A stretch of 64,000 nucleotides of DNA from Gammaproteobacteria bacterium (GTDB lineage: Bacteria; Pseudomonadota; Gammaproteobacteria; Steroidobacterales; Woeseiaceae), in the NCBI GenBank assembly GCA_009937445.1, contig JAACFM010000003.1:1-64000 (forward strand). The letters are read 5' to 3'. The notes beneath the pieces were generated by a model. It was not told the DNA's origin and did no database searches. It saw only the letters and a list, made by a program, of their open reading frames with translations. Positions within the stretch are counted from its first letter, which is position 1. Each line of letters opens with the position of its first letter. A program made the position numbers and the translations under genes. Below are positions 1-64,000 of this stretch, one piece after another.

Positions 1-413
1 AGCTCAATAGCAAATGTCAGGGCCTGGCCAGCGAGAGGGTGGTTGGCATCGACCGTGATCGATTCGTCGGCGACTTCGGCAATCACGAGATTCATGATCT
101 GCCCATCAGGACTCTGGCTCTGCAACTGCATGCCAACCTCAGGCTGCATGTCCTCGGGCAATGATGTCTTCGGCACTTCCTGAACAAGTTGCTCGTGTCG
201 ATCGCCATACGCCTCACCCGGGGGGATGGTGACGGTCTTGTTTTCACCCACTGACATGCCGTCGACGGCGTTGTCGAATCCTGCGATGACCTGACCACCG
301 CCAAGTGCGAACTCGAGTGGCTCACGTCCTGCGGAGCTGTCGAATTCGGTGCCGTCATCCAGTGTTCCTGTGTAGTGAATTTTAACGGTGTCGCCTGATT
401 TAGCCTGACTCAT
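1..413 (-). CDS. FKBP/SlyD-type peptidyl-prolyl cis-trans isomerase (C-terminus cut by window edge)
   Basis: Minus-strand translation from ATG at 413: MSQAKSGDTVKIHYTGTLDDGTEFDSSAGREPLEFALGGGQVIAGFDNAVDGMSVGE..., a typical FKBP signature. Confidence 0.9.
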   Translation of the reverse strand, partial: MSQAKSGDTVKIHYTGTLDDGTEFDSSAGREPLEFALGGGQVIAGFDNAVDGMSVGENKTVTIPPGEAYGDRHEQLVQEVPKTSLPEDMQPEVGMQLQSQSPDGQIMNLVIAEVADESITVDANHPLAGQALTFAIE

Positions 414-519
414 TTTTTCTCCAGATTAACGTGAATTTGGGCGACTATAGCAGAACAGAAGACCGGCAGCTTTATGGCAGGTAGACTATCCGGCCCGATA
501 TGCGAAACAGGCTAGCAGG

Positions 520-2297
520 ATGATTCGAGCTCTATTCTTGATGTGTTTACTGGTGGTATCGCAGACGACGGATGCTGCCGAACGTACGTCTTTCGACAGG
601 ATGGATGTATTCGAACTTGAGTGGGTATCGAGTCCGCAGATTTCTCCTGACGGTCGTCGCGCGGCTTGAGTTGGTCGCCGAACGGCGAACAGATCGCGTT
701 TTCGATGCTGGTGGCTGAAGAACCCCCGGTTCTGGTCTCCGCGCCGGCAAAACCGGATGACGCGTTGTGGGCTGATGAGCCAAGAGTGACGACCCGCCTC
801 AAGTATGAGCGAGATGGTTCGGGTTACATAGAGACCGGCTATAACCACTACTTCGTCGTACCCGCGGTTGGCGGATCGCCCAGGCAAGTCACGTCCGGAA
901 AGTTTCATCACACGGGGACGCCAGAGTGGTCTGTTGACGGCAAGGCGCTCATTTTTTCGGGCAATCGAAACGAAAACTGGGAACATGAATTCCAGAATTC
1001 GGAGATTTACCGCGTTGATATCGATACGCGTGACGGTGTCGCATTGACGGACAGAAATGGACCCGATACGTCGCCCGTCGTCTCGCCGGACGGCAGGAAA
1101 ATCGCTTACCTGAGTTATGCAGACAAGGTCAGAACCTATCAGGTGACAAAACTGCATGTCATGAACACGGATGGATCGGACAAGGCGGAACTGCTGCCGG
1201 ACTTCGACCGCAGCGTGTCAGGACTCGCATGGAGTAAGGACAGCCGCAGTGTTTACTTTCAATACGATAATCACGGTGACACGAAGATCGCGGTAACGAC
1301 ACTGACCGGCAAAATGCGGGACGTTGCGGAAAATCTGGGTGGCACGACGATAGGCAGACCGTATGGCGGTGGCTCATTTTCAGTTGCTCCGTCCGGTCGC
1401 ATAGCCTATACGCACGTGACGCCGTATCGTCCTGCCGAACTCGCTATTGTTGCGAGTCAGAAGTCGGCACCGACAGTAATTACATCGTTCAACGAGGATC
1501 TCTTGAACTGGCGTGATCTCGGCGAGGTGGAAGAACTTTGGTACAAGTCGTCGGTGGACGGAAGAGACATACAAGGTTGGGTCGTAAAGCCGCCGGGTTT
1601 CGATCCGCAGAAAAATTATCCGTTGCTCGTCGAAAATCACGGTGGTCCGGTTTCGAATTACGGTGCTCGATTCTCGCCCGAGGTCCAGCTGTACGCTGCT
1701 GCCGGTTACATCGTCTTCTATCCGAATCCGAGAGGCAGCACTGGCTATGGTGAGGCCTTCGGGGATCTTCTGTTCAACAACTATCCGGGCGATGACTACC
1801 AGGATGTGATGGACGGTGTCGACACGTTAATCGAGTCCGGTCTTGCGCACGAAGAGCAGCTGTACGTTACCGGCGGCAGCGCGGGTGGCATCATGACGGC
1901 GTGGATCGTTGGCAAGAACAATCGGTTTCGCGCGGCTGCAGTGATCAAACCGATAATGAACTGGATGAGCAAGACACTGACGGCCGACAACTATTACGAT
2001 TATGCAAACTACCGCTACGCGGGGCAGCCCTGGGAAAATATCGAGGGCTACATGAAGTTTTCACCAATTTCGCTCGTCGGCAATGTGAAAACACCTACTC
2101 TGTTGATGGTCGGCACTGCCGATATGCGAACACCGATATCGGAAGCGAAACAAATGTACAACGCCTTGAAGATTCTTGGCATCGATACCGCTCTAATTGA
2201 AGTGCCAGGAGCGCCGCACAATATCGCTGACCGGCCAAGCCAGTTGATCACCAAGGTCGATCACATTCTTGCTTGGTTCACAAAGTATCAAAAGTAA
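520..2297 (+). pseudogene. S9 family peptidase (prolyl oligopeptidase / acylaminoacyl-peptidase type), disrupted
   Basis: Frame from ATG 520 gives a signal peptide and MIRALFLMCLLVVSQTTDAAERTSFDRMDVFELEWVSSPQISPDGRRAA*, stop at 667-669. The rest of the protein (LSWSPNGEQIAFSM... GGSAGGIMTAW ... HNIADRP) continues in another frame from about 666. The catalytic C-terminal domain looks intact. Confidence 0.75.
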
Positions 2298-2488
2298 TAC
2301 GAATTAACCTGAACAAAGACGGCCAGTCATTCGGGATTTACGTATTGTCCGATTCCGGCTTGCTTAGTAGATATAGAACTAGGCGGGAATAGAAGTACGC
2401 AAAGAGAGTTCGGTTACCAACACATTGCTACCGCCAACGTAGGTCGATATACCTTTTCTGTTCCTTTGGAATATCTGGGGAGATAGCG

Positions 2489-2959
2489 GTGAAGTTGCAT
2501 GTGCTGCGACCATTATGGGTTGCAATCGGTTTGGTCGGTCTGATCCTCGTATCCCGGCAGTTTCTGGTTCCCGATGACTTCGGAGTTCACGGAAGGAACT
2601 TCACGTATGGCTATCATCGACTGAGCAATATTCAGGAATGGAAAGACTTTCCCGTGAAACATCGCGGCAGAGAGTTTTGTGTTGAATGCCATGAAGAAAA
2701 CGTATCGAAGCTGAATGCTTCGGTGCACGCGCCTGTCGAATGTGAAAACTGTCATGGCCCAGCCGTAAACCACCCGGATGACCAAGAGAATCTGGTTCTC
2801 GACACGACCAGAGGGCTTTGTCTCAGGTGCCATGCCTGGCTCGATTATCCCAACAGTGCGCGTGGCGATCTGGTGAGTATCGAAGACAAGAGGCACAGAC
2901 GACGCAGAGAATGTATCGAGTGCCATAACCCGCACGATCCCAGGGAGGAAGAGGAATGA
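2489..2959 (+). CDS. Membrane-anchored tetraheme c-type cytochrome (NrfB/NetB-like role)
   Basis: N-terminal hydrophobic segment plus four CxxCH motifs (CVECH, CENCH, CLRCH, CIECH); start overlaps the FeS/NrfD operon. Confidence 0.85.
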   Translation: MKLHVLRPLWVAIGLVGLILVSRQFLVPDDFGVHGRNFTYGYHRLSNIQEWKDFPVKHRGREFCVECHEENVSKLNASVHAPVECENCHGPAVNHPDDQENLVLDTTRGLCLRCHAWLDYPNSARGDLVSIEDKRHRRRRECIECHNPHDPREEEE

Positions 2960-3726
2960 CTTGTTCAAGAAGGGACTTCCTGAAAAATACAGTAGGTAGT
3001 TCGCTGGTGTCGGCCCTGCCGTTGAGCGCATTTACATTAATAAGTTCGGCGGAAGCCGCAGCAGCGCTTGACGAAGCAAAGGTCCGTTGGGCATTTCTCG
3101 TAGACACAACGGCATGTGTCGGTTGTGGAATGTGCGTAAAGGCCTGCAAGAACGAAAATGAAATTCCTTACGATGCGCCGGTAACACGTACCTGGGTGGA
3201 ACGCTACGTGATGACCAAGGACGGTAAAACCCATATTGATTCGCCGCTGGGTGGGCGCGACGGTTTCATAGACGACAAGATACGTGATGAGGAAATTGAT
3301 CCCGCGGATATTGACAAGGCGTTCTTTGTACCCAAACTGTGCAATCAATGTGAAAACCCTGCCTGTGTTCAGGTGTGCCCTGTTGGTGCGACGTATCAGA
3401 CCAACGACGGCGTTGTCCTGATTGACAGGGAATGGTGCATAGGGTGCGGGTATTGCATCATGGCATGCCCATACGGAGTTCGTTTCTTTCATCCGGAAGC
3501 GAAGGTCGCCGACAAATGCAACTTCTGTTACCACCGAATCAGCAAGGGTATGGATCCGGCATGCGTCGAGAGCTGTGCTTTCGGGGCGCGTCGAATCGCT
3601 AACCTGGAAGACCCGGATGATCCGGTTGCAAATATTATCAGGACCGAAAGAGTGGCGGTGCTTAAAGACGAATATGGCACAAAACCGCATGTCTTTTATC
3701 TGGGTCTTGATGCCGGTGTGAGGTGA
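2956..3726 (+). CDS. TAT-exported 4x[4Fe-4S] ferredoxin subunit (NrfC/PsrB/NetC-like)
   Basis: N-terminal MTCSRRDFLKNTVG TAT motif; CVGCGMCVKAC, CNQCENPACVQVCP, CIGCGYCIMACP, CNFCYHRISKGMDPACVESC cluster motifs; 4-nt overlap with the upstream gene. Confidence 0.92.
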   Translation: MTCSRRDFLKNTVGSSLVSALPLSAFTLISSAEAAAALDEAKVRWAFLVDTTACVGCGMCVKACKNENEIPYDAPVTRTWVERYVMTKDGKTHIDSPLGGRDGFIDDKIRDEEIDPADIDKAFFVPKLCNQCENPACVQVCPVGATYQTNDGVVLIDREWCIGCGYCIMACPYGVRFFHPEAKVADKCNFCYHRISKGMDPACVESCAFGARRIANLEDPDDPVANIIRTERVAVLKDEYGTKPHVFYLGLDAGVR

Positions 3727-3730
3727 TCTG

Positions 3731-4984
3731 ATGCTTGAAGAACCTGTTGTTCATGGAGTTGAGTGGACTGTAAAAGAACTTTTCGTTTATCCCAACGAAT
3801 TCATCTACTGGAGTATCCAGATTGTCATGTATCCGTACATGACAGGCCTGGTGGCAGGCGCTTTCGTACTGTCTTCTCTGTACCACGTCTTTGGACAAAA
3901 AGACCTGAAAGAAATAGCGCGGTTCTCCCTTGTTTTCTCGTTGGCCTTGCTGCCCGTTGCAGCGATGCCGTTGCTGCTTCATTTGCAACAGCCAACAAGG
4001 GCCATGGAGCCTTTGCTCACGCCGCACTTCACCTCGGCAATCGCGGCTTTCGGCATCGTTTTCACAACCTACGCTTTGATCGTTCTCAGCGAAATATGGT
4101 TCGTTTACAGAAAGTACTTTGTTGAGCAGGTTCACGCGCTCAAAGGCAAGGCCGGATTATCGAATGCGATGACACGAACGGTGTATCGCGTTCTGACGAT
4201 TGGTGCCTACGACGTCGGTGATGACGCGATACGAATCGACAAGAAAGCGGCTACCGTCCTCGCGGCAATTGGTATTCCGGTCGCTTGCTTCCTGCACGGT
4301 TACGCTGGTTTCATTTTTGGTTCGGTCAAGGCAAATGCCTTGTGGATGTCACCGTTGATGCCGGTCATTTTTATCATGTCTGCGGTTGTTTCGGGCATCG
4401 CTCTTTGCATGCTGACCTACATCGTGATTATGGAATGGAAGGCGTTTTGGCGCAGACGTCGCGGCGGTGTGGAGGAAGCTGGCGAAATCAAGGGTGTGGA
4501 GGTGGATGTCATCAGCAAGGCATCGCGATATCTAATCGGATTCCTTGTTGCCGCGATCACCCTGGAAATGCTCGATTTGATCTTCCGTGGTTATACGGCC
4601 ATGAAGTCATGGGACATTCTGCGATCCGTCATGTACGGCAAGGACTTCCTGAATATTTTCGTGCTGCAGTACACCCTGGGAAATCTGGTGCCATTTTTTC
4701 TCCTTATCCTTCCGCGGCGAACTCTGTGGCGTACCGTCATTGCTTTGTTTCTCGTCCTCTTCGGTGTGTTCATGATGCGCTGGAATGTCGTGATCGGTGG
4801 ACAAGCATTTTCGTTGTCGTTCTCGGGCTATATGCATTATGAGATACCGGTCATCCCACACAGCCTTGAGACCTTCAAAGAAGGTGTATTCGGGGCGTTG
4901 ATGGTGATCGCGACACCTTTCTTCCTGTTCTGGATTATCAACAAGTTCGTACCCTCTCTGCGGAGGGATACAGAAGGTAGCTAG
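3731..4984 (+). CDS. NrfD/PsrC-family integral membrane quinol-oxidising subunit
   Basis: Multi-TM protein directly downstream of an NrfC-like FeS subunit; sequence character of the NrfD/PsrC family. Confidence 0.85.
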   Translation: MLEEPVVHGVEWTVKELFVYPNEFIYWSIQIVMYPYMTGLVAGAFVLSSLYHVFGQKDLKEIARFSLVFSLALLPVAAMPLLLHLQQPTRAMEPLLTPHFTSAIAAFGIVFTTYALIVLSEIWFVYRKYFVEQVHALKGKAGLSNAMTRTVYRVLTIGAYDVGDDAIRIDKKAATVLAAIGIPVACFLHGYAGFIFGSVKANALWMSPLMPVIFIMSAVVSGIALCMLTYIVIMEWKAFWRRRRGGVEEAGEIKGVEVDVISKASRYLIGFLVAAITLEMLDLIFRGYTAMKSWDILRSVMYGKDFLNIFVLQYTLGNLVPFFLLILPRRTLWRTVIALFLVLFGVFMMRWNVVIGGQAFSLSFSGYMHYEIPVIPHSLETFKEGVFGALMVIATPFFLFWIINKFVPSLRRDTEGS

Positions 4985-4987
4985 GCC

Positions 4988-6676
4988 ATGGAAAATGATT
5001 CTGCCGAGTTGGAGTTACGCCTGGCAGCCATTGAACAGCGACTGCGCGTCCTCGAAGGCACGCGCCCGGGCGTGCCCATTGCCGGACTGGATGAGCAGAC
5101 GGCGGAGCTCGATTCAAAAATCATTTCCAGTGCCCCGACCCACATCGGAAAAGTCCTGCTGATTTTTGGTGGCGCATTTCTTCTGCGCGCGATCACAGAA
5201 GAGCAGATCGTTCCGACGGCCATCGGCATTACTATCGGCACAGTGTATGCGGTCTTTTGGCTGTTCATGGCATTGCGAACCGGGCGTTCTCCGGTCCGAC
5301 GCCTGAACGCGCTACTTTTCGGTGCGTCGTCGGTTTTTCTGGCATTACCGCTATTTGTTGAGGCGACGACCCGCTTCGAATTGCTGTCCGGACGCGAGGG
5401 TATTGTTGCTCTGACATTATTCTGCGCTCTGTCGATCTGGGTTGCGGTCAAGGCAAACCTCAAGAGTCTTTGTTGGGTGGTAACAGCGGGCAGTATTGCG
5501 ACAGCGCTGGTCGTGCTGAACACCTCCCACAGTGCCGTTGAAACATCAATATTCTTGATATTGCTCGGACTTGGCTCATTGTGGGCGGTATACAGGCAAG
5601 ACTGGCAGGGTGTGCAGTGGCTTGGAGCTTTTGGGGCGAACGCCGGTATTGTTGTGCTGGCTGTACTCAGCGCCAGTGACCGCTGGTCGGTGGAGGTACT
5701 CACACCTTTCTTTATGTCCACTGTGTTGCTGGCCGCTTATGTAGGGAGTTTCGCGGTTCGGACACACCTGCAGGGCAGAGACGTCGGAATATTCGAGACC
5801 GTACAGGGATTGCTGGTCATCGGTATTTCTTTCCTGACGGCTGTCATCGCGCTGTATGTCGGGCGCGATATTCTTGCCGATGCGGGCGCGATGAGTCTCA
5901 TCCTGTGTGCGTGTGCTTATGCCATGGCGTTTACGCCAAAGACTCGCGCCGCTCGTGGACGCAATTTTTTCTTCTATTCCACGATGGGACTGATTCTGGT
6001 CGTGGCGGGTAGTGCCCTGGTCGTGTCGCCAGGAAAGGCGGCCGCAGCCTGGTCGTTGATGGCTCTGGGCATGGCCTGGTTCAGTGGTCGATACGGCAGA
6101 GTCGCCCTGAGTCTGCAATGCACATTTTTGCTGCTCGCGGCGGGATTTGCGTCCGGCATCCTGACAACGGGTATTGATGCGCTGATGGGTGACGTTTCCA
6201 GCGCATGGCCGGCACTGGTTCCATGGCATGTGGTTATCGCTCTGACAACCGTTGCCTGCCTCTTTATTCCGGTAGCGCAACGGTCTGATCGCTGGGGTGT
6301 CCTGGCCGGTTTGCCGCAACTGATTGTATTGGCCCTGTCGGTCTGGGAAGTCGGGGGGCTTCTGGTGGTCTTTTTCGCGCCACTTTTCACCGGTGCTGGT
6401 GGCGAGCAGACCAATCTGGCCAATCTCGCCGCGCTGCGTACGGCGGTGCTGGCCGCATCGTCAGTAACGCTAGCCGTTTCAAGCCGTTACAAGCGATGGC
6501 CGGAGGCGCGCTGGCTGGTTTACCCGGTCCTGATTCTGGTTGGGTTCAAGCTGCTGCTGGAAGACTTTCCAAACGGCGAGCCAGTGACCTTGTTTGTAGC
6601 GTTTGCCCTGGTGGGCGGCGCACTGATCCTGGTCTCGAAGTTGCTGAATCGCGATTCAATCCCAGGGCCAGCCTAA
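4988..6676 (+). CDS. DUF2339-like polytopic membrane protein
   Basis: N-terminal coiled segment (LELRLAAIEQRLRVLEG) followed by many hydrophobic segments. Confidence 0.5.
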   Translation: MENDSAELELRLAAIEQRLRVLEGTRPGVPIAGLDEQTAELDSKIISSAPTHIGKVLLIFGGAFLLRAITEEQIVPTAIGITIGTVYAVFWLFMALRTGRSPVRRLNALLFGASSVFLALPLFVEATTRFELLSGREGIVALTLFCALSIWVAVKANLKSLCWVVTAGSIATALVVLNTSHSAVETSIFLILLGLGSLWAVYRQDWQGVQWLGAFGANAGIVVLAVLSASDRWSVEVLTPFFMSTVLLAAYVGSFAVRTHLQGRDVGIFETVQGLLVIGISFLTAVIALYVGRDILADAGAMSLILCACAYAMAFTPKTRAARGRNFFFYSTMGLILVVAGSALVVSPGKAAAAWSLMALGMAWFSGRYGRVALSLQCTFLLLAAGFASGILTTGIDALMGDVSSAWPALVPWHVVIALTTVACLFIPVAQRSDRWGVLAGLPQLIVLALSVWEVGGLLVVFFAPLFTGAGGEQTNLANLAALRTAVLAASSVTLAVSSRYKRWPEARWLVYPVLILVGFKLLLEDFPNGEPVTLFVAFALVGGALILVSKLLNRDSIPGPA

Positions 6677-8787
6677 TCAGACTCAGCTTCTTTCCCGCCA
6701 ATTCGATAACGAACACCGATGCCAACCACCCAGACGTCGTAGTCCCATGAGGTTGCGCCCATCGTCAACACAACCGGAATTGTGTCTGGCAGTACGCCGT
6801 CCAACGCCCAGTCGGCCGTATCGAACTGCTCATAGCGTATGCCCAGATTGACGTCCATGCGCTCAGACGCGTTGTAGTTTAGTGACAGTCGCAGTGAATC
6901 CATTGTGGACTCGAGATCTGGCAGGGGATTGTTGGAAACGTTCTGGCCAGCAAAATTGATCTTTGTTTCGCCATCGCTGTGCGTGTAATCCAGCGTCAAA
7001 TCCGTTTTTTCCCCAAGGCCGGCGATTCGAAAGCCGCCGCCATAGTGTATAAACGCGTCTTCATGGACGGCCGTCCAGTCCGGCCCGGCGAAGGCCTCGC
7101 TGCCCGTTTGACTCGCATCGATCATTTCGGTGCCGGCACTAAGGTAGACCGACGTGGCGTCAGATACTGCCCAGCTGAAATCAACATTGACACGATTCTC
7201 CTCGCCGTCGGTCATGCCGAGTTTTGATTGCGAATAACTGTCTTCAGCCCATAAGTACGTTAGCCCAACCGATATCGGCTTTTCGGGCAACGATGCGGAA
7301 ACAGACATTTCTGCAAACTCACGATACCGGTACGCGAGATTGTACTTGCGCATTAGCGGGTTTTGGCCGTAGTAAGCTGCGATGTCGTTATTGTAGGCAT
7401 CGATTTCGCGTTGCGATGAACCGCCGCGCAGTGAAGCCTCCAAATAGCTTGTTGGTCGCCACCGGACCTTGCCCCAGCCGGTATCTTCCGTCTGCTCCGC
7501 AACTTCCTGATAGTCGCGATCGAAGCGGTTGCGATCATAGCCACCTGAAATGGTGACGGTATCAAGCAGTTTGAACGCACCGCTGAGATTCAGCCGGCCC
7601 CGCTCAAACGAGTAGGGGACATTCGCCTCGAGCGCGCTGTCCGGGAACGTATCGGTAACAACGCGTGACCACATGGAAACCGGCGTCTGATTGTCACGTT
7701 CGTCGTGTCGGTAAGACAGTTTGACGTTCATGCGTTTGCTCGGTCGCGCAGTGACTGTCAGTGCGTAGTTGCTGGTATCAACCTGGCCGTCCAGTGACGC
7801 ACTCGGCAATCCCAGGACCGGTAGCGCGGAGTTGATTGTGTACGGTAGGAACTGGGTCGTTTGTTCCCCGCGTCCGAACGCTGTGGAAAACGCGACCACG
7901 GTATTAAACGTTTCGTCTCGATAGATACCTGATAGCGAAAGCTGCTGGAAATCGTTGTCCGGTTCCAGAGCGAGCCGCCCTTGTTCGGCGCCCGCCGAGG
8001 TTGTGAACGGATTGTCCCAGGTCAGAGAGGTGTTCTTGTTGCGGTAGAACGACCCCAAATAAGCAAGGCCAAGGTTGACCGGTCCTACCGAGAATTTCAC
8101 ACCAGCATTGATCTGGTCGGTGTAGTCATCAACAGGGCGGGGCAGAAAAGCGCTCTGGGTGAATCGGGATCCGGCCATGACGTTGACGCCGTCACGTTGC
8201 TGCCTGCTGTAGTCTGCATACAACTTGACCTTGCGCGTTGGCAGGTACTTTCCACCGATTTCGAGTATTTGTCGGTCTTTTTCAATATTGACCGGTATCA
8301 GGGATGCGTCCAGGGCAGTGAAGCCGCCGGTCGTTCCTGCGGTTACCCAGTTTGACGGCAGCGCCAGAACGCCAGGAGCGGACGATGAAAAAATCGTGCT
8401 GGTGTTATCGAATTGGCGATAGGGCAGCTCTCTGTAACCCAAAGCTACTGCAAATTTCCCGGGCTTTCCGGCTGAAATATTCAGTACTCGAGAGCTCGTT
8501 CCGAGGTCCTCTGCATACCAGGAGACTTGTGTGCCGTTCTTAACGTAACGACCGTTGCCACCCAGATCAACGTAGGCACCTTTTTCATCGAGCCCGGTGC
8601 CGTTGCCAAAGCGTGCTGCGTCGTCGCTGACGTATTTCACGCCGGCATCGACTGCAGCACTATAGCCGTCCTCAAACGGGCAATATTCGCAATTCCATTC
8701 GCTGGTATCGACCTGTGCCAGTGCGGCAACAGGCGTCAAGAGTGTGGCGGCTATCGCCGCAGACAGTATGTTGTTGTTCCGTTTCAT
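6673..8787 (-). CDS. mtrB: MtrB/PioB family decaheme-associated outer membrane beta-barrel
   Basis: Signal peptide, N-terminal CEYC (CxxC) motif typical of MtrB, repeated beta-strand pattern, C-terminal ...GIGVRYRIGGKEAESD; 4-nt overlap with mtrA-like gene. Confidence 0.9.
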   Translation of the reverse strand: MKRNNNILSAAIAATLLTPVAALAQVDTSEWNCEYCPFEDGYSAAVDAGVKYVSDDAARFGNGTGLDEKGAYVDLGGNGRYVKNGTQVSWYAEDLGTSSRVLNISAGKPGKFAVALGYRELPYRQFDNTSTIFSSSAPGVLALPSNWVTAGTTGGFTALDASLIPVNIEKDRQILEIGGKYLPTRKVKLYADYSRQQRDGVNVMAGSRFTQSAFLPRPVDDYTDQINAGVKFSVGPVNLGLAYLGSFYRNKNTSLTWDNPFTTSAGAEQGRLALEPDNDFQQLSLSGIYRDETFNTVVAFSTAFGRGEQTTQFLPYTINSALPVLGLPSASLDGQVDTSNYALTVTARPSKRMNVKLSYRHDERDNQTPVSMWSRVVTDTFPDSALEANVPYSFERGRLNLSGAFKLLDTVTISGGYDRNRFDRDYQEVAEQTEDTGWGKVRWRPTSYLEASLRGGSSQREIDAYNNDIAAYYGQNPLMRKYNLAYRYREFAEMSVSASLPEKPISVGLTYLWAEDSYSQSKLGMTDGEENRVNVDFSWAVSDATSVYLSAGTEMIDASQTGSEAFAGPDWTAVHEDAFIHYGGGFRIAGLGEKTDLTLDYTHSDGETKINFAGQNVSNNPLPDLESTMDSLRLSLNYNASERMDVNLGIRYEQFDTADWALDGVLPDTIPVVLTMGATSWDYDVWVVGIGVRYRIGGKEAESD

Positions 8788-9707
8788 CGCATCAACCTCG
8801 ATCCGGACGGATGATTGGATCCATGTGACTGGGTGTGGCAGTTCATGCAGTTTTGTCCCAGCATAAATTGCGATGGCAGCATGTCGGGCAAGCCGTCGCC
8901 GTCAGCCGGAATACTCGGGTGGCCTGCTTGCGCGTGACAACTCTGGCACAACATAGGCCCACGCATCGAGAGCATGCCCGGGTGGTTCGATCCATGCGGA
9001 TTGTGACAATTGCTACAATCTTCCGCGACCGGCGCGTGTTCCCAAAGATACGGTCCACGCTTCTCGGCGTGACAGCCGAAGCAGGTGTCGTTCAGCGTTT
9101 GCTGCACGAACTGCAGGTCATTGGTTTCGCCGTGATTGCTGTGACAGCTGCCGCAATCCATCTTGCCTTGGCGAATTGGATGGGCGTAAGGCTTTAACGA
9201 TTGAGTACGCTGTTGCTGATGGCAGTCGAAGCACACCTCAGGCTGCGTTGCTGTCACCAGAACCGGATCCTGAGCTGTGTGGCTAGTATGGCAATCCGCG
9301 CAGGCAATCTCGTTGATGTCGTGGTCATTACCGTGCCATCCGAAGCCTGTGTCCGATGTATGGCAGTCCATACAGAAGCCGTTTTGGGTATCGACCGGTG
9401 TTGGTGAGTCGGCTCCGAAAACGGCACCCGGAGAGGGGCGTTCCTGGCCACGGCGCACGCGTCCGGCATGATCACCTGACGGACCATGACAGGATTCGCA
9501 TTGCAGCTGGCCGTGTCCGAACGGCCCGTTCGGGTCGGTCGGATTGGCATGAGCGCCCTTGAACAGAACGAGGACCGCATCATCCTCATGGCAGGAGAGG
9601 CAACTATCAGCGCCCTCCCGGCTGTAGTTGGCGTCCTGACCGGCAGCGGGACTGGCGGTCAGGATACCTAACATCGCTACGGCGATGACGAGTGTGATCA
9701 ACCTCAT
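8784..9707 (-). CDS. mtrA: MtrA/DmsE-family periplasmic decaheme c-type cytochrome
   Basis: Signal peptide and ten CxxCH motifs (CLSCH, CESCH, CMDCH, CADCH, CFDCH, CGSCH, CFGCH, CSNCH, CQSCH, CMNCH). Confidence 0.93.
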   Translation of the reverse strand: MRLITLVIAVAMLGILTASPAAGQDANYSREGADSCLSCHEDDAVLVLFKGAHANPTDPNGPFGHGQLQCESCHGPSGDHAGRVRRGQERPSPGAVFGADSPTPVDTQNGFCMDCHTSDTGFGWHGNDHDINEIACADCHTSHTAQDPVLVTATQPEVCFDCHQQQRTQSLKPYAHPIRQGKMDCGSCHSNHGETNDLQFVQQTLNDTCFGCHAEKRGPYLWEHAPVAEDCSNCHNPHGSNHPGMLSMRGPMLCQSCHAQAGHPSIPADGDGLPDMLPSQFMLGQNCMNCHTQSHGSNHPSGSRLMR

Positions 9708-9726
9708 TGTGTCAAATACCCTGTGT

Positions 9727-11973
9727 CTAGTTCAGCGGAAAGTCGCGAACGTGATGCACGGCTTCCACATCAGCTATACCACCTTCACCGTGGCAAAGAG
9801 CGCATGTCTCGACACCGGACGATATCAGCGTGCTATCCGCTGCTTTCGTCGCCTCGAAATCACCGCCGTTCTGCTTCATGTGCTCGGCAGCGAGTGAGCT
9901 GACGTGGCAGGCGGAGCAGACCGATGTGTTCGGCGATACGACCGTGTCATCCGTTGGCGTCGAAAGATCATCGCCAGCGTCAACAGTCGTGCCGAGAACT
10001 TCATTCGGATCAACCGGGTAGTAGGTGCCTTGAGTATGGCAGCCTTCACAGTTTGCGACATTGCCGGGAGTTTGGAACTCAAATGTGTGAGCCGAGTTGC
10101 CGTAGCCGCAGACATTGTACGGAACGCCGATCTCGCCAGATGCGTGCATCGCATGAATCATGTACTTGAAGTCGATCGCTGTGTCATCCAGACCAAGTTC
10201 AGTTTCACAGGCTGATGGTGGATCGAGCTGCACACGTTTTGCGGCGTCAGTCGCGTTAGGATTGTGGCAAGTGACACAGACCTGGGGATTGTCTGTGCGG
10301 TTGTTGCCGTGCAGTGACAGTTCCTTGTGGCAGTTGTCGCAGTTCGCGATATCGACGACTGCGCGTCTTGCCATTGCGTCCACGCCGTCTATGCCGACGT
10401 ACTCAACGACGTTCTTCACCGGAATGCGATTGACGCTGCCGTCAATAACAACCGCCGGGTGACCGTCGATGGTAACAGCGGCCGTGCCGATGGCACCCTC
10501 CGGAATGGCCTGTCCAGCGGTCACGCTGAATACGCCCGGGCTGCCGTCGACCGGAGTTGCGCCAGCAGCGCCGAAGCAAGGCAGTGCGCTGACCGAAATC
10601 GGCTGTGCTGGAGAAGAACCGCTGCCGGTATTCGTATAGTCAGCCGTATTCCAGGCGATGCCAACCTGGAGGCGGCTTGCGCCACCGCCACAGGTCGTGA
10701 ATTCGGAATCTGCGAGGAGATCGTAATAGCTGCCATCCAGCGGATTCGTGACTGAGAGCTGGACGGTCGGCATAGAGCCAACAGCCATATCGGAAACGCC
10801 CTCGATGTTGTACTGGAAGCGCATACTTTCGATCTGAGTTGGAATTTCATGTGCTTTCGCAACCTGAACTCTACCATCAGCAATAGTCGAGTCCGGTCCA
10901 TGGCAAAGGAGGCACTGAGTGTCGTCGGTAAGCACCAGACCCAGAGGGTGCTCACCGTTCTGGATCATGTAGTCATTACGACCGTTCGTATCATCACCAT
11001 CGTCATAGTGGCAGGTGCCGCAGGCGGCACGATTCGGAACCAGGCGCCAATTGCTTGCCTGCGGCGTATCCAGGTCATTTTCCTGGTGGCAGGTGTCGCA
11101 GTTTCTGATGTCCTGCGTCCAGACCAGGTCGCTCCAGTCGTATTCTCGTCCGCCGTATCCGACGATCTGGTAGTCGGTGCGAGCGGAGTGAATATTGTGT
11201 ACCAGCGCTTTCATATCGACCGTATTGCCGGTGTCACCGTCTATCGAACTCGGGTTATGGCAGGTTACGCAGTAATCAACGTCCGTCCGCGGGCCCCCAT
11301 GGAACTCGAGGCGGTCGTGGCAGGCGTTGCAGGTGTCATTGTTGACGATCCGGCGCTCGAACAGAGGCGCGCCGCCAACAGGTACAAAATTGATAATGCC
11401 GTTTGAGGAAATTGGTGCCTGGCCGCGGATTTCGATGCCGAGCCGGTGTGATTTGGTTTCGTCAAAAACAGGACCTCCGGGATAAGCCGTCAGATCATTG
11501 GCAAAAGTGTATTGGTAAGTGCCGTCACCATTGTCCACAAAGGTGCCAGCCGAACCTTTCTCCGCATCAGCTTGCGCATTCTCAATGTCACCACTTTTAC
11601 GCGTGACGTAGGATTGCCACTCGCTTGATCCACCGCCCGAACCGGCCGTGAGTTGCGCGAGGGTAAAGCGGATGTCGCCAGCGGGCAGGCCCCGAAGGCC
11701 CTGTTCAAGGTCATTGGTCAACGTAAAACTGACGACAGGCGCGCCGCCGCCGGCAGGGACGGCTACGGCCGAAACGGCAATATTAATCTGGGTGGTCGAA
11801 TCGATTGGAAGACCGCTACCGGTCGATGGCCCCGGTGGCCCCGATGGTCCCACTGGTCCTGAAGGACCGGCCGCACCGTCCTGACCATTGTCACCGCCGC
11901 CGCATGCAGCGAGAACGAGGCTGAGCAACATGAGTGTTGCGAAACGAGCGAAGGAATTCTTAAAACTTGCCAT
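9727..11973 (-). CDS. mtrC: OmcA/MtrC family outer-surface decaheme c-type lipoprotein with collagen-like linker
   Basis: Lipobox LVLAAC, Gly-X-Y run GQDGAAGPSGPVGPSGPPGPS, ten CxxCH motifs; upstream of mtrA-mtrB in the same orientation. Confidence 0.9.
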   Translation of the reverse strand: MASFKNSFARFATLMLLSLVLAACGGGDNGQDGAAGPSGPVGPSGPPGPSTGSGLPIDSTTQINIAVSAVAVPAGGGAPVVSFTLTNDLEQGLRGLPAGDIRFTLAQLTAGSGGGSSEWQSYVTRKSGDIENAQADAEKGSAGTFVDNGDGTYQYTFANDLTAYPGGPVFDETKSHRLGIEIRGQAPISSNGIINFVPVGGAPLFERRIVNNDTCNACHDRLEFHGGPRTDVDYCVTCHNPSSIDGDTGNTVDMKALVHNIHSARTDYQIVGYGGREYDWSDLVWTQDIRNCDTCHQENDLDTPQASNWRLVPNRAACGTCHYDDGDDTNGRNDYMIQNGEHPLGLVLTDDTQCLLCHGPDSTIADGRVQVAKAHEIPTQIESMRFQYNIEGVSDMAVGSMPTVQLSVTNPLDGSYYDLLADSEFTTCGGGASRLQVGIAWNTADYTNTGSGSSPAQPISVSALPCFGAAGATPVDGSPGVFSVTAGQAIPEGAIGTAAVTIDGHPAVVIDGSVNRIPVKNVVEYVGIDGVDAMARRAVVDIANCDNCHKELSLHGNNRTDNPQVCVTCHNPNATDAAKRVQLDPPSACETELGLDDTAIDFKYMIHAMHASGEIGVPYNVCGYGNSAHTFEFQTPGNVANCEGCHTQGTYYPVDPNEVLGTTVDAGDDLSTPTDDTVVSPNTSVCSACHVSSLAAEHMKQNGGDFEATKAADSTLISSGVETCALCHGEGGIADVEAVHHVRDFPLN

Positions 11974-12125
11974 GATCTATCACCTTGATTGTTTAGCGGC
12001 GCGGAAATTGTTTTTGTACATTTACTACTTTGGACTGATTCTACGGTTAACAGTGGCAGATGGGAATAGACGTTAGCCCCTGCTGACGGGTGATCATAAC
12101 TACCCGGTTCTTATTGAGCGTTCGC

Positions 12126-12155
12126 AAAAAAAAGCCGGGAGATTTCTCTCCCGGC
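12126..12155 (-). terminator. Rho-independent terminator T1 (minus strand)
   Basis: On the minus strand: 9-bp stem GCCGGGAGA/TCTCCCGGC, GAAA loop, then T8. Confidence 0.85.
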
Positions 12156-12358
12156 CAGTTCTCAATATCAACTAAGCAGATTATTGAAACATACTCATGA
12201 CTTTGTTAATGATACCGACGATTATCAGGTCATCACCATCATTCCCTGTCCTCTACTCCGGATCGAATTGGGTCGCTGCGGATGTGTTGGTATGATGCCC
12301 CGCAGCCGGTTGTTGGCGCGACCGCCGGAAATCCAAACCCATCCGAGGCCTTTCGCTT

Positions 12359-14761
12359 ATGGTTCTGACCCTGAGTAACAGACTGCTTTTTGCAGCCATA
12401 TTCATCTCAGGCGCTTCTGCCTTGATCTACCAGCTGATCTGGGTCCGGTTGCTGGGCCTGGTATTCGGGGTCAGCAGTTTCGCTGTCGCTACGGTGGTGG
12501 CGGTATTCCTGCTGGGCCTTGGCCTGGGAAGCTACTTCTTTGGGCGGTGGTCTGAGCGAACCCGTGACCCGCTGCGCATCTACTTGTACGTGGAGTTAGG
12601 GATTGCCGCGACATCGCTCATCGCCTACCTGGTGATTGAGGCCCTGCCGGTCTACCGATACCTCTATGAGTACGCGTACAACAATCTCGGCTTATACGGC
12701 CTTTCTGTCGCGCGGCTGCTGCTGTCGATGATTGTGCTGTTGCCTCCGGTCTTACTCATCGGCGGTACCATGCCTTTAGTCGCCAAGTACTTGGTCCGCG
12801 ACCCCGCCAACCTGGGTTCCAGTTTCAGCAAGATCTATTACCTCAACACCCTCGGCGCATGCGCTGGCGCACTGCTAACTGGCTTTGTGTTCGTGCGGTT
12901 CTTCGGCGTGATCGGCACGCTGATGATCGCCGTTGGCGGCAACCTAGCGGTCGCCCTGATCATTGCGCTGAGCAAGCGAGACACTGTAGCCACGCATTCC
13001 GCGACAGGCGAGCAGTCGCCTTACTCCTACATGCTGGTCTTCCTGTTTCTAACCGGTTTTATCAGCCTGGGTTACGAGATGCTGTGGGTGCGCATCCTCT
13101 CGACCTACGGGCTGTCGACCTCCCAGGCCTTTGCGCTCATCCTCGCGGGGTTCCTGTTCGGTTTCTCGGTCGGGGCCTGGGTCGTGGCGCGAAAGGTGGA
13201 TCGCCGCCGGAATCTCGAGGCCTGGTTCAGCGCCGTGTCCATCGTTACGGCCTTCAGCGGTGCCGCCGTGCTCCTGCTGTTCCGGCAGTTTGAAACCATC
13301 ACGATCCTGCTTGCGGACGCCACACCGATGAGTCAGTTGACGTACGGCATGGCCCTGGCATTCACGGTGTCTTTCATCCCCGCGGTGTTCATGGGGGTCC
13401 TGTTCCCGCTCGGTGTGCGTATCTATGCGCACGACGTCGAGCGGATCGGTGCCAAGACCGGCAACACCTTTTTCTCGAACACTCTCGGCTGCGTGTTGGG
13501 CAGCCTGCTGACGGGATTCGTGCTGATCCCCTTCCTGGGGATGTGGAACACCACACTCCTTCTCATCAACCTCAGCCTGGTGATCGCGGTGGCTTTCCTG
13601 CTGCGCAACCGCCGTCCTGCCAGGGCGCAATGGGTCTCGCTGGTCATCGTCGCCGCCGTTGCCAACCTGCTGGTATTCACGGACAGCAAGACATTCCATG
13701 TCGAGCTGAAGAGCCGCGACCTGCGCACGGCGGCTGCGGGCTTCGAGGTCATCTACTATGCCGAGGGCCTGTCGGGGACCGTCACTGCCGTCGAACGGGG
13801 CAGTTATCGCGGGCTGTTCGTTGACGGCCAAAACGTCTCCGGAACAGATCCCGTGTTACTCGCCGACTCGAAGATGCTTGCCCATGTACCGCTGCTGCTG
13901 GCCAGGAGGCCGGAAACTGCGCTAACGGTGGGTTACGGCACCGGAACGACCTCGGGGAGCATGCTGCTGCACGGTGTCGATGTGCATGCAGTCGAGATCG
14001 AGGAGAAGATCATCGAGGCGGCGCCGCTGTTCAGCGAGGTCAACTACGCGTCCTATGCCGATCCTGACCTGAATATCGTGCTGGACGATGCCCGCAACTA
14101 CATCGCCACCACCCACGAAGAGTTTTCCGTCATCGTCACGGACGTGACCAACCTCAAGTACAAGCGCAATCCCTATCTTTACACCCGGGAATACTTCGAG
14201 ATCATGCGGGATGCGCTCAGCGCGGATGGCGTTGCTGCCGCCTGGCTACCGATCGGCGGATTGTCCTTCAACGACCTGCGAACCCTCATCGCCACGTTCG
14301 ACAGTGTCTTCCCGTACACGACAGCTTGGTATTTCACTCAATTCCCGACCCATTTCATCATCTTGGTGGGCACGCCGGAATCAACGCGGGTGAACCTGAC
14401 GGAGTTGGAGGAAAGAATGGCCGGAGTCGAGCCTGACCTGCGCAGCCTCAGCGTCGACACTGTCTATGAGCTCGCCAGCATGCTGCTTTTGGGTGAGAGC
14501 GACATCGACTCGCTGGTGGACGGCGCGCCGATGCACACGGATAACCGCCCAATCCTCGAATACTCCGACATGGACCTTTACAACGTAACGGATGTCGCGC
14601 CGAACCTCGGGCGGCTCATCGAGTTCCAGCAGGAGGATCTGCTCGGGTACTTCGCCGGGAGCGAGAATCAGCTCGCCGAGCTTGAGGAATATTTCGGTCT
14701 CTATACCGGAAACTACCGCGACTACATAAAGTGGTACGAGCAGCAGCACCCCATCGATTGA
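12359..14761 (+). CDS. Fused polytopic membrane / spermidine synthase-like (SpeE fold) protein, 800 aa
   Basis: Multiple TM segments N-terminally; C-terminal SAM-dependent spermidine-synthase-like region (LTVGYGTGTTSGSMLLHGVDVHAVEIEEKIIEAAPLF...DDARNYIATTHEEFSVIVTD). Confidence 0.85.
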   Translation: MVLTLSNRLLFAAIFISGASALIYQLIWVRLLGLVFGVSSFAVATVVAVFLLGLGLGSYFFGRWSERTRDPLRIYLYVELGIAATSLIAYLVIEALPVYRYLYEYAYNNLGLYGLSVARLLLSMIVLLPPVLLIGGTMPLVAKYLVRDPANLGSSFSKIYYLNTLGACAGALLTGFVFVRFFGVIGTLMIAVGGNLAVALIIALSKRDTVATHSATGEQSPYSYMLVFLFLTGFISLGYEMLWVRILSTYGLSTSQAFALILAGFLFGFSVGAWVVARKVDRRRNLEAWFSAVSIVTAFSGAAVLLLFRQFETITILLADATPMSQLTYGMALAFTVSFIPAVFMGVLFPLGVRIYAHDVERIGAKTGNTFFSNTLGCVLGSLLTGFVLIPFLGMWNTTLLLINLSLVIAVAFLLRNRRPARAQWVSLVIVAAVANLLVFTDSKTFHVELKSRDLRTAAAGFEVIYYAEGLSGTVTAVERGSYRGLFVDGQNVSGTDPVLLADSKMLAHVPLLLARRPETALTVGYGTGTTSGSMLLHGVDVHAVEIEEKIIEAAPLFSEVNYASYADPDLNIVLDDARNYIATTHEEFSVIVTDVTNLKYKRNPYLYTREYFEIMRDALSADGVAAAWLPIGGLSFNDLRTLIATFDSVFPYTTAWYFTQFPTHFIILVGTPESTRVNLTELEERMAGVEPDLRSLSVDTVYELASMLLLGESDIDSLVDGAPMHTDNRPILEYSDMDLYNVTDVAPNLGRLIEFQQEDLLGYFAGSENQLAELEEYFGLYTGNYRDYIKWYEQQHPID

Positions 14762-14769
14762 ACAGGCGC

Positions 14770-14799
14770 AAAAAAAAGCCGGGAGAGCAATCTCCCGGC
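14770..14799 (-). terminator. Rho-independent terminator T2 (minus strand), downstream of the second OmcA/MtrC-like gene
   Basis: Same 9-bp stem GCCGGGAGA/TCTCCCGGC and 8-nt U-tract as T1, with a different tetraloop. Confidence 0.9.
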
Positions 14800-14862
14800 C
14801 GCAGTCTTTTCTCCTGATCGGTGGTGCTGGGTGGGCCCGGAGGCCCACCCGCTAACCGATTA

Positions 14863-17140
14863 TTAATTCACCGCGTCGATGATCGTCTGGCGACCGTCGG
14901 GGAACACCTGCGGCGTCCAGCCGTTCTGGTACGCATGACCCTTGCTCGCGCCGTCGGCGTGGCAAGTGACGCAAGCCGTCGTCGCTGCGCCCTGGAGCGT
15001 ATCGTCAAGCTTGTTTTCCCAAACAGTGCTACCGGCATCGGTGGTGCTCGCCATCGACTTGGTCTGGTCAGGAATGACCATGAAGTCGGCCGTGTGGCAG
15101 GCGGCGCACTCGTTCAGCGACCGTGGATACGTCGGTGCCTCGAAGTTGTGCGGCTGGCACGAGTCATCAATCGTGGGATCCGCTCCAGCGACCCTCCTGC
15201 CCACACGGCCGCTTGAGTGGACACAGTCCTCACCAGCCGTCCAGTTCGGCAGCACCGATGGATCATTCGCAAACGCGTAGACGCCGCGGTTCCGATAGAC
15301 CAGGTACGGAGGATTATATTTTACGTTCTCGACGACGTCGGGGGTGTTGCGGTCGTCGGGCAGGGGGTCCCAGTCGTAGGTGGACGAGTGAACGCGATGC
15401 AGCATCGTCTTCAATTCGAAGGTCTCGCCGACCTTGCCGTCATAGGCTTCGGACGCATCGACACCCATGCCAACGCGGACGTTCTTCTCGTTGGAGGCCG
15501 CGTTGTGGCAGAGCATGCAGACATCGACGTTGTCGACGCGGTTGCCGCCGTGCTGGTAGAGCGAGCCCACGTGGCAACCCAGGCACTTGGAAGTGTCGAC
15601 GACATTGCGGCGCGCCACCGCCGGGTTATTCGTGCCGAGCACCCAGTCGAACGTCGGGGTCGGGACCCGGACGCGCAGCAATGAAGTCGGGCTCGCGGGG
15701 CTAACCACGCCCGGCTTGCCCTGTATGGCCACGCGGCCCACCGTCGCATCCACGTCTTCGTCCACCGGGATGGTGGTCGTCGCGACGAGGCCGTCGCAGA
15801 CGGTGTTGACGGTGTCCAGGTTAATGCTTTCGGGCTGCCCTGGCGCGGCGTCCTCGCCTTCCGACTGGCCGAGGATGAAGTCATCGCCCTGGGCGTAGCT
15901 GCGCAGCATGCTGAAGGTGCCGCCGCTGCCGCCACGCGGCACATGGAACACAGGATTATCCGCACTCACGGTGGCGTTGCAGGGATCGACCGGGATGTCG
16001 TCGTAGGTGGCTGTCCAGGAGATCGCCAGGTTCGTCTCGTCATCGACGATGCTGTCGATCTGCCAGGTGAACCGCTTGCCTTCTTCCACGGCAGCGTCCG
16101 CACCGTTCCAGATCAGGTTGGAGTTCCCAGTGGATAGGCCATTGTGGAATTCGGTAACGACCAACCTGGCGCCGGCAAGAGTGTGGCATGCCAAGCAGTC
16201 AGCCGTCTCCGTGTCGAGGGTCAGGTGGAAATCCAGGTTACCGGAAAAGTCCCAAGTTGGATCTTCAGGCGGCGTCGAGCTTGCAATTTCGATCGAACCG
16301 TGACACGAGAAGCAGTTGTCGACCCCCACCGTCATCTGGTTTGCCGCGGCCAGCTGCGCGTCTTCGGCATGGCAGACCTTGCAGTTGGGCATGTAGGTCG
16401 GGTAAGTGACACCAGTTTCCGTGATCGGATCTCGCCAAGTACGAATACCACTGTGGTAGCCGTGGGCCACATCGTTCGCCGCCGTCTTCTGCGGCAAAGT
16501 AGCCGCCGTGGACATCGATACCTTCCTTGCCGTGGCAGGCGTTGCACGCCTCGGCAGAGATCGCCAAATCCTCGACCGGAGAGGCTGGGAAGTCACCGTA
16601 GAGATAGACACTCGTCTCGCTGTCAGCGCCAGCCGCAACCCGGAACAGGTAGCGATTGTCGTTCGCCGCCTCGGCCGCGCCGCCCAGCACCTTGATGGTG
16701 TAGTTGCCGCCGCCGTTGTCGGCCAGCGTCAGGCTGTCAACGATGGTGGTCCGGGTCACCCCATCGGTCCGATAGCCGCGCTCTATGGTGTCGTAGCCCG
16801 CAGTCGGCACGCCGTCGGCGGCCAGGGCAAACGTGACGTCCAAGTCGAGCCCGTTCACCGCGAAGGCGACGTTGCTGACCGATTCGATCGGCGGCAGCGC
16901 GTGGGCTGCTGGCGCAGAGACATAGGAGCCGTCACTATGGCATACCGCGCAGCTTTCGATAGGCGTCACGGTGGCTGCAGTTCCAGGCGGGCCCTCTGGA
17001 CCAACAGATCCAGTATCACCGGTTGGACCGGTTGGACCGGTTGCACCATCATCGCCCTCGCATCCCCCAAGTGTGAACGCAAGCGTACACACCACCAGGA
17101 TAGACCATGCCCATCGTAAGAATCCGTCGAACCGGTTCAT
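14863..17140 (-). pseudogene. Second OmcA/MtrC family multiheme c-type lipoprotein, interrupted by an apparent 1-bp frameshift
   Basis: Start ATG 17140 (MNRFDGFLRWAWSILVVCTLAFTLGGCEGDDGATGPTGPTGDTG...). Reading frame changes near 16480-16495 (HGGYFAAEDG | ANDVAHGYHSG). Nine CxxCH motifs across the two frames. Confidence 0.8.
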
Positions 17141-17253
17141 TTCCGTACTCCTTAATTGTTTATTGTTTCGCCTTAAGCCCGGAAACCGCTTATGAGAGAT
17201 CGAGGCGGTTTTCCGGCACTTGGCATAGAGTAGGACCAGCCACTTTTCAAAAC

Positions 17254-17269
17254 ACTGACATCCGTCAGT
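17254..17269. promoter_or_regulatory. Candidate Crp/Fnr-type operator 1
   Basis: ACTGACATCCGTCAGT, inverted repeat CTGAC-N4-GTCAG followed by TTTTGG, between the second mtrC-like gene and a divergent crp/fnr gene. Confidence 0.6.
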
Positions 17270-17368
17270 TTTGGTCCCGAAATTCACGGTGGATTCTGCG
17301 TATCTGGCGTGGTTATAGCGTCGGTTTTTACGTACTGGAGCTCCGCTGCAGATGGCGTGCAGGTCATG

Positions 17369-17384
17369 ACTGATATTCGTCAGT
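17369..17384. promoter_or_regulatory. Candidate Crp/Fnr-type operator 2
   Basis: ACTGATATTCGTCAGT followed by TTTTGC; near copy of operator 1, 115 bp away centre to centre. Confidence 0.6.
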
Positions 17385-17495
17385 TTTGCTTACGTATTAA
17401 CCGATATTCTCAGCAGGTAATCCGGTATTGCATTGCCCGGCAAAAAAGCTAATAAATGTCTGCAAATAATAGTAACCAACCAGCGGGAGTAAGAG

Positions 17496-18212
17496 TTGGT
17501 GTCAAGTAGTGCCAACCAATGTCCTTTCTTCGATATCGAGGCGCAAATTGGCCAGGTGATAGAGGGGGAGGAACACTGCATCGTGGCGGACGCAGTTCAG
17601 CCTGTTTCGTTCGGGCCCGGAGAGGTATTGTTTTTGCAGGGGCGGACAAGCGCCAGTCTTTACGCTCTGAAAAAGGGCCTGGTGAAAATCTGTTCAACCA
17701 CGGCCGACGGTCATGAGCACATAGTGGGACTGAGTACTCCGGATAATTTGCTGGTTGGCCTGCAATCGATTAATCAAAATCGCTATGCCTATACCGGCAT
17801 TGCGGAAACGGTCGTGCATGCCTGTAAGATCAATCACAAAGCGCTGCTTGATCACCTGAACGACAAACCCGGCCTCGCGCTGCGTTTGATCGCGGTGTTG
17901 ACTGCCCAACTTGCCCATAGCAGGGCACTGATGGAGGTGCTGACCCATCATTGTGCGGTGGCCAAAGTTGCCTCCTTCATAGTGCTAATGACACCGAAAG
18001 CAGAGCGCGGAAATTGCCGCTTCCCGATGCCCTTTTCGCGTATGGAAATAGCGAATATTCTAGGTCTGAGCGAAGAGACCGTGTGCCGAATCATGGCCAA
18101 CATGAAGCGATCAGGAGTTCTCCTCGCACCGCGCGGATACATTGAGATTCGTGATTGGGCGCTGTTGAATGCTATCTCGGATGGCAGCCGCAGCTTCCCA
18201 GCGACGCATTAG
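17496..18212 (+). CDS. Crp/Fnr family transcriptional regulator
   Basis: cNMP-binding-like N-domain (FGPGEVLFLQGRTSASLYALKKGLVKI) and winged HTH (FSRMEIANILGLSEETVCRIMANMKRSGVL). Confidence 0.92.
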   Translation: MVSSSANQCPFFDIEAQIGQVIEGEEHCIVADAVQPVSFGPGEVLFLQGRTSASLYALKKGLVKICSTTADGHEHIVGLSTPDNLLVGLQSINQNRYAYTGIAETVVHACKINHKALLDHLNDKPGLALRLIAVLTAQLAHSRALMEVLTHHCAVAKVASFIVLMTPKAERGNCRFPMPFSRMEIANILGLSEETVCRIMANMKRSGVLLAPRGYIEIRDWALLNAISDGSRSFPATH

Positions 18213-18373
18213 CAAGTAAGACCTTCAGGTTTCGTTCATAATCCGCGCTTTAAGATTAACCATCTGACAATCTTTCAAGTTTTTCGTAACGCGACAAATA
18301 CCTATTGTTCGTCAATACAATGCGGGACGAGAATGTTATATCTAAAAAGTATCCCAAGCATCAGGAGATAGTA

Positions 18374-18982
18374 ATGAGAGCTTATAAATTTTTGACTTTG
18401 ACGGCATCGCTTGCCTTTTTCTCAGCCGCAAGTGCGGCCGACATCGATGCACTGATGGAAAACTGTAACAGTTGCCACGGTGACGCTGGTGTAAGTCAGT
18501 GGAATGACGTTCCGACCATCGCAGGTATTGACGCATTTGGAATTGCTGACGGGTTGTTCATGTATCGTGACGAAGAGCGGCCTTGCGGGGAAAGTGCATA
18601 CCGTCAGGGAGATACGAGCCGTGCTGCAACCACTATGTGTGCTGTTGCTGCCGACCTGAGCGATGATGACATTGAAGCGCTCGGAGATGCCTATGCCGCG
18701 CTACCATTTGTCGCTGCCACACAGGACTTTGACGCGGCTCTGGCTGAAGCTGGTGCGGTCATTCATAAACAAGCATGTGACAAGTGCCATTCGGACGGTG
18801 GTGCCAACGTCGATGACGAGGCATCCATTCTGGCTGGTCAGTGGATGGGTTATCTTGAGACGACATTCGCCTGGTATGCAGCTGACGAGCGTCCGCAAGA
18901 CAAAAAGATGAAAGAAAAAATAGACGCATTAAGCGCCGATGACGTCACAGCACTGATTCATTATTACGCCAGTCAGCAGTGA
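18374..18982 (+). CDS. Periplasmic diheme c-type cytochrome (c4/class I-like)
   Basis: Signal peptide and two CxxCH motifs (CNSCH, CDKCH) in two tandem half-domains. Confidence 0.85.
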   Translation: MRAYKFLTLTASLAFFSAASAADIDALMENCNSCHGDAGVSQWNDVPTIAGIDAFGIADGLFMYRDEERPCGESAYRQGDTSRAATTMCAVAADLSDDDIEALGDAYAALPFVAATQDFDAALAEAGAVIHKQACDKCHSDGGANVDDEASILAGQWMGYLETTFAWYAADERPQDKKMKEKIDALSADDVTALIHYYASQQ

Positions 18983-19350
18983 CATCAGTTGATTCAATGC
19001 ATTCCCGCCTTGATGATCTTTTCAAGGCGGTGGATGCCAAAGATACGGAACGGTTTCTGGGCTTCCTGACTGATCAGGCACGCTTTCGTTTCGGCTCAGC
19101 GCCCCCCGCGCAAGGAAAAGAAGCCATCCGCGCTGCTGTAGATGGCTTTTTCTCCACCATTGCAGGTTGTCATCATGTTTTGGCGAGAGTCCTTGCTGAA
19201 GGCGATGTCATTATCTGCGAGGGTGAGGTTACGTACACACGGCACGACGGGTCAGAGATAAGCTTGCCATTTGCGAATATTTTTGAGCTAGAAGGTGAGC
19301 TGATCGCGGCCTATAAGATCTACGCAGACGCTGGGCCCTTATACACCTGA
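18979..19350 (+). CDS. SnoaL/NTF2-like fold small protein
   Basis: RLDDLFKAVDAKDTERFLGFLTDQARFRFG...GKEAIRAAVDGFF; NTF2-like pattern; 4-nt overlap with the diheme cytochrome gene. Confidence 0.7.
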   Translation: MTSVDSMHSRLDDLFKAVDAKDTERFLGFLTDQARFRFGSAPPAQGKEAIRAAVDGFFSTIAGCHHVLARVLAEGDVIICEGEVTYTRHDGSEISLPFANIFELEGELIAAYKIYADAGPLYT

Positions 19351-19452
19351 TCAATCTCGATTGATCCCAAATCACTGCTTCGGAAAACCCGAATAGCAGT
19401 TTCGTCTTCATTGGAATATTAGACAGTCTGACTTCCGTAATGAGTTCGGACA

Positions 19453-21399
19453 ATGAAGATGCGTGCGTGTTCCACCAATTACTTTGGTCACTCACTAATA
19501 CTCGTTCTGCTGCTGAGTATTGTATCGTTTGCAGCGGCACAGGAGATTGATTGTGGCGAGTGTCACGAGGACGTTTCATTCTCGTCTACCGCGCATCCTG
19601 ATCATGAATGCCAGGATTGCCACACAAACGTAACCACAGATCATGAGGGTAACGACCTCGAACCGCTGACCAACGAAAACAGCTGCGCGGAATGCCACGG
19701 TAAAGTTCTCCGAACTTTGGGTCGTAGCGTGCATGAAGAGGGCGTCCTGTGCGTCGATTGCCACAACGGGGCTCACGAAATTACCATGGTCGACGACCTC
19801 GGGTCGGCTGTCTCGCCGGTCCGCCAGATCAAATATTGCGGCAGTTGTCACGATACCCCGGCTTCGCTGATAGACGGCTACCTGACCAGCGAGCACGGCA
19901 AGGCACTACTACTTTCGGGCCTGATTAATGCTCCGAGTTGCAGCGACTGTCATGGTAGTCACCGCATTCTTGCGGTCTCAAATGGCAATGCGCCTGCAGC
20001 ACATGAAAACTCGCCCGAGATGTGCGGCAGTTGTCATCTTTTGTTGCTGGAGAACTGGAAAGAAAACAGCGCCCACGGGCAAAGTTGGCAAGCCGGTGAG
20101 GAAGGCCCGGTTTGCACTGACTGTCACGCAACTCACGAGATTGCCGATCCGACCACGGCCGCCAGCCGTCTGTCATCGGCGGACAATTGCGGTGGCTGCC
20201 ATGGCGAGTACCTGACGACATTCCGCGATGGATTCCATGGCAAGGCAAATGATCTTGGTTTTGTGATTGGAGCGACCTGTTCAGATTGCCATACACCGCA
20301 CAATAATCTTCCTGAGGAAAATCCGTTATCGAGTGTGAATCCAGCAAACTTGCTGGAAACCTGCAGCCGATGCCATGCCAATGTCACTGAGGCGTTTATC
20401 AGCTACGACCCACACAACGATCCGACAAACCCGGACGACAATTACGTTGTGTACCTCGTGTGGTTTTTCATGACCGCACTATTGATCGGCGTGTTCGCAT
20501 TTTTCGGGGTGCATGACATTCTGTGGCTACAACGATCTCTGGTCGGCGTATTGCGCGGCGAGTTTGAAGAGAAATACGACAAGACGGGCCAGTACGTGCG
20601 GCGATTTACCCGATCCAACAGCCGCATGCACATCGTCATTATCGTGACTTTCCTGCTGCTTGCCTTGACTGGCTTGCCGCTGAAGTTTCACGCAGCGCCG
20701 TGGGCGCAGACCCTGATAGATTTACTCGGCGGTATCGATTCCGCTCGATTCATTCACCGCTTTGCAGCCATCGGCACGTTTGGGTACATGGTCGTCCACA
20801 TAATTCAGGTTTTCATTCGTTGGGCAATCAATAAAGAGAAGGGGCTGTTTTGGGGGCCGAATTCTATGGTCCCGCAACCCAGTGATCTGAAGGATTTCTG
20901 GGCCAATATTCGCTACTTCCTCTATGTTGGTAAACGCCCAGCCGGCGACCGTTGGACGTATTTCGAAAAGTTCGATTATCTCGCCGTGTTCTGGGGTGTG
21001 ATGATCATCGGTCTTTCGGGACTGATGCTCTGGCTGCCCGATTTTTTCACAAGTTTCCTGCCCGGGTGGGTACTTAATGCGGCCTACGTGGTTCACAGTG
21101 ACGAAGCACTGCTGGCCACAGGCTTCATTTTCGTATTCCATTTCTTCCATACGCACCTGCGTCCTGAGAGTTTCCCGATGGACCTGGTTGTATTCCTCGG
21201 CAAAATGCCCCTGGACCAATTTAAGGCGGAGAGAACTCTGGAATATCAACGACTCATCGATAATAATGATTTGGATGCCTATTTGGTGGATCCGCCGACG
21301 GCAGAGGAGCTTCGCAGGGCATACATATGGGGAACGGTATTTCTACTTATCGGCGTAGCCCTCGCTATTGGGATAATCTTGGCACTGCTAGGCGCTTAA
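19453..21399 (+). CDS. Multiheme cytochrome c (11 CxxCH) fused to b561/HydC-type membrane cytochrome b (CbcL-like)
   Basis: Signal peptide; 11 CxxCH motifs before about residue 320; then a TM-rich domain with conserved histidines (MHIVIIVTFLLLALTGLPLKFH, RFIHRFAAIGTFGYMVVHIIQV, GFIFVFHFFHTHLRPESFPMD). Confidence 0.88.
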   Translation: MKMRACSTNYFGHSLILVLLLSIVSFAAAQEIDCGECHEDVSFSSTAHPDHECQDCHTNVTTDHEGNDLEPLTNENSCAECHGKVLRTLGRSVHEEGVLCVDCHNGAHEITMVDDLGSAVSPVRQIKYCGSCHDTPASLIDGYLTSEHGKALLLSGLINAPSCSDCHGSHRILAVSNGNAPAAHENSPEMCGSCHLLLLENWKENSAHGQSWQAGEEGPVCTDCHATHEIADPTTAASRLSSADNCGGCHGEYLTTFRDGFHGKANDLGFVIGATCSDCHTPHNNLPEENPLSSVNPANLLETCSRCHANVTEAFISYDPHNDPTNPDDNYVVYLVWFFMTALLIGVFAFFGVHDILWLQRSLVGVLRGEFEEKYDKTGQYVRRFTRSNSRMHIVIIVTFLLLALTGLPLKFHAAPWAQTLIDLLGGIDSARFIHRFAAIGTFGYMVVHIIQVFIRWAINKEKGLFWGPNSMVPQPSDLKDFWANIRYFLYVGKRPAGDRWTYFEKFDYLAVFWGVMIIGLSGLMLWLPDFFTSFLPGWVLNAAYVVHSDEALLATGFIFVFHFFHTHLRPESFPMDLVVFLGKMPLDQFKAERTLEYQRLIDNNDLDAYLVDPPTAEELRRAYIWGTVFLLIGVALAIGIILALLGA

Positions 21400-21449
21400 C
21401 CTAATAGCAAAAATCCACCTCAAACATTGACGGCACCTTAAGGACCATC

Positions 21450-22856
21450 ATGGTTAGAAATTTTATTGTTTCCATTACTCGGAGCGGCATCAGTCTGAGC
21501 GGCACTGCACTTGCGGTTGCCGCCCTGGTGCTGATGCTGAGCTTGTTCGCGCTCGAACAGTTCGGTTTCGAGGGTGGTCCATACCTCGGCATTCTGACGT
21601 TCTTGATTTTGCCGATGATAGCTGTGGTTGGGCTGATCCTGATTCCGATCGGTGCGGTCTTATGGCGTCGAAAGATGAACAGGTTGTCGGGCAGCGAAAG
21701 TATGCCAATGATGCCGGTTTTCGATCTTAATGTGCCCAAGACTCGCCATTGGTTGCTGATTCTTCTGGCTGCCACAATGTTCAACATCATCATACTCAGC
21801 ACCGCGACCTATAAGGGTGTTGAAGTCATGGAGTCCGTCGAGTTTTGTGGTATGGCATGCCACGCGGTGATGGAGCCAGAGCATACGGCACACGCGCGAT
21901 CGCCTCATTCACGCGTGAGCTGCGCAGAATGTCATATTGGCCCCGGCGCCGACTGGTTTGTAAAATCCAAAATGGACGGTGCCTGGCAGTTGGTTGCGGT
22001 TGCGCTGGATATCTATCCACGTCCGATTCCGACGCCGCTGCATAACTTACGTCCGGCTCGAGATACGTGTGAGCAATGTCACTGGCCAACGAAGTTCGTC
22101 GGTGACAAATTGTCCGTGATCAAGACTTACGAAGAAGACGAGGAAAATACGGAACTTACAACCGCGTTGCTGCTACACGTTGGTGGCGAAGAGGGGGCTG
22201 GATCGACCGGCATACACTGGCACGTCGACCCAAATGTCGCGATTCGCTATCGTTCCGACGAAACACGCGAAGAAGTTTACGAAGTTGAATTTACTGACGT
22301 CGATGGAACGGTCACTGATTTCCGCGATAGAAAGGCTCCGGAAGATGGCGGTATCTGGCGGTCCATGGATTGCGTCGATTGCCACAACCGACCGAGTCAC
22401 ATTTATCAGCCGCCGGGCAAGGAGATCGACAAAGCGATTAGTGCTGGCCTGATAGACCGTACGCTGCCGTTTGTTAAGCGCGAGGGTCTGCGCATCATTG
22501 ATGCGGAGTACGACTCACATGAGGTAGCCAGAGTCGCCATAACGGATCAGCTAACGCAGTTTTATACTGATAATTATCCGGATCAATCTGCCGAGGCTTC
22601 TGCTGCCGTGCAGACGGCTGCGAATACTCTGGGCGATATTTACTCAGTCAATGTCTTCCCGCAAATGAAGGTTTGGTGGAATACCTACCCCAATCACATC
22701 GGTCACGAGCAGTCGCCCGGTTGTTTTCGTTGTCACAAGAAGAGCATGAGAACCGAAGAGCGGGTCGCAATTTCACGTGACTGTGATACCTGTCATGTAT
22801 TGCTGGCCGAAAGGGAAAAAGACCCGCAAATAATGTCAACCTTGAAACCGGAGTGA
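21450..22856 (+). CDS. NapC/NirT-like membrane-anchored multiheme c-type cytochrome
   Basis: N-terminal TM segments, CGMACH (CX3CH), then CAECH, CEQCH, CVDCH, CFRCH, CDTCH. Confidence 0.82.
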   Translation: MVRNFIVSITRSGISLSGTALAVAALVLMLSLFALEQFGFEGGPYLGILTFLILPMIAVVGLILIPIGAVLWRRKMNRLSGSESMPMMPVFDLNVPKTRHWLLILLAATMFNIIILSTATYKGVEVMESVEFCGMACHAVMEPEHTAHARSPHSRVSCAECHIGPGADWFVKSKMDGAWQLVAVALDIYPRPIPTPLHNLRPARDTCEQCHWPTKFVGDKLSVIKTYEEDEENTELTTALLLHVGGEEGAGSTGIHWHVDPNVAIRYRSDETREEVYEVEFTDVDGTVTDFRDRKAPEDGGIWRSMDCVDCHNRPSHIYQPPGKEIDKAISAGLIDRTLPFVKREGLRIIDAEYDSHEVARVAITDQLTQFYTDNYPDQSAEASAAVQTAANTLGDIYSVNVFPQMKVWWNTYPNHIGHEQSPGCFRCHKKSMRTEERVAISRDCDTCHVLLAEREKDPQIMSTLKPE

Positions 22857-22857
22857 T

Positions 22858-23619
22858 GTGAAAACTGCAATTGATTCAGCGAGGAAGGCTGGTCGCCGCC
22901 AGCTCATTTATGAGCTCATCAGTGGCGGTACCGGATTGGTACTGGCGTTGTTCATGTGGGGCCACGTCATCCTTGTCGGATCAATACTGACGGGCGAACG
23001 CGGGTTCGACTGGATGGCGACGATGCTGGAGGACTACTACATCGCGCAGCCGACCGTCGCGGCGATTTTTACTATTTTCATTGTGCATGCTGTTCTGGCC
23101 GCGCGAAAAATCCCAGCGCAGCTGGAGGAACGGCGGCGCATGATCGATCTCGCCAAAGGCCTTAAACAGTCTGGTCGCGAACGCGTTCCGTCGCGCCGCG
23201 ACAACTCGCCGTTTGTGCCCCACCTGGAGTCGATGCTGTGGATCTGGCAGGTACGGACCGGCATGATTATCCTGGTGCTGGGCAGTTTTCATTTGATTCT
23301 CATCGGTGTCGATATTTTCACGCCGCTCTTCGGTGAGTACGCGGGCATCGAGTCTGCGACGACTTTGTCGCGGGTTGCCGCAGGCTTATGGCTGCCTTAC
23401 GCAATTTTGCTTCTGTGCGTTGAGTTTCACGCCAGTGTCGGCCTCTATCGGCTGGTCGTGAAATGGGGTGCTGGCATTCTGCCGCATCGTCGTGTCCTGC
23501 ATCGCATCGAACAGGTTATATTTTGGTTGGTGCTGGGGCTTGGTTCATTGACTCTGCTGGTGCTGGCGGGCTGGGTTCAGCCGCCTCTTGAATTCATGAT
23601 CAGCGAGGTTTCGCCATGA
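22858..23619 (+). CDS. frdC: Fumarate reductase/succinate dehydrogenase diheme cytochrome b subunit (Wolinella type)
   Basis: GTG start; multi-TM with spaced histidines; immediately upstream of frdA and frdB. Confidence 0.88.
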   Translation: MKTAIDSARKAGRRQLIYELISGGTGLVLALFMWGHVILVGSILTGERGFDWMATMLEDYYIAQPTVAAIFTIFIVHAVLAARKIPAQLEERRRMIDLAKGLKQSGRERVPSRRDNSPFVPHLESMLWIWQVRTGMIILVLGSFHLILIGVDIFTPLFGEYAGIESATTLSRVAAGLWLPYAILLLCVEFHASVGLYRLVVKWGAGILPHRRVLHRIEQVIFWLVLGLGSLTLLVLAGWVQPPLEFMISEVSP

Positions 23620-25556
23620 CACCTCAATTGATCACAACAGATGTCCTGGTCATTGGTGGTGGACTCGCCGGCGAACGCTGCGCTATCGAAGCAGCAGCGG
23701 CCGGTCAGGAGGCGATGATCCTGTCGCTGGTACCACCAAGGCGCAGCCACAGTTGTGCTGCACAGGGTGGCATGCAAGCGGCTCTTGGCAACTGTGTCAA
23801 GGCGGAGGGTGACAGTCCGCATGTGCATTTTCTCGATACCGTGCGCGGGTCGGACTGGGGAGCGGACCAGGAAGTCGCGAGTATATTTGCCGAAGAAGCA
23901 CCAATTGCGGTGCGTGAGCTGGCTCACTTTGGCGTTCCCTGGTCGCGCGTACGCGGCGGAAAGAACAAGTACTTTATCAAAGGTGAGTCGGTCGAAATTG
24001 ATGAGCTGCTTGAAAACGACGGACTGATTTCGCAACGCGATTTTGGTGGTACCGCCAAGTGGCGAGCGTGTTATGCAGCGGCTGGAACAGGCCATGCCGC
24101 ATTGTATGCGGTCGACAGCGAAGTCGTGCGTTTGGGCATCACGGTTCGCGATCGTGTAGAAGCGATCTCACTCATCCATGACGGCAGTCGTTGCACCGGT
24201 GTGGTTGCACGTTGCCTGCGGACAGGAAAACACTTTGCCGTTATGGCCAAAGCAACTGTTATCGCAACGGGTGGTTACGGGCGTATCTATGGCGGATACA
24301 CGACCAACGCGACGATCAACTACGGAGACGGGGCCGCGCTCGCGCTTAACACAGGCATCGTGCCACTCGGCAACATGGAGGCGGTTCAGTTTCATCCGAC
24401 CGCACTGTCGCCCAGCGGTATTTTGATCACCGAGGGTTGTCGTGGCGATGGCGGCTACCTGCTGGACAAGAATCTCAATCGCTTCATGGTTGAGGCGGAA
24501 CCCGAAAAGCAGGAGCTTGCGAGCCGCGATGTCGTGTCCCGGCATATGATGCAGTGCATCCAGGATGGCAACGGGGTGGACTCGCCGAATGGCAGCCACC
24601 TGTGGCTGGATATTCGCCACCTCGGCGAAGAACACCTGACCACCAAGTTGCTGGAAGTGTTCGACATTTGCCGCGACTTTGCAGGCATCAATCCTGCGCA
24701 CGATCTCATACCGGTGCGCCCGACTCAGCATTACTCAATGGGCGGCGTGCGCGTCAATAAAGATGGCGAAGCCTATGGATTGGCGGGTCTGTACGCTGTC
24801 GGTGAAGCTGCCTGCTGGGATATGCACGGCTTTAATCGACTGGGCGGAAACAGTCTTGCCGAAACGCTGGTTGCTGGACGTGTCGTAGGAGCCCGGGTTG
24901 CCGAATATGCAGCGGGGGCGACATTGCAGGCGAATACTGCGCCAGCCTTTGATGCGCTAGGTGTGGCGCAGCAGCAAGCCGAGACGTGGCTGACCCGAGA
25001 GGGCAACGGGCGAAGCGTCTACGAGATACGGGATTCGCTTGGCGAAATCATGATCACCAAAGTCGGAATTTTCCGGAATGGCAAGGACCTCGAGTCAGCC
25101 GTGCATGATATTCAGGCTTTGATCGATGAGTGCTCTCATGCGGTACTTCGGCACAAAGGTCCAGGTGCTAATCCGGAGCTGGCATTTGCTCTGCGCCTTC
25201 CCGGTATGTTGCGACTGGCCATGACCGTCGCCATGGGTGCATTGGCTCGCTCCGAAAGTCGTGGCGCGCATTTCCGTACCGACTTCCCGCTGCGCAACGA
25301 TCGTGAGTGGTTGAAACGCACGCTCGCGCGCTGGCAGCCCGATGCCCATTCACCGACTTTAAGCTATGAGCCTGTTGGGCTGCTTGACTTGCCGCCGGGG
25401 CATCGCGGCTACGGTAGCGATGAACGCATTGAGATGGACGATTCCATAAATGACTACAATGGCTCAGTCGAAGACGCGCAGCAACGTGAAGGCCGTCTCG
25501 CCAGCGTTGACCCAATGGGCAGTCGCTTAAATTATGCTGACAGGAAAGCAACATGA
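23616..25556 (+). CDS. frdA: Fumarate reductase flavoprotein subunit
   Basis: VLVIGGGLAGERCAIEAAAAG FAD-binding start, HSCAAQGGMQAALGN (flavinylation His region), QFHPTALSPSGILITEGCRGDGGYL. Confidence 0.95.
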   Translation: MTPQLITTDVLVIGGGLAGERCAIEAAAAGQEAMILSLVPPRRSHSCAAQGGMQAALGNCVKAEGDSPHVHFLDTVRGSDWGADQEVASIFAEEAPIAVRELAHFGVPWSRVRGGKNKYFIKGESVEIDELLENDGLISQRDFGGTAKWRACYAAAGTGHAALYAVDSEVVRLGITVRDRVEAISLIHDGSRCTGVVARCLRTGKHFAVMAKATVIATGGYGRIYGGYTTNATINYGDGAALALNTGIVPLGNMEAVQFHPTALSPSGILITEGCRGDGGYLLDKNLNRFMVEAEPEKQELASRDVVSRHMMQCIQDGNGVDSPNGSHLWLDIRHLGEEHLTTKLLEVFDICRDFAGINPAHDLIPVRPTQHYSMGGVRVNKDGEAYGLAGLYAVGEAACWDMHGFNRLGGNSLAETLVAGRVVGARVAEYAAGATLQANTAPAFDALGVAQQQAETWLTREGNGRSVYEIRDSLGEIMITKVGIFRNGKDLESAVHDIQALIDECSHAVLRHKGPGANPELAFALRLPGMLRLAMTVAMGALARSESRGAHFRTDFPLRNDREWLKRTLARWQPDAHSPTLSYEPVGLLDLPPGHRGYGSDERIEMDDSINDYNGSVEDAQQREGRLASVDPMGSRLNYADRKAT

Positions 25557-26290
25557 CTGACGAAGTCCGTCGACTAAAATTCGAGATCTTCCGTTTTAAT
25601 CCCGAAGATCCCGAGTCCGAACCGCATATCGACACGTTTGAAATCGATGAACGGCCGTACATGACGCTCTACATGGCGTTGAGCGAAATTCGCGAAACGC
25701 AGGATGCGGGGCTGCAGTTCGATTTTGCTTGCCGATCCGCGATCTGCGGGTCCTGTGGCATGCTGGTCAATGGGCGCCCGGCTCTGGGTTGTCGGACCTT
25801 GACTGCGGATTTGCCGGAGATTGTTCGCCTGCATCCTCTGCCGGCGTTCAAGTTGATCGGCGATCTGTCAGTCGATACTGGAACCTGGTTCCGGGAAATG
25901 GCGGAACGAACCGAAGCCTGGATTCACGAGCAACAACCCTTTGATCCTGCGGCGACCGAGGAGCGCATGAGTGATGATATAGCGGCCGCTATTTATGAGG
26001 GCGACCGCTGCATCGAGTGCGGTTGTTGCGTCGCGTCATGCGGCGTTGCGAACGTTAGCCCGGAGTTTCTCGCGGGCGCCGGACTGAACCGGGTTGCGCG
26101 CTTTATGATGGATCCCCGTGATAGCCGCAGCGACGAAGAATGGTATGACGTCGTCGCCAGCAGTGAAGGGGTATTCGGATGCGTTGGCATGATGGCATGT
26201 GCTGACGTTTGCCCGAAAGAACTGCCGCTGCTCGAAGTCTACGCCTACCTGAGGCGGCGCACTCTTGGAACGAAATTCGTCAGTGATTAA
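25553..26290 (+). CDS. frdB: Fumarate reductase iron-sulfur subunit
   Basis: CRSAICGSCGMLVNGRPALGC [2Fe-2S]; CIECGCCVASC and CVGMMACADVCP clusters. Confidence 0.95.
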   Translation: MTDEVRRLKFEIFRFNPEDPESEPHIDTFEIDERPYMTLYMALSEIRETQDAGLQFDFACRSAICGSCGMLVNGRPALGCRTLTADLPEIVRLHPLPAFKLIGDLSVDTGTWFREMAERTEAWIHEQQPFDPAATEERMSDDIAAAIYEGDRCIECGCCVASCGVANVSPEFLAGAGLNRVARFMMDPRDSRSDEEWYDVVASSEGVFGCVGMMACADVCPKELPLLEVYAYLRRRTLGTKFVSD

Positions 26291-26691
26291 GTTTTGGCGA
26301 GGTGTTCCAGAGCTCGTAAGACATCTCGCCGACTGATCTGCCCGATAAGACGATTCTTGTCGACAACCGGGAAACGGCGGTATGTTGTATCGAGAAAGAG
26401 CTGCGCAAGATCGACAATGCTCATCTCGGCATCAACGGTTTGCACACCGTCGCTCATATAATCTGACACCGGCCCACCCCAGTCACCGTGGTAACCCGCG
26501 TGCAGCGCGACCTTCATGCAGTCCAGTTCCGACAGCATCCCGATGAGAGTGCCAGAATCATCGACCACCGGTGCCCCGGCGATGCGATTTTTGACGAGTA
26601 CATGGACCGCATCCAGTACGTCGGTGTCGGCTTTGAAAGTGACCAGCGTGCGGGCCATGTAGTCTTTCACCAGGACTGATTTACTAATCAT
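26287..26691 (-). CDS. CBS-domain pair protein
   Basis: MISKSVLVKDYMARTLVTFKADTDVLDAVHVLVKNRIAGAPVVDDSGTLIGMLSELDCMK...RRFPVVDKNRLIGQISRRDVLRAL; two CBS motifs. Confidence 0.9.
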   Translation of the reverse strand: MISKSVLVKDYMARTLVTFKADTDVLDAVHVLVKNRIAGAPVVDDSGTLIGMLSELDCMKVALHAGYHGDWGGPVSDYMSDGVQTVDAEMSIVDLAQLFLDTTYRRFPVVDKNRLIGQISRRDVLRALEHLAKT

Positions 26692-26692
26692 T

Positions 26693-26881
26693 TTATTTCC
26701 CCTTACGGCGTTTTGATTTGCAGTTGCCTTTGCCACTACAAAGTTCACAACGACCGCCGTTGAGACCGCCGCAACTACCACTGATTGCGCGCCGTCCATT
26801 CATGACACCGACGCTCATGCCGGCAATCACAAGGAGGATAACGACGAAGCTAAAAGATACTGTCAGGATGATCGTATTCAC
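26693..26881 (-). CDS. nqrM: NqrM-like (Na+)-NQR maturation protein
   Basis: 62 aa: single TM then GRRAISGSCGGLNGGRCELC; GSCGGL motif and position after apbE in an nqr operon. Confidence 0.88.
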   Translation of the reverse strand: MNTIILTVSFSFVVILLVIAGMSVGVMNGRRAISGSCGGLNGGRCELCSGKGNCKSKRRKGK

Positions 26882-27894
26882 TCGCGTTCCAATTGCTCAA
26901 ATTGAGAGCTTGATTTATCTTCGATGCCGCGGTCCGTTCTTACCAGAAAATACGCGGCAATACGCAGTTTTTCTGCGAGGGCCAGACCTTCCTCCGGTCC
27001 CAGTACCAGAAACGCCGTCGCCACTGCATCGGCATACGCGGTTTGTTTGCTAACGACAGTAACCCCGGTCAATTTGTGGTTTACCGGGTAACCGGTTCGC
27101 GGGTCGATAGTATGTGAGTAACGGCGTCCGTCCTCTTCAAAAAAATTTCGATAGTCACCGGATGTTGCCACAGACGTGTCGGATAACTCTACAATTTCGT
27201 GTGCCATCTCATTGTTTAAAAGAGGTTTTTCGATCGCTATCGAGAACCTTTTCCGGGCCGCATTATGCCCCTTAAGTCGCAGTTCTCCACCAATTTCGAT
27301 CAGGTAGTTGTGCAGATTCTGCGCGTCGAGCAGTGTCGAGATCAGGTCAACCGCGTAGCCCTTTGCCCAGCCCGACAGGTCGACGTAGATGTTTGCAGAC
27401 GACTTTCGCATGACGCTGTTATCGCAGTCTGTTTCCAGTTTCTGGTATCCAACATATGCTTTCGCCGCAGCAATTTCTTCCGCCGTCGGTAATTCGCTTT
27501 CCCGATTCTGTGGACCAAATCCCCACAGGTTAACCAGCGGTCCCACCGTGATATCGAACGCGCCCTGGGTCATTAAGCTGATGTCGTTAGCTGCCGAGAC
27601 CATGCCGCAAAATTCCGGCAGGACCCGAACCCAATCGGTCGATGATTCAGCATTGAAGCGGGACAACTCCGAATCACTGCGATACGTCGATGCGAGCTTG
27701 TCCACATGATCGAGTCTGTCCTCGATGAGGACTTGCAACGATTCGAAGTCAATACCATCGGGCGGCGCGACCAAAGTGATGTTGTACGTCGTACCAAGCG
27801 CGCTGCCGGTCAGGTCGTAAGCCGGCAACAGATTGTTGTCGCTGCAGGCCGCGCCAAGAAAAATCGCGACGTATAGGAAGTGACGGGCGCGCAT
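26878..27894 (-). CDS. apbE: FAD:protein FMN transferase
   Basis: Lipobox; GSALGTTYNITL, QGAFDITVGPLVNLWGFGP, DLSGWAKGYAVD, YSHTIDPRTGYPV. Confidence 0.95.
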   Translation of the reverse strand: MRARHFLYVAIFLGAACSDNNLLPAYDLTGSALGTTYNITLVAPPDGIDFESLQVLIEDRLDHVDKLASTYRSDSELSRFNAESSTDWVRVLPEFCGMVSAANDISLMTQGAFDITVGPLVNLWGFGPQNRESELPTAEEIAAAKAYVGYQKLETDCDNSVMRKSSANIYVDLSGWAKGYAVDLISTLLDAQNLHNYLIEIGGELRLKGHNAARKRFSIAIEKPLLNNEMAHEIVELSDTSVATSGDYRNFFEEDGRRYSHTIDPRTGYPVNHKLTGVTVVSKQTAYADAVATAFLVLGPEEGLALAEKLRIAAYFLVRTDRGIEDKSSSQFEQLERE

Positions 27895-27896
27895 GA

Positions 27897-29141
27897 TTAG
27901 CCGCCGAAATCATCGAGCAGAATATTTTCTTCTTGAACTCCGAGGCTGTCGAGCATTTTGATCACAGCGCTGTTCATCATCGGCGGACCGCATAAATAAT
28001 ACTCACAGTCCTCAGGGGCAGGGTGGTCTGCCAAATACTCATCGAGCAGCACTTTGTGAATAAACCCGACGTAGCCAGTCCAGTTGTCTTCAGGCAACGG
28101 TTCGGACATTGCGAGGTTCCATTTGAAGTTGTCGTTGTCCGCTGCGAGTTGGTCAAATTCATCATCGTAGAAGACTTCCTTCAAGCTGCGTGCACCGTAC
28201 CAGAAGGACATTTTTCGTTTGCTGTGTCGACGAAGCAGTTGATCGAATATGTGGGAACGCATAGGTGCCATGCCAGCGCCGCCACCGATGAAGACCATTT
28301 CGTTATCGGTTTCCTTGGCGAAAAATTCGCCGTAAGGACCGGACACGATAACCTTGTCTCCGGGCTTCAGGTTGAAGATAAATGAGGACATGACTCCAGG
28401 GGGGATAGAATCATCGGCCCCCGGTGGCGGCGTGGCAATTCTGACGTTCAGTTTGATGACATCTTTTTCCAACGGAAAACTGGCCATTGAGTAGGCGCGA
28501 GACTCGGGTTTCTTTACGTGCGATTCGTAACGCCATAACTTGAAGCGGTCCCACTCCTCGCGGAATTCCTCTTCAATATCAAAGTCTGTGAACTTCAGAT
28601 CGTGCGGAGGGCAATCGATCTGAATATAGCCGCCGGCACGAAAATCGAGTTCTTCGCCATCCGGCAATGCCAGAACCAGCTCCTTGATGAAACTTGCGAC
28701 GTTGCGATTCGACTTTACGGTGCATTCGTATTGTTTCACACCAAACACTTCGTCCGGCACCTGCACCTGCATATCCTGCTTTACGGCAACCTGGCAGGAC
28801 AAGCGATAATGTTCGGCGGCCTCGCGTTTATTCAGCAACGAGGTTTCCGTCGCCAGGATCGCACCACCGCCCGAAATGACTCGAACACGACACTGTCCGC
28901 AGGTACCACCGCCACCACAGGCGGATGGCACGAACAGGTTGGCGTCCGCCAAACCCTGCATGAGTTTTCCACCGACCGGGATCTTCAACTCCATTTCGTC
29001 ATTTACCGTGACGGAAACAGAGCCGCTGGCGACCAGCTTTGAGCGAGCCAACAGAATGACGAAAACCAGTATTAGGATAATGCTTGTAAACAGTCCTACG
29101 CCGAGCATTACCTCGAGTATGACACCGCTGTCGATGCTCAC
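27897..29141 (-). CDS. nqrF: Na+-translocating NADH:quinone reductase subunit F
   Basis: [14 protein letters not shown] [2Fe-2S] domain and FNR-like FAD/NADH domain; ends ...[11 protein letters not shown]. Confidence 0.96.
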
Positions 29142-29746
29142 AGCTGTACTCCCGAGAATCCCATAAATCCAAGTGACATCAAGCCGACGATGATGAAGGT
29201 TATGCCGAGGCCCTGCAGGCCATTGGGTACGTCACTGTATTTGAGCTTTTCACGTATTCCGGCCAGGGCTATCAGGGCGATAGCCCAGCCCGCACCACTG
29301 CCCATTCCGTATACGACGCTTTCGCCAAGGTCGTAATGCCGCTCGACCATGAACAATGTGCCGCCAAGGATGGCGCAGTTAACGGTAATCAGTGGCAGGA
29401 AGATTCCGAGCGCGTTATACAGTTTGGGCACGTACCGATCCAGTGTCATTTCCAGGATTTGCACAAGCGCAGCGATTACACCGATGTAGCTGACCAGCCC
29501 GAGGAAGCTCAGATCAACATCAGGCAATCCGGCCCAGGCAAGTGCTCCGGGTGCCAGCAGGTAGGCGTACAGCAGGTGATTGACTGGCACAGTAATAGTC
29601 TGCACAGCAACAACAGCGATGCCCAGACCGATAGCGGTTTCGACGCGTTTCGAAACGGCAAGGAATGTGCACATGCCGAGGAAAAACGCGAGCGCCAGGT
29701 TCTCGACAAATGCGGCTTTGATAAATAAATTGACGTAGGTTTCCAT
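29138..29746 (-). CDS. nqrE: Na+-translocating NADH:quinone reductase subunit E
   Basis: Six-TM NqrE-like sequence ([30 protein letters not shown]). Confidence 0.95.
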
Positions 29747-30405
29747 TAGTAAACGTCCGTCCGATGGACTTCATGAATTTGATATTCAGCCTGTTCCACT
29801 TGTTGCTTGCGCCAGGACCGAATGGCCCAAATCAGCAAGCCGATGATAAAGAACGCGCTGGGCGGTAAAAGCATCATTCCGTTTGCCGGGTACCAGCCGC
29901 CGTCTTGCGTCAGCGGGAGAATCGAGTATCCAAGAAGCGTTCCGGCGCCAAACAGCTCTCGCAAGGTTGCGACAGCTATCAGGATCAGGCTGTAGCCCAG
30001 ACCATTGCTGAGACCGTCAAGAAAACTCAGTCCGACCGGGTTTTTCATGGCGAATGCTTCTGCTCGACCGAGCACGATGCAATTGGTGATGATAAGGCCA
30101 ACAAACACTGACAACTGCTTGCTCGTCTCAAATGCATAGGCGCGCAATAGTTGATCGGTCAGAATAACCAGTGAAGCGATGATCGTCATATGAACAATGA
30201 TGCGAATGTTGTTCGGTATGCGATGCCGGATAAGGCTGATCGCCGCACAGGCCAGCGCCGTAACGCAAGTCAGCGCAACGCACATTAACAGTGCAGGCAG
30301 CAGGGAGGTTGTGACAGCAAGTGCCGAGCAGATTCCCAGCATCTGCAATGTGACCGGGTTGTTATCAATCAGCGGATCGATTACGACTTTACGCATCTCG
30401 CTCAT
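29746..30405 (-). CDS. nqrD: Na+-translocating NADH:quinone reductase subunit D
   Basis: [21 protein letters not shown]...[21 protein letters not shown]. Confidence 0.95.
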
Positions 30406-31067
30406 CGGTATGTCTCCAGATAAGGACCGAAGCCTTCCGGTCCAATCCAGTGTTGTACGAGTTTGGTTACACCATTACCGGTGAGTGTCGCGCCGGACAG
30501 CCCATCGATTTGATACTGCAGATTGGCGTTTGTGCTATCACGCAGCGCAAACCCACGAACAACCTCAATGCGCGGCGTACTGTCATCACCGTAGAGTTGT
30601 TTTCCAACCCATAGATTTCGCCAGTCCGCTTTGTCAATCTGGTCGCCCAGTCCGGGTGTTTCTGCGTGTTCATAAAAGCGAATGCCTTTTACCGTATTGC
30701 CGTCCGGCGCCAGCGCCAGGTAACCGCGCATCGTCGACCAGAGTCCCGGACCGCTGATGGGTAAAATAATTTGCTTGATGGAATCGCCACTTTTCTCAAG
30801 ATAAATCTCGACGCTTTCGCCATTGGCAATCTCGACGGCATCGGGTTGAATGGTCGCAAACAACGCTGCGATGTCACCCTCCGGTTCCATCAGTCCGGCG
30901 ACCTCCAAAATGATGCGCTGTCGATATTCTTCCTGATTCTTGAGTTGCTTAGGCTTCAGTACGATGGCAGCACTGGCAACCAGAACAGAGCAAATCAGGC
31001 TCAGGCCAATCGCTATCGTCAGTGTGTTCGAGATACTGTCGCGGTCGAAGCTCTTATTGTCAGACAT
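30402..31067 (-). CDS. nqrC: Na+-translocating NADH:quinone reductase subunit C
   Basis: Single N-terminal TM; FMN-attachment motif [13 protein letters not shown]. Confidence 0.95.
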
Positions 31068-32265
31068 GACGTTTTAGCCTCCGCTTTATATTTGCACGAA
31101 TGACAAAATGATCAATCACCGGTGCGAATATATTTGCAAATAGAATGGCCAGCATGATGCCTTCCGGAAATGCGGGGTTGATTACGCGAATCAACCAGGT
31201 CATGAACCCGATGAGCAGGCCAAATACCCACTTACCGGCATTCGTTTGTGCAGCGCTCACCGGATCGGTCGCCATGAAAACGGCACCAAAGGCAAAACCG
31301 CCGACCACGATATGCCAATGCCAGGGCATCGACATCATCGGGTTTGCACTCTCGCCGCTGAAAAGCAGTGACGGAATAATCAGTCCGGCGAAAACGGCAA
31401 CTATGATTCGCCACGATGCGATCCGTGTGAAAATCAGGAACGCGGCTCCAAACAAGCAAGCGAGTGCCGATGTTTCACCGATCGATCCCTGCATTTGTCC
31501 GAGAAACGCATTCGACCAGGTCAGTCCGCTGGCAACTATTCCGCTCATGCCGTCAATAGCGCTAACACCGAGTGCCGTTGCACCGCTGAAACCATCGACG
31601 GCTGTCCAGACCGCATCGCCAGAGATTTGGACCGGATATGCGAAGTACAGGAAGGCACGACCGACCAAAGCAGGATTCAGGAAGTTCTTGCCTGTACCGC
31701 CGAAGACTTCCTTGCCGATAACCACGCCGAAGCTGATTCCGATCGCAACCTGCCAGAGCGGTATTGTTGCGGGCAGTATCAGCGTGTACAGCATCGATGT
31801 GACGAAGAATCCTTCGTTGATCTCATGGTTTCTGACGCCGGCAAATATGACTTCCCATATGCCGCCGGCGGCCATTGTTACCGCGTAGATCGGCAGAAAA
31901 TACAAAAGCCCCTGCGCGAAACAGTCGTAAACACTTTGTGGGTCATAACCGGCGCCGAGCAGCGGCATAACCATCCCGCGCCACCCTTCGATACCGCTGA
32001 TGCCCATAGCGGCCATTGCGGTATTGGCCTGAAATCCAATATTCCACATACCCACCAACGCGCAGGGCGTTACTGCAAACACCACGATGATCATGACGCG
32101 TTTCAGGTCAAGGGCATCTCGGATGTGAGGTGATGTACGTGCAACGTCGGCTGGCGAGTAGAACAGCGTATCGACCATTTCGAAAAGCGCGTAAAACCGT
32201 TCCAGACGTCCGCCAGGTACAAACAGCGGCTCCATTCGGTCCAGGAATGAACGAAATCTTTTCAT
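31060..32265 (-). CDS. nqrB: Na+-translocating NADH:quinone reductase subunit B
   Basis: FMN-attachment motif [10 protein letters not shown]; polytopic. Confidence 0.95.
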
Positions 32266-33611
32266 TAGCCGTTGACCTCGATCTCTCTTAGGTTTTTACG
32301 GAGATGGACCCCGTACTGATACTTGCCATTGCAAACGAACGAACATAAAGCGAGGTCTTCTTCGTCCAGTTCCAGGCAACCGAGATCGCGTGCTGTATCT
32401 GTGTCGCGAACCAGCAGCGCCTTGAGCAGTGGGGTTGGGAGGAGGTCGAGCGGCATTACCTGCTCAAAGCTCCCAATGGATACCATCGCTCGTGGACTGC
32501 CGTTCTGCGTCGTGGTCAATGGATACTTGCTGGAGCCAAACAGGTTGCCGACGAACGCACGTGTGAACGAAAACTTGCCGACGCCAGGCCGCATGAAGGA
32601 CAAGAATTCGCGTTGACTACCTTCTGGCAATACAGTGATTTGGCTGTCGTAACGCCCGAGCCACACGGCCCACCCGGAGGCTCGATGGCCGCTGAGTACC
32701 GATCCTGACACGACCCGAACGGAGGCGCCTTCTATTTCCCCGGCAACCAGTTCTGCGATATTTGCGCCCAGACGCGTGGTCATCAGGCGAGGTGTTGCAA
32801 CGGCGGGTCCGCCAAGTGCGACGACTCGTTCGACCGGTAAACGGCCTGTCTCGAACAGTTTGCCGATCGCAATAACATCCTGATAACCGATGCTCCAGAC
32901 GACCCGGTCTTCGTTGACAGGATAAAGGAAGTGAATATGGGTACCCGCAAGCCCGGCAGGGTGAGGTCCGGTAAATTGGCTGGACTGCAGTTTGCCATTA
33001 TCCGGGCAGGGGATTCTGCTGTCAGCTGCCGTGCACAGATGCACGGTGCCTGCGGTCAGTCGGGAGATGATGTCCAGACCCTGGGCGAAGGCATCGCTTT
33101 CGCGCGCCACAATGACCTCGGGATCTGCAGCCAGCGGATTGGTGTCTATCGCTGTGACAAAAATCGCGGCCGCCTTGTCGTCAGGCCCCGGAATCTTGCT
33201 GAATGGCCGGGTACGAAAAGCAGTCCACAGTCCTGAAGCCAGCAGGTTCTGACGTGCGTCCTGTTCGCTGATGTTTTGCCATTCATCTTTCGAATAGCTT
33301 GCGAAATGCTCTTCTTCGTCGCCTTCAAGCGCCACAACGACGGATTGCAGTACACGCCGTTCGCCACGGTTGATGGCCTTTACAATGCCGCTTCCCGGCG
33401 ACGTAAACTGCACGCCCGGATTCTGTTTGTCTTTGAATAGTGGCTGGCCCAGCTTTACTTTATCGCCTACGGCGACAAGCATTCCTGGTTTCAGATCGAC
33501 TGTGTCGGGCCCCAGCAGTGCAACAGAGCTGACGCTGGCGCCAGCCGATATTTCCTGCACAGGGGATCCCTCGAGCGGGATATCAAGCCCTTTTTTAATT
33601 TTAAAATACAA
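32265..33611 (-). CDS. nqrA: Na+-translocating NADH:quinone reductase subunit A, probable TTG start
   Basis: [15 protein letters not shown]-terminus of the NqrA family; no ATG near the expected start, TTG at 33611 fits. Confidence 0.9.
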
Positions 33612-34581
33612 TGTTGTACACCATGCATCCAGCAAGCCAGATGCAACCAATTGTGTGAATACCTAACGTAGATTCAATGGCTTGCGTCATAGAACTTCTG
33701 TCCGCGACGCCACCCCGTATAGAAGCCGCAGCTCGCCAGGCAAGTACCAGCAAGGCGAGCGGTACGAGCGGGGCCAGCATTGGCAGCATTTTTTGGATGG
33801 TCATGTAAATGATGACAATGACCGCTGAACTCTGCAGGACGAAGTACAGCCGTGACGTTCCCGCTAATCCCAGGCGCACCGGCAACGTGTTCTTACCCGT
33901 TGCTCCATCAGCCTTCATATCGGGGACTTCGTTGATCAGCAGAATAGCGCCTACCCAGACGCTAACGGGCAATGAGAACAGCACCAGCGCTGTATCAATC
34001 GACGCACCTTGTAGCCAGGCAGCGCCGGTTACCGGGAGAACACCGAAAGCCACAGCGACCGCTGTTTCACCGATTCCCAGGGAGCTGAGTTTTACAGGCC
34101 CCAGTGAATACAACACGCCAAGCGTTACACCAGCGAGTCCGAACAACAGGACTGCCGGGCCTTTTTCGAGAGTCAGAAGAACGCCCAACAGGGCGGTGAA
34201 GGCCAGTAGACCAACGCCCAGTTTCGCCATGCGGGACTGGCTGAGTATTCCCATCTGGATAAAACGGGAACCGCCTGTGTACGGGTAGATGCGTTGCTCA
34301 TTAATCTGATCGGTTCCGATTGTTTCGTCACCAACGTCGTTCAGGACATTACTTGCGGCGTGTACGCATACCGTTGCGACCAGAGCAAGAGTAAAAACAT
34401 ATGCATCAAAGGCGCCAGCGACGTGGGCGCCAAATGCAGTGCCTGCAATTACGGGCAAAACAGAGGCCGGAAAGAATTTTGGACGCGTTGCGTGAAAAAA
34501 TCGTTTTATTGAGCGCGCGCCGGAGTCCCCGGCAAATTCGTCGGGTGCTGGGTTTATTGGTTGAATGGATTCCTGAGACAT
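33601..34581 (-). CDS. UbiA/MenA-family prenyltransferase
   Basis: RPKFFPASVLPVIAGTA, NVLNDVGDETIGTDQINEQRIYPYTGGSRFIQ; polytopic UbiA-like. Confidence 0.82.
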   Translation of the reverse strand: MSQESIQPINPAPDEFAGDSGARSIKRFFHATRPKFFPASVLPVIAGTAFGAHVAGAFDAYVFTLALVATVCVHAASNVLNDVGDETIGTDQINEQRIYPYTGGSRFIQMGILSQSRMAKLGVGLLAFTALLGVLLTLEKGPAVLLFGLAGVTLGVLYSLGPVKLSSLGIGETAVAVAFGVLPVTGAAWLQGASIDTALVLFSLPVSVWVGAILLINEVPDMKADGATGKNTLPVRLGLAGTSRLYFVLQSSAVIVIIYMTIQKMLPMLAPLVPLALLVLAWRAAASIRGGVADRSSMTQAIESTLGIHTIGCIWLAGCMVYNIVF

Positions 34582-34784
34582 TTTTGTGTTCCGTAACTGC
34601 GGGGTCATTTATACCGATATTAACAGGCATAAATATACGCGCTAACCGAATGTTAAATTAGGGATTTGCCGTGGGAGCTTGTAGTCACCTGCAAAGCCAA
34701 TGGTAAAAACCGAAAGCGCGCAGGTTACTTGCTTAGCAAATTGGATGCAATTGACGTTAATTTAGATGAAGGACGATAAACCTT

Positions 34785-36953
34785 ATGAGAGTCAGTAGCT
34801 TATTAATAGTGTTTCTGTCGTGTGCAGTGCTCGTAGCGTGCACAAATACAGACAATGAGAAGCCGACGGCCACCAATGAGATAGCCGATGAGATAGCCGA
34901 TGAGATAGCGGTTACCGATGCAGAGCTGGTTGGAAACCCTTTTATGGAGGAATGGGATACCCCGTACGGAGTGCCGCCGTTCGCGAAAATCGAAGATGCA
35001 CATTACCTGCCGGCGATAAAGAAAGGCATTCTCGAAAAGCGGGCAGAAATTGCTGCAATTATTGAGAATCCGGAAGCGCCGAGTTTTGATAACACAATAC
35101 TGGCAATGCAAAAGGCCGGAAGTTTGCTGAACAAGGTGAACAGCACTTTCTCCAATATTACCGGAACGGAGCTGAACGACACGCTCCAGGATCTGGATAC
35201 CAGGATTTCACCGCTGTTGTCACGCGAGAATGATGCGATAAATTTCAGCGAAGCATTGTTCAAGCGGGTCCAGACTGTCTATGCCCAAAAGGGTCAGCTC
35301 GAGCTGAATGAGCAGGACGCGCGCCTGCTCGAATTGACACATCGTAACTTTATTCGTTCGGGTGCAGCGCTACCGCAGAACGTAAAACAGCAGATTACCG
35401 AGATAAACGCCGAAATATCGAGTATCACAACGCAGTTCGGGCTCAATCTCCTGGCGGCGACAAAAGGCTTTAAGCTGGAAATCACGGATGCAGCACAAAC
35501 CGCCGGACTGAGCGACGCTTTCAAGTCATCCATTTGGAATGCAGAAGCAGGCGCCTGGGTGGTCGGCCTGAACCGCTCGTCATACGAAACGTTTATGACA
35601 GAGTCAGCCGTTCGTACATTGCGTGAACAACTGTTCAATGGTTACCGCCTGCGTGCGTCATCCGGCGATATCGACAATGGCCCGCTGGCGATTCGAGTGG
35701 CTCAGCTGCGCGCGCAACGTGCGGAATTGATGGGCTATAAATCGCATGCCCATTACCAACTCGAAACTCGTATGGCAAAGACGCCCCTGTGGGCCGAGGA
35801 CTTTTTGCTAAGAGTCTGGCGTCCGGCTCTTGCCCGCGCGAAAACAGAACTCGTCGATATGCAGGCGATGGCTGGTGACGAATTCAAAATGGCTGGACAC
35901 GACTGGTGGCACTATGCCGAAAAAGTCAGGAAAGCGCGTTACGACCTCGACGAGAACGAGCTCAAGCCGTATTTCGAGCTGAGTGCAGTCCGTGCCGGTG
36001 CATTCGGCATGGCAAACCGTTTGTTCGGTGTAACGTTCGAGCCGGTTGATGTCGTCGGCTGGAATCCTGTCGTTACCTCATACGACGTGAAAGATGAAGA
36101 CGGCAGTCATCTTGGCCTGTTAATGCTGGATATGTATGCGCGTGATTCGAAGCGTGGCGGTGCTTGGATGAGTGGCTATCGTGCAGCGTCCAATATGGAC
36201 GGCGAACTTATTCGACCCATAGTGACCAACAATTTGAATCTTTCCATACCGCCGGACGGTGAGCCGACATTGATGCGGTTCTCCGAAGTTACAACGCTGT
36301 TCCATGAGCTCGGACACGGGTTGCATGGGCTTCTGACGCAGATGAATTACCCGGAATTCTCAGGTGTGGATGGTCCGCTCGACTACACGGAATTCCCGGC
36401 GCAGATTCTGGAGCACTGGGCAGCCGAACCGGAGATGCTGGCTATTTTTGCACGCCATTTCGAGTCCGGTGAAGTTATTCCGCAAGAGCTTGTGGAACGC
36501 ATGCTCGTCGCCGCAAATTTCAATAATGGGTTCGCTACGACAGAATATATCGCAGCGTCGCTACTCGATTTGCGTTGGCACAGCTTGACGTTGGAAGAAG
36601 CTAACCAGCTCAGCGATGCGCAGGCGTTTGAGAATGAAGTACTCAATGGCTACGGGCTGATCGATGAGATCGAACCACGCTATCGTTCTCAATATTTTTC
36701 TCACATTTTTGCGGGCGGTTACTCGGCTGGTTATTACGCGTACCTGTGGTCGGAAATTCTTGATGCCGATGGTTTTGCGGCGTTCAAGCAAGCCGAGAAT
36801 ATTTTCGATCCTGAGACTGCCGCTCGATTGAAGAAGTGGGTGTATCAGGCCGGCGGATTGCGAGAAGCAGATGAGTTGTATCGCAACTTCCGTGGACAGG
36901 ACCCGAGCATCGAACCATTGTTGGAAGGCCGTGGATTCGACGTTACTGAATAA
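34785..36953 (+). CDS. M3 family oligopeptidase (Dcp/OpdA type), lipoprotein
   Basis: Lipobox (SCAVLVAC), zinc site HELGHGLHGLL, DGPLDYTEFPAQILEHWA. Confidence 0.93.
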   Translation: MRVSSLLIVFLSCAVLVACTNTDNEKPTATNEIADEIADEIAVTDAELVGNPFMEEWDTPYGVPPFAKIEDAHYLPAIKKGILEKRAEIAAIIENPEAPSFDNTILAMQKAGSLLNKVNSTFSNITGTELNDTLQDLDTRISPLLSRENDAINFSEALFKRVQTVYAQKGQLELNEQDARLLELTHRNFIRSGAALPQNVKQQITEINAEISSITTQFGLNLLAATKGFKLEITDAAQTAGLSDAFKSSIWNAEAGAWVVGLNRSSYETFMTESAVRTLREQLFNGYRLRASSGDIDNGPLAIRVAQLRAQRAELMGYKSHAHYQLETRMAKTPLWAEDFLLRVWRPALARAKTELVDMQAMAGDEFKMAGHDWWHYAEKVRKARYDLDENELKPYFELSAVRAGAFGMANRLFGVTFEPVDVVGWNPVVTSYDVKDEDGSHLGLLMLDMYARDSKRGGAWMSGYRAASNMDGELIRPIVTNNLNLSIPPDGEPTLMRFSEVTTLFHELGHGLHGLLTQMNYPEFSGVDGPLDYTEFPAQILEHWAAEPEMLAIFARHFESGEVIPQELVERMLVAANFNNGFATTEYIAASLLDLRWHSLTLEEANQLSDAQAFENEVLNGYGLIDEIEPRYRSQYFSHIFAGGYSAGYYAYLWSEILDADGFAAFKQAENIFDPETAARLKKWVYQAGGLREADELYRNFRGQDPSIEPLLEGRGFDVTE

Positions 36954-36968
36954 CCCGCTCAAGGCCGG

Positions 36969-37004
36969 GCCCGGCAGTACGACGAACTGTCTGTACTGCC
37001 GGGC
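36969..37004. terminator. Bidirectional hairpin between convergent genes
   Basis: Perfect 12-bp inverted repeat GCCCGGCAGTAC-N12-GTACTGCCGGGC, no clear U-tract. Confidence 0.55.
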
Positions 37005-37010
37005 AGGGTA

Positions 37011-37985
37011 TCAGGCAATCAGAAGAATGACTTTTCCGCGGGCACGGCGCTCGGAAATGATCTGAAACGCGGTTTTGAAATCTTCGAGCGGAAACGACTC
37101 CGTAATCTTCGGTTGCAAAGTTCCAGCTGCTACCAGTGCAGAGATTTCAGACATATTTTGAATTTGCAGGTCCGGGTTCTTGGCGGCCCAGGTTCCCCAC
37201 CACACACCAACAATACTGGCTTCCTTTAAGAGTGTGATATTCGCCGGAAGCTGCGGAATGTCCCCTGATGCGAATCCGATTATTAGATGCCGCCCATGCC
37301 AGGCCAGTGCTCTGAGCGCCTGATGAGAGAGGTCACCGCCGACCGGGTCGTAGACGACATCGACTCCGCCACCGCTAAGCTCCTTTGCTGTTTCCTTCAA
37401 GGGTTGAACGGAATAATTGATCAGCTCATCGGCACCCGCATCACGGGCAAATTTCAGCTTCTCATCGGAACTGGCCGCGGCGATCACTCGCGCGCCCATC
37501 GCTTTTGCAATCTGGACCGCCGTTATTCCGACACCACCGGCAGCGCCCAGCACCAGCACAGTTTCACCTGGCTGCAGCCCGGCAGATTGCTTGAGAGCGT
37601 GATAGCTCGTGCCATACGTGACCGCATAGCCAGCACCCTGTTCGAAGTTGAGTTCGCTCGGCAAGTGCGTGGCAGCGTTCTGATGGACTTTGCATTTTTC
37701 GGCAAAGCCACCACCACGCGGTGCGACGATCGCTTTGTCCCCGATTTTGAAGCGCGAGACTTTTGAACCCACCGCAGAGACGATGCCGCTCGCTTCGTTG
37801 CCGGGTATAAACGGCGGCGGAATCTTGTCCTGATACTGCCCTGCAATTATCAGAATATCCGGGAAGTTAATACCCGCTGCCTTGACGTCGATGACAATGT
37901 CTTCGTCTCCAGGGACCGGGTCATCCCATTCTTCTATTACAAGGTCCGTCACCGGACCCCAGGCTTTGCAGGTAAGTGCGCGCAT
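37011..37985 (-). CDS. NADPH:quinone oxidoreductase / zinc-independent MDR family
   Basis: MRALTCKAWGPVTDLVIEEWDDP, LGAAGGVGITAVQIAKAMGARVIAAASS. Confidence 0.92.
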   Translation of the reverse strand: MRALTCKAWGPVTDLVIEEWDDPVPGDEDIVIDVKAAGINFPDILIIAGQYQDKIPPPFIPGNEASGIVSAVGSKVSRFKIGDKAIVAPRGGGFAEKCKVHQNAATHLPSELNFEQGAGYAVTYGTSYHALKQSAGLQPGETVLVLGAAGGVGITAVQIAKAMGARVIAAASSDEKLKFARDAGADELINYSVQPLKETAKELSGGGVDVVYDPVGGDLSHQALRALAWHGRHLIIGFASGDIPQLPANITLLKEASIVGVWWGTWAAKNPDLQIQNMSEISALVAAGTLQPKITESFPLEDFKTAFQIISERRARGKVILLIA

Positions 37986-38041
37986 TGATTGGCTCGTCAA
38001 TTTGGGCCAGCAATAGTCGCACAACCTCTTGGAGTATCCCA

Positions 38042-38290
38042 ATGCTACGCATCTTTCTGGTCGTCATTTGCTCATTCCAGCTGATTTCCTGTGGTGAGAA
38101 AGACACCTATGACCCGGCTGCCGATCTCTCAGACAAGAAATTGGCTGCGCTTGATGCCGGGCTCGGTCTGAGCACCACGCGGAACGCCGAGATCGCGAAC
38201 TCCATGTTTCAAAAAGCGAGGAGTGCTTATCATCCGCTGACCATCGGCTACATCGAAAGAGCCTTAAAAAGAGTGGCGCAGGCACAGTAG
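38042..38290 (+). CDS. Small putative lipoprotein
   Basis: MLRIFLVVICSFQLISCGEKDTYDPAADLS..., lipobox-like signal; no family recognised. Confidence 0.4.
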   Translation: MLRIFLVVICSFQLISCGEKDTYDPAADLSDKKLAALDAGLGLSTTRNAEIANSMFQKARSAYHPLTIGYIERALKRVAQAQ

Positions 38291-38380
38291 TCTGTAGCCA
38301 GCCGCTGTGTGTAATTATGTGACGCCAGTCAGAGGATTATTGGAGCAGATTGGTCATACTGACAGGCCACAGGAGCTCCA

Positions 38381-38854
38381 ATGTCGATTTCAAGAACCTT
38401 ACTGCTAGTTTCAATTCTTTTCTGCGGGTCAGCCGCTGCGGACGTCTGGAAGTGGGTTGATGCGGAAGGCAAAACGCACTTCGTGGATACGAGTACGGCT
38501 ATTTTCACCTGGGTAGAAGATGGCAGGATCTTCTACAGTGACAAGCCGGATCATGAAGACGCGATTGCGGTGCAGCTGGTATGGGTGGCCAAAGGTACTC
38601 TGGAAAACATGGAGAATGCCGCCGACGGCTCTGATGATTCTGCATTTGCGGATGAAACGCCCGGGGAACGGGCAGAGCGTCAAGAAGCCGAAGCTTACTA
38701 CTGCAAGAGAGCGACCGAAATCCATGACTCCTACGAGAATGCGCCGCGGCTGTATCGGACCAATGATGCGGGCGAGCGAGAGTATTTGTCGGAAGAGGCC
38801 GCGAACGAGACTCTGGCTGAAACGAAATCGAAAATGGACGATCTTTGCAGCTAG
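38381..38854 (+). CDS. DUF4124-domain secreted protein
   Basis: Signal peptide, ADVWKWVDAEGKTHFVDT. Confidence 0.8.
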   Translation: MSISRTLLLVSILFCGSAAADVWKWVDAEGKTHFVDTSTAIFTWVEDGRIFYSDKPDHEDAIAVQLVWVAKGTLENMENAADGSDDSAFADETPGERAERQEAEAYYCKRATEIHDSYENAPRLYRTNDAGEREYLSEEAANETLAETKSKMDDLCS

Positions 38855-39633
38855 TCGCCAGTCTCTTCCATTAGTGCCTTGTCGGCCTCCAGAAAGCTGC
38901 CGGTCCGCAGAAACGACACTGTATTTCGAATAACGAGCTCGTCGCGCGGGATGTTGCGATGCGAATTGCCGACGACGAGAAAATCATTCATACCCTCTAT
39001 TTTCGTGCTTGCAAGAGAGACCTTTCCGTCATCAGGGTTGGGCAGCATTGCGGACATGAATACGTTGATCGTACCGGTACCGGCAATAACGCCGAGTTCG
39101 AAATCTACCGGACCCAATAGCACAGGCATGCTCTGGGCATCCGTTCCCAACTGAGCACCCGCATCACCACTCAGCGAAGCAAATCCGGGCCAGTCTCTGG
39201 TCTTGTCGATTAATTCACTGCCCTGGTTGGGCGGTCCCATCATGACCACGCGTCCGAGCTCAGGTATCCGTGAATGCTTGTTCTCGTATCGCACGAGGAT
39301 GCCGCCCAGTGAGTGCGTTACAAAGTGGATTCGCTCCGCCCCGTTATTCCTGCACTCCTCGAGGCCCAATCCGACGGCCAGCGGCGCGATATCCTGAATC
39401 GAACCGGACTGCGATGGATAGTCCACATTGGCGGTCGTAAATCCTGCCGCCTGCAAGCCATCCGCCATCGGGCGCATCAGCCGCCAGCTGCGATTCAGGC
39501 CGTGCAGTAAAACGACACAGTCACGGGAGTTGTCTGCTGTCAGGACCTCTGCGCGGGGCTCGGTGACACAGCTCGCCTGGCTGATCGCTATCAGCGGCAA
39601 TACACATGCTATCGTTTGTCGAAACCAGCTCAT
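38851..39633 (-). CDS. Secreted alpha/beta hydrolase (lipase-like)
   Basis: VVLLHGLNRSWRLMRPMADGLQAAGF, FVTHSLGGILVR (GxSxG-like), signal peptide from ATG 39633. Confidence 0.82.
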   Translation of the reverse strand: MSWFRQTIACVLPLIAISQASCVTEPRAEVLTADNSRDCVVLLHGLNRSWRLMRPMADGLQAAGFTTANVDYPSQSGSIQDIAPLAVGLGLEECRNNGAERIHFVTHSLGGILVRYENKHSRIPELGRVVMMGPPNQGSELIDKTRDWPGFASLSGDAGAQLGTDAQSMPVLLGPVDFELGVIAGTGTINVFMSAMLPNPDDGKVSLASTKIEGMNDFLVVGNSHRNIPRDELVIRNTVSFLRTGSFLEADKALMEETGD

Positions 39634-39894
39634 TTGATGATTCTGCCAAAGTAAGAAGAAACGCGCACACTTAAATACGGTTCCAACAGCAAACGGCCAG
39701 CGAGCACCGTAGTTCAGCAATATTGGCAAGCGAGAGGCAATACAGGCAGGCACAAGAGCGTCCTCGTAGTACCATATTGCCAAGAATAAGACCTATTGTT
39801 ATATTGATAGGCCTAACAGTACAGAGCACCACAAAATAAAAACTTGAGGGCCGATGGTTCCACCAGCCCGTCGCAACAGGAATAAAACAGCACT

Positions 39895-41097
39895 ATGAGC
39901 GACACCACGGCGCGCAAAGGGCCATTGACCGATATTCGTCTTATCGAAATGGGGCAGCTAATCGCTGGACCGTTTTGCGGCCAGCTCATGGCAGATATGG
40001 GTGCTGATGTCATCAAGATTGAGCCGCCTGGCAAGGGCGATCCGATGCGAGAATGGGGGCGGGGCGACTACCCGCTTTGGTGGAGTGTCTGTGCTCGCAA
40101 TAAACGATGCGTTACTGCCAATCTTCGCGTCGAAGAAGGGCAGGAACTGGTACGCAAGCTGATCGCTGGCGCTGACATGGTGCTCGAGAACTTTCGCCCC
40201 GGCACCATGGAGCGCTGGGGTCTGGGCTACGAAGATCTCATCAAGATTAATCCGAAATTGATCATGATCCGCGTGTCGGGCTACGGCCAGACTGGCCCCT
40301 ACTCAAAACGAGCAGGTTACGCTTCAGTTGGCGAAGCCATGGGCGGTATGCGTTATTTGTGCGGTGAGCCCGACCGGCAACCCAGCCGTGCCGGACTATC
40401 CATCGGCGACACACTTGCTGCGACTTATGCCTGTAATGGTGCTCTGGCGGCATTACACTATCGAGATCGGACCGGCGAGGGTCAGGTGATCGATGCCTCA
40501 ATTTATGAATCCGTGCTCACTGTCATGGAGGCGACCATTCCAGAGTACGTCGTTAGCAACCATGTCCGCGAGCGTTCGGGTGCGACCCTGCCCAGCGTCG
40601 CGCCGTCCAACGTCTATGACTGTTCAGACGGCTCGTTCCTGATCGCAGCGAACCAGGACACGGTTTTTGCACGCCTGTGCGCTGCGATGGGTCGTGAAGA
40701 CATGATTGCCGACGAACGCTATGCAACTCATGTGGCCCGAGGCGGGAACATGGTTGAACTCGACAACATCATCAATGAGTGGACCAAGACGATGACAATG
40801 GTCGAGGTCGATCAGGCGATGCAGGATGCGGGAGTTCCTGCCGGCCGTATCTACCGCGCGCCGGAAATGCTCGAGGACCCGCATTTTCAGGCTCGCGAGG
40901 CGATTGTCGATACACCGACGGAGGAATGGCCCAACCTGAAAATGCAAAACGTATTTCCGAAGATGTCGAAGACCCAGGGCGAAATACGCTGGCCCGGCAA
41001 CACGACATTGGGGGCACACAATCAGGAAGTTTACGGGGGTGAGCTCGGCATCAGCGACGCCGATCTCGCAACAATGAAAGAAAACGCAATCATCTAG
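39895..41097 (+). CDS. CaiB/BaiF family III CoA-transferase
   Basis: GPLTDIRLIEMGQLIAGPFCGQLMADMGADVIKIEPPGKGDPMR, ENFRPGTMERWGLGYEDL. Confidence 0.95.
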   Translation: MSDTTARKGPLTDIRLIEMGQLIAGPFCGQLMADMGADVIKIEPPGKGDPMREWGRGDYPLWWSVCARNKRCVTANLRVEEGQELVRKLIAGADMVLENFRPGTMERWGLGYEDLIKINPKLIMIRVSGYGQTGPYSKRAGYASVGEAMGGMRYLCGEPDRQPSRAGLSIGDTLAATYACNGALAALHYRDRTGEGQVIDASIYESVLTVMEATIPEYVVSNHVRERSGATLPSVAPSNVYDCSDGSFLIAANQDTVFARLCAAMGREDMIADERYATHVARGGNMVELDNIINEWTKTMTMVEVDQAMQDAGVPAGRIYRAPEMLEDPHFQAREAIVDTPTEEWPNLKMQNVFPKMSKTQGEIRWPGNTTLGAHNQEVYGGELGISDADLATMKENAII

Positions 41098-41134
41098 GCG
41101 CGTTTTCACAGTCGATTAGATCAGGGGAACATAA

Positions 41135-43204
41135 ATGACGTTTCGTCTAGGAGTTGACGTTGGCGGCACATTCACCGACCTGTTGTTGGTTGATGAGTCG
41201 TCCGGCCAGACCTACATGGCAAAGGTACCCTCCACGCCCGAAGATTCTTCCATCGGTGTATTGGATGGCATCGATCGAATATGTAACGAATCTGATATCG
41301 ATCCGAAACAGGTAGCTCAGGTGATGCACGGTACAACCGTCGCCACCAATGCCGTCCTGACGCGAAAAGGCGCCAAGGTCGGGTTGATTACAACCAAGGG
41401 CTACCGACAGACCTTGCAGGTCGCGCGGTCATTCTGCCCCGGTGGCCTGGGTGGCTGGGTCAGCTACAACAAGGCACCATTGATGGCGCCGCTGGAACTA
41501 ACGATCGAAGCAGATGAGCGAATGGGTGCTGATGGTGAGGTCGTCAGCCCGCTTGACGCCGATACTCTGCTTCATGACCTGAAGGCTCTCGCCGCAACCG
41601 GCGAAGTGGAAGCGCTGACCATCTGCCTGTTGAATTCCTACGTGAACGGCGCGCATGAAAGAGCAGTTCGAGACGTCGCAGAGAAAGTCTTTACCGATAT
41701 TCCGATATCTATCAGCAGCGATGTCGTTCCCGAGATGCAGGAATACGAGCGCACAGAAACAACGGTCGTTAATTCCTATGTCCGACCGCAAGTTTCTAAA
41801 TACGTGACGAACTTGAAGTCATCGCTGGAGGAGCGACTCGGTGACGATGTCAATCTCGCCATCCTGCGTTCCGACGGTGGTCTCGCATCTGCACGTGCTG
41901 CGGCTGAGTCGCCAGTCAATATGCTGATGTCGGGGCCTGCTGGTGGTGTGGCAGGAGCGATGTATTTCTGTAAACGCGGCGGCTTCGAAAATATTCTGAC
42001 TTTTGATATGGGCGGAACGTCCACGGACGTCGCGCTGATTCAACACGGCGAAGCGCGTATTCGGCGTGAGACGCGCGTTAGTGACATTACGGTCAGAGCG
42101 CCATCTGTTGACGTACGAACCATTGGTGCCGGCGGTGGATCCATCGCATTCGTGCCTGAGTTGACCAAAGCGCTGCGTGTCGGACCTGATTCGGCCGGTG
42201 CTGATCCGGGGCCCGCGGCCTACATGAAGGGTGGCGAAGCACCGACAGTGTGTGATGCCAACGTGGTGCTGGGTTATTTGCCGTCCGACGTTAAACTCGG
42301 CGGCGCGATGACCATCAATCGCGACGCGGCGGAGAAAGCCGTGCAGTCGCTCGCGGATGCGATGGGTATAGAATTGATGGCCGCTGCAGAAGGCATCGTG
42401 AAGATCGTCAACGAATCGATGCTAGGCGCTTTGCGACTGGTGTCCGTTGAGCAAGGCTACGATCCACGCGACTTTGCCCTGGTTGGGTTTGGTGGCGCAG
42501 GACCGCTGCACGTCAATGCGCTTGGAATTCTTAGTGGCGCATGGCCGGTGATCGTTCCGCCCGGTCCAGGGGTGCTTTGCGCTTACGGCGATGCAACGAC
42601 ACAGATCCAGGATGAGGCATCGAAAACCTACGTAGCTAAAGTCGAAGACATAAGCGCCGACGATCTGATGAAAGAGTTGGGCGTCTTGCGCGATCGTGCC
42701 GGTGAGTCGTTCGCCGCTGATGGCATCGCGGCGGATCAGCAGGAAGTCGCCTATCAGGCCGACATCCGTTACGCCGGCCAGGCGTTCCAGCTGTCGCTGA
42801 ACGTGACCAATGAAGAGCTCAAGGCCAAAGGGCTTGCCGTTCTGACCGATGAATTCGACCGACAACATGAACAGCTGTTTACATTTGCACATGGCAAGGA
42901 TCACGAGATCGTAATTATCCGCGCGGTCGTCAAAGCGAAGAGCAGTTTGACGGCGGACCTGAAGGAAGTGAGTGGCAGTGCGACAGACCTCAAGGACGCC
43001 GTCATCCACGAGACCAGGTTCTTCTATGAGCAGGATTGGCATGATGCGTCGATATACGAGCGCGAAAAACTAGGCGTCGGGACGGTCGTAGACGGTCCGG
43101 CAATTATTCAGGAAATGGACTCAACGACCCTGGTCCTGCCTGGGCATGCAGCGACTGTCGATAAAGTCGGCAACCTTCTTATCAACCCGGTTAAAGGAGT
43201 TTAG
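41135..43204 (+). CDS. Hydantoinase/oxoprolinase family protein, HyuA type
   Basis: LGVDVGGTFTDLLLVDE, MHGTTVATNAVLTRKGAKVGLITTKGY, TFDMGGTSTDVALI. Confidence 0.95.
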   Translation: MTFRLGVDVGGTFTDLLLVDESSGQTYMAKVPSTPEDSSIGVLDGIDRICNESDIDPKQVAQVMHGTTVATNAVLTRKGAKVGLITTKGYRQTLQVARSFCPGGLGGWVSYNKAPLMAPLELTIEADERMGADGEVVSPLDADTLLHDLKALAATGEVEALTICLLNSYVNGAHERAVRDVAEKVFTDIPISISSDVVPEMQEYERTETTVVNSYVRPQVSKYVTNLKSSLEERLGDDVNLAILRSDGGLASARAAAESPVNMLMSGPAGGVAGAMYFCKRGGFENILTFDMGGTSTDVALIQHGEARIRRETRVSDITVRAPSVDVRTIGAGGGSIAFVPELTKALRVGPDSAGADPGPAAYMKGGEAPTVCDANVVLGYLPSDVKLGGAMTINRDAAEKAVQSLADAMGIELMAAAEGIVKIVNESMLGALRLVSVEQGYDPRDFALVGFGGAGPLHVNALGILSGAWPVIVPPGPGVLCAYGDATTQIQDEASKTYVAKVEDISADDLMKELGVLRDRAGESFAADGIAADQQEVAYQADIRYAGQAFQLSLNVTNEELKAKGLAVLTDEFDRQHEQLFTFAHGKDHEIVIIRAVVKAKSSLTADLKEVSGSATDLKDAVIHETRFFYEQDWHDASIYEREKLGVGTVVDGPAIIQEMDSTTLVLPGHAATVDKVGNLLINPVKGV

Positions 43205-43206
43205 TC

Positions 43207-45054
43207 ATGACAGCACAAATCATTGAAACAAACTCTATGCCCTGGGAAACGGCCGACGTAGATGCAGTAACCGTCGACATCATCGAGAACGCGCTGCGAA
43301 ATGTTCGCGAGGAAATGGATGCCGTTCTGTTCCGCACAGCTATGAGTCCGGGCATTCGCGAGCAAGGCGATTGTTTTCCGATGGTGGCGAACAAAGACGG
43401 CAAGATGGTCGTCGGTCAGTTCGGCTCATTTATCCACGGTTTCATGGAAGCCTATGACGGTGATATCGAAGAGGGCGACATCATCCTTACGAACGACCCG
43501 TATATGTGCAACGCGGCCGTTTCTCATTTGCCGGACTGGATAGTTCTGGTTCCTGTGTTCAATAACGGTCGTCACATTGCATGGTCGGCGATGTTTGGTC
43601 ATATGTCGGATAACGGCGGCATGGTGCCGGGTTCGATCCCAATCAAGGCCGAGACCATCTACCAGGAAGGCATTCGTATTCCGCCGACCAAGTTGTACAA
43701 GAAAGGTGTTCTTCAGGAAGACATTCTCGAATTGATTCTGCATAACGTCCGAACGACAGAGTGGAACCGATTCGATCTCAACGCACTGGTTGCAGCCTGT
43801 CGTACCGCATCGAAGCGTTGCGTTGAGATTGCGGAACGATTTGGTGACGAGGTCTTCCAGACGACCATGCAAATAATGCTTGATCGCAATCTTGAGGCAA
43901 TGCGGGCGATCATCCAGATGTTCGTTCCCGAAGAGCCATCGTACTTCGAAGATTTTGTTTGCGATGACGGCGTCGGCAAAGGCCCGTACAAAATCGCTTG
44001 TACGATGTGGCGCGAAGGCGATGTAGCCATTTTCGATTTCGAAGGCACAGACCCTCAGGCGAAGAGTTCGATCAATTTCTATATGAACGAAGAAATGTTC
44101 AAGATGTTCTTCGGCTCGTTCACCATCAACCTGTTTGACCCACACATTCTGTTTAACGACGGCTTCTACGAACTGGTCGATGTTCGAATACCGCAAGGTA
44201 GTTTGTTGAAACCGAACTTCCCGGCAGCATTGTCAGGGCGTACTCACGCGTTGGGTCGCATCTTCGACGTGATGGGTGGCGTACTGGGACAGGGCGCACC
44301 GGATGCGATGAACGCGGCCGGGTTCTCGGATAGTCCGCACCTGTTTTATTCGGGCTATGACAAGAAAGGCGAGTGGTTCCAGTTGTTCCAGATCGGATTC
44401 GGCGGCATTCCGGGTCGTCCGGCAGGCGATGGACCGGATGGACACTCCCTGTGGCCTGGCTTTACGAACGTACCGAACGAATTCATCGAAGCTTATTTTC
44501 CATTGCGCATCGTTAAGTATGAACCGATAGCGGATTCTGGCGGCGCCGGATTGCATCGCGGTGGCAACGGTCTGTCGGTTGCCTATGAATTCCTCGTTGA
44601 TGGCGACATCGCAATTCATGACGACCGTTGGCTGACCTACCCATGGGGCGTTCGCGGCGGTGATCCGGGGATGCGTTCAACGAAACGCATTGAACGTGCC
44701 GATGGTACGGAAGAATGGTTGCCGGCCAAGTGCGATGGCGTGAAGGTCAAAGAGGGCGACGTGCTGTACTTCAATACCTGGGGTGGCGGCGGCTGGGGCA
44801 ACCCGCTGGAAAGAGATGCCGATCTGGTCGCTTTCGATGCCAGACGCGGGGTGGTCAGCAGTGACGGCGCGCAGCGTTATGGCGTCGTCATCGCTGCTGA
44901 TGGCAGTGTTGATACAGGTGCAACAGAAAAACTGCGGGCTGAGATGGCTGCCAGCAAAGTGGATACTGGATTGTTTAGTCGTGGTGGCACGATCGAGGAG
45001 ATAAAGGCGCGTTCGATGGAAGAGACGCATCTTCCGGCACCCGAAGCCCCGTGA
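43207..45054 (+). CDS. Hydantoinase B/oxoprolinase family protein, HyuB type
   Basis: DIIENALRNVREEMDAVLFRTAMSPGIREQGDCFPMV, LTNDPY. Confidence 0.95.
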   Translation: MTAQIIETNSMPWETADVDAVTVDIIENALRNVREEMDAVLFRTAMSPGIREQGDCFPMVANKDGKMVVGQFGSFIHGFMEAYDGDIEEGDIILTNDPYMCNAAVSHLPDWIVLVPVFNNGRHIAWSAMFGHMSDNGGMVPGSIPIKAETIYQEGIRIPPTKLYKKGVLQEDILELILHNVRTTEWNRFDLNALVAACRTASKRCVEIAERFGDEVFQTTMQIMLDRNLEAMRAIIQMFVPEEPSYFEDFVCDDGVGKGPYKIACTMWREGDVAIFDFEGTDPQAKSSINFYMNEEMFKMFFGSFTINLFDPHILFNDGFYELVDVRIPQGSLLKPNFPAALSGRTHALGRIFDVMGGVLGQGAPDAMNAAGFSDSPHLFYSGYDKKGEWFQLFQIGFGGIPGRPAGDGPDGHSLWPGFTNVPNEFIEAYFPLRIVKYEPIADSGGAGLHRGGNGLSVAYEFLVDGDIAIHDDRWLTYPWGVRGGDPGMRSTKRIERADGTEEWLPAKCDGVKVKEGDVLYFNTWGGGGWGNPLERDADLVAFDARRGVVSSDGAQRYGVVIAADGSVDTGATEKLRAEMAASKVDTGLFSRGGTIEEIKARSMEETHLPAPEAP

Positions 45055-45824
45055 GTGAGTTACTCAATTCTCTGAAGGCTGAGTGGGACCTGGCACAAGG
45101 CGGCGCGCTTGCACGCGTGCCGCTTTATCACCAGCTTTACTCGGTGCTTAAGGAATCGATAATTAACGGCACGATTTCTTACGACGCGCAGATGCCCACG
45201 GAACAACAATTGGCTGCGACCTTTGACGTTTCGCGTATCACCGCAAAGCGGGCGATGGATGAGCTGGCGTCCGAGGATTTGATTGCTCGTTTTCGTGGCA
45301 AAGGTTCTCATGTTACCTACCACTACACGCCCAAACCGGTGCGAGCGCCGCTTGTGGGTATGCTCGAAAACCTCGCAGAGATGGGCAAAAACAGCATTGT
45401 CCGCGTCGTGTCCATCGAAGAGGTGGTGCCGCCAGCGGAAATTCGCCAGCGACTTGGCCTGGGCGAACGCGAAACCGTCCATAAGCTGGTTCGAGTAAGC
45501 AGCAATGTGGAAGGCGAACCCTATGCCTACTATGTCAGCTGGACCATCGGTATTTCCCGGGGATATACCAAGAATCACCTTGAAAAGACGCTGCGCCTCG
45601 ACGTCATTCGCGAAAACGGCATAAAGCTCACCAAAATTGAGCAGGTCCTCAGCGCTGAGATTGCGTCCCTGAAGGTTACCGATGATCTGGACGTAGAACC
45701 AGGCGCGGCATTGCTGTCCATTCGACGAGAGTCGTATAACGAAAATGGCGACATCGTTGACGTTCTCGATTGTCTTTACAACCCCGAGCGCTACCAGTAC
45801 TCAATGGTATTGAGCCTCGACTGA
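45051..45824 (+). CDS. GntR family regulator with UTRA domain (HutC type)
   Basis: VPLYHQLYSVLKESIINGTISYDAQMPTEQQLAATFDVSRITAKRAMDELASEDLI; GTGA overlap with hyuB-like gene. Confidence 0.93.
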   Translation: MSELLNSLKAEWDLAQGGALARVPLYHQLYSVLKESIINGTISYDAQMPTEQQLAATFDVSRITAKRAMDELASEDLIARFRGKGSHVTYHYTPKPVRAPLVGMLENLAEMGKNSIVRVVSIEEVVPPAEIRQRLGLGERETVHKLVRVSSNVEGEPYAYYVSWTIGISRGYTKNHLEKTLRLDVIRENGIKLTKIEQVLSAEIASLKVTDDLDVEPGAALLSIRRESYNENGDIVDVLDCLYNPERYQYSMVLSLD

Positions 45825-46098
45825 TTAACCGGCAGAAGAATTCATGGGACTCGAACGGATCCTCAAGAATGTTCGTGTTGTTCGTCCAGGTGGCGACGGA
45901 CAATGTCGCCGTGCGCATTAGTTTCAAGCTGGTTTTCGCTGAATCCAGGCTGAAAATTTGACACTGACGGGCTTTGCCCACCAAATGACTTAATGTTAGT
46001 ATTTTATAACAACTACGGCTTTACAAAGCGCGATGCTGCAGGTATCGCCACACGATCCATACTTAAATTATACGGGTTGAATATCGGGGGATAGTGAA

Positions 46099-48633
46099 AT
46101 GAAAACTTTAGCCAAGATTACAGGACTGATTGTTGCAATATCGTTGCTACCTGTCGCAACGGTCGTTGCGCAGGAAGGGGCAATAGAAGAGGTCGTCGTC
46201 ACCGCTCGTAAGCGCGATGAAAGCCTGCAGGAGGTTCCTATCGCGATAACTGCGTTTACGGAACAGACAATTCTAAAAGCGGGCATCGAGCGTCCGGCTG
46301 ATTTCATTTCGCTTATGCCGAACGTCACGATCGTGGATACGGCTAACGTCGGCGATACGCAGGTGAGCATCCGCGGCATTGTTTCTACCCGCGACGCTGA
46401 ATCAACCTTTGCCTACGTGGTGGATGGAGTACTCAGCACCAACCCCAACAGCTTTAATGAAGAACTGGTTGATGTTCAGCAGATCGAGGTTCTGAAAGGT
46501 CCACAGGGAGCGCTCTATGGACGTAACGCCGTGGCAGGTGCCGTGCTCGTAACGACGAAGGAACCTGGCGAAGAGTTCGAGGGTAGTGTTCAGGTTGGGA
46601 TCAGTGATCCTGATGAATACAAAGCGGCGTTTCGCGTTAGTGGGGGCTTGAGCGACAACGTGCGCGCTAGTTTGTCAGCGAGTTATCGAAACGCTGATGG
46701 CCACTATAAGAATACTTTCACGGGTCAGAGTGGCGTTGTCGACTTTCTCGAAGATACGACAATTCGAGCACGCGCAATTTTTACGCCGAACGAGAATTTG
46801 AAGATTGATGCTCGTCTGGGGCATTCCAAGGTTGAGGGTGGCGCGATCAACTTCAACGCCGGTTTCGCGATTCCTGATTTTGCTGCCGGATTTGCAGCGC
46901 CGAATTTCGACCAGGACGTAAATGATCTTGATTTTCGATACGTTTTCAACGTGCCGGGCGAAAACGAACAGGAAACAACCGATTTCGCTCTAAAAGCTGA
47001 CTGGGCCGCGGGTGATCTCGATATGACCGCGATCGTTTCCTATAATGAGCTTGACGAATATTTATTGTCGGACGGAACCAGCGCGACATTCTATGGTTAC
47101 GAACTGACGCCGCAATGCAACGCAGACCGGAATTTATATAATAATTTCCCGGCAGACTTCGGCGGCGCGGATCGAACCGATTTGTTTGGCGACTTTTTTA
47201 ACCCCTTCGGAATATTTCCGCAAGGCAACGGGATGTTTCCACCAGACAACGTGTTCGATTTTGAGGGCGTCTACGGGCCTTATACACCAACGGCCTGCGA
47301 CGGGTTTCAATATCAGGAACGCAATCAGTCGGATTTGAGCTTTGAATTACGAATCGCCTCGCCACAGGACAACGCCCTGCGCTGGATCGCGGGTATCTAC
47401 GCTGCCGAAATTGATCGTGAAGTTGTTGTCGCCTATGGCGCTGATCAGGGGCAGGGTTTCTTACGTCAACCCTATGTTCCGCCGGCCGGTCCGAACCCAA
47501 CCGACCTGTTGTTCTGGGACGACTTTGAAACCAGTGTCATCGCCGTATTCGGTGAACTCGCTTACGATATTTCGGATTCATTCGAATTATCGTTGGCATT
47601 GCGCTGGGATCAGGAAGATCGGAAAGTTAAGAACAAAGTGCCCAACGTTTCTGCGTCAGGGCTGAACATTAACAACGCGGCAGGCCCGATTAATCCCGGG
47701 TTCCTAACGAATCCAACTGGTATTCCGGACCGAAGCCGCAAGTTCGACCAACTACAGCCGAAACTGACCGCACTTTGGTCTGCGACCGACAATGTCAACG
47801 TGTATGCCAGTTACGGTATCGGTTTTCGCAGTGGCGGATTTAATTCACTCGGCAGTGCTGATTTGCTGAACCTATGGTTCAACACCGGATTTGGCGGAGC
47901 TGGCGAGGCTGTAGATGCGCAATTGGTCATTAGCGACGAATACGAAAAGGAAGTTTCCACCGCGTTCGAGGTTGGCATAAAAACTGATCTGCTGGATTCG
48001 CGTCTGCGTTTGAACGCGTCAGTGTTCAACACGGATGTCGAAGACAATCAGTTCTTTGAATTCTTCGCTGGCCCATTTGGCATTTTGCGTGTCGTTACGA
48101 CAATCGATGAACTGAATATCCAGGGATTCGAGGCGGATTTTGCCTGGCAGGCAAGCGATATGATTTCAGTGTTCGGCGGAATCGGATTGATGGACTCCGA
48201 GATCGAGAAGAACATCAATCGACCGCTATCAGTCGGCAATCCAGTGCCACAAGCGCCGGAAGAGACCTACAACCTGGGCGTGCAGTTCGATGTGCCGGTT
48301 GGCAATATGGACATGTACGTTCGCGCTGACTGGCAACATGTTGGGGAGATGTGGTTCCATACTTTGCAGACGGAAGAAGTCCCCAATATCTGGCGCGCAT
48401 TCGGTTTCGGTCCGGTATCGACTAATTTCTCCAAATCCAAGCGTGACGCTTACGACACGTTGAATCTGCGCATTGGTCTCGACGCGGAGTCCTGGTCGGT
48501 AACGGCCTGGGCACGCAACCTGACCGACGAGAAGTACCTGGAGGAAATTATTCCGGCGCCGGAATTCGGTGGCTCCTTCAACCATCAGGCTCGCGGAGCG
48601 ACGTATGGGCTGGATTTGCAGTATCGTTTCTAG
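46099..48633 (+). CDS. TonB-dependent receptor
   Basis: Signal peptide, EEVVVTARKRDESLQEVPIAITAFT, plug domain, C-terminal ...YGLDLQYRF. Confidence 0.95.
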   Translation: MKTLAKITGLIVAISLLPVATVVAQEGAIEEVVVTARKRDESLQEVPIAITAFTEQTILKAGIERPADFISLMPNVTIVDTANVGDTQVSIRGIVSTRDAESTFAYVVDGVLSTNPNSFNEELVDVQQIEVLKGPQGALYGRNAVAGAVLVTTKEPGEEFEGSVQVGISDPDEYKAAFRVSGGLSDNVRASLSASYRNADGHYKNTFTGQSGVVDFLEDTTIRARAIFTPNENLKIDARLGHSKVEGGAINFNAGFAIPDFAAGFAAPNFDQDVNDLDFRYVFNVPGENEQETTDFALKADWAAGDLDMTAIVSYNELDEYLLSDGTSATFYGYELTPQCNADRNLYNNFPADFGGADRTDLFGDFFNPFGIFPQGNGMFPPDNVFDFEGVYGPYTPTACDGFQYQERNQSDLSFELRIASPQDNALRWIAGIYAAEIDREVVVAYGADQGQGFLRQPYVPPAGPNPTDLLFWDDFETSVIAVFGELAYDISDSFELSLALRWDQEDRKVKNKVPNVSASGLNINNAAGPINPGFLTNPTGIPDRSRKFDQLQPKLTALWSATDNVNVYASYGIGFRSGGFNSLGSADLLNLWFNTGFGGAGEAVDAQLVISDEYEKEVSTAFEVGIKTDLLDSRLRLNASVFNTDVEDNQFFEFFAGPFGILRVVTTIDELNIQGFEADFAWQASDMISVFGGIGLMDSEIEKNINRPLSVGNPVPQAPEETYNLGVQFDVPVGNMDMYVRADWQHVGEMWFHTLQTEEVPNIWRAFGFGPVSTNFSKSKRDAYDTLNLRIGLDAESWSVTAWARNLTDEKYLEEIIPAPEFGGSFNHQARGATYGLDLQYRF

Positions 48634-49257
48634 ATGGCAGACGAGCTTAACGAGAATTACAAAGGCGCGTTCGACGGGAGTCTGGGATTTGGTGATAAGC
48701 CAGCCCTGATTCTCGTCGACCTCGTTCGAGCATACTTCGACAAGGACAGCTCATTGTATGCGGGAGTGGAGGATGCGCTCGCCTCAGCCATTCGCATCAG
48801 GGATGCTGCACGCGCGGCCGGCGTGAGCGTTATTTACACCAATGTCGTCTACAAAGAAGATGGCTCCGACGGTGGTGTGTTTTACCGCAAGGTTCCGGCA
48901 CTGAGCGCGTTCGTCAGAGGCAATCCACTGGGCGACTGGCCCGATGGCCTTGATCCAAGCGATGATGAGCTCGTTATCAGCAAGCAATACGCAAGTGCGT
49001 TCTTCGGAACGTCGTTGACACAAGCACTGAACGCGGAAGGCGTCGACACATTGATTATTACAGGCGTATCGACAAGTGGCTGTATTCGCGCGACCTGTGT
49101 CGACGCGATTTCCAGCGGCTTTATTCCCATCGTCGTCAGCGATGCCTGTGGTGATCGACATCAGGCACCGCACGACGCGAATCTTTTCGACATGAATGCC
49201 AAGTATGGCGATGTTGTTGACGAAGACGCCGTCATCAAATACCTGCAGGACCTATGA
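48634..49257 (+). CDS. Isochorismatase-family hydrolase (N-carbamoylsarcosine amidase-like)
   Basis: PALILVDLVRAYF, KQYASAFFGTSL, GVSTSGCIRATCVDAISSGF. Confidence 0.9.
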   Translation: MADELNENYKGAFDGSLGFGDKPALILVDLVRAYFDKDSSLYAGVEDALASAIRIRDAARAAGVSVIYTNVVYKEDGSDGGVFYRKVPALSAFVRGNPLGDWPDGLDPSDDELVISKQYASAFFGTSLTQALNAEGVDTLIITGVSTSGCIRATCVDAISSGFIPIVVSDACGDRHQAPHDANLFDMNAKYGDVVDEDAVIKYLQDL

Positions 49258-50165
49258 GTACCAAAGAAATCAAAATAGTTGAAGTTGGGCCTCGCGATGG
49301 ACTGCAAAGCGAGCCGAAGATTCTGCCGACGGATAGCAAAGTATTGTTCATCACGAAGGCGATCGAAGCCGGAATACGACGTCTGGAAGTCGCCAGTTTT
49401 GTGCACCCTAAATTGGTGCCGCAAATGGCGGATGCCGAGGCCGTGATAGAAAAACTACCGGTGATCAATGGTGTTTCCTATATCGGATTGATCATGAACG
49501 AGCGCGGCCTGGATCGTGCTTTGACAACCAAGATCAACGAAATTGGAATGGTGGTTGTCGCCAGCGACACCTACAACCGCAAGAATCAAGGCGTAGGCAC
49601 AGACGACTCCGTCGCTGCATGGCACGCGATCGGCGCACGTGCGAGGGCAAACGGATTGCGCGCCAACGTAATGATCTCCTCAGCCTTCGGATGTCCTTAC
49701 GAAGGCGAAGTCAAAGTCGAGCGCGTTATCGAACTGGCAAAACAGGTCGTTGAGTCCGAGCCGGCCGAGCTCGGTATTGCAGATAGCATCGGCGTTGCAG
49801 TTCCGAACCAGGTTGCCGACTTGCTGGGGCGCGTTGCCGAAGTGGCGGGCGACATACCGTTACGTTGTCACTTCCACAATACTCGCAACACGGGTCTCGC
49901 AAATGCGCAGGCTGCGGTAGAAGTCGGCGTGACCTATCTCGATGCGAGTATTGGTGGAATTGGTGGCTGTCCATTCGCGCCGGCGGCGACCGGGAATATC
50001 CCGACAGATGATCTTCTCTACATGCTGGACAGGTCTGGCGTGCATACGGGTGTCGACCTGGACAAGATTATCGCGATCAGCGGCTGGCTCGAAGAAGAAC
50101 TGGGCCGGAGCGTTCCCGCATTGCTGCCCAAAGCCGGCGGGTTTCCGACAGGCCGGCCGGCCTGA
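49254..50165 (+). CDS. Hydroxymethylglutaryl-CoA lyase-like
   Basis: IKIVEVGPRDGLQSEPKILPTDSKV, GIGGCPFAPAATGNIPTDDLLYML. Confidence 0.93.
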   Translation: MSTKEIKIVEVGPRDGLQSEPKILPTDSKVLFITKAIEAGIRRLEVASFVHPKLVPQMADAEAVIEKLPVINGVSYIGLIMNERGLDRALTTKINEIGMVVVASDTYNRKNQGVGTDDSVAAWHAIGARARANGLRANVMISSAFGCPYEGEVKVERVIELAKQVVESEPAELGIADSIGVAVPNQVADLLGRVAEVAGDIPLRCHFHNTRNTGLANAQAAVEVGVTYLDASIGGIGGCPFAPAATGNIPTDDLLYMLDRSGVHTGVDLDKIIAISGWLEEELGRSVPALLPKAGGFPTGRPA

Positions 50166-50181
50166 GCATCGAAGAGCATTA

Positions 50182-50544
50182 ATGCCAGCTTCTCGAATTC
50201 ACCATGTCAATTTCGTCGTCGAAAATCTCGACGAGGCGATGCCGCGCTTTGAGGCGACTCTTGGGCTGGCCCCCTTTGAAGTAGTCGACCATGCGCCACG
50301 CGGTGCGCGAATCGCTCGCAGCAAACTGGGTGAAAGCTGGTTCGTATTGGTCGCTCCATATGACCCTGAGTCGGTGCCGGGCCGGTATCTGTCTACCCAT
50401 GGTGAGGGATTTTTCCTGTTGTCCCTGGCGACCGACGATTCTCATGAATGGCGAGACGGTATCCTCAACTGGCAGGTAGCTGACATAGGGGATATCAACG
50501 GCGCGTCCTTTCAGGTGACAAAAGAGACTCGGAAAGAATTCTGA
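50182..50544 (+). CDS. VOC/glyoxalase-fold protein
   Basis: IHHVNFVVENLDEAMPRFEATLGL. Confidence 0.8.
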   Translation: MPASRIHHVNFVVENLDEAMPRFEATLGLAPFEVVDHAPRGARIARSKLGESWFVLVAPYDPESVPGRYLSTHGEGFFLLSLATDDSHEWRDGILNWQVADIGDINGASFQVTKETRKEF

Positions 50545-50621
50545 CGGGAATCCGCTATTGTTTTGTCTTGGGCGTGGAATCAGTATAATCGAGCGCTATC
50601 GTTAGTCGCTTTGAGTTTTCA

Positions 50622-50837
50622 TTGGAAACGTCTCTCCTGGATCAGGGAATTACGCTCATGCTGGTTGGCATGGGTACAGTTTTCGTATTTCTGACCGTAT
50701 TGGTGATAGGCATGTCAATGATGTCGGCCATTGCAATGCGGTTTATGCCCGGAATGACTGACGTCGACGCCACGGACGAAGAGATCGCTGCCATCACGGC
50801 AGCGATTGCGCAATATAGAAACCACACAAAGAAATAG
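50622..50837 (+). CDS. oadG: Oxaloacetate decarboxylase gamma subunit
   Basis: Small single-TM protein (LMLVGMGTVFVFLTVLVIGMSMMS) directly upstream of oadA; TTG start. Confidence 0.85.
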   Translation: METSLLDQGITLMLVGMGTVFVFLTVLVIGMSMMSAIAMRFMPGMTDVDATDEEIAAITAAIAQYRNHTKK

Positions 50838-50843
50838 CATCAC

Positions 50844-52607
50844 ATGACTAACAAAAAACCACTTGGCATTACCGAGTTGGTGCTGCGTGACGCGCACCAA
50901 AGCCTGCTTGCTACCCGCATGCGTATTGAGGATATGTTGCCGATCGCTGGCAAACTGGATCAGGTTGGTTACTGGTCAATGGAGTCCTGGGGTGGGGCGA
51001 CCTTTGATTCCTGCATTCGCTACCTGGGGGAAGACCCGTGGGAGCGAATAAGGCTCCTGAAGGCTGCGATGCCGAACACGCCACAACAGATGTTGTTTCG
51101 GGGACAGAACATCCTCGGATACCGCCACTATGCAGATGACCTTGTCGACAAGTTTGTAGAACGATGCGCGATCAACGGTGTTGATGTATTTCGAATCTTT
51201 GATGCTTTGAATGATCTGAGAAACCTCGAAACAGCGATCAAGGCTACGTTGGCTGTCGATAAACACGCGCAAGGCACGATGTCCTATACGGTCAGTCATG
51301 TGCATACCGTCGACCTGTGGGTCGATATGGGTAAGCGCATCGAAGACATGGGCGCGCACTCGATTTGTATTAAGGACATGGCCGGCCTGTTGCGACCGTA
51401 TGTTGCCTACGAACTGGTCAGCAGGCTCAAGGCGTCGGTCGATATTCCGATTCACATGCAATGTCATGCGACGACCGGACTGTCGACTGCGACCTATCTC
51501 AAGTCAATTGAGGCTGGCATCGACAACATTGATACAGCGGTGTCGTCGATGAGCATGACTTATGGTCATTCGCCGACCGAGTCGCTCGTAGCAACGCTCG
51601 AGGGAACGGATAGAGACACCGGTCTCGATGTCATTCTCATCGAGGAGATTGCGGCGTATTTTCGCGAGGTCCGCAAGAAATACGCCAAGTTCGAGGGTTC
51701 ACTGCGTGGTGTAGATTCGAGGATTCTTGTCGCGCAGGTGCCGGGCGGAATGTTGACGAATCTGGAAAATCAGTTACGTGAACAAAATGCCAGCGAGAAA
51801 ATCGATGCAGTGCTGGACGAGATTCCGCGAGTTCGCGAGGACTTGGGAATGCTGCCGCTGGTGACCCCGACGTCACAGATTGTTGGAACACAAGCCGTCA
51901 TAAATGTGCTTTCGGGATCGCGCTACGCAACGATCACAAAGGAAACGGCTGGAGTCCTGAAGGGCGAGTACGGGGAAACACCGCTGCCGGTCAATGCAGA
52001 GTTGCAGGCGAAAGTGCTTGAGGGTGTGGATCCGATAACGTGTCGGCCCGCTGATCTGTTGGAGCCTGAACTTGCGGCGCAGACCGAGGAACTGAAGAGA
52101 ATCGCCGGCGAAAAGAACATCCAGCTGGCCGATGCCGTCGTTGATGACGTATTGACCTACGCGTTGTTCCCGCAGATCGGTACGAAGTTTCTTGAGAATC
52201 GCAATAACCCCGACGCGTTCGAGCCCGCACCAACCGGGGAGCCGGAGCAGGTCGCTGCTCCCAGTGTTGCCTCTGCCGGTGGCACGGGCGTTTATTCGGT
52301 TCGCGTCAATGGTAAGCCTTTCACTGTCGAGGTTGCGGAGAGCGGGCAGCTTGCGGCTGTCGCTGCGGCACCTGCAGCGGCGTCATCAGGATCTGGTGAA
52401 ACCGTCAAAGCCGTGTTGGCCGGCAATATTTTCACAGTGCATGTCTCACCAGGCACGGTTGTGAAGAAGAACGACCCCTTGCTTGTGGTTGAAGCAATGA
52501 AGATGGAAACCATGGTCAGCGCGCCATGCGCTGGTACTGTCAGTGAGGTCTTCGTCACACAAGGCGATGCCGTATCAGTGGGTGATCCACTGGTTGCCAT
52601 TAGTTAG
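50844..52607 (+). CDS. oadA: Oxaloacetate decarboxylase alpha subunit, biotin-containing
   Basis: [19 protein letters not shown]-terminal [14 protein letters not shown] biotin site. Confidence 0.95.
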
Positions 52608-52610
52608 ACA

Positions 52611-53741
52611 ATGGATCTAATCAGACAAATATGGACCGAGTCTGGTATCTACCAGATCAGCGGCGGGCAAATCGCGATGATTGCGGTGTGTCTGTTGTTG
52701 TTATACCTGGGCATCGTTAAGAAATTCGAACCGCTACTCCTGGTGACGATCGGTTTCGGTGGGTTGCTCAGTAATATTCCTGGCGTAGAGATCGCGACAG
52801 GCAACGGGTTATTGCATCTTGCTTATGAAGTCGGGATCGAAACCGGTGCGTTTCCGCTGATCATTTTTATGGGCGTTGGCGCGCTCACGGATTTCGGTCC
52901 GTTGTTGGCGAATCCGAAAACCCTGTTTCTGGGCGCCGCAGCACAGTTCGGAATTTTTGCGACGTTGTTAGGCGCGCTGGGTCTGACCCAACTCGGCCTG
53001 ATGGATTTTTCACTTCGTGAAGCCGCGGCCATTGGAATAATTGGTGGCGCTGACGGTCCGACGGCGATTTACGTTGCCGGCAAGCTCGCGCCGCATTTGT
53101 TGGGCGCTATCGCGGTAGCCGCATACTCGTACATGGCTTTGGTGCCTTTGATCCAGCCGCCCATAATGAGACTGTTGACGACCGAGGCCGAACGCCAGAT
53201 CGAGATGGTTCAGCTTCGCGAAGTGTCAAAAGTCGAACGGGTTGTCTTCCCGCTGTTGCTGTTGCTGCTGGTCGCCTTGTTATTGCCGTCGGCCGCACCG
53301 TTACTCGGGATGTTGTGTTTCGGTAACTTGATGCGCGAGTGCGGCGTCGTTGATCGCCTGTCAGACACCACGCAGAACGCATTGATCAATATCGTGACTA
53401 TTTTTCTTGGATTGGCCGTTGGCTCCAAACTCGGCGCTGAGCAGTTCCTCGACTGGAGCACCTTGAGCATTCTCATTCTCGGCATGGTGGCGTTTTCCAT
53501 CGGCACCGCAAGTGGGCTATTGATGGGCAAGTTGATGAACAGGTTGTCGAGCACGCCAATCAACCCACTGATCGGTGCGGCGGGCGTTTCAGCCGTGCCC
53601 ATGGCCGCGCGTGTTGCCAATAAAGTCGGACTGGAAGCTAACCCACAAAACATTCTCCTGATGCACGCGATGGGCCCGAACGTTGCCGGTGTTATCGGCT
53701 CGGCGGTCGCCGCCGGTATCATGATAATGTTCGCGTCCTGA
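52611..53741 (+). CDS. oadB: Na+-pumping decarboxylase beta subunit
   Basis: Polytopic; [40 protein letters not shown]. Confidence 0.93.
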
Positions 53742-53775
53742 ACACCATCACCGAACAGACACTGGAAGCGTAGCG

Positions 53776-54624
53776 ATGTCCTTATCCATAGTGATTCCGG
53801 CAAAAAATGAAAGCGGTGCTATCGGAACGGTAGTTACAACGGCGCTGGAGCAATTTCCGGACGCCGAGGTTATCGTTGTGGATGATGGTTCCACTGACGA
53901 TACGGCAAAAGTCGCCGCAGACGCAGGTGCAAAAGTCGTCAGCCACCCGGAAAGTCTCGGCAATGGCGCCGCTGTGAAATCCGGCGCAAGAGCGGCGACC
54001 GGTGACCGCATCGCGTTCATGGATGGCGATGGTCAGCACGACGCCCGCGAACTGGTCCCGCTGATCAAGCGTCTGGACGAGGGCTTCGAAATGGCCATCG
54101 GTGCGAGGAACACCGGATCCCATGCGAATGTTGGTCGGCTGTTTGCCAACGGTTTGTACAACGGTATCGCATCGATAATGAGTGGCCGGAAGATACTCGA
54201 TCTGACGTCTGGGTTTCGCGTTGCCAGAGCCGAAAAATTCAAGCAGTTTTTGTACTTGCTGCCGAACGGATTTTCCTACCCGACAACCATCACGATGGCG
54301 TTTTTGCGCAGCGGCTACCCAATTACCTTCGAACCGATTTCTGCCGCCAAACGGGTCGGAAAAAGCCACATCCGTCCGCTACGGGACGGCGTTCGCTTCA
54401 TGATTATCATCTTTAAGGTTGCGACGCTGTACTCGCCACTGAAAATATTCCTGCCAGCCAGTGGCTTGTTTTTCGCGACTGGCTTGGGCTATTACGCCTA
54501 TACCTATGTCACTATGGGCCGCTTCACGAACATGAGCATGTTGCTGTTCAGCGCTTCGGTGATCATTTTTCTGATCGGTCTGATTTCAGAACAGATTACT
54601 GCGCTGACCTACAGTCGATCCTGA
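53776..54624 (+). CDS. GT2 family glycosyltransferase with C-terminal TM segments
   Basis: LSIVIPAKNESGAIGTVV, VVDDGSTDDT, FMDGDGQHDARELVPL. Confidence 0.92.
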   Translation: MSLSIVIPAKNESGAIGTVVTTALEQFPDAEVIVVDDGSTDDTAKVAADAGAKVVSHPESLGNGAAVKSGARAATGDRIAFMDGDGQHDARELVPLIKRLDEGFEMAIGARNTGSHANVGRLFANGLYNGIASIMSGRKILDLTSGFRVARAEKFKQFLYLLPNGFSYPTTITMAFLRSGYPITFEPISAAKRVGKSHIRPLRDGVRFMIIIFKVATLYSPLKIFLPASGLFFATGLGYYAYTYVTMGRFTNMSMLLFSASVIIFLIGLISEQITALTYSRS

Positions 54625-54630
54625 TACGGC

Positions 54631-56037
54631 CTACCGGTTGTAGTGATCCTCAAGTACCTGGGCGACGCAACTGGTCAGTCGTTTGCCGGTCTCAATGTGC
54701 AGGAATTCATTCGGTCCATGAGCGTTTGATTTTGGACCAAGCAATCCCGTGATCAAAAACTGAGCTGCGGGGAAGCGCTCTCCGAGCATACCCATGAACG
54801 GAATAGTTCCGCCGGTGCCCATGTACATGGACGGCTTGCCGAAAAACGCATCGGACGCTTTGTGCATTGAGGCCTCCAGCCAGCCAGCAACCTCGGGCGC
54901 GTTCCAGCCAGCCATCGTTGATTCAACTTCGAACGAGACTTTGGCGAGTGGTGGCTTGTCTGCCTCTAACGCGGACTTGACCGCTTCTGCTGCATCGTCG
55001 GCATTGCACGTTGGCGGCAGCCGGAACGACAGTTTTAGTTTTGTATACGGCAACAGCACGTTGCCGGCGTCAATCATCGCCGGCATGCCTTCGGCGCCCG
55101 TAACAGCCAAGGTGGCCTGCCAGGTATTGTTCAGCAATATCTCAGTGTGAGACTCGCTGGGTGATGGGTTTTCAACGGCCCACGGGAATTTTTCATAGGT
55201 TAGTTCCTGCAACGTCTGTGCAGCGTGTTGAGCTTGCTCCAGACGTTGCTGCGGGATATCAACATGTAAGGCGTCGAGACGAATCTTCCCGTTGCTTTCA
55301 TCCTCAATTCGGCTAATCAACTGTCGTGCCGTACGAAAACTCGAGGGAACTACACCACTGGCTGTGCCTGAATGCACGCCTTCAGTCAGCACGTCGACTC
55401 GCAACGAGCCGGTCAAATTGCCACGCAGAGATGTCGTGCACCAGAGCTGATCATAGTTGCCGCATTCGGCATCAAGGCACACCACGAGATCGGGTGATCC
55501 TATGCGGTCTTCGAGCAAGTCGATGTAGTAAGGCAGATCGAAGCTGCCACTTTCTTCACAGCCTTCGATCAGCACCACGCAATGAGCGTGCGGTATGCCT
55601 TGCTCCTGCAGCGCGCGAATAGCGGTCAAAGAGCCGAACGTTGCATAGCCGTCATCGGCGCCGCCGCGACCGTATAACTTGCCGTCCTTGATGACCGGCG
55701 TCCACGGATCCAGATCGTCATCCCAACCGCTGAACTCCGGCTGTTTGTCGTAGTGACCGTACAGCAAGACGATGTCGTCGGAGTCGCCCGGAATGTCGAT
55801 GAACAACAATGGCGTGCGACCTTCGATTCGCACCACCTCGATCGACATGTCCTTTATCGGTTGTCTCTTGCACCAGGCCTCGAGCATGACCACGGCCTGA
55901 TCCATGTGGCCGTTCTTTTCCCAGTCCGGATCGAAGATGGGCGACTTGTTCGGAACTTTGATGTAGTCGGATATCTCGGGGATGATTTCGGTGTCCCACA
56001 TATTACTGACGAAAGCAGCGGTCTTATTGTTGTCCAT
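54631..56037 (-). CDS. M20 family metallopeptidase (dipeptidase)
   Basis: VLLYGHYDKQPEFSGWDDDLDPWTPVIKDGKLYGRGGADDGYA, EGCEESGS. Confidence 0.93.
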   Translation of the reverse strand: MDNNKTAAFVSNMWDTEIIPEISDYIKVPNKSPIFDPDWEKNGHMDQAVVMLEAWCKRQPIKDMSIEVVRIEGRTPLLFIDIPGDSDDIVLLYGHYDKQPEFSGWDDDLDPWTPVIKDGKLYGRGGADDGYATFGSLTAIRALQEQGIPHAHCVVLIEGCEESGSFDLPYYIDLLEDRIGSPDLVVCLDAECGNYDQLWCTTSLRGNLTGSLRVDVLTEGVHSGTASGVVPSSFRTARQLISRIEDESNGKIRLDALHVDIPQQRLEQAQHAAQTLQELTYEKFPWAVENPSPSESHTEILLNNTWQATLAVTGAEGMPAMIDAGNVLLPYTKLKLSFRLPPTCNADDAAEAVKSALEADKPPLAKVSFEVESTMAGWNAPEVAGWLEASMHKASDAFFGKPSMYMGTGGTIPFMGMLGERFPAAQFLITGLLGPKSNAHGPNEFLHIETGKRLTSCVAQVLEDHYNR

Positions 56038-56045
56038 AGTCTTGT

Positions 56046-56921
56046 TCAGTCCGTAGTCAGTGAGCGGAATAGGGTGCGCGTCATTTTCTCGGTAGTAATG
56101 AAGCCCCAGTTGTAGTCGTCGTGGTAAACGGCCAACGGGTTGGCAGCGATAATTTCTTCTTCACTCATGCCCTTGTCAATAAGTGCTTTTACGCTCGCTT
56201 CGGCATAGACCAGCATATCGAGGTCCTGCTGCACGTCTGCACGTGTTCCAACCGGGCCATGTCCAGACAGGAATTTCGTTTCATTATCGGACATATCGAT
56301 AAGTTTCTGCATTCCTGAAATATAGCCATCTACGCTACCGCCACTATCCAGATCAATAAAGGGAAAAAGACCGCGGAACAAAAGGTCGCCCGCTGCAATG
56401 ACATTGGGTTCCCGGAACAATATGGCGGCATCGCCGTCGGTGTGTGCGGTTGCAATGTGAAATACGTACGCTTCAATCCCGTTTACATGAAACGTCATCT
56501 CATCTGAAAACGTAATTACCGGCAACGCACCGGGCCCGGTGTTCTGTTCCGGATCGTTTTCCATGCGACTGCGGAGATTATCGTGCGCCACAATGATGGA
56601 GCCCTGCTCAGCCTGGAATTGATTTGAACCGGTGTGATCGCCGTGAGCATGTGTGTTGACGATGAAGTCAGCGGGTCGTCCGGCCAACTCCTCGATTTTC
56701 TCAAGCAGCGCTGGGCCAAGAGGCGCAAAGCTGTCGTCAATCAAGACGACGTATTCATCACCGACCAGCAGTCCCGTAGTCCCAACCGGCAGTTGGCCAT
56801 CGGCCCCGGTTAGAAGGTAAATGCCCGGAGAGACCTCAGTATGATCGAATGACGTCGCCATCCAGTCCTGAGCGGACGCCAGTGGTGCCACGACCATGAG
56901 CAGCAGGGCCAGTTTTTTCAT
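56046..56921 (-). CDS. MBL-fold metallohydrolase, secreted
   Basis: Signal peptide; NTHAHGDHTGSN metal-binding motif. Confidence 0.93.
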   Translation of the reverse strand: MKKLALLLMVVAPLASAQDWMATSFDHTEVSPGIYLLTGADGQLPVGTTGLLVGDEYVVLIDDSFAPLGPALLEKIEELAGRPADFIVNTHAHGDHTGSNQFQAEQGSIIVAHDNLRSRMENDPEQNTGPGALPVITFSDEMTFHVNGIEAYVFHIATAHTDGDAAILFREPNVIAAGDLLFRGLFPFIDLDSGGSVDGYISGMQKLIDMSDNETKFLSGHGPVGTRADVQQDLDMLVYAEASVKALIDKGMSEEEIIAANPLAVYHDDYNWGFITTEKMTRTLFRSLTTD

Positions 56922-56971
56922 CGTTGTCTCCGAAGTTTTGCGGGCCAGCGATTGTAACCTCGATTGAGTGC

Positions 56972-58501
56972 TTATTGGCGACCCGGAAACGAAAATTGCG
57001 CCTTCTCACGCACGCCGCCGGATGGCCAGCGTTGCGTTATGGTTTTGCGGCGCGTGTAAAAGCGAACACTGTCAGGCCCATAGGCAAACAGGTCGCCAAA
57101 CAGCGAGCGCTTCCAGCCACCAAAGCTGTGGTAGGACACAGGCACTGGCAGAGGCACGTTAATGCCGACCATGCCCACCTGAATATTGTCTGCAAAATAG
57201 CGTGCCGCTTCGCCGTCACGCGTAAAAATGCAGGTGCCGTTACCGTACTCATGGTCGTTGATTAATTGCATCGCCTGTTCTTCGGATGCGGCGCGAACAA
57301 CACACAGCACAGGTCCGAAAATTTCTTCCTGGTAGATGCGCATGTCTTTCGTGACGTTGTCGAACAGGCAGGGACCGAGGAAGAAACCGTCTTCGTGTCC
57401 TTCGACAACGAGGCCGCGTCCGTCGGCGACGAGATCCGCACCTTCTTCCACGCCTAGGTCGATGTAACTACGAACCTTGTCGTGATGCGCTTTGGTAATC
57501 AGCGGACCCATGTGATTCGACGCGTCCGTACCGGACCCGACTTTGAGGTCTTTAATCTCGGCCTTAAGCTTGCTAATGACTGAGTCGGCAACTTCGTCGC
57601 CAACACAGACGGCAACAGAAATTGCCATGCAACGCTCACCGCAGGAACCGTAGGCGGCACCGATGAGCGCGTTTACGGCGTTATCGATATCCGCGTCCGG
57701 CATGACGATGGCATGGTTCTTCGCGCCGCCCAAGGCCTGCACACGTTTGCCGTTCTTCGTGCCCGTGCTGTAAATGTACTCGGCGATCGGCGTGGAGCCG
57801 ACGAAGCTGACTGCCTGCACGCGATCGTCGTTCAACAAGGTATCGACAGCTTCCTTGTCACCGTTAACGAGATTGAAAACACCGTCAGGCAATCCTGCTT
57901 CCTTAAGCAACCTGGCAGCCAGCATGGGTGCCGTCGGATCTTTCTCCGATGGTTTCAGGACGAATGTATTGCCGCAGGCGATAGCCATCGGGTACATCCA
58001 CATCGGTACCATTGCCGGGAAGTTGAACGGCGTGATGCCGGCCACGACGCCCAGGGGCTGGAAGTCGGACCAGCTATCGATGCCCGGTCCTACGTTTTTC
58101 GAATATTCGCCTTTGAGCAATTCCGGAATACCGCAGGCATAGTCGACGACTTCGACGCCGCGACCGAATTCGCCCATCGCATCATCGACGACTTTGCCGT
58201 GTTCATCCGTGATCGCCGCGGCAATTTCTTCAGCATGCTCCTCGAGCAACTGTTTAAATCTGAACATGATGCGCGCACGTTTGGCAGGCGGCGTGTTGCG
58301 CCATGCCGGGAATGCCGCCTGGGCGGCCGCAATTGCATCCTCGACCGTCTCACTGGAAGCCATTGCTACGTGCCTCGTTATTTCTCCGGTCGCTGGATTG
58401 GACACTGGCTCCGGACGATTGTCGTCGGCAACATCTTCGTTGTTGATGAAATGACCGACAATCTCGGCAGCGTTGATGTTGTTAGCGGGTATAGCATTCA
58501 T
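56972..58501 (-). CDS. mmsA: CoA-acylating methylmalonate-semialdehyde dehydrogenase
   Basis: ALDH superfamily; GVVAGITPFNFPAMVPMWMYPMAIACGNTFVLKPSEKDP, GSCGERCMAISVAVCVG. Confidence 0.93.
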   Translation of the reverse strand: MNAIPANNINAAEIVGHFINNEDVADDNRPEPVSNPATGEITRHVAMASSETVEDAIAAAQAAFPAWRNTPPAKRARIMFRFKQLLEEHAEEIAAAITDEHGKVVDDAMGEFGRGVEVVDYACGIPELLKGEYSKNVGPGIDSWSDFQPLGVVAGITPFNFPAMVPMWMYPMAIACGNTFVLKPSEKDPTAPMLAARLLKEAGLPDGVFNLVNGDKEAVDTLLNDDRVQAVSFVGSTPIAEYIYSTGTKNGKRVQALGGAKNHAIVMPDADIDNAVNALIGAAYGSCGERCMAISVAVCVGDEVADSVISKLKAEIKDLKVGSGTDASNHMGPLITKAHHDKVRSYIDLGVEEGADLVADGRGLVVEGHEDGFFLGPCLFDNVTKDMRIYQEEIFGPVLCVVRAASEEQAMQLINDHEYGNGTCIFTRDGEAARYFADNIQVGMVGINVPLPVPVSYHSFGGWKRSLFGDLFAYGPDSVRFYTRRKTITQRWPSGGVREKAQFSFPGRQ

Positions 58502-58523
58502 ACGGTGTTCTCCAGATGCGGTT

Positions 58524-59846
58524 TTACTCGAGCGAATCGAGCACGCGACGAATGCCAGCAAATGATTGCTCCATTTCGTCGGGATTTGAGTTCAGGAAGG
58601 GGGAGAATTGCACAGTGTCCATTCCGGCCCTGACAACGAGGTTCTCATCCCAGAAACATTTCTTGTGCACTTCTGCTCCCCGCGCGCCGGGCGCGCCTTC
58701 GCGTGCAGCCATTTCGATTGAGCCCATTAGTCCGAAATTACGAACATCGATAACGTGTTTGTGATCGTCAAACGAATGCAACAGATCCTCGAAATGTTGC
58801 TCAAGTCCCCTGGCTTGCTCGAATGTGCCTTCCTCTTTGTAGACATCCATTGTGGCCAGGCCGGCGGCTGCGGCTACCGGGTGTCCCGAGTAGGTGTAAC
58901 CGTGAAACAGCTCAATCATGTGTTCCGGTCCCTGCATAAACGCCTCGTAAATCGAGTCGCGTACCAGCACTGCACCCATCGGGATGACGCCGTTCGTCAA
59001 TCCTTTGGCCGTTGTGATGATATCGGGCGTGACACCGAAACGCTCTGCACCGAATGCGTGACCAAGGCGACCGAATGCTGCGATGACTTCATCAAAGATC
59101 AGCAAGATACCGTGTTGGTCGCAGATTTCACGCAGTCGCTCCAGGTAACCGGCGGGGGGAGGGATGACGCCGGCGGAGCCAGCGACTGGTTCAACAATGA
59201 CAGCGGCAATGTTGCTGCCATCGTGCAACGCGCAAAGGCGTTCGAGGTCCTCTGCGAGTTCAATACCATGTGCCGGCAAACCCCGCGAAAACGCGTTGCG
59301 GCCGATGTCGAGCGTATGACGCATATGATCGACACCGGGGATTAGCGCGGCACTGAACACTTTCCGATTGGGCACAATACCGCCGACCGACATGCCGCCA
59401 AAATTAACACCGTGATAGCCCTTTTCACGGCCGATCAGGCGTGTACGGTTACCTTCGCCTCGCGCACGATGGTAGCCCAGTGCGATTTTCAACGCGGTGT
59501 CTACGGACTCCGATCCGGAGTTCGTGAAAAAGCAGTGATCGATGCCTTTCGGTGCCATCGCGGTGATGCGTTCCGCCAGAGCGATTGCTTTGTCATTGGT
59601 TGTCTGGAACGACATACAGTAGTCAAGCGTGGCGACCTGCTTTTGCACCGCTTCGACGATCTTCGGGTGGCAATGACCGATTCCGGAGGTCCACAGACCG
59701 GAGAACGTGTCGTAGAGTTTTGTGCCGTCCTCGGTTGTGTAGTGGTGCCCGGACGCGCCGCTAATGACGCGTGGCTTCGCCTTGAAATCACGATTGGCCG
59801 TGAACGGCATCCAATAGGCGTCGAGGTTGGTCGTGGCTGAGCTCAT
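58524..59846 (-). CDS. Class III PLP aminotransferase (omega-amino acid:pyruvate type)
   Basis: GLWTSGIGHCHPKIVEAVQKQ, FTNSGSESVDTALKIALGYHRARGEGNRTRLIGREKGYHG, LIFDEVIAAFGR. Confidence 0.92.
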   Translation of the reverse strand: MSSATTNLDAYWMPFTANRDFKAKPRVISGASGHHYTTEDGTKLYDTFSGLWTSGIGHCHPKIVEAVQKQVATLDYCMSFQTTNDKAIALAERITAMAPKGIDHCFFTNSGSESVDTALKIALGYHRARGEGNRTRLIGREKGYHGVNFGGMSVGGIVPNRKVFSAALIPGVDHMRHTLDIGRNAFSRGLPAHGIELAEDLERLCALHDGSNIAAVIVEPVAGSAGVIPPPAGYLERLREICDQHGILLIFDEVIAAFGRLGHAFGAERFGVTPDIITTAKGLTNGVIPMGAVLVRDSIYEAFMQGPEHMIELFHGYTYSGHPVAAAAGLATMDVYKEEGTFEQARGLEQHFEDLLHSFDDHKHVIDVRNFGLMGSIEMAAREGAPGARGAEVHKKCFWDENLVVRAGMDTVQFSPFLNSNPDEMEQSFAGIRRVLDSLE

Positions 59847-59966
59847 AAGGTCTGCTCCGGGTAAATTCGGCGAGGAAGTGGGATTCTACTCCCGCTGTTG
59901 GATGTTAAACAATTAGTTACTTGTTGAAATATAAGTTATTGATTTTAATACTCAACTGTTTGAAAA

Positions 59967-59984
59967 TGTTTACTAAGATAAACA
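59967..59984. promoter_or_regulatory. Candidate operator of the divergent aminotransferase / XRE-cupin pair
   Basis: Inverted repeat TGTTTA-CTAAGA-TAAACA just upstream of the regulator start. Confidence 0.4.
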
Positions 59985-60002
59985 ACTGGCGGGAATACAT
60001 CA

Positions 60003-60551
60003 GTGGATAACGAAATCGGACAACGGCTCAAGAGCATTCGCACCCGACTCAATTTGTCGCAACGTCAGCTGGCGCGGCAATCCGGGGTTGCCAACGCCAC
60101 CATTTCGCAGGTCGAGGCAGGTAAGTTGAATCCGACCGTGAGTATGCTGAAAAAGATGCTGGACGGTATACCAGTCAGCCTCAGCGAGTTCTTCGGCGAT
60201 GAGTTCGACGCTCATGATCGCGTATTCTTCCGTGCCTCGGAACTGACCGAAATCGCCGACGGCGGCGTGTCGTTCAGACAAGTGGGAGCCAACCTGTCCA
60301 GCCGCTCGATCCAGTTGCTTCAGGAGTGCTACCAGCCCGGGGCGGGGACGGGCAAGCACGCCATCACGCATGAGGGAGAGGAGTGCGGGATTATTCTCAG
60401 TGGTCGCCTCGAGGTCACCGTGGGAGAGGAAACGTCAATTTTGGGCAAAGGGGACGCGTATTACTTCAAAAGCAGCCAACCGCATCAGTTTCGTAACCCC
60501 GGCAGTGAGCCCTGCGAACTCATAACGGCATGCTCACCTCCGACCTTTTAG
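60003..60551 (+). CDS. XRE-family regulator with cupin domain (PuuR type)
   Basis: IGQRLKSIRTRLNLSQRQLARQSGVANATISQVEAGKLNPTVSML plus C-terminal cupin. Confidence 0.93.
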   Translation: MDNEIGQRLKSIRTRLNLSQRQLARQSGVANATISQVEAGKLNPTVSMLKKMLDGIPVSLSEFFGDEFDAHDRVFFRASELTEIADGGVSFRQVGANLSSRSIQLLQECYQPGAGTGKHAITHEGEECGIILSGRLEVTVGEETSILGKGDAYYFKSSQPHQFRNPGSEPCELITACSPPTF

Positions 60552-60570
60552 TGTGTCTTAGCCGTCGACG

Positions 60571-60586
60571 CCCGCCGGTTGGCGGG
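60571..60586 (+). terminator. Possible weak terminator hairpin after the XRE-cupin gene
   Basis: CCCGCC-GGTT-GGCGGG followed by a short T-rich stretch. Confidence 0.4.
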
Positions 60587-60714
60587 AGTTTATCGGCGGG
60601 ATAGTCGCTGCAGGTAGATCTGAATTTTCTCGATGGCTGTTAAGTACGGCGGCATTGCGGTACTCTTCTTCGATATCTTTGAATTCAGATCGATGATTTT
60701 TCCGGGGGGGAAAC

Positions 60715-63282
60715 ATGTTTAAGAAGAGCAAGGTTAGTCAGGCTGTATTTTTGGCGGTCTCAGCGAGTGCGATCAGTGTACCTGCGCAGGCGCAATCCAC
60801 CATAGATGAAGTCGTCGTTACGGCGACGAAGCGTGAAGAGTCTCTGCAGGACGTGCCGATCGCGGTCACGGCCCTGACATCTCAAGCGCTTGAAGAGCTG
60901 GGCATCACCAACTTTGCCGACTATGTCATGCAGCTGCCAGGCGTAACCGCAGGTGGTAGCGGACCTGGCCAGAATACAATTTACATTCGTGGCGTGGCAT
61001 CGACCACGCCGAACCTGACGACAGCCGGTGTAGCAGGCCTGGCCCCGAATGTTGCTTTTTACCTCGACGAACAACCGCTTGCTCAGCCCGGTCGTAATCT
61101 GGATGTGTATGCCGCCGATCTACAGCGCATCGAAGTCCTGTCCGGACCGCAGGGAACCTTGTTCGGTGGTAGTTCGCAGGCCGGCAATGTTCGGCTGATT
61201 ACCAACAAGCCTGAAACGACCGATATGTATGGCAGCGTCAAGCTTGGATTCGGCTCGATTAGTAACGGCGGTACCAGCGGCAATCTCGAGGCCATGATCA
61301 ACCTGCCGGTCAGTGACACATTTGCATTGCGCGGTGTGTTCTATACAGACACCAAGGGCGGCTGGATCGATAACATTGCGGGAACTGTGGATGCCAGTGA
61401 GAGCGCCCGCTTCAGGCCTGCGGGCACGGTACGCGCCAATGGTGTGCCGGTCAGGGACGACGGAATCCAGGCCGGCGTCGACCTGGGGGGCGTGACGTTC
61501 CTCAGTACTGACAACAGCGCGCTCGTAAAAGAGGACTTCAATGAAACGACCTATACCGGTGGTCGCATCAGCGCAGCCTGGGACATCAATGACAACTGGG
61601 ATCTGCTTGTTTCGCATCAGACACAGAACATAGATTCGGACGGTGTTTTCTTCTCCGATCCCAATCTCGGTGATTTTGAGGTGCAGCGATACAGCCCGGA
61701 TTCCATTGACGACAGCTTCGGCAACACAGCATGGACGCTGACGGGACTTATTGGCGAACTTGAAGTTGTGTACACCGGTGCATTTACCGACCGCGACACC
61801 GAGCAGGTAGTTGACTACACCGACTATTTGTATGTCGCTCAGTACCTGCCGTATTACATTTGCGATTATTATGTATCCTATACGGGCTTCAGCCCAACGG
61901 GTCTCCCTGACGGTACCTGCCAACCACCGAACCTGTTCGTCGCCAGTCAAACGGATGTTGAGGTCATGACTCACGAAATCCGCTTTTCGACTGATGCGTC
62001 GAAGGCCTTCCGCGTAACCGCTGGCGCCTTCTATCAAAACCTCGAACTGACTGAGCTCAACGACTTTACCTACCCGGGATCAGTGAATGCGACATCCTAT
62101 GCAGATGATGGAGAGGGCGGCAGAGTGCTTGGCTTCGGACCGAATTATCCTCTGACGAATATTGCAGTGACCGGCGAGGTAGGCAATGCCTCACCCGGCT
62201 ACTACAGCGATCCGGGCCCCTTTCCTGACGGTGTCATCTTCCGCAACGACATCAAGCGCACCGACGAACAACTTGGCATTTTCGGCGAAGCGACCTACGA
62301 CTTTAATGACGCTTTCTCGCTTACCGTCGGTTTACGTTATTACGATGTCGAAGTGGATTTAGAGGGTAGTGCGAACTCGTCGTTCTTTAACTTCGGTCAG
62401 TCAACTGATGCGCAGGCGTTTGGTACCAATATCTCTGCACAATTCGCGCCGGGCAACTCGGTCGGCGCACCGGACAAAGCGGTCGCGGACGGCACTATCT
62501 TCAAGGTGACAGCAGACTGGAAGCCCAACGACAGCCAGATGTATTACGTGACCGTGTCTGAAGGATTCCGGCCCGGCTTGCTGAATCGCCCGGGTGGCAA
62601 TCAAAACCCGAGCGGCACTTTCACCGTGCCGTATGTGCTGGATACGGATGACGTTACGAATTTCGAACTCGGCATCAAATCAGACTATCTCGACGGTCGC
62701 TTAAGGTTCAATGGCGCCCTGTTTTTTATTGACATCGAAAGTCTCCAGACAACGATTTTCGACACCAGCATCACCAACCTGTTCTTCTCCGACAACGCTG
62801 CAAATGCTGAGGTAACGGGATTTGAAGGCGATTTCATCTGGTTGCCGGGGACCATGGAAGGGCTGACCGTAACCGGCGCGTTTTCACTGCTCGATACAGA
62901 GATAACCGAGGTTCTGACGCCGACTAACGATGTGTTAAAAGGCGATGAACTGGCGTTTGCACCGCAGTTCCAGGGCAACCTGCGTGCGCGATATGAATGG
63001 GATATAGGCAGCGCGGGCAAAATAGCCCATGTCATGCCCGGAGTCACGTGGTCGTCAGAGGCATACAGCGACATCATTACGATTAACCGCGATAGAATCG
63101 ACAGCTATTTCATGGCCAGCGTCACTGCTGGTGTTAGCAGTGATAGTTGGACGGCCGAACTTTACGTCAACAACCTCACCGACGAGCGGGCAGAAGTTTC
63201 GCGCAATTTCGTATTCGACGTGCAACGCGTAACGTATGTTCAACCGCGGACAATCGGCGTACGAATGAACTTCGACTTCTGA
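60715..63282 (+). CDS. TonB-dependent receptor
   Basis: Signal peptide, IDEVVVTATKREESLQDVPIAVTALTSQ, plug, C-terminal ...TIGVRMNFDF. Confidence 0.95.
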   Translation: MFKKSKVSQAVFLAVSASAISVPAQAQSTIDEVVVTATKREESLQDVPIAVTALTSQALEELGITNFADYVMQLPGVTAGGSGPGQNTIYIRGVASTTPNLTTAGVAGLAPNVAFYLDEQPLAQPGRNLDVYAADLQRIEVLSGPQGTLFGGSSQAGNVRLITNKPETTDMYGSVKLGFGSISNGGTSGNLEAMINLPVSDTFALRGVFYTDTKGGWIDNIAGTVDASESARFRPAGTVRANGVPVRDDGIQAGVDLGGVTFLSTDNSALVKEDFNETTYTGGRISAAWDINDNWDLLVSHQTQNIDSDGVFFSDPNLGDFEVQRYSPDSIDDSFGNTAWTLTGLIGELEVVYTGAFTDRDTEQVVDYTDYLYVAQYLPYYICDYYVSYTGFSPTGLPDGTCQPPNLFVASQTDVEVMTHEIRFSTDASKAFRVTAGAFYQNLELTELNDFTYPGSVNATSYADDGEGGRVLGFGPNYPLTNIAVTGEVGNASPGYYSDPGPFPDGVIFRNDIKRTDEQLGIFGEATYDFNDAFSLTVGLRYYDVEVDLEGSANSSFFNFGQSTDAQAFGTNISAQFAPGNSVGAPDKAVADGTIFKVTADWKPNDSQMYYVTVSEGFRPGLLNRPGGNQNPSGTFTVPYVLDTDDVTNFELGIKSDYLDGRLRFNGALFFIDIESLQTTIFDTSITNLFFSDNAANAEVTGFEGDFIWLPGTMEGLTVTGAFSLLDTEITEVLTPTNDVLKGDELAFAPQFQGNLRARYEWDIGSAGKIAHVMPGVTWSSEAYSDIITINRDRIDSYFMASVTAGVSSDSWTAELYVNNLTDERAEVSRNFVFDVQRVTYVQPRTIGVRMNFDF

Positions 63283-63310
63283 GCGACTACAGACGAACTT
63301 GATATCGAAC

Positions 63311-63333
63311 GAGGCGCCCTTCATGGGCGCCTC
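63311..63333 (+). terminator. Terminator hairpin after the TonB-dependent receptor
   Basis: GAGGCGCCC-TTCAT-GGGCGCCTC followed by TTACTTT. Confidence 0.75.
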
Positions 63334-63355
63334 TTACTTTGACGGATGCCCTAAC

Positions 63356-64000
63356 GTGCAAGCAGGCCGAGACAAGTCCGACCTCCGATCGATTCAGGCC
63401 AAAGTGGTTGCCAAGCGTTTTGATGACGCACTGACTGACCTGTCTGGCGTCCTGGAGGCTGAGCCCGAGAACGCCGAGGCGCTCTACATGACTGCCGTCT
63501 GCCGGCGCTACAAGAGAGATTTCGACGCCGCACTTGCAGTACTGGCCGAGCTCAAGAGCATTGCGCCCGAACATGGGCGCGCTCATCAGGAGGAAGGGCA
63601 TACTTTCCGGGATATGGGTCGAGTCAATGATGCCCTTCGCGCCTATTCGAGAGCTTGCCGGTTTAATCCCGCGCTCGAGGCGAGTTGGCGGGGCCAGCAC
63701 GACATTCTCTCCGCCAACGGGATGGAGCGTGAAGCGATCCAGGTTCAAGTCCAGTTGGAACGCTTGCAGGCAATGCCGGCGCCCTTGGTTGGTGTCATGG
63801 ACCTTATTGGTCAGGGACGTTTTCTCAAAGCCGAGGAATATTGCCGTCAGTTTCTACTGAAGATTCCGCACCATGTAGAGGGCATGCGATTGCTCGCAGA
63901 CATCGGCATGCGCCTTGGCGTTCTGGACGATGCGGAGTTCTTGCTTGAAAGCGCTTTGAAAATCGAACCGGACAACAACCGGATTCGGATCGACTACGTT
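63356..64000 (+). CDS. TPR-repeat protein (truncated by window end; possible TPR/sulfotransferase)
   Basis: Open frame to window end with TPR-like repeats (FDDALTDLSGVLEAEPENAEALYMTAVCRR...). The first in-frame ATG (63323) lies in the terminator loop, so GTG 63356 or later is more likely. Confidence 0.65.
   Translation, partial: MQAGRDKSDLRSIQAKVVAKRFDDALTDLSGVLEAEPENAEALYMTAVCRRYKRDFDAALAVLAELKSIAPEHGRAHQEEGHTFRDMGRVNDALRAYSRACRFNPALEASWRGQHDILSANGMEREAIQVQVQLERLQAMPAPLVGVMDLIGQGRFLKAEEYCRQFLLKIPHHVEGMRLLADIGMRLGVLDDAEFLLESALKIEPDNNRIRIDYV

Follow-up and report, generated by a model that had tools for sequence, protein, structure and literature searches.

Probable replacement of a native multihaem cytochrome gene by a foreign block beside mtrCAB in a Woeseiaceae genome

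The two near-identical terminator stems on either side of an 800-aa membrane protein gene, in the 64,000-nucleotide stretch of DNA analysed here (hereafter the window), are best read as the trace of one cytochrome gene being replaced by another. We propose, with a probability of about 0.84, that a foreign block replaced the body of a native cytochrome gene, X, whose leader and promoter stayed in place, as did its 3′ end and its terminator T1. A surface electron-transfer gene would thus have been caught in the middle of its replacement, the two breakpoints and a piece of the lost gene still being visible. This suggests how bacteria may change the outermost, metal- or electrode-facing part of their electron chain while keeping the promoter, the leader, the terminator, and the MtrAB conduit.

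The window belongs to a draft genome (3.29 Mb, 175 contigs, incomplete) of a seafloor-type Woeseiaceae bacterium. We compared it with a set of 107 genomes of the family, examining across relatives the slot between mtrC1 and the gene of a Crp-family regulator; “X”, “type 2”, and “Y” are our labels for three cytochrome classes tied to this regulator–mtrCAB slot. As rpoB is absent from the window's incomplete assembly, NqrA was chosen as the species marker. Features are listed in Table 1.

Table 1. Features of the locus and their positions in the window.
Feature	Position	Strand	Remarks
mtrB	6673–8787		after mtrC1
mtrA	8784–9707		after mtrC1
mtrC1, native OmcA/MtrC-family decaheme cytochrome	9727–11973	−	TIGR03507, 475.8 bits
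T1, putative terminator of the lost cytochrome gene X	12126–12156	−	24 nt past the relic stop
Relic of X, last ~20 codons and stop	12181–12243	−	reads ..NDGDDLIIVGIINKVMSMFQ, then stop; X-like DNA reaches 12243–12251
Left junction, native X relic/foreign block	12244–12255	.	X homology ends at 12243–12251
Promoter region travelling with the 800-aa gene	12259–12358	+	conserved TTGGTATGATGCCCC; common to L082, L083, L084, and L091
800-aa fused MFS/spermidine-synthase-like membrane protein	12359–14761	+	GC3 0.79
T2, predicted terminator of the type-2 cytochrome	14770–14800	−	RNA tetraloop UUGC; usual loop GNRA
Body of the foreign type-2 OmcA/MtrC-like cytochrome	14863–17044	−	disrupted at 16465–16485
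Right junction, within the lipoprotein leader/collagen-like stretch of the chimeric cytochrome gene	17015–17063	.	
Native X promoter, 5′UTR, and leader codons	17045–17495	−	with palindrome AACTGACGGATGTCAGT
Crp/Fnr-family regulator, native right flank	17496–18212	+	GC3 0.61; syntenic in X and type-2 relatives
nqrA	32.3–33.5 kb		

On the plus strand, T1 is made of eight A's (12126–12133) followed by GCCGGGAGA-TTTC-TCTCCCGGC (12134–12155), and T2 of eight A's (14770–14777) followed by GCCGGGAGA-GCAA-TCTCCCGGC (14778–14799); the preliminary description of this DNA had given the shared 9-bp stem, the eight U's, and the different tetraloops with exact coordinates. Each minus-strand RNA is predicted to fold into a 10-pair hairpin (nine perfect pairs and a G.U) followed by the eight U's (−20.3 kcal/mol, z −5.0 for T1; −19.5 kcal/mol, z −4.2 for T2). 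Both have the form of an intrinsic terminator, i.e., a GC-rich stem-loop with a U-tract directly after it, and are predicted intrinsic (rho-independent) terminators on the minus strand; Rfam matched no known RNA element in the window. Near-identical hairpins often recur in bacterial genomes, and T1 and T2 might be mere copies of a meaningless genome-wide terminator or repeat element. However, exact copies of the stem are found in the whole 3.29-Mb genome at T1 and T2 only (one further, shorter AAAAAAGCCGGG/CCCGGC hairpin exists elsewhere), and allowing up to three mismatches the window still holds two matches, where shuffles expect 0.06. Among the 107 family genomes, GGCCGGGAGANNNNTCTCCCGGC is present in 21, all of one genus, with one or two exact copies each, and in every relative locus that could be read the gene ahead of the stem is an X, type-2, or Y cytochrome. 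A genome-wide repeat is thus the least probable of the readings we weighed. Judged from these genomes, the stem is a hallmark of one cytochrome gene group, in which it is nearly invariant, and T1 and T2 are alike because both are predicted terminators of this group, neither having been copied from the other. Spacing differs by class: the T1 stem starts 24 nt past a stop codon, intact X genes mostly having 24–31 nt, and the T2 stem starts 63 nt past the stop of the second mtrC-like gene, type-2 genes having 61–63 nt. T2 does lie at the end of that gene as first described, although the gene itself is frameshifted; on the other strand, the stop of the 800-aa gene lies 8 bp from the T-tract of T2.

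As RNA, the T2 tetraloop (14787–14790) is UUGC in the window and G103, and UUAC in G067; UUGC is the reverse complement of the GCAA seen in most type-2 relatives, and a small inversion of the hairpin loop probably accounts for the difference. Between the type-2 stop and T2 stands another strong GC hairpin (14830–14855, GGGTGGGCCTCCGGGCCCACCC, minus strand), which most type-2 relatives share.

T1 had been called an orphan. It does lie between the divergent 800-aa gene and mtrC1, with no intact minus-strand gene to terminate, but a remnant of about 20 codons is still present ahead of it. Window positions 12128–12243 align to the 3′ end and stem of X in G074 (76%, E 1e-14), and the X 3′ ends of G052, G072, and G071 also align to the DNA before T1. 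In relatives, X is a multihaem cytochrome of about 800 aa in the OmcA/MtrC superfamily; it is intact in the slot, directly before the stem and mtrC1, in G071, G072, and G069, and occupies the slot in G074 and G052 too, where contig ends leave part of X or mtrC1 visible. X of G071 ends in ...DDEDLVLFGIIDKIMSMFQ and a stop, and the stem comes 24–25 nt further on in these X relatives, except in G069, where the spacer is longer and includes an additional hairpin, the stem itself varying slightly. A search of the window's own genome (E ≤ 1e-20) found no X elsewhere. Since the X 3′ end, the stop, and the 24-nt spacing precede T1, we regard T1 as the terminator of a lost X. The earlier proposal that a minus-strand gene once ended here was borne out, and neither of the outcomes named beforehand as speaking against it occurred: the stem is no genome-wide terminator, and relatives differ in their gene order.

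The opposite end of X is found at the far side of the type-2 body. For the promoter and leader region upstream of the right junction, the best matches are X genomes and not type-2 genomes: G072 agrees at 154/182 positions of the 5′ flank and G074 at 77/96 of the leader. The second mtrC-like gene resembles X genes of the window's own clade in its 5′ flank and over roughly its first 30 codons, and type-2 genes from there on. A breakpoint scan placed the best break in this leader 77–125 nt from the ATG (~codons 26–42; permutation p 0.0005), the same scan giving no comparable interior break in the control X_G071. At the left junction, similarity to the DNA 5′ of the 800-aa gene in G103, G104, and G105 sets in at about 12252–12257. 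Because X-like DNA breaks into type-2 DNA on the right and into the flank of the 800-aa gene on the left, the foreign block as delimited by these comparisons runs from ~12.25 to ~17.04 kb (about 4.8 kb) and contains the 800-aa gene, T2, and the type-2 body. The suggestion that a block carrying the 800-aa gene had been recombined in is thus retained, with an extent that was too narrow, as T2 and the body of the second gene belong to it.

The composition check proposed at the outset agrees with this extent: GC3 is 0.792 in the 800-aa gene and 0.789 in the type-2 body, vs. 0.611 ± 0.038 in the 45 other genes of the window (z 4.7). Over its first 73 codons, the chimeric cytochrome gene has a GC3 of 0.507. 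One has to keep in mind that both genes have a raised GC3 in other hosts as well, so composition alone cannot date the transfer. Foreign composition, discordant phylogeny, native flanks, and a relic of the replaced gene are all found here, as in horizontal gene replacement, along with both junctions and the sister loci; no transposase, as a transposon or integron would call for, is encoded among the block genes, and the block is bounded by a gene leader on one side and a gene 3′ end on the other.

The preliminary description had also raised the possibility that the block recombined via the shared terminator, the stem and A-tract amounting to about 30 bp common to both sites. The junctions are elsewhere. 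On the left, the break falls within the coding end of X; relative to the T1 stem it lies ~90 nt upstream (as transcribed), with X codons in between; on the right, foreign DNA continues ~2.2 kb beyond T2, into the leader of the second mtrC-like gene, and ends near 17.04 kb; moreover, the spacer before T1 is still that of the X class and the spacer before T2 that of type 2. We consider a crossover at the stem extremely unlikely.

Under the replacement that we favour, native X would have occupied the slot between the Crp-family regulator gene and mtrCAB, ending at T1, and the ~4.8-kb block, with the 800-aa gene and its own promoter, T2, and the type-2 body, would have been acquired horizontally. 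Recombination at one edge would have taken place in the lipoprotein leader common to X and type-2 genes, joining the foreign body to the native X promoter and leader; the other edge would have fallen inside the last ~25 codons of X, stranding its 3′ end and T1. We infer that the block and the cytochrome body arrived as one piece and that homologous recombination acted at the leader; the left join inside the X 3′ end may be illegitimate. T1 may now only shield mtrC1 from upstream or antisense read-through.

The acquired cytochrome gene has not remained intact in this assembly. At 16465–16485, a net deletion of ~41 bp causes a frameshift and the loss of one CxxCH, leaving nine motifs split 2 + 7 over two frames, where intact relatives have 10; the body frame scores 133 bits against TIGR03507 (cut-off 209). 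In relatives, the C-termini encoded by type-2 genes resemble ...GRQTIIDAAN, with the stop directly after. The gene may already be decaying, unless the deletion is an assembly error. This deletion and the 175 contigs of the draft could also be taken as signs that the assembly joined DNA of two strains or species into a chimera, the more so as the stem repeat can break assemblies: the starts of two G094 contigs (L067 and L230) coincide with the stem or lie within ~60 nt of it. Against such an artefact, the repeated stem is at neither junction, the edges are matching ends of one and the same gene X, both flanks come from one clade, and G059 has a leader chimera of the same kind, its break 65–86 nt from the ATG. 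A chimeric assembly is, in our opinion, very unlikely.

In the NqrA tree, the window falls in a clade supported at 100/99 with G071, G072, G074, and G052, all of which carry X; G073, G091, and G047, with neither X nor type 2, belong to the same clade. The mtrCAB genes and the cytochrome genes of the right flank are closest to those of G071, G072, and G074, save mtrA and mtrB of G072, the mtrC1 identities being 78–80%. G103 is the best relative, at 91% in the 800-aa gene and 73% in the type-2 body (267 columns). The same two junctions were found in no other genome, so that the block as a unit has been seen once; elsewhere, the 800-aa gene also lies near type 2, but in another order than the window's.

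In a different history, an ancestor would have carried mtrC2-T2-X-T1-mtrC1 in tandem, with a native mtrC2, and the 800-aa gene alone would have been inserted between T2 and X while most of X was deleted. Tandem cytochrome genes with one stem each do exist, as in G096 (Y-T-type2-T-mtrC1), and X genomes and type-2 genomes do occupy the same slot. However, X and a full type-2 gene occur together in no genome examined, the type-2 body has the same foreign GC3 as the 800-aa gene behind an X-like promoter and leader, and the remaining members of the window's clade carry X alone or neither class, which makes the tandem ancestor unlikely. By counts only, X and type 2 do not exclude each other significantly (Fisher, 0.21); the case for exclusion rests on the shared slot.

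The 800-aa protein matches the fused MFS/spermidine synthase profile NF037959 (132.3 bits, cut-off 40), with an N-terminal membrane part and a spermidine-synthase-like C-terminal domain. The acidic residues of GGDGG and DSxD are essential in spermidine synthases. Unlike polyamine synthases, the 800-aa protein has altered acidic motifs in the alignment to 1inl (GGGDGG to GYGTGT and DSTDP to DVTNL), and aminopropyltransferase activity is, consequently, doubtful. At four-fold sites, its gene is 70–74% identical to those of G054, G068, G103, and G105, vs. 33–41% for nqrA with the same genomes and 38–48% for mtrC1 with its nearest sisters; it is also found in many unrelated genomic contexts. By these measures, it is a recent arrival in the window's genome.

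Across the family set, 12 of the 107 genomes carry the 800-aa gene (E ≤ 1e-100), nine of them with type 2 and none with X; seen from the other side, it is present in 9/12 type-2 genomes and 0/16 X genomes (Fisher 1.2e-8 for type 2, kinship ignored). Beyond this set, four of five further carriers have type-2 homologues, the match in G108 being fragmentary. The gene lies close to type 2 in at least four arrangements (the window, L083, L085, and L090, among loci L079–L093 and L182–L190). Shared ancestry alone is insufficient to account for this co-occurrence, because in several clades of the NqrA tree type-2/800-aa genomes stand beside X genomes lacking the 800-aa gene. Genome comparison thus suggests that the 800-aa gene and the type-2 cytochrome form an uncharacterised functional pair, which would give an uncharacterised membrane protein a testable partner at the cell surface.

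X and type 2 alternate in several separate NqrA clades, and, over 21 genomes, the similarity of the leader and 5′ flank tracks species (Mantel r 0.35, p 0.0002), with no such relation to body class (p 0.65). Besides the leader chimera of G059, the breakpoint scan weakly supported one in G066 and did not support one in G086. It is tempting to see the slot as an exchange site where X, type-2, and Y bodies are swapped between a conserved leader/promoter and terminator, with the 800-aa protein as a dedicated, repeatedly co-acquired partner of type 2; we hold this only tentatively, at somewhat less than even chances.

Duplication of mtrC and gene flow between mtrCAB clusters have been published (Baker et al. 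2022, PMC8805035), and our locus resembles those clusters in its extra mtrC-like gene by mtrCAB and in the horizontal transfer, loss, and replacement of mtrC copies; it differs in that one replacement can be followed down to its breakpoints, and in having a chimeric leader, a 3′ relic left stranded with its terminator, and an additional gene for a membrane protein in the block. The text of that paper contains no match for Woeseiaceae. Sediment Woeseiaceae have been reported to carry mtrCAB (PMC12175321), i.e., the same family and genes, the relevant passages giving their presence and not the locus structure or gene replacement. In a narrow literature search, we met neither a resolved replacement with a stranded terminator nor the 800-aa/type-2 association, and nothing relevant on spermidine-synthase-like proteins beside multihaem cytochromes. 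Type-2 genes resemble the OmcA/MtrC decaheme family (TIGR03507) in their lipoprotein leader, their position by mtrCAB, and the 10 CxxCH of intact relatives, from which the window's copy departs by its frameshift.

Two further observations concern the regulator side of the slot. In G096 and G094 (L064 10065–12392; L230), the position nearest the regulator is taken by a third cytochrome class, Y, with the stem after it. In the relatives examined, the palindrome AACTGAC(N4)GTCAGT (17140–17400 in the window) lies upstream of the genes of all three classes, X, type 2, and Y, and may well be a site of the neighbouring divergent Crp-family regulator; the window has a second, similar copy nearer the regulator gene.
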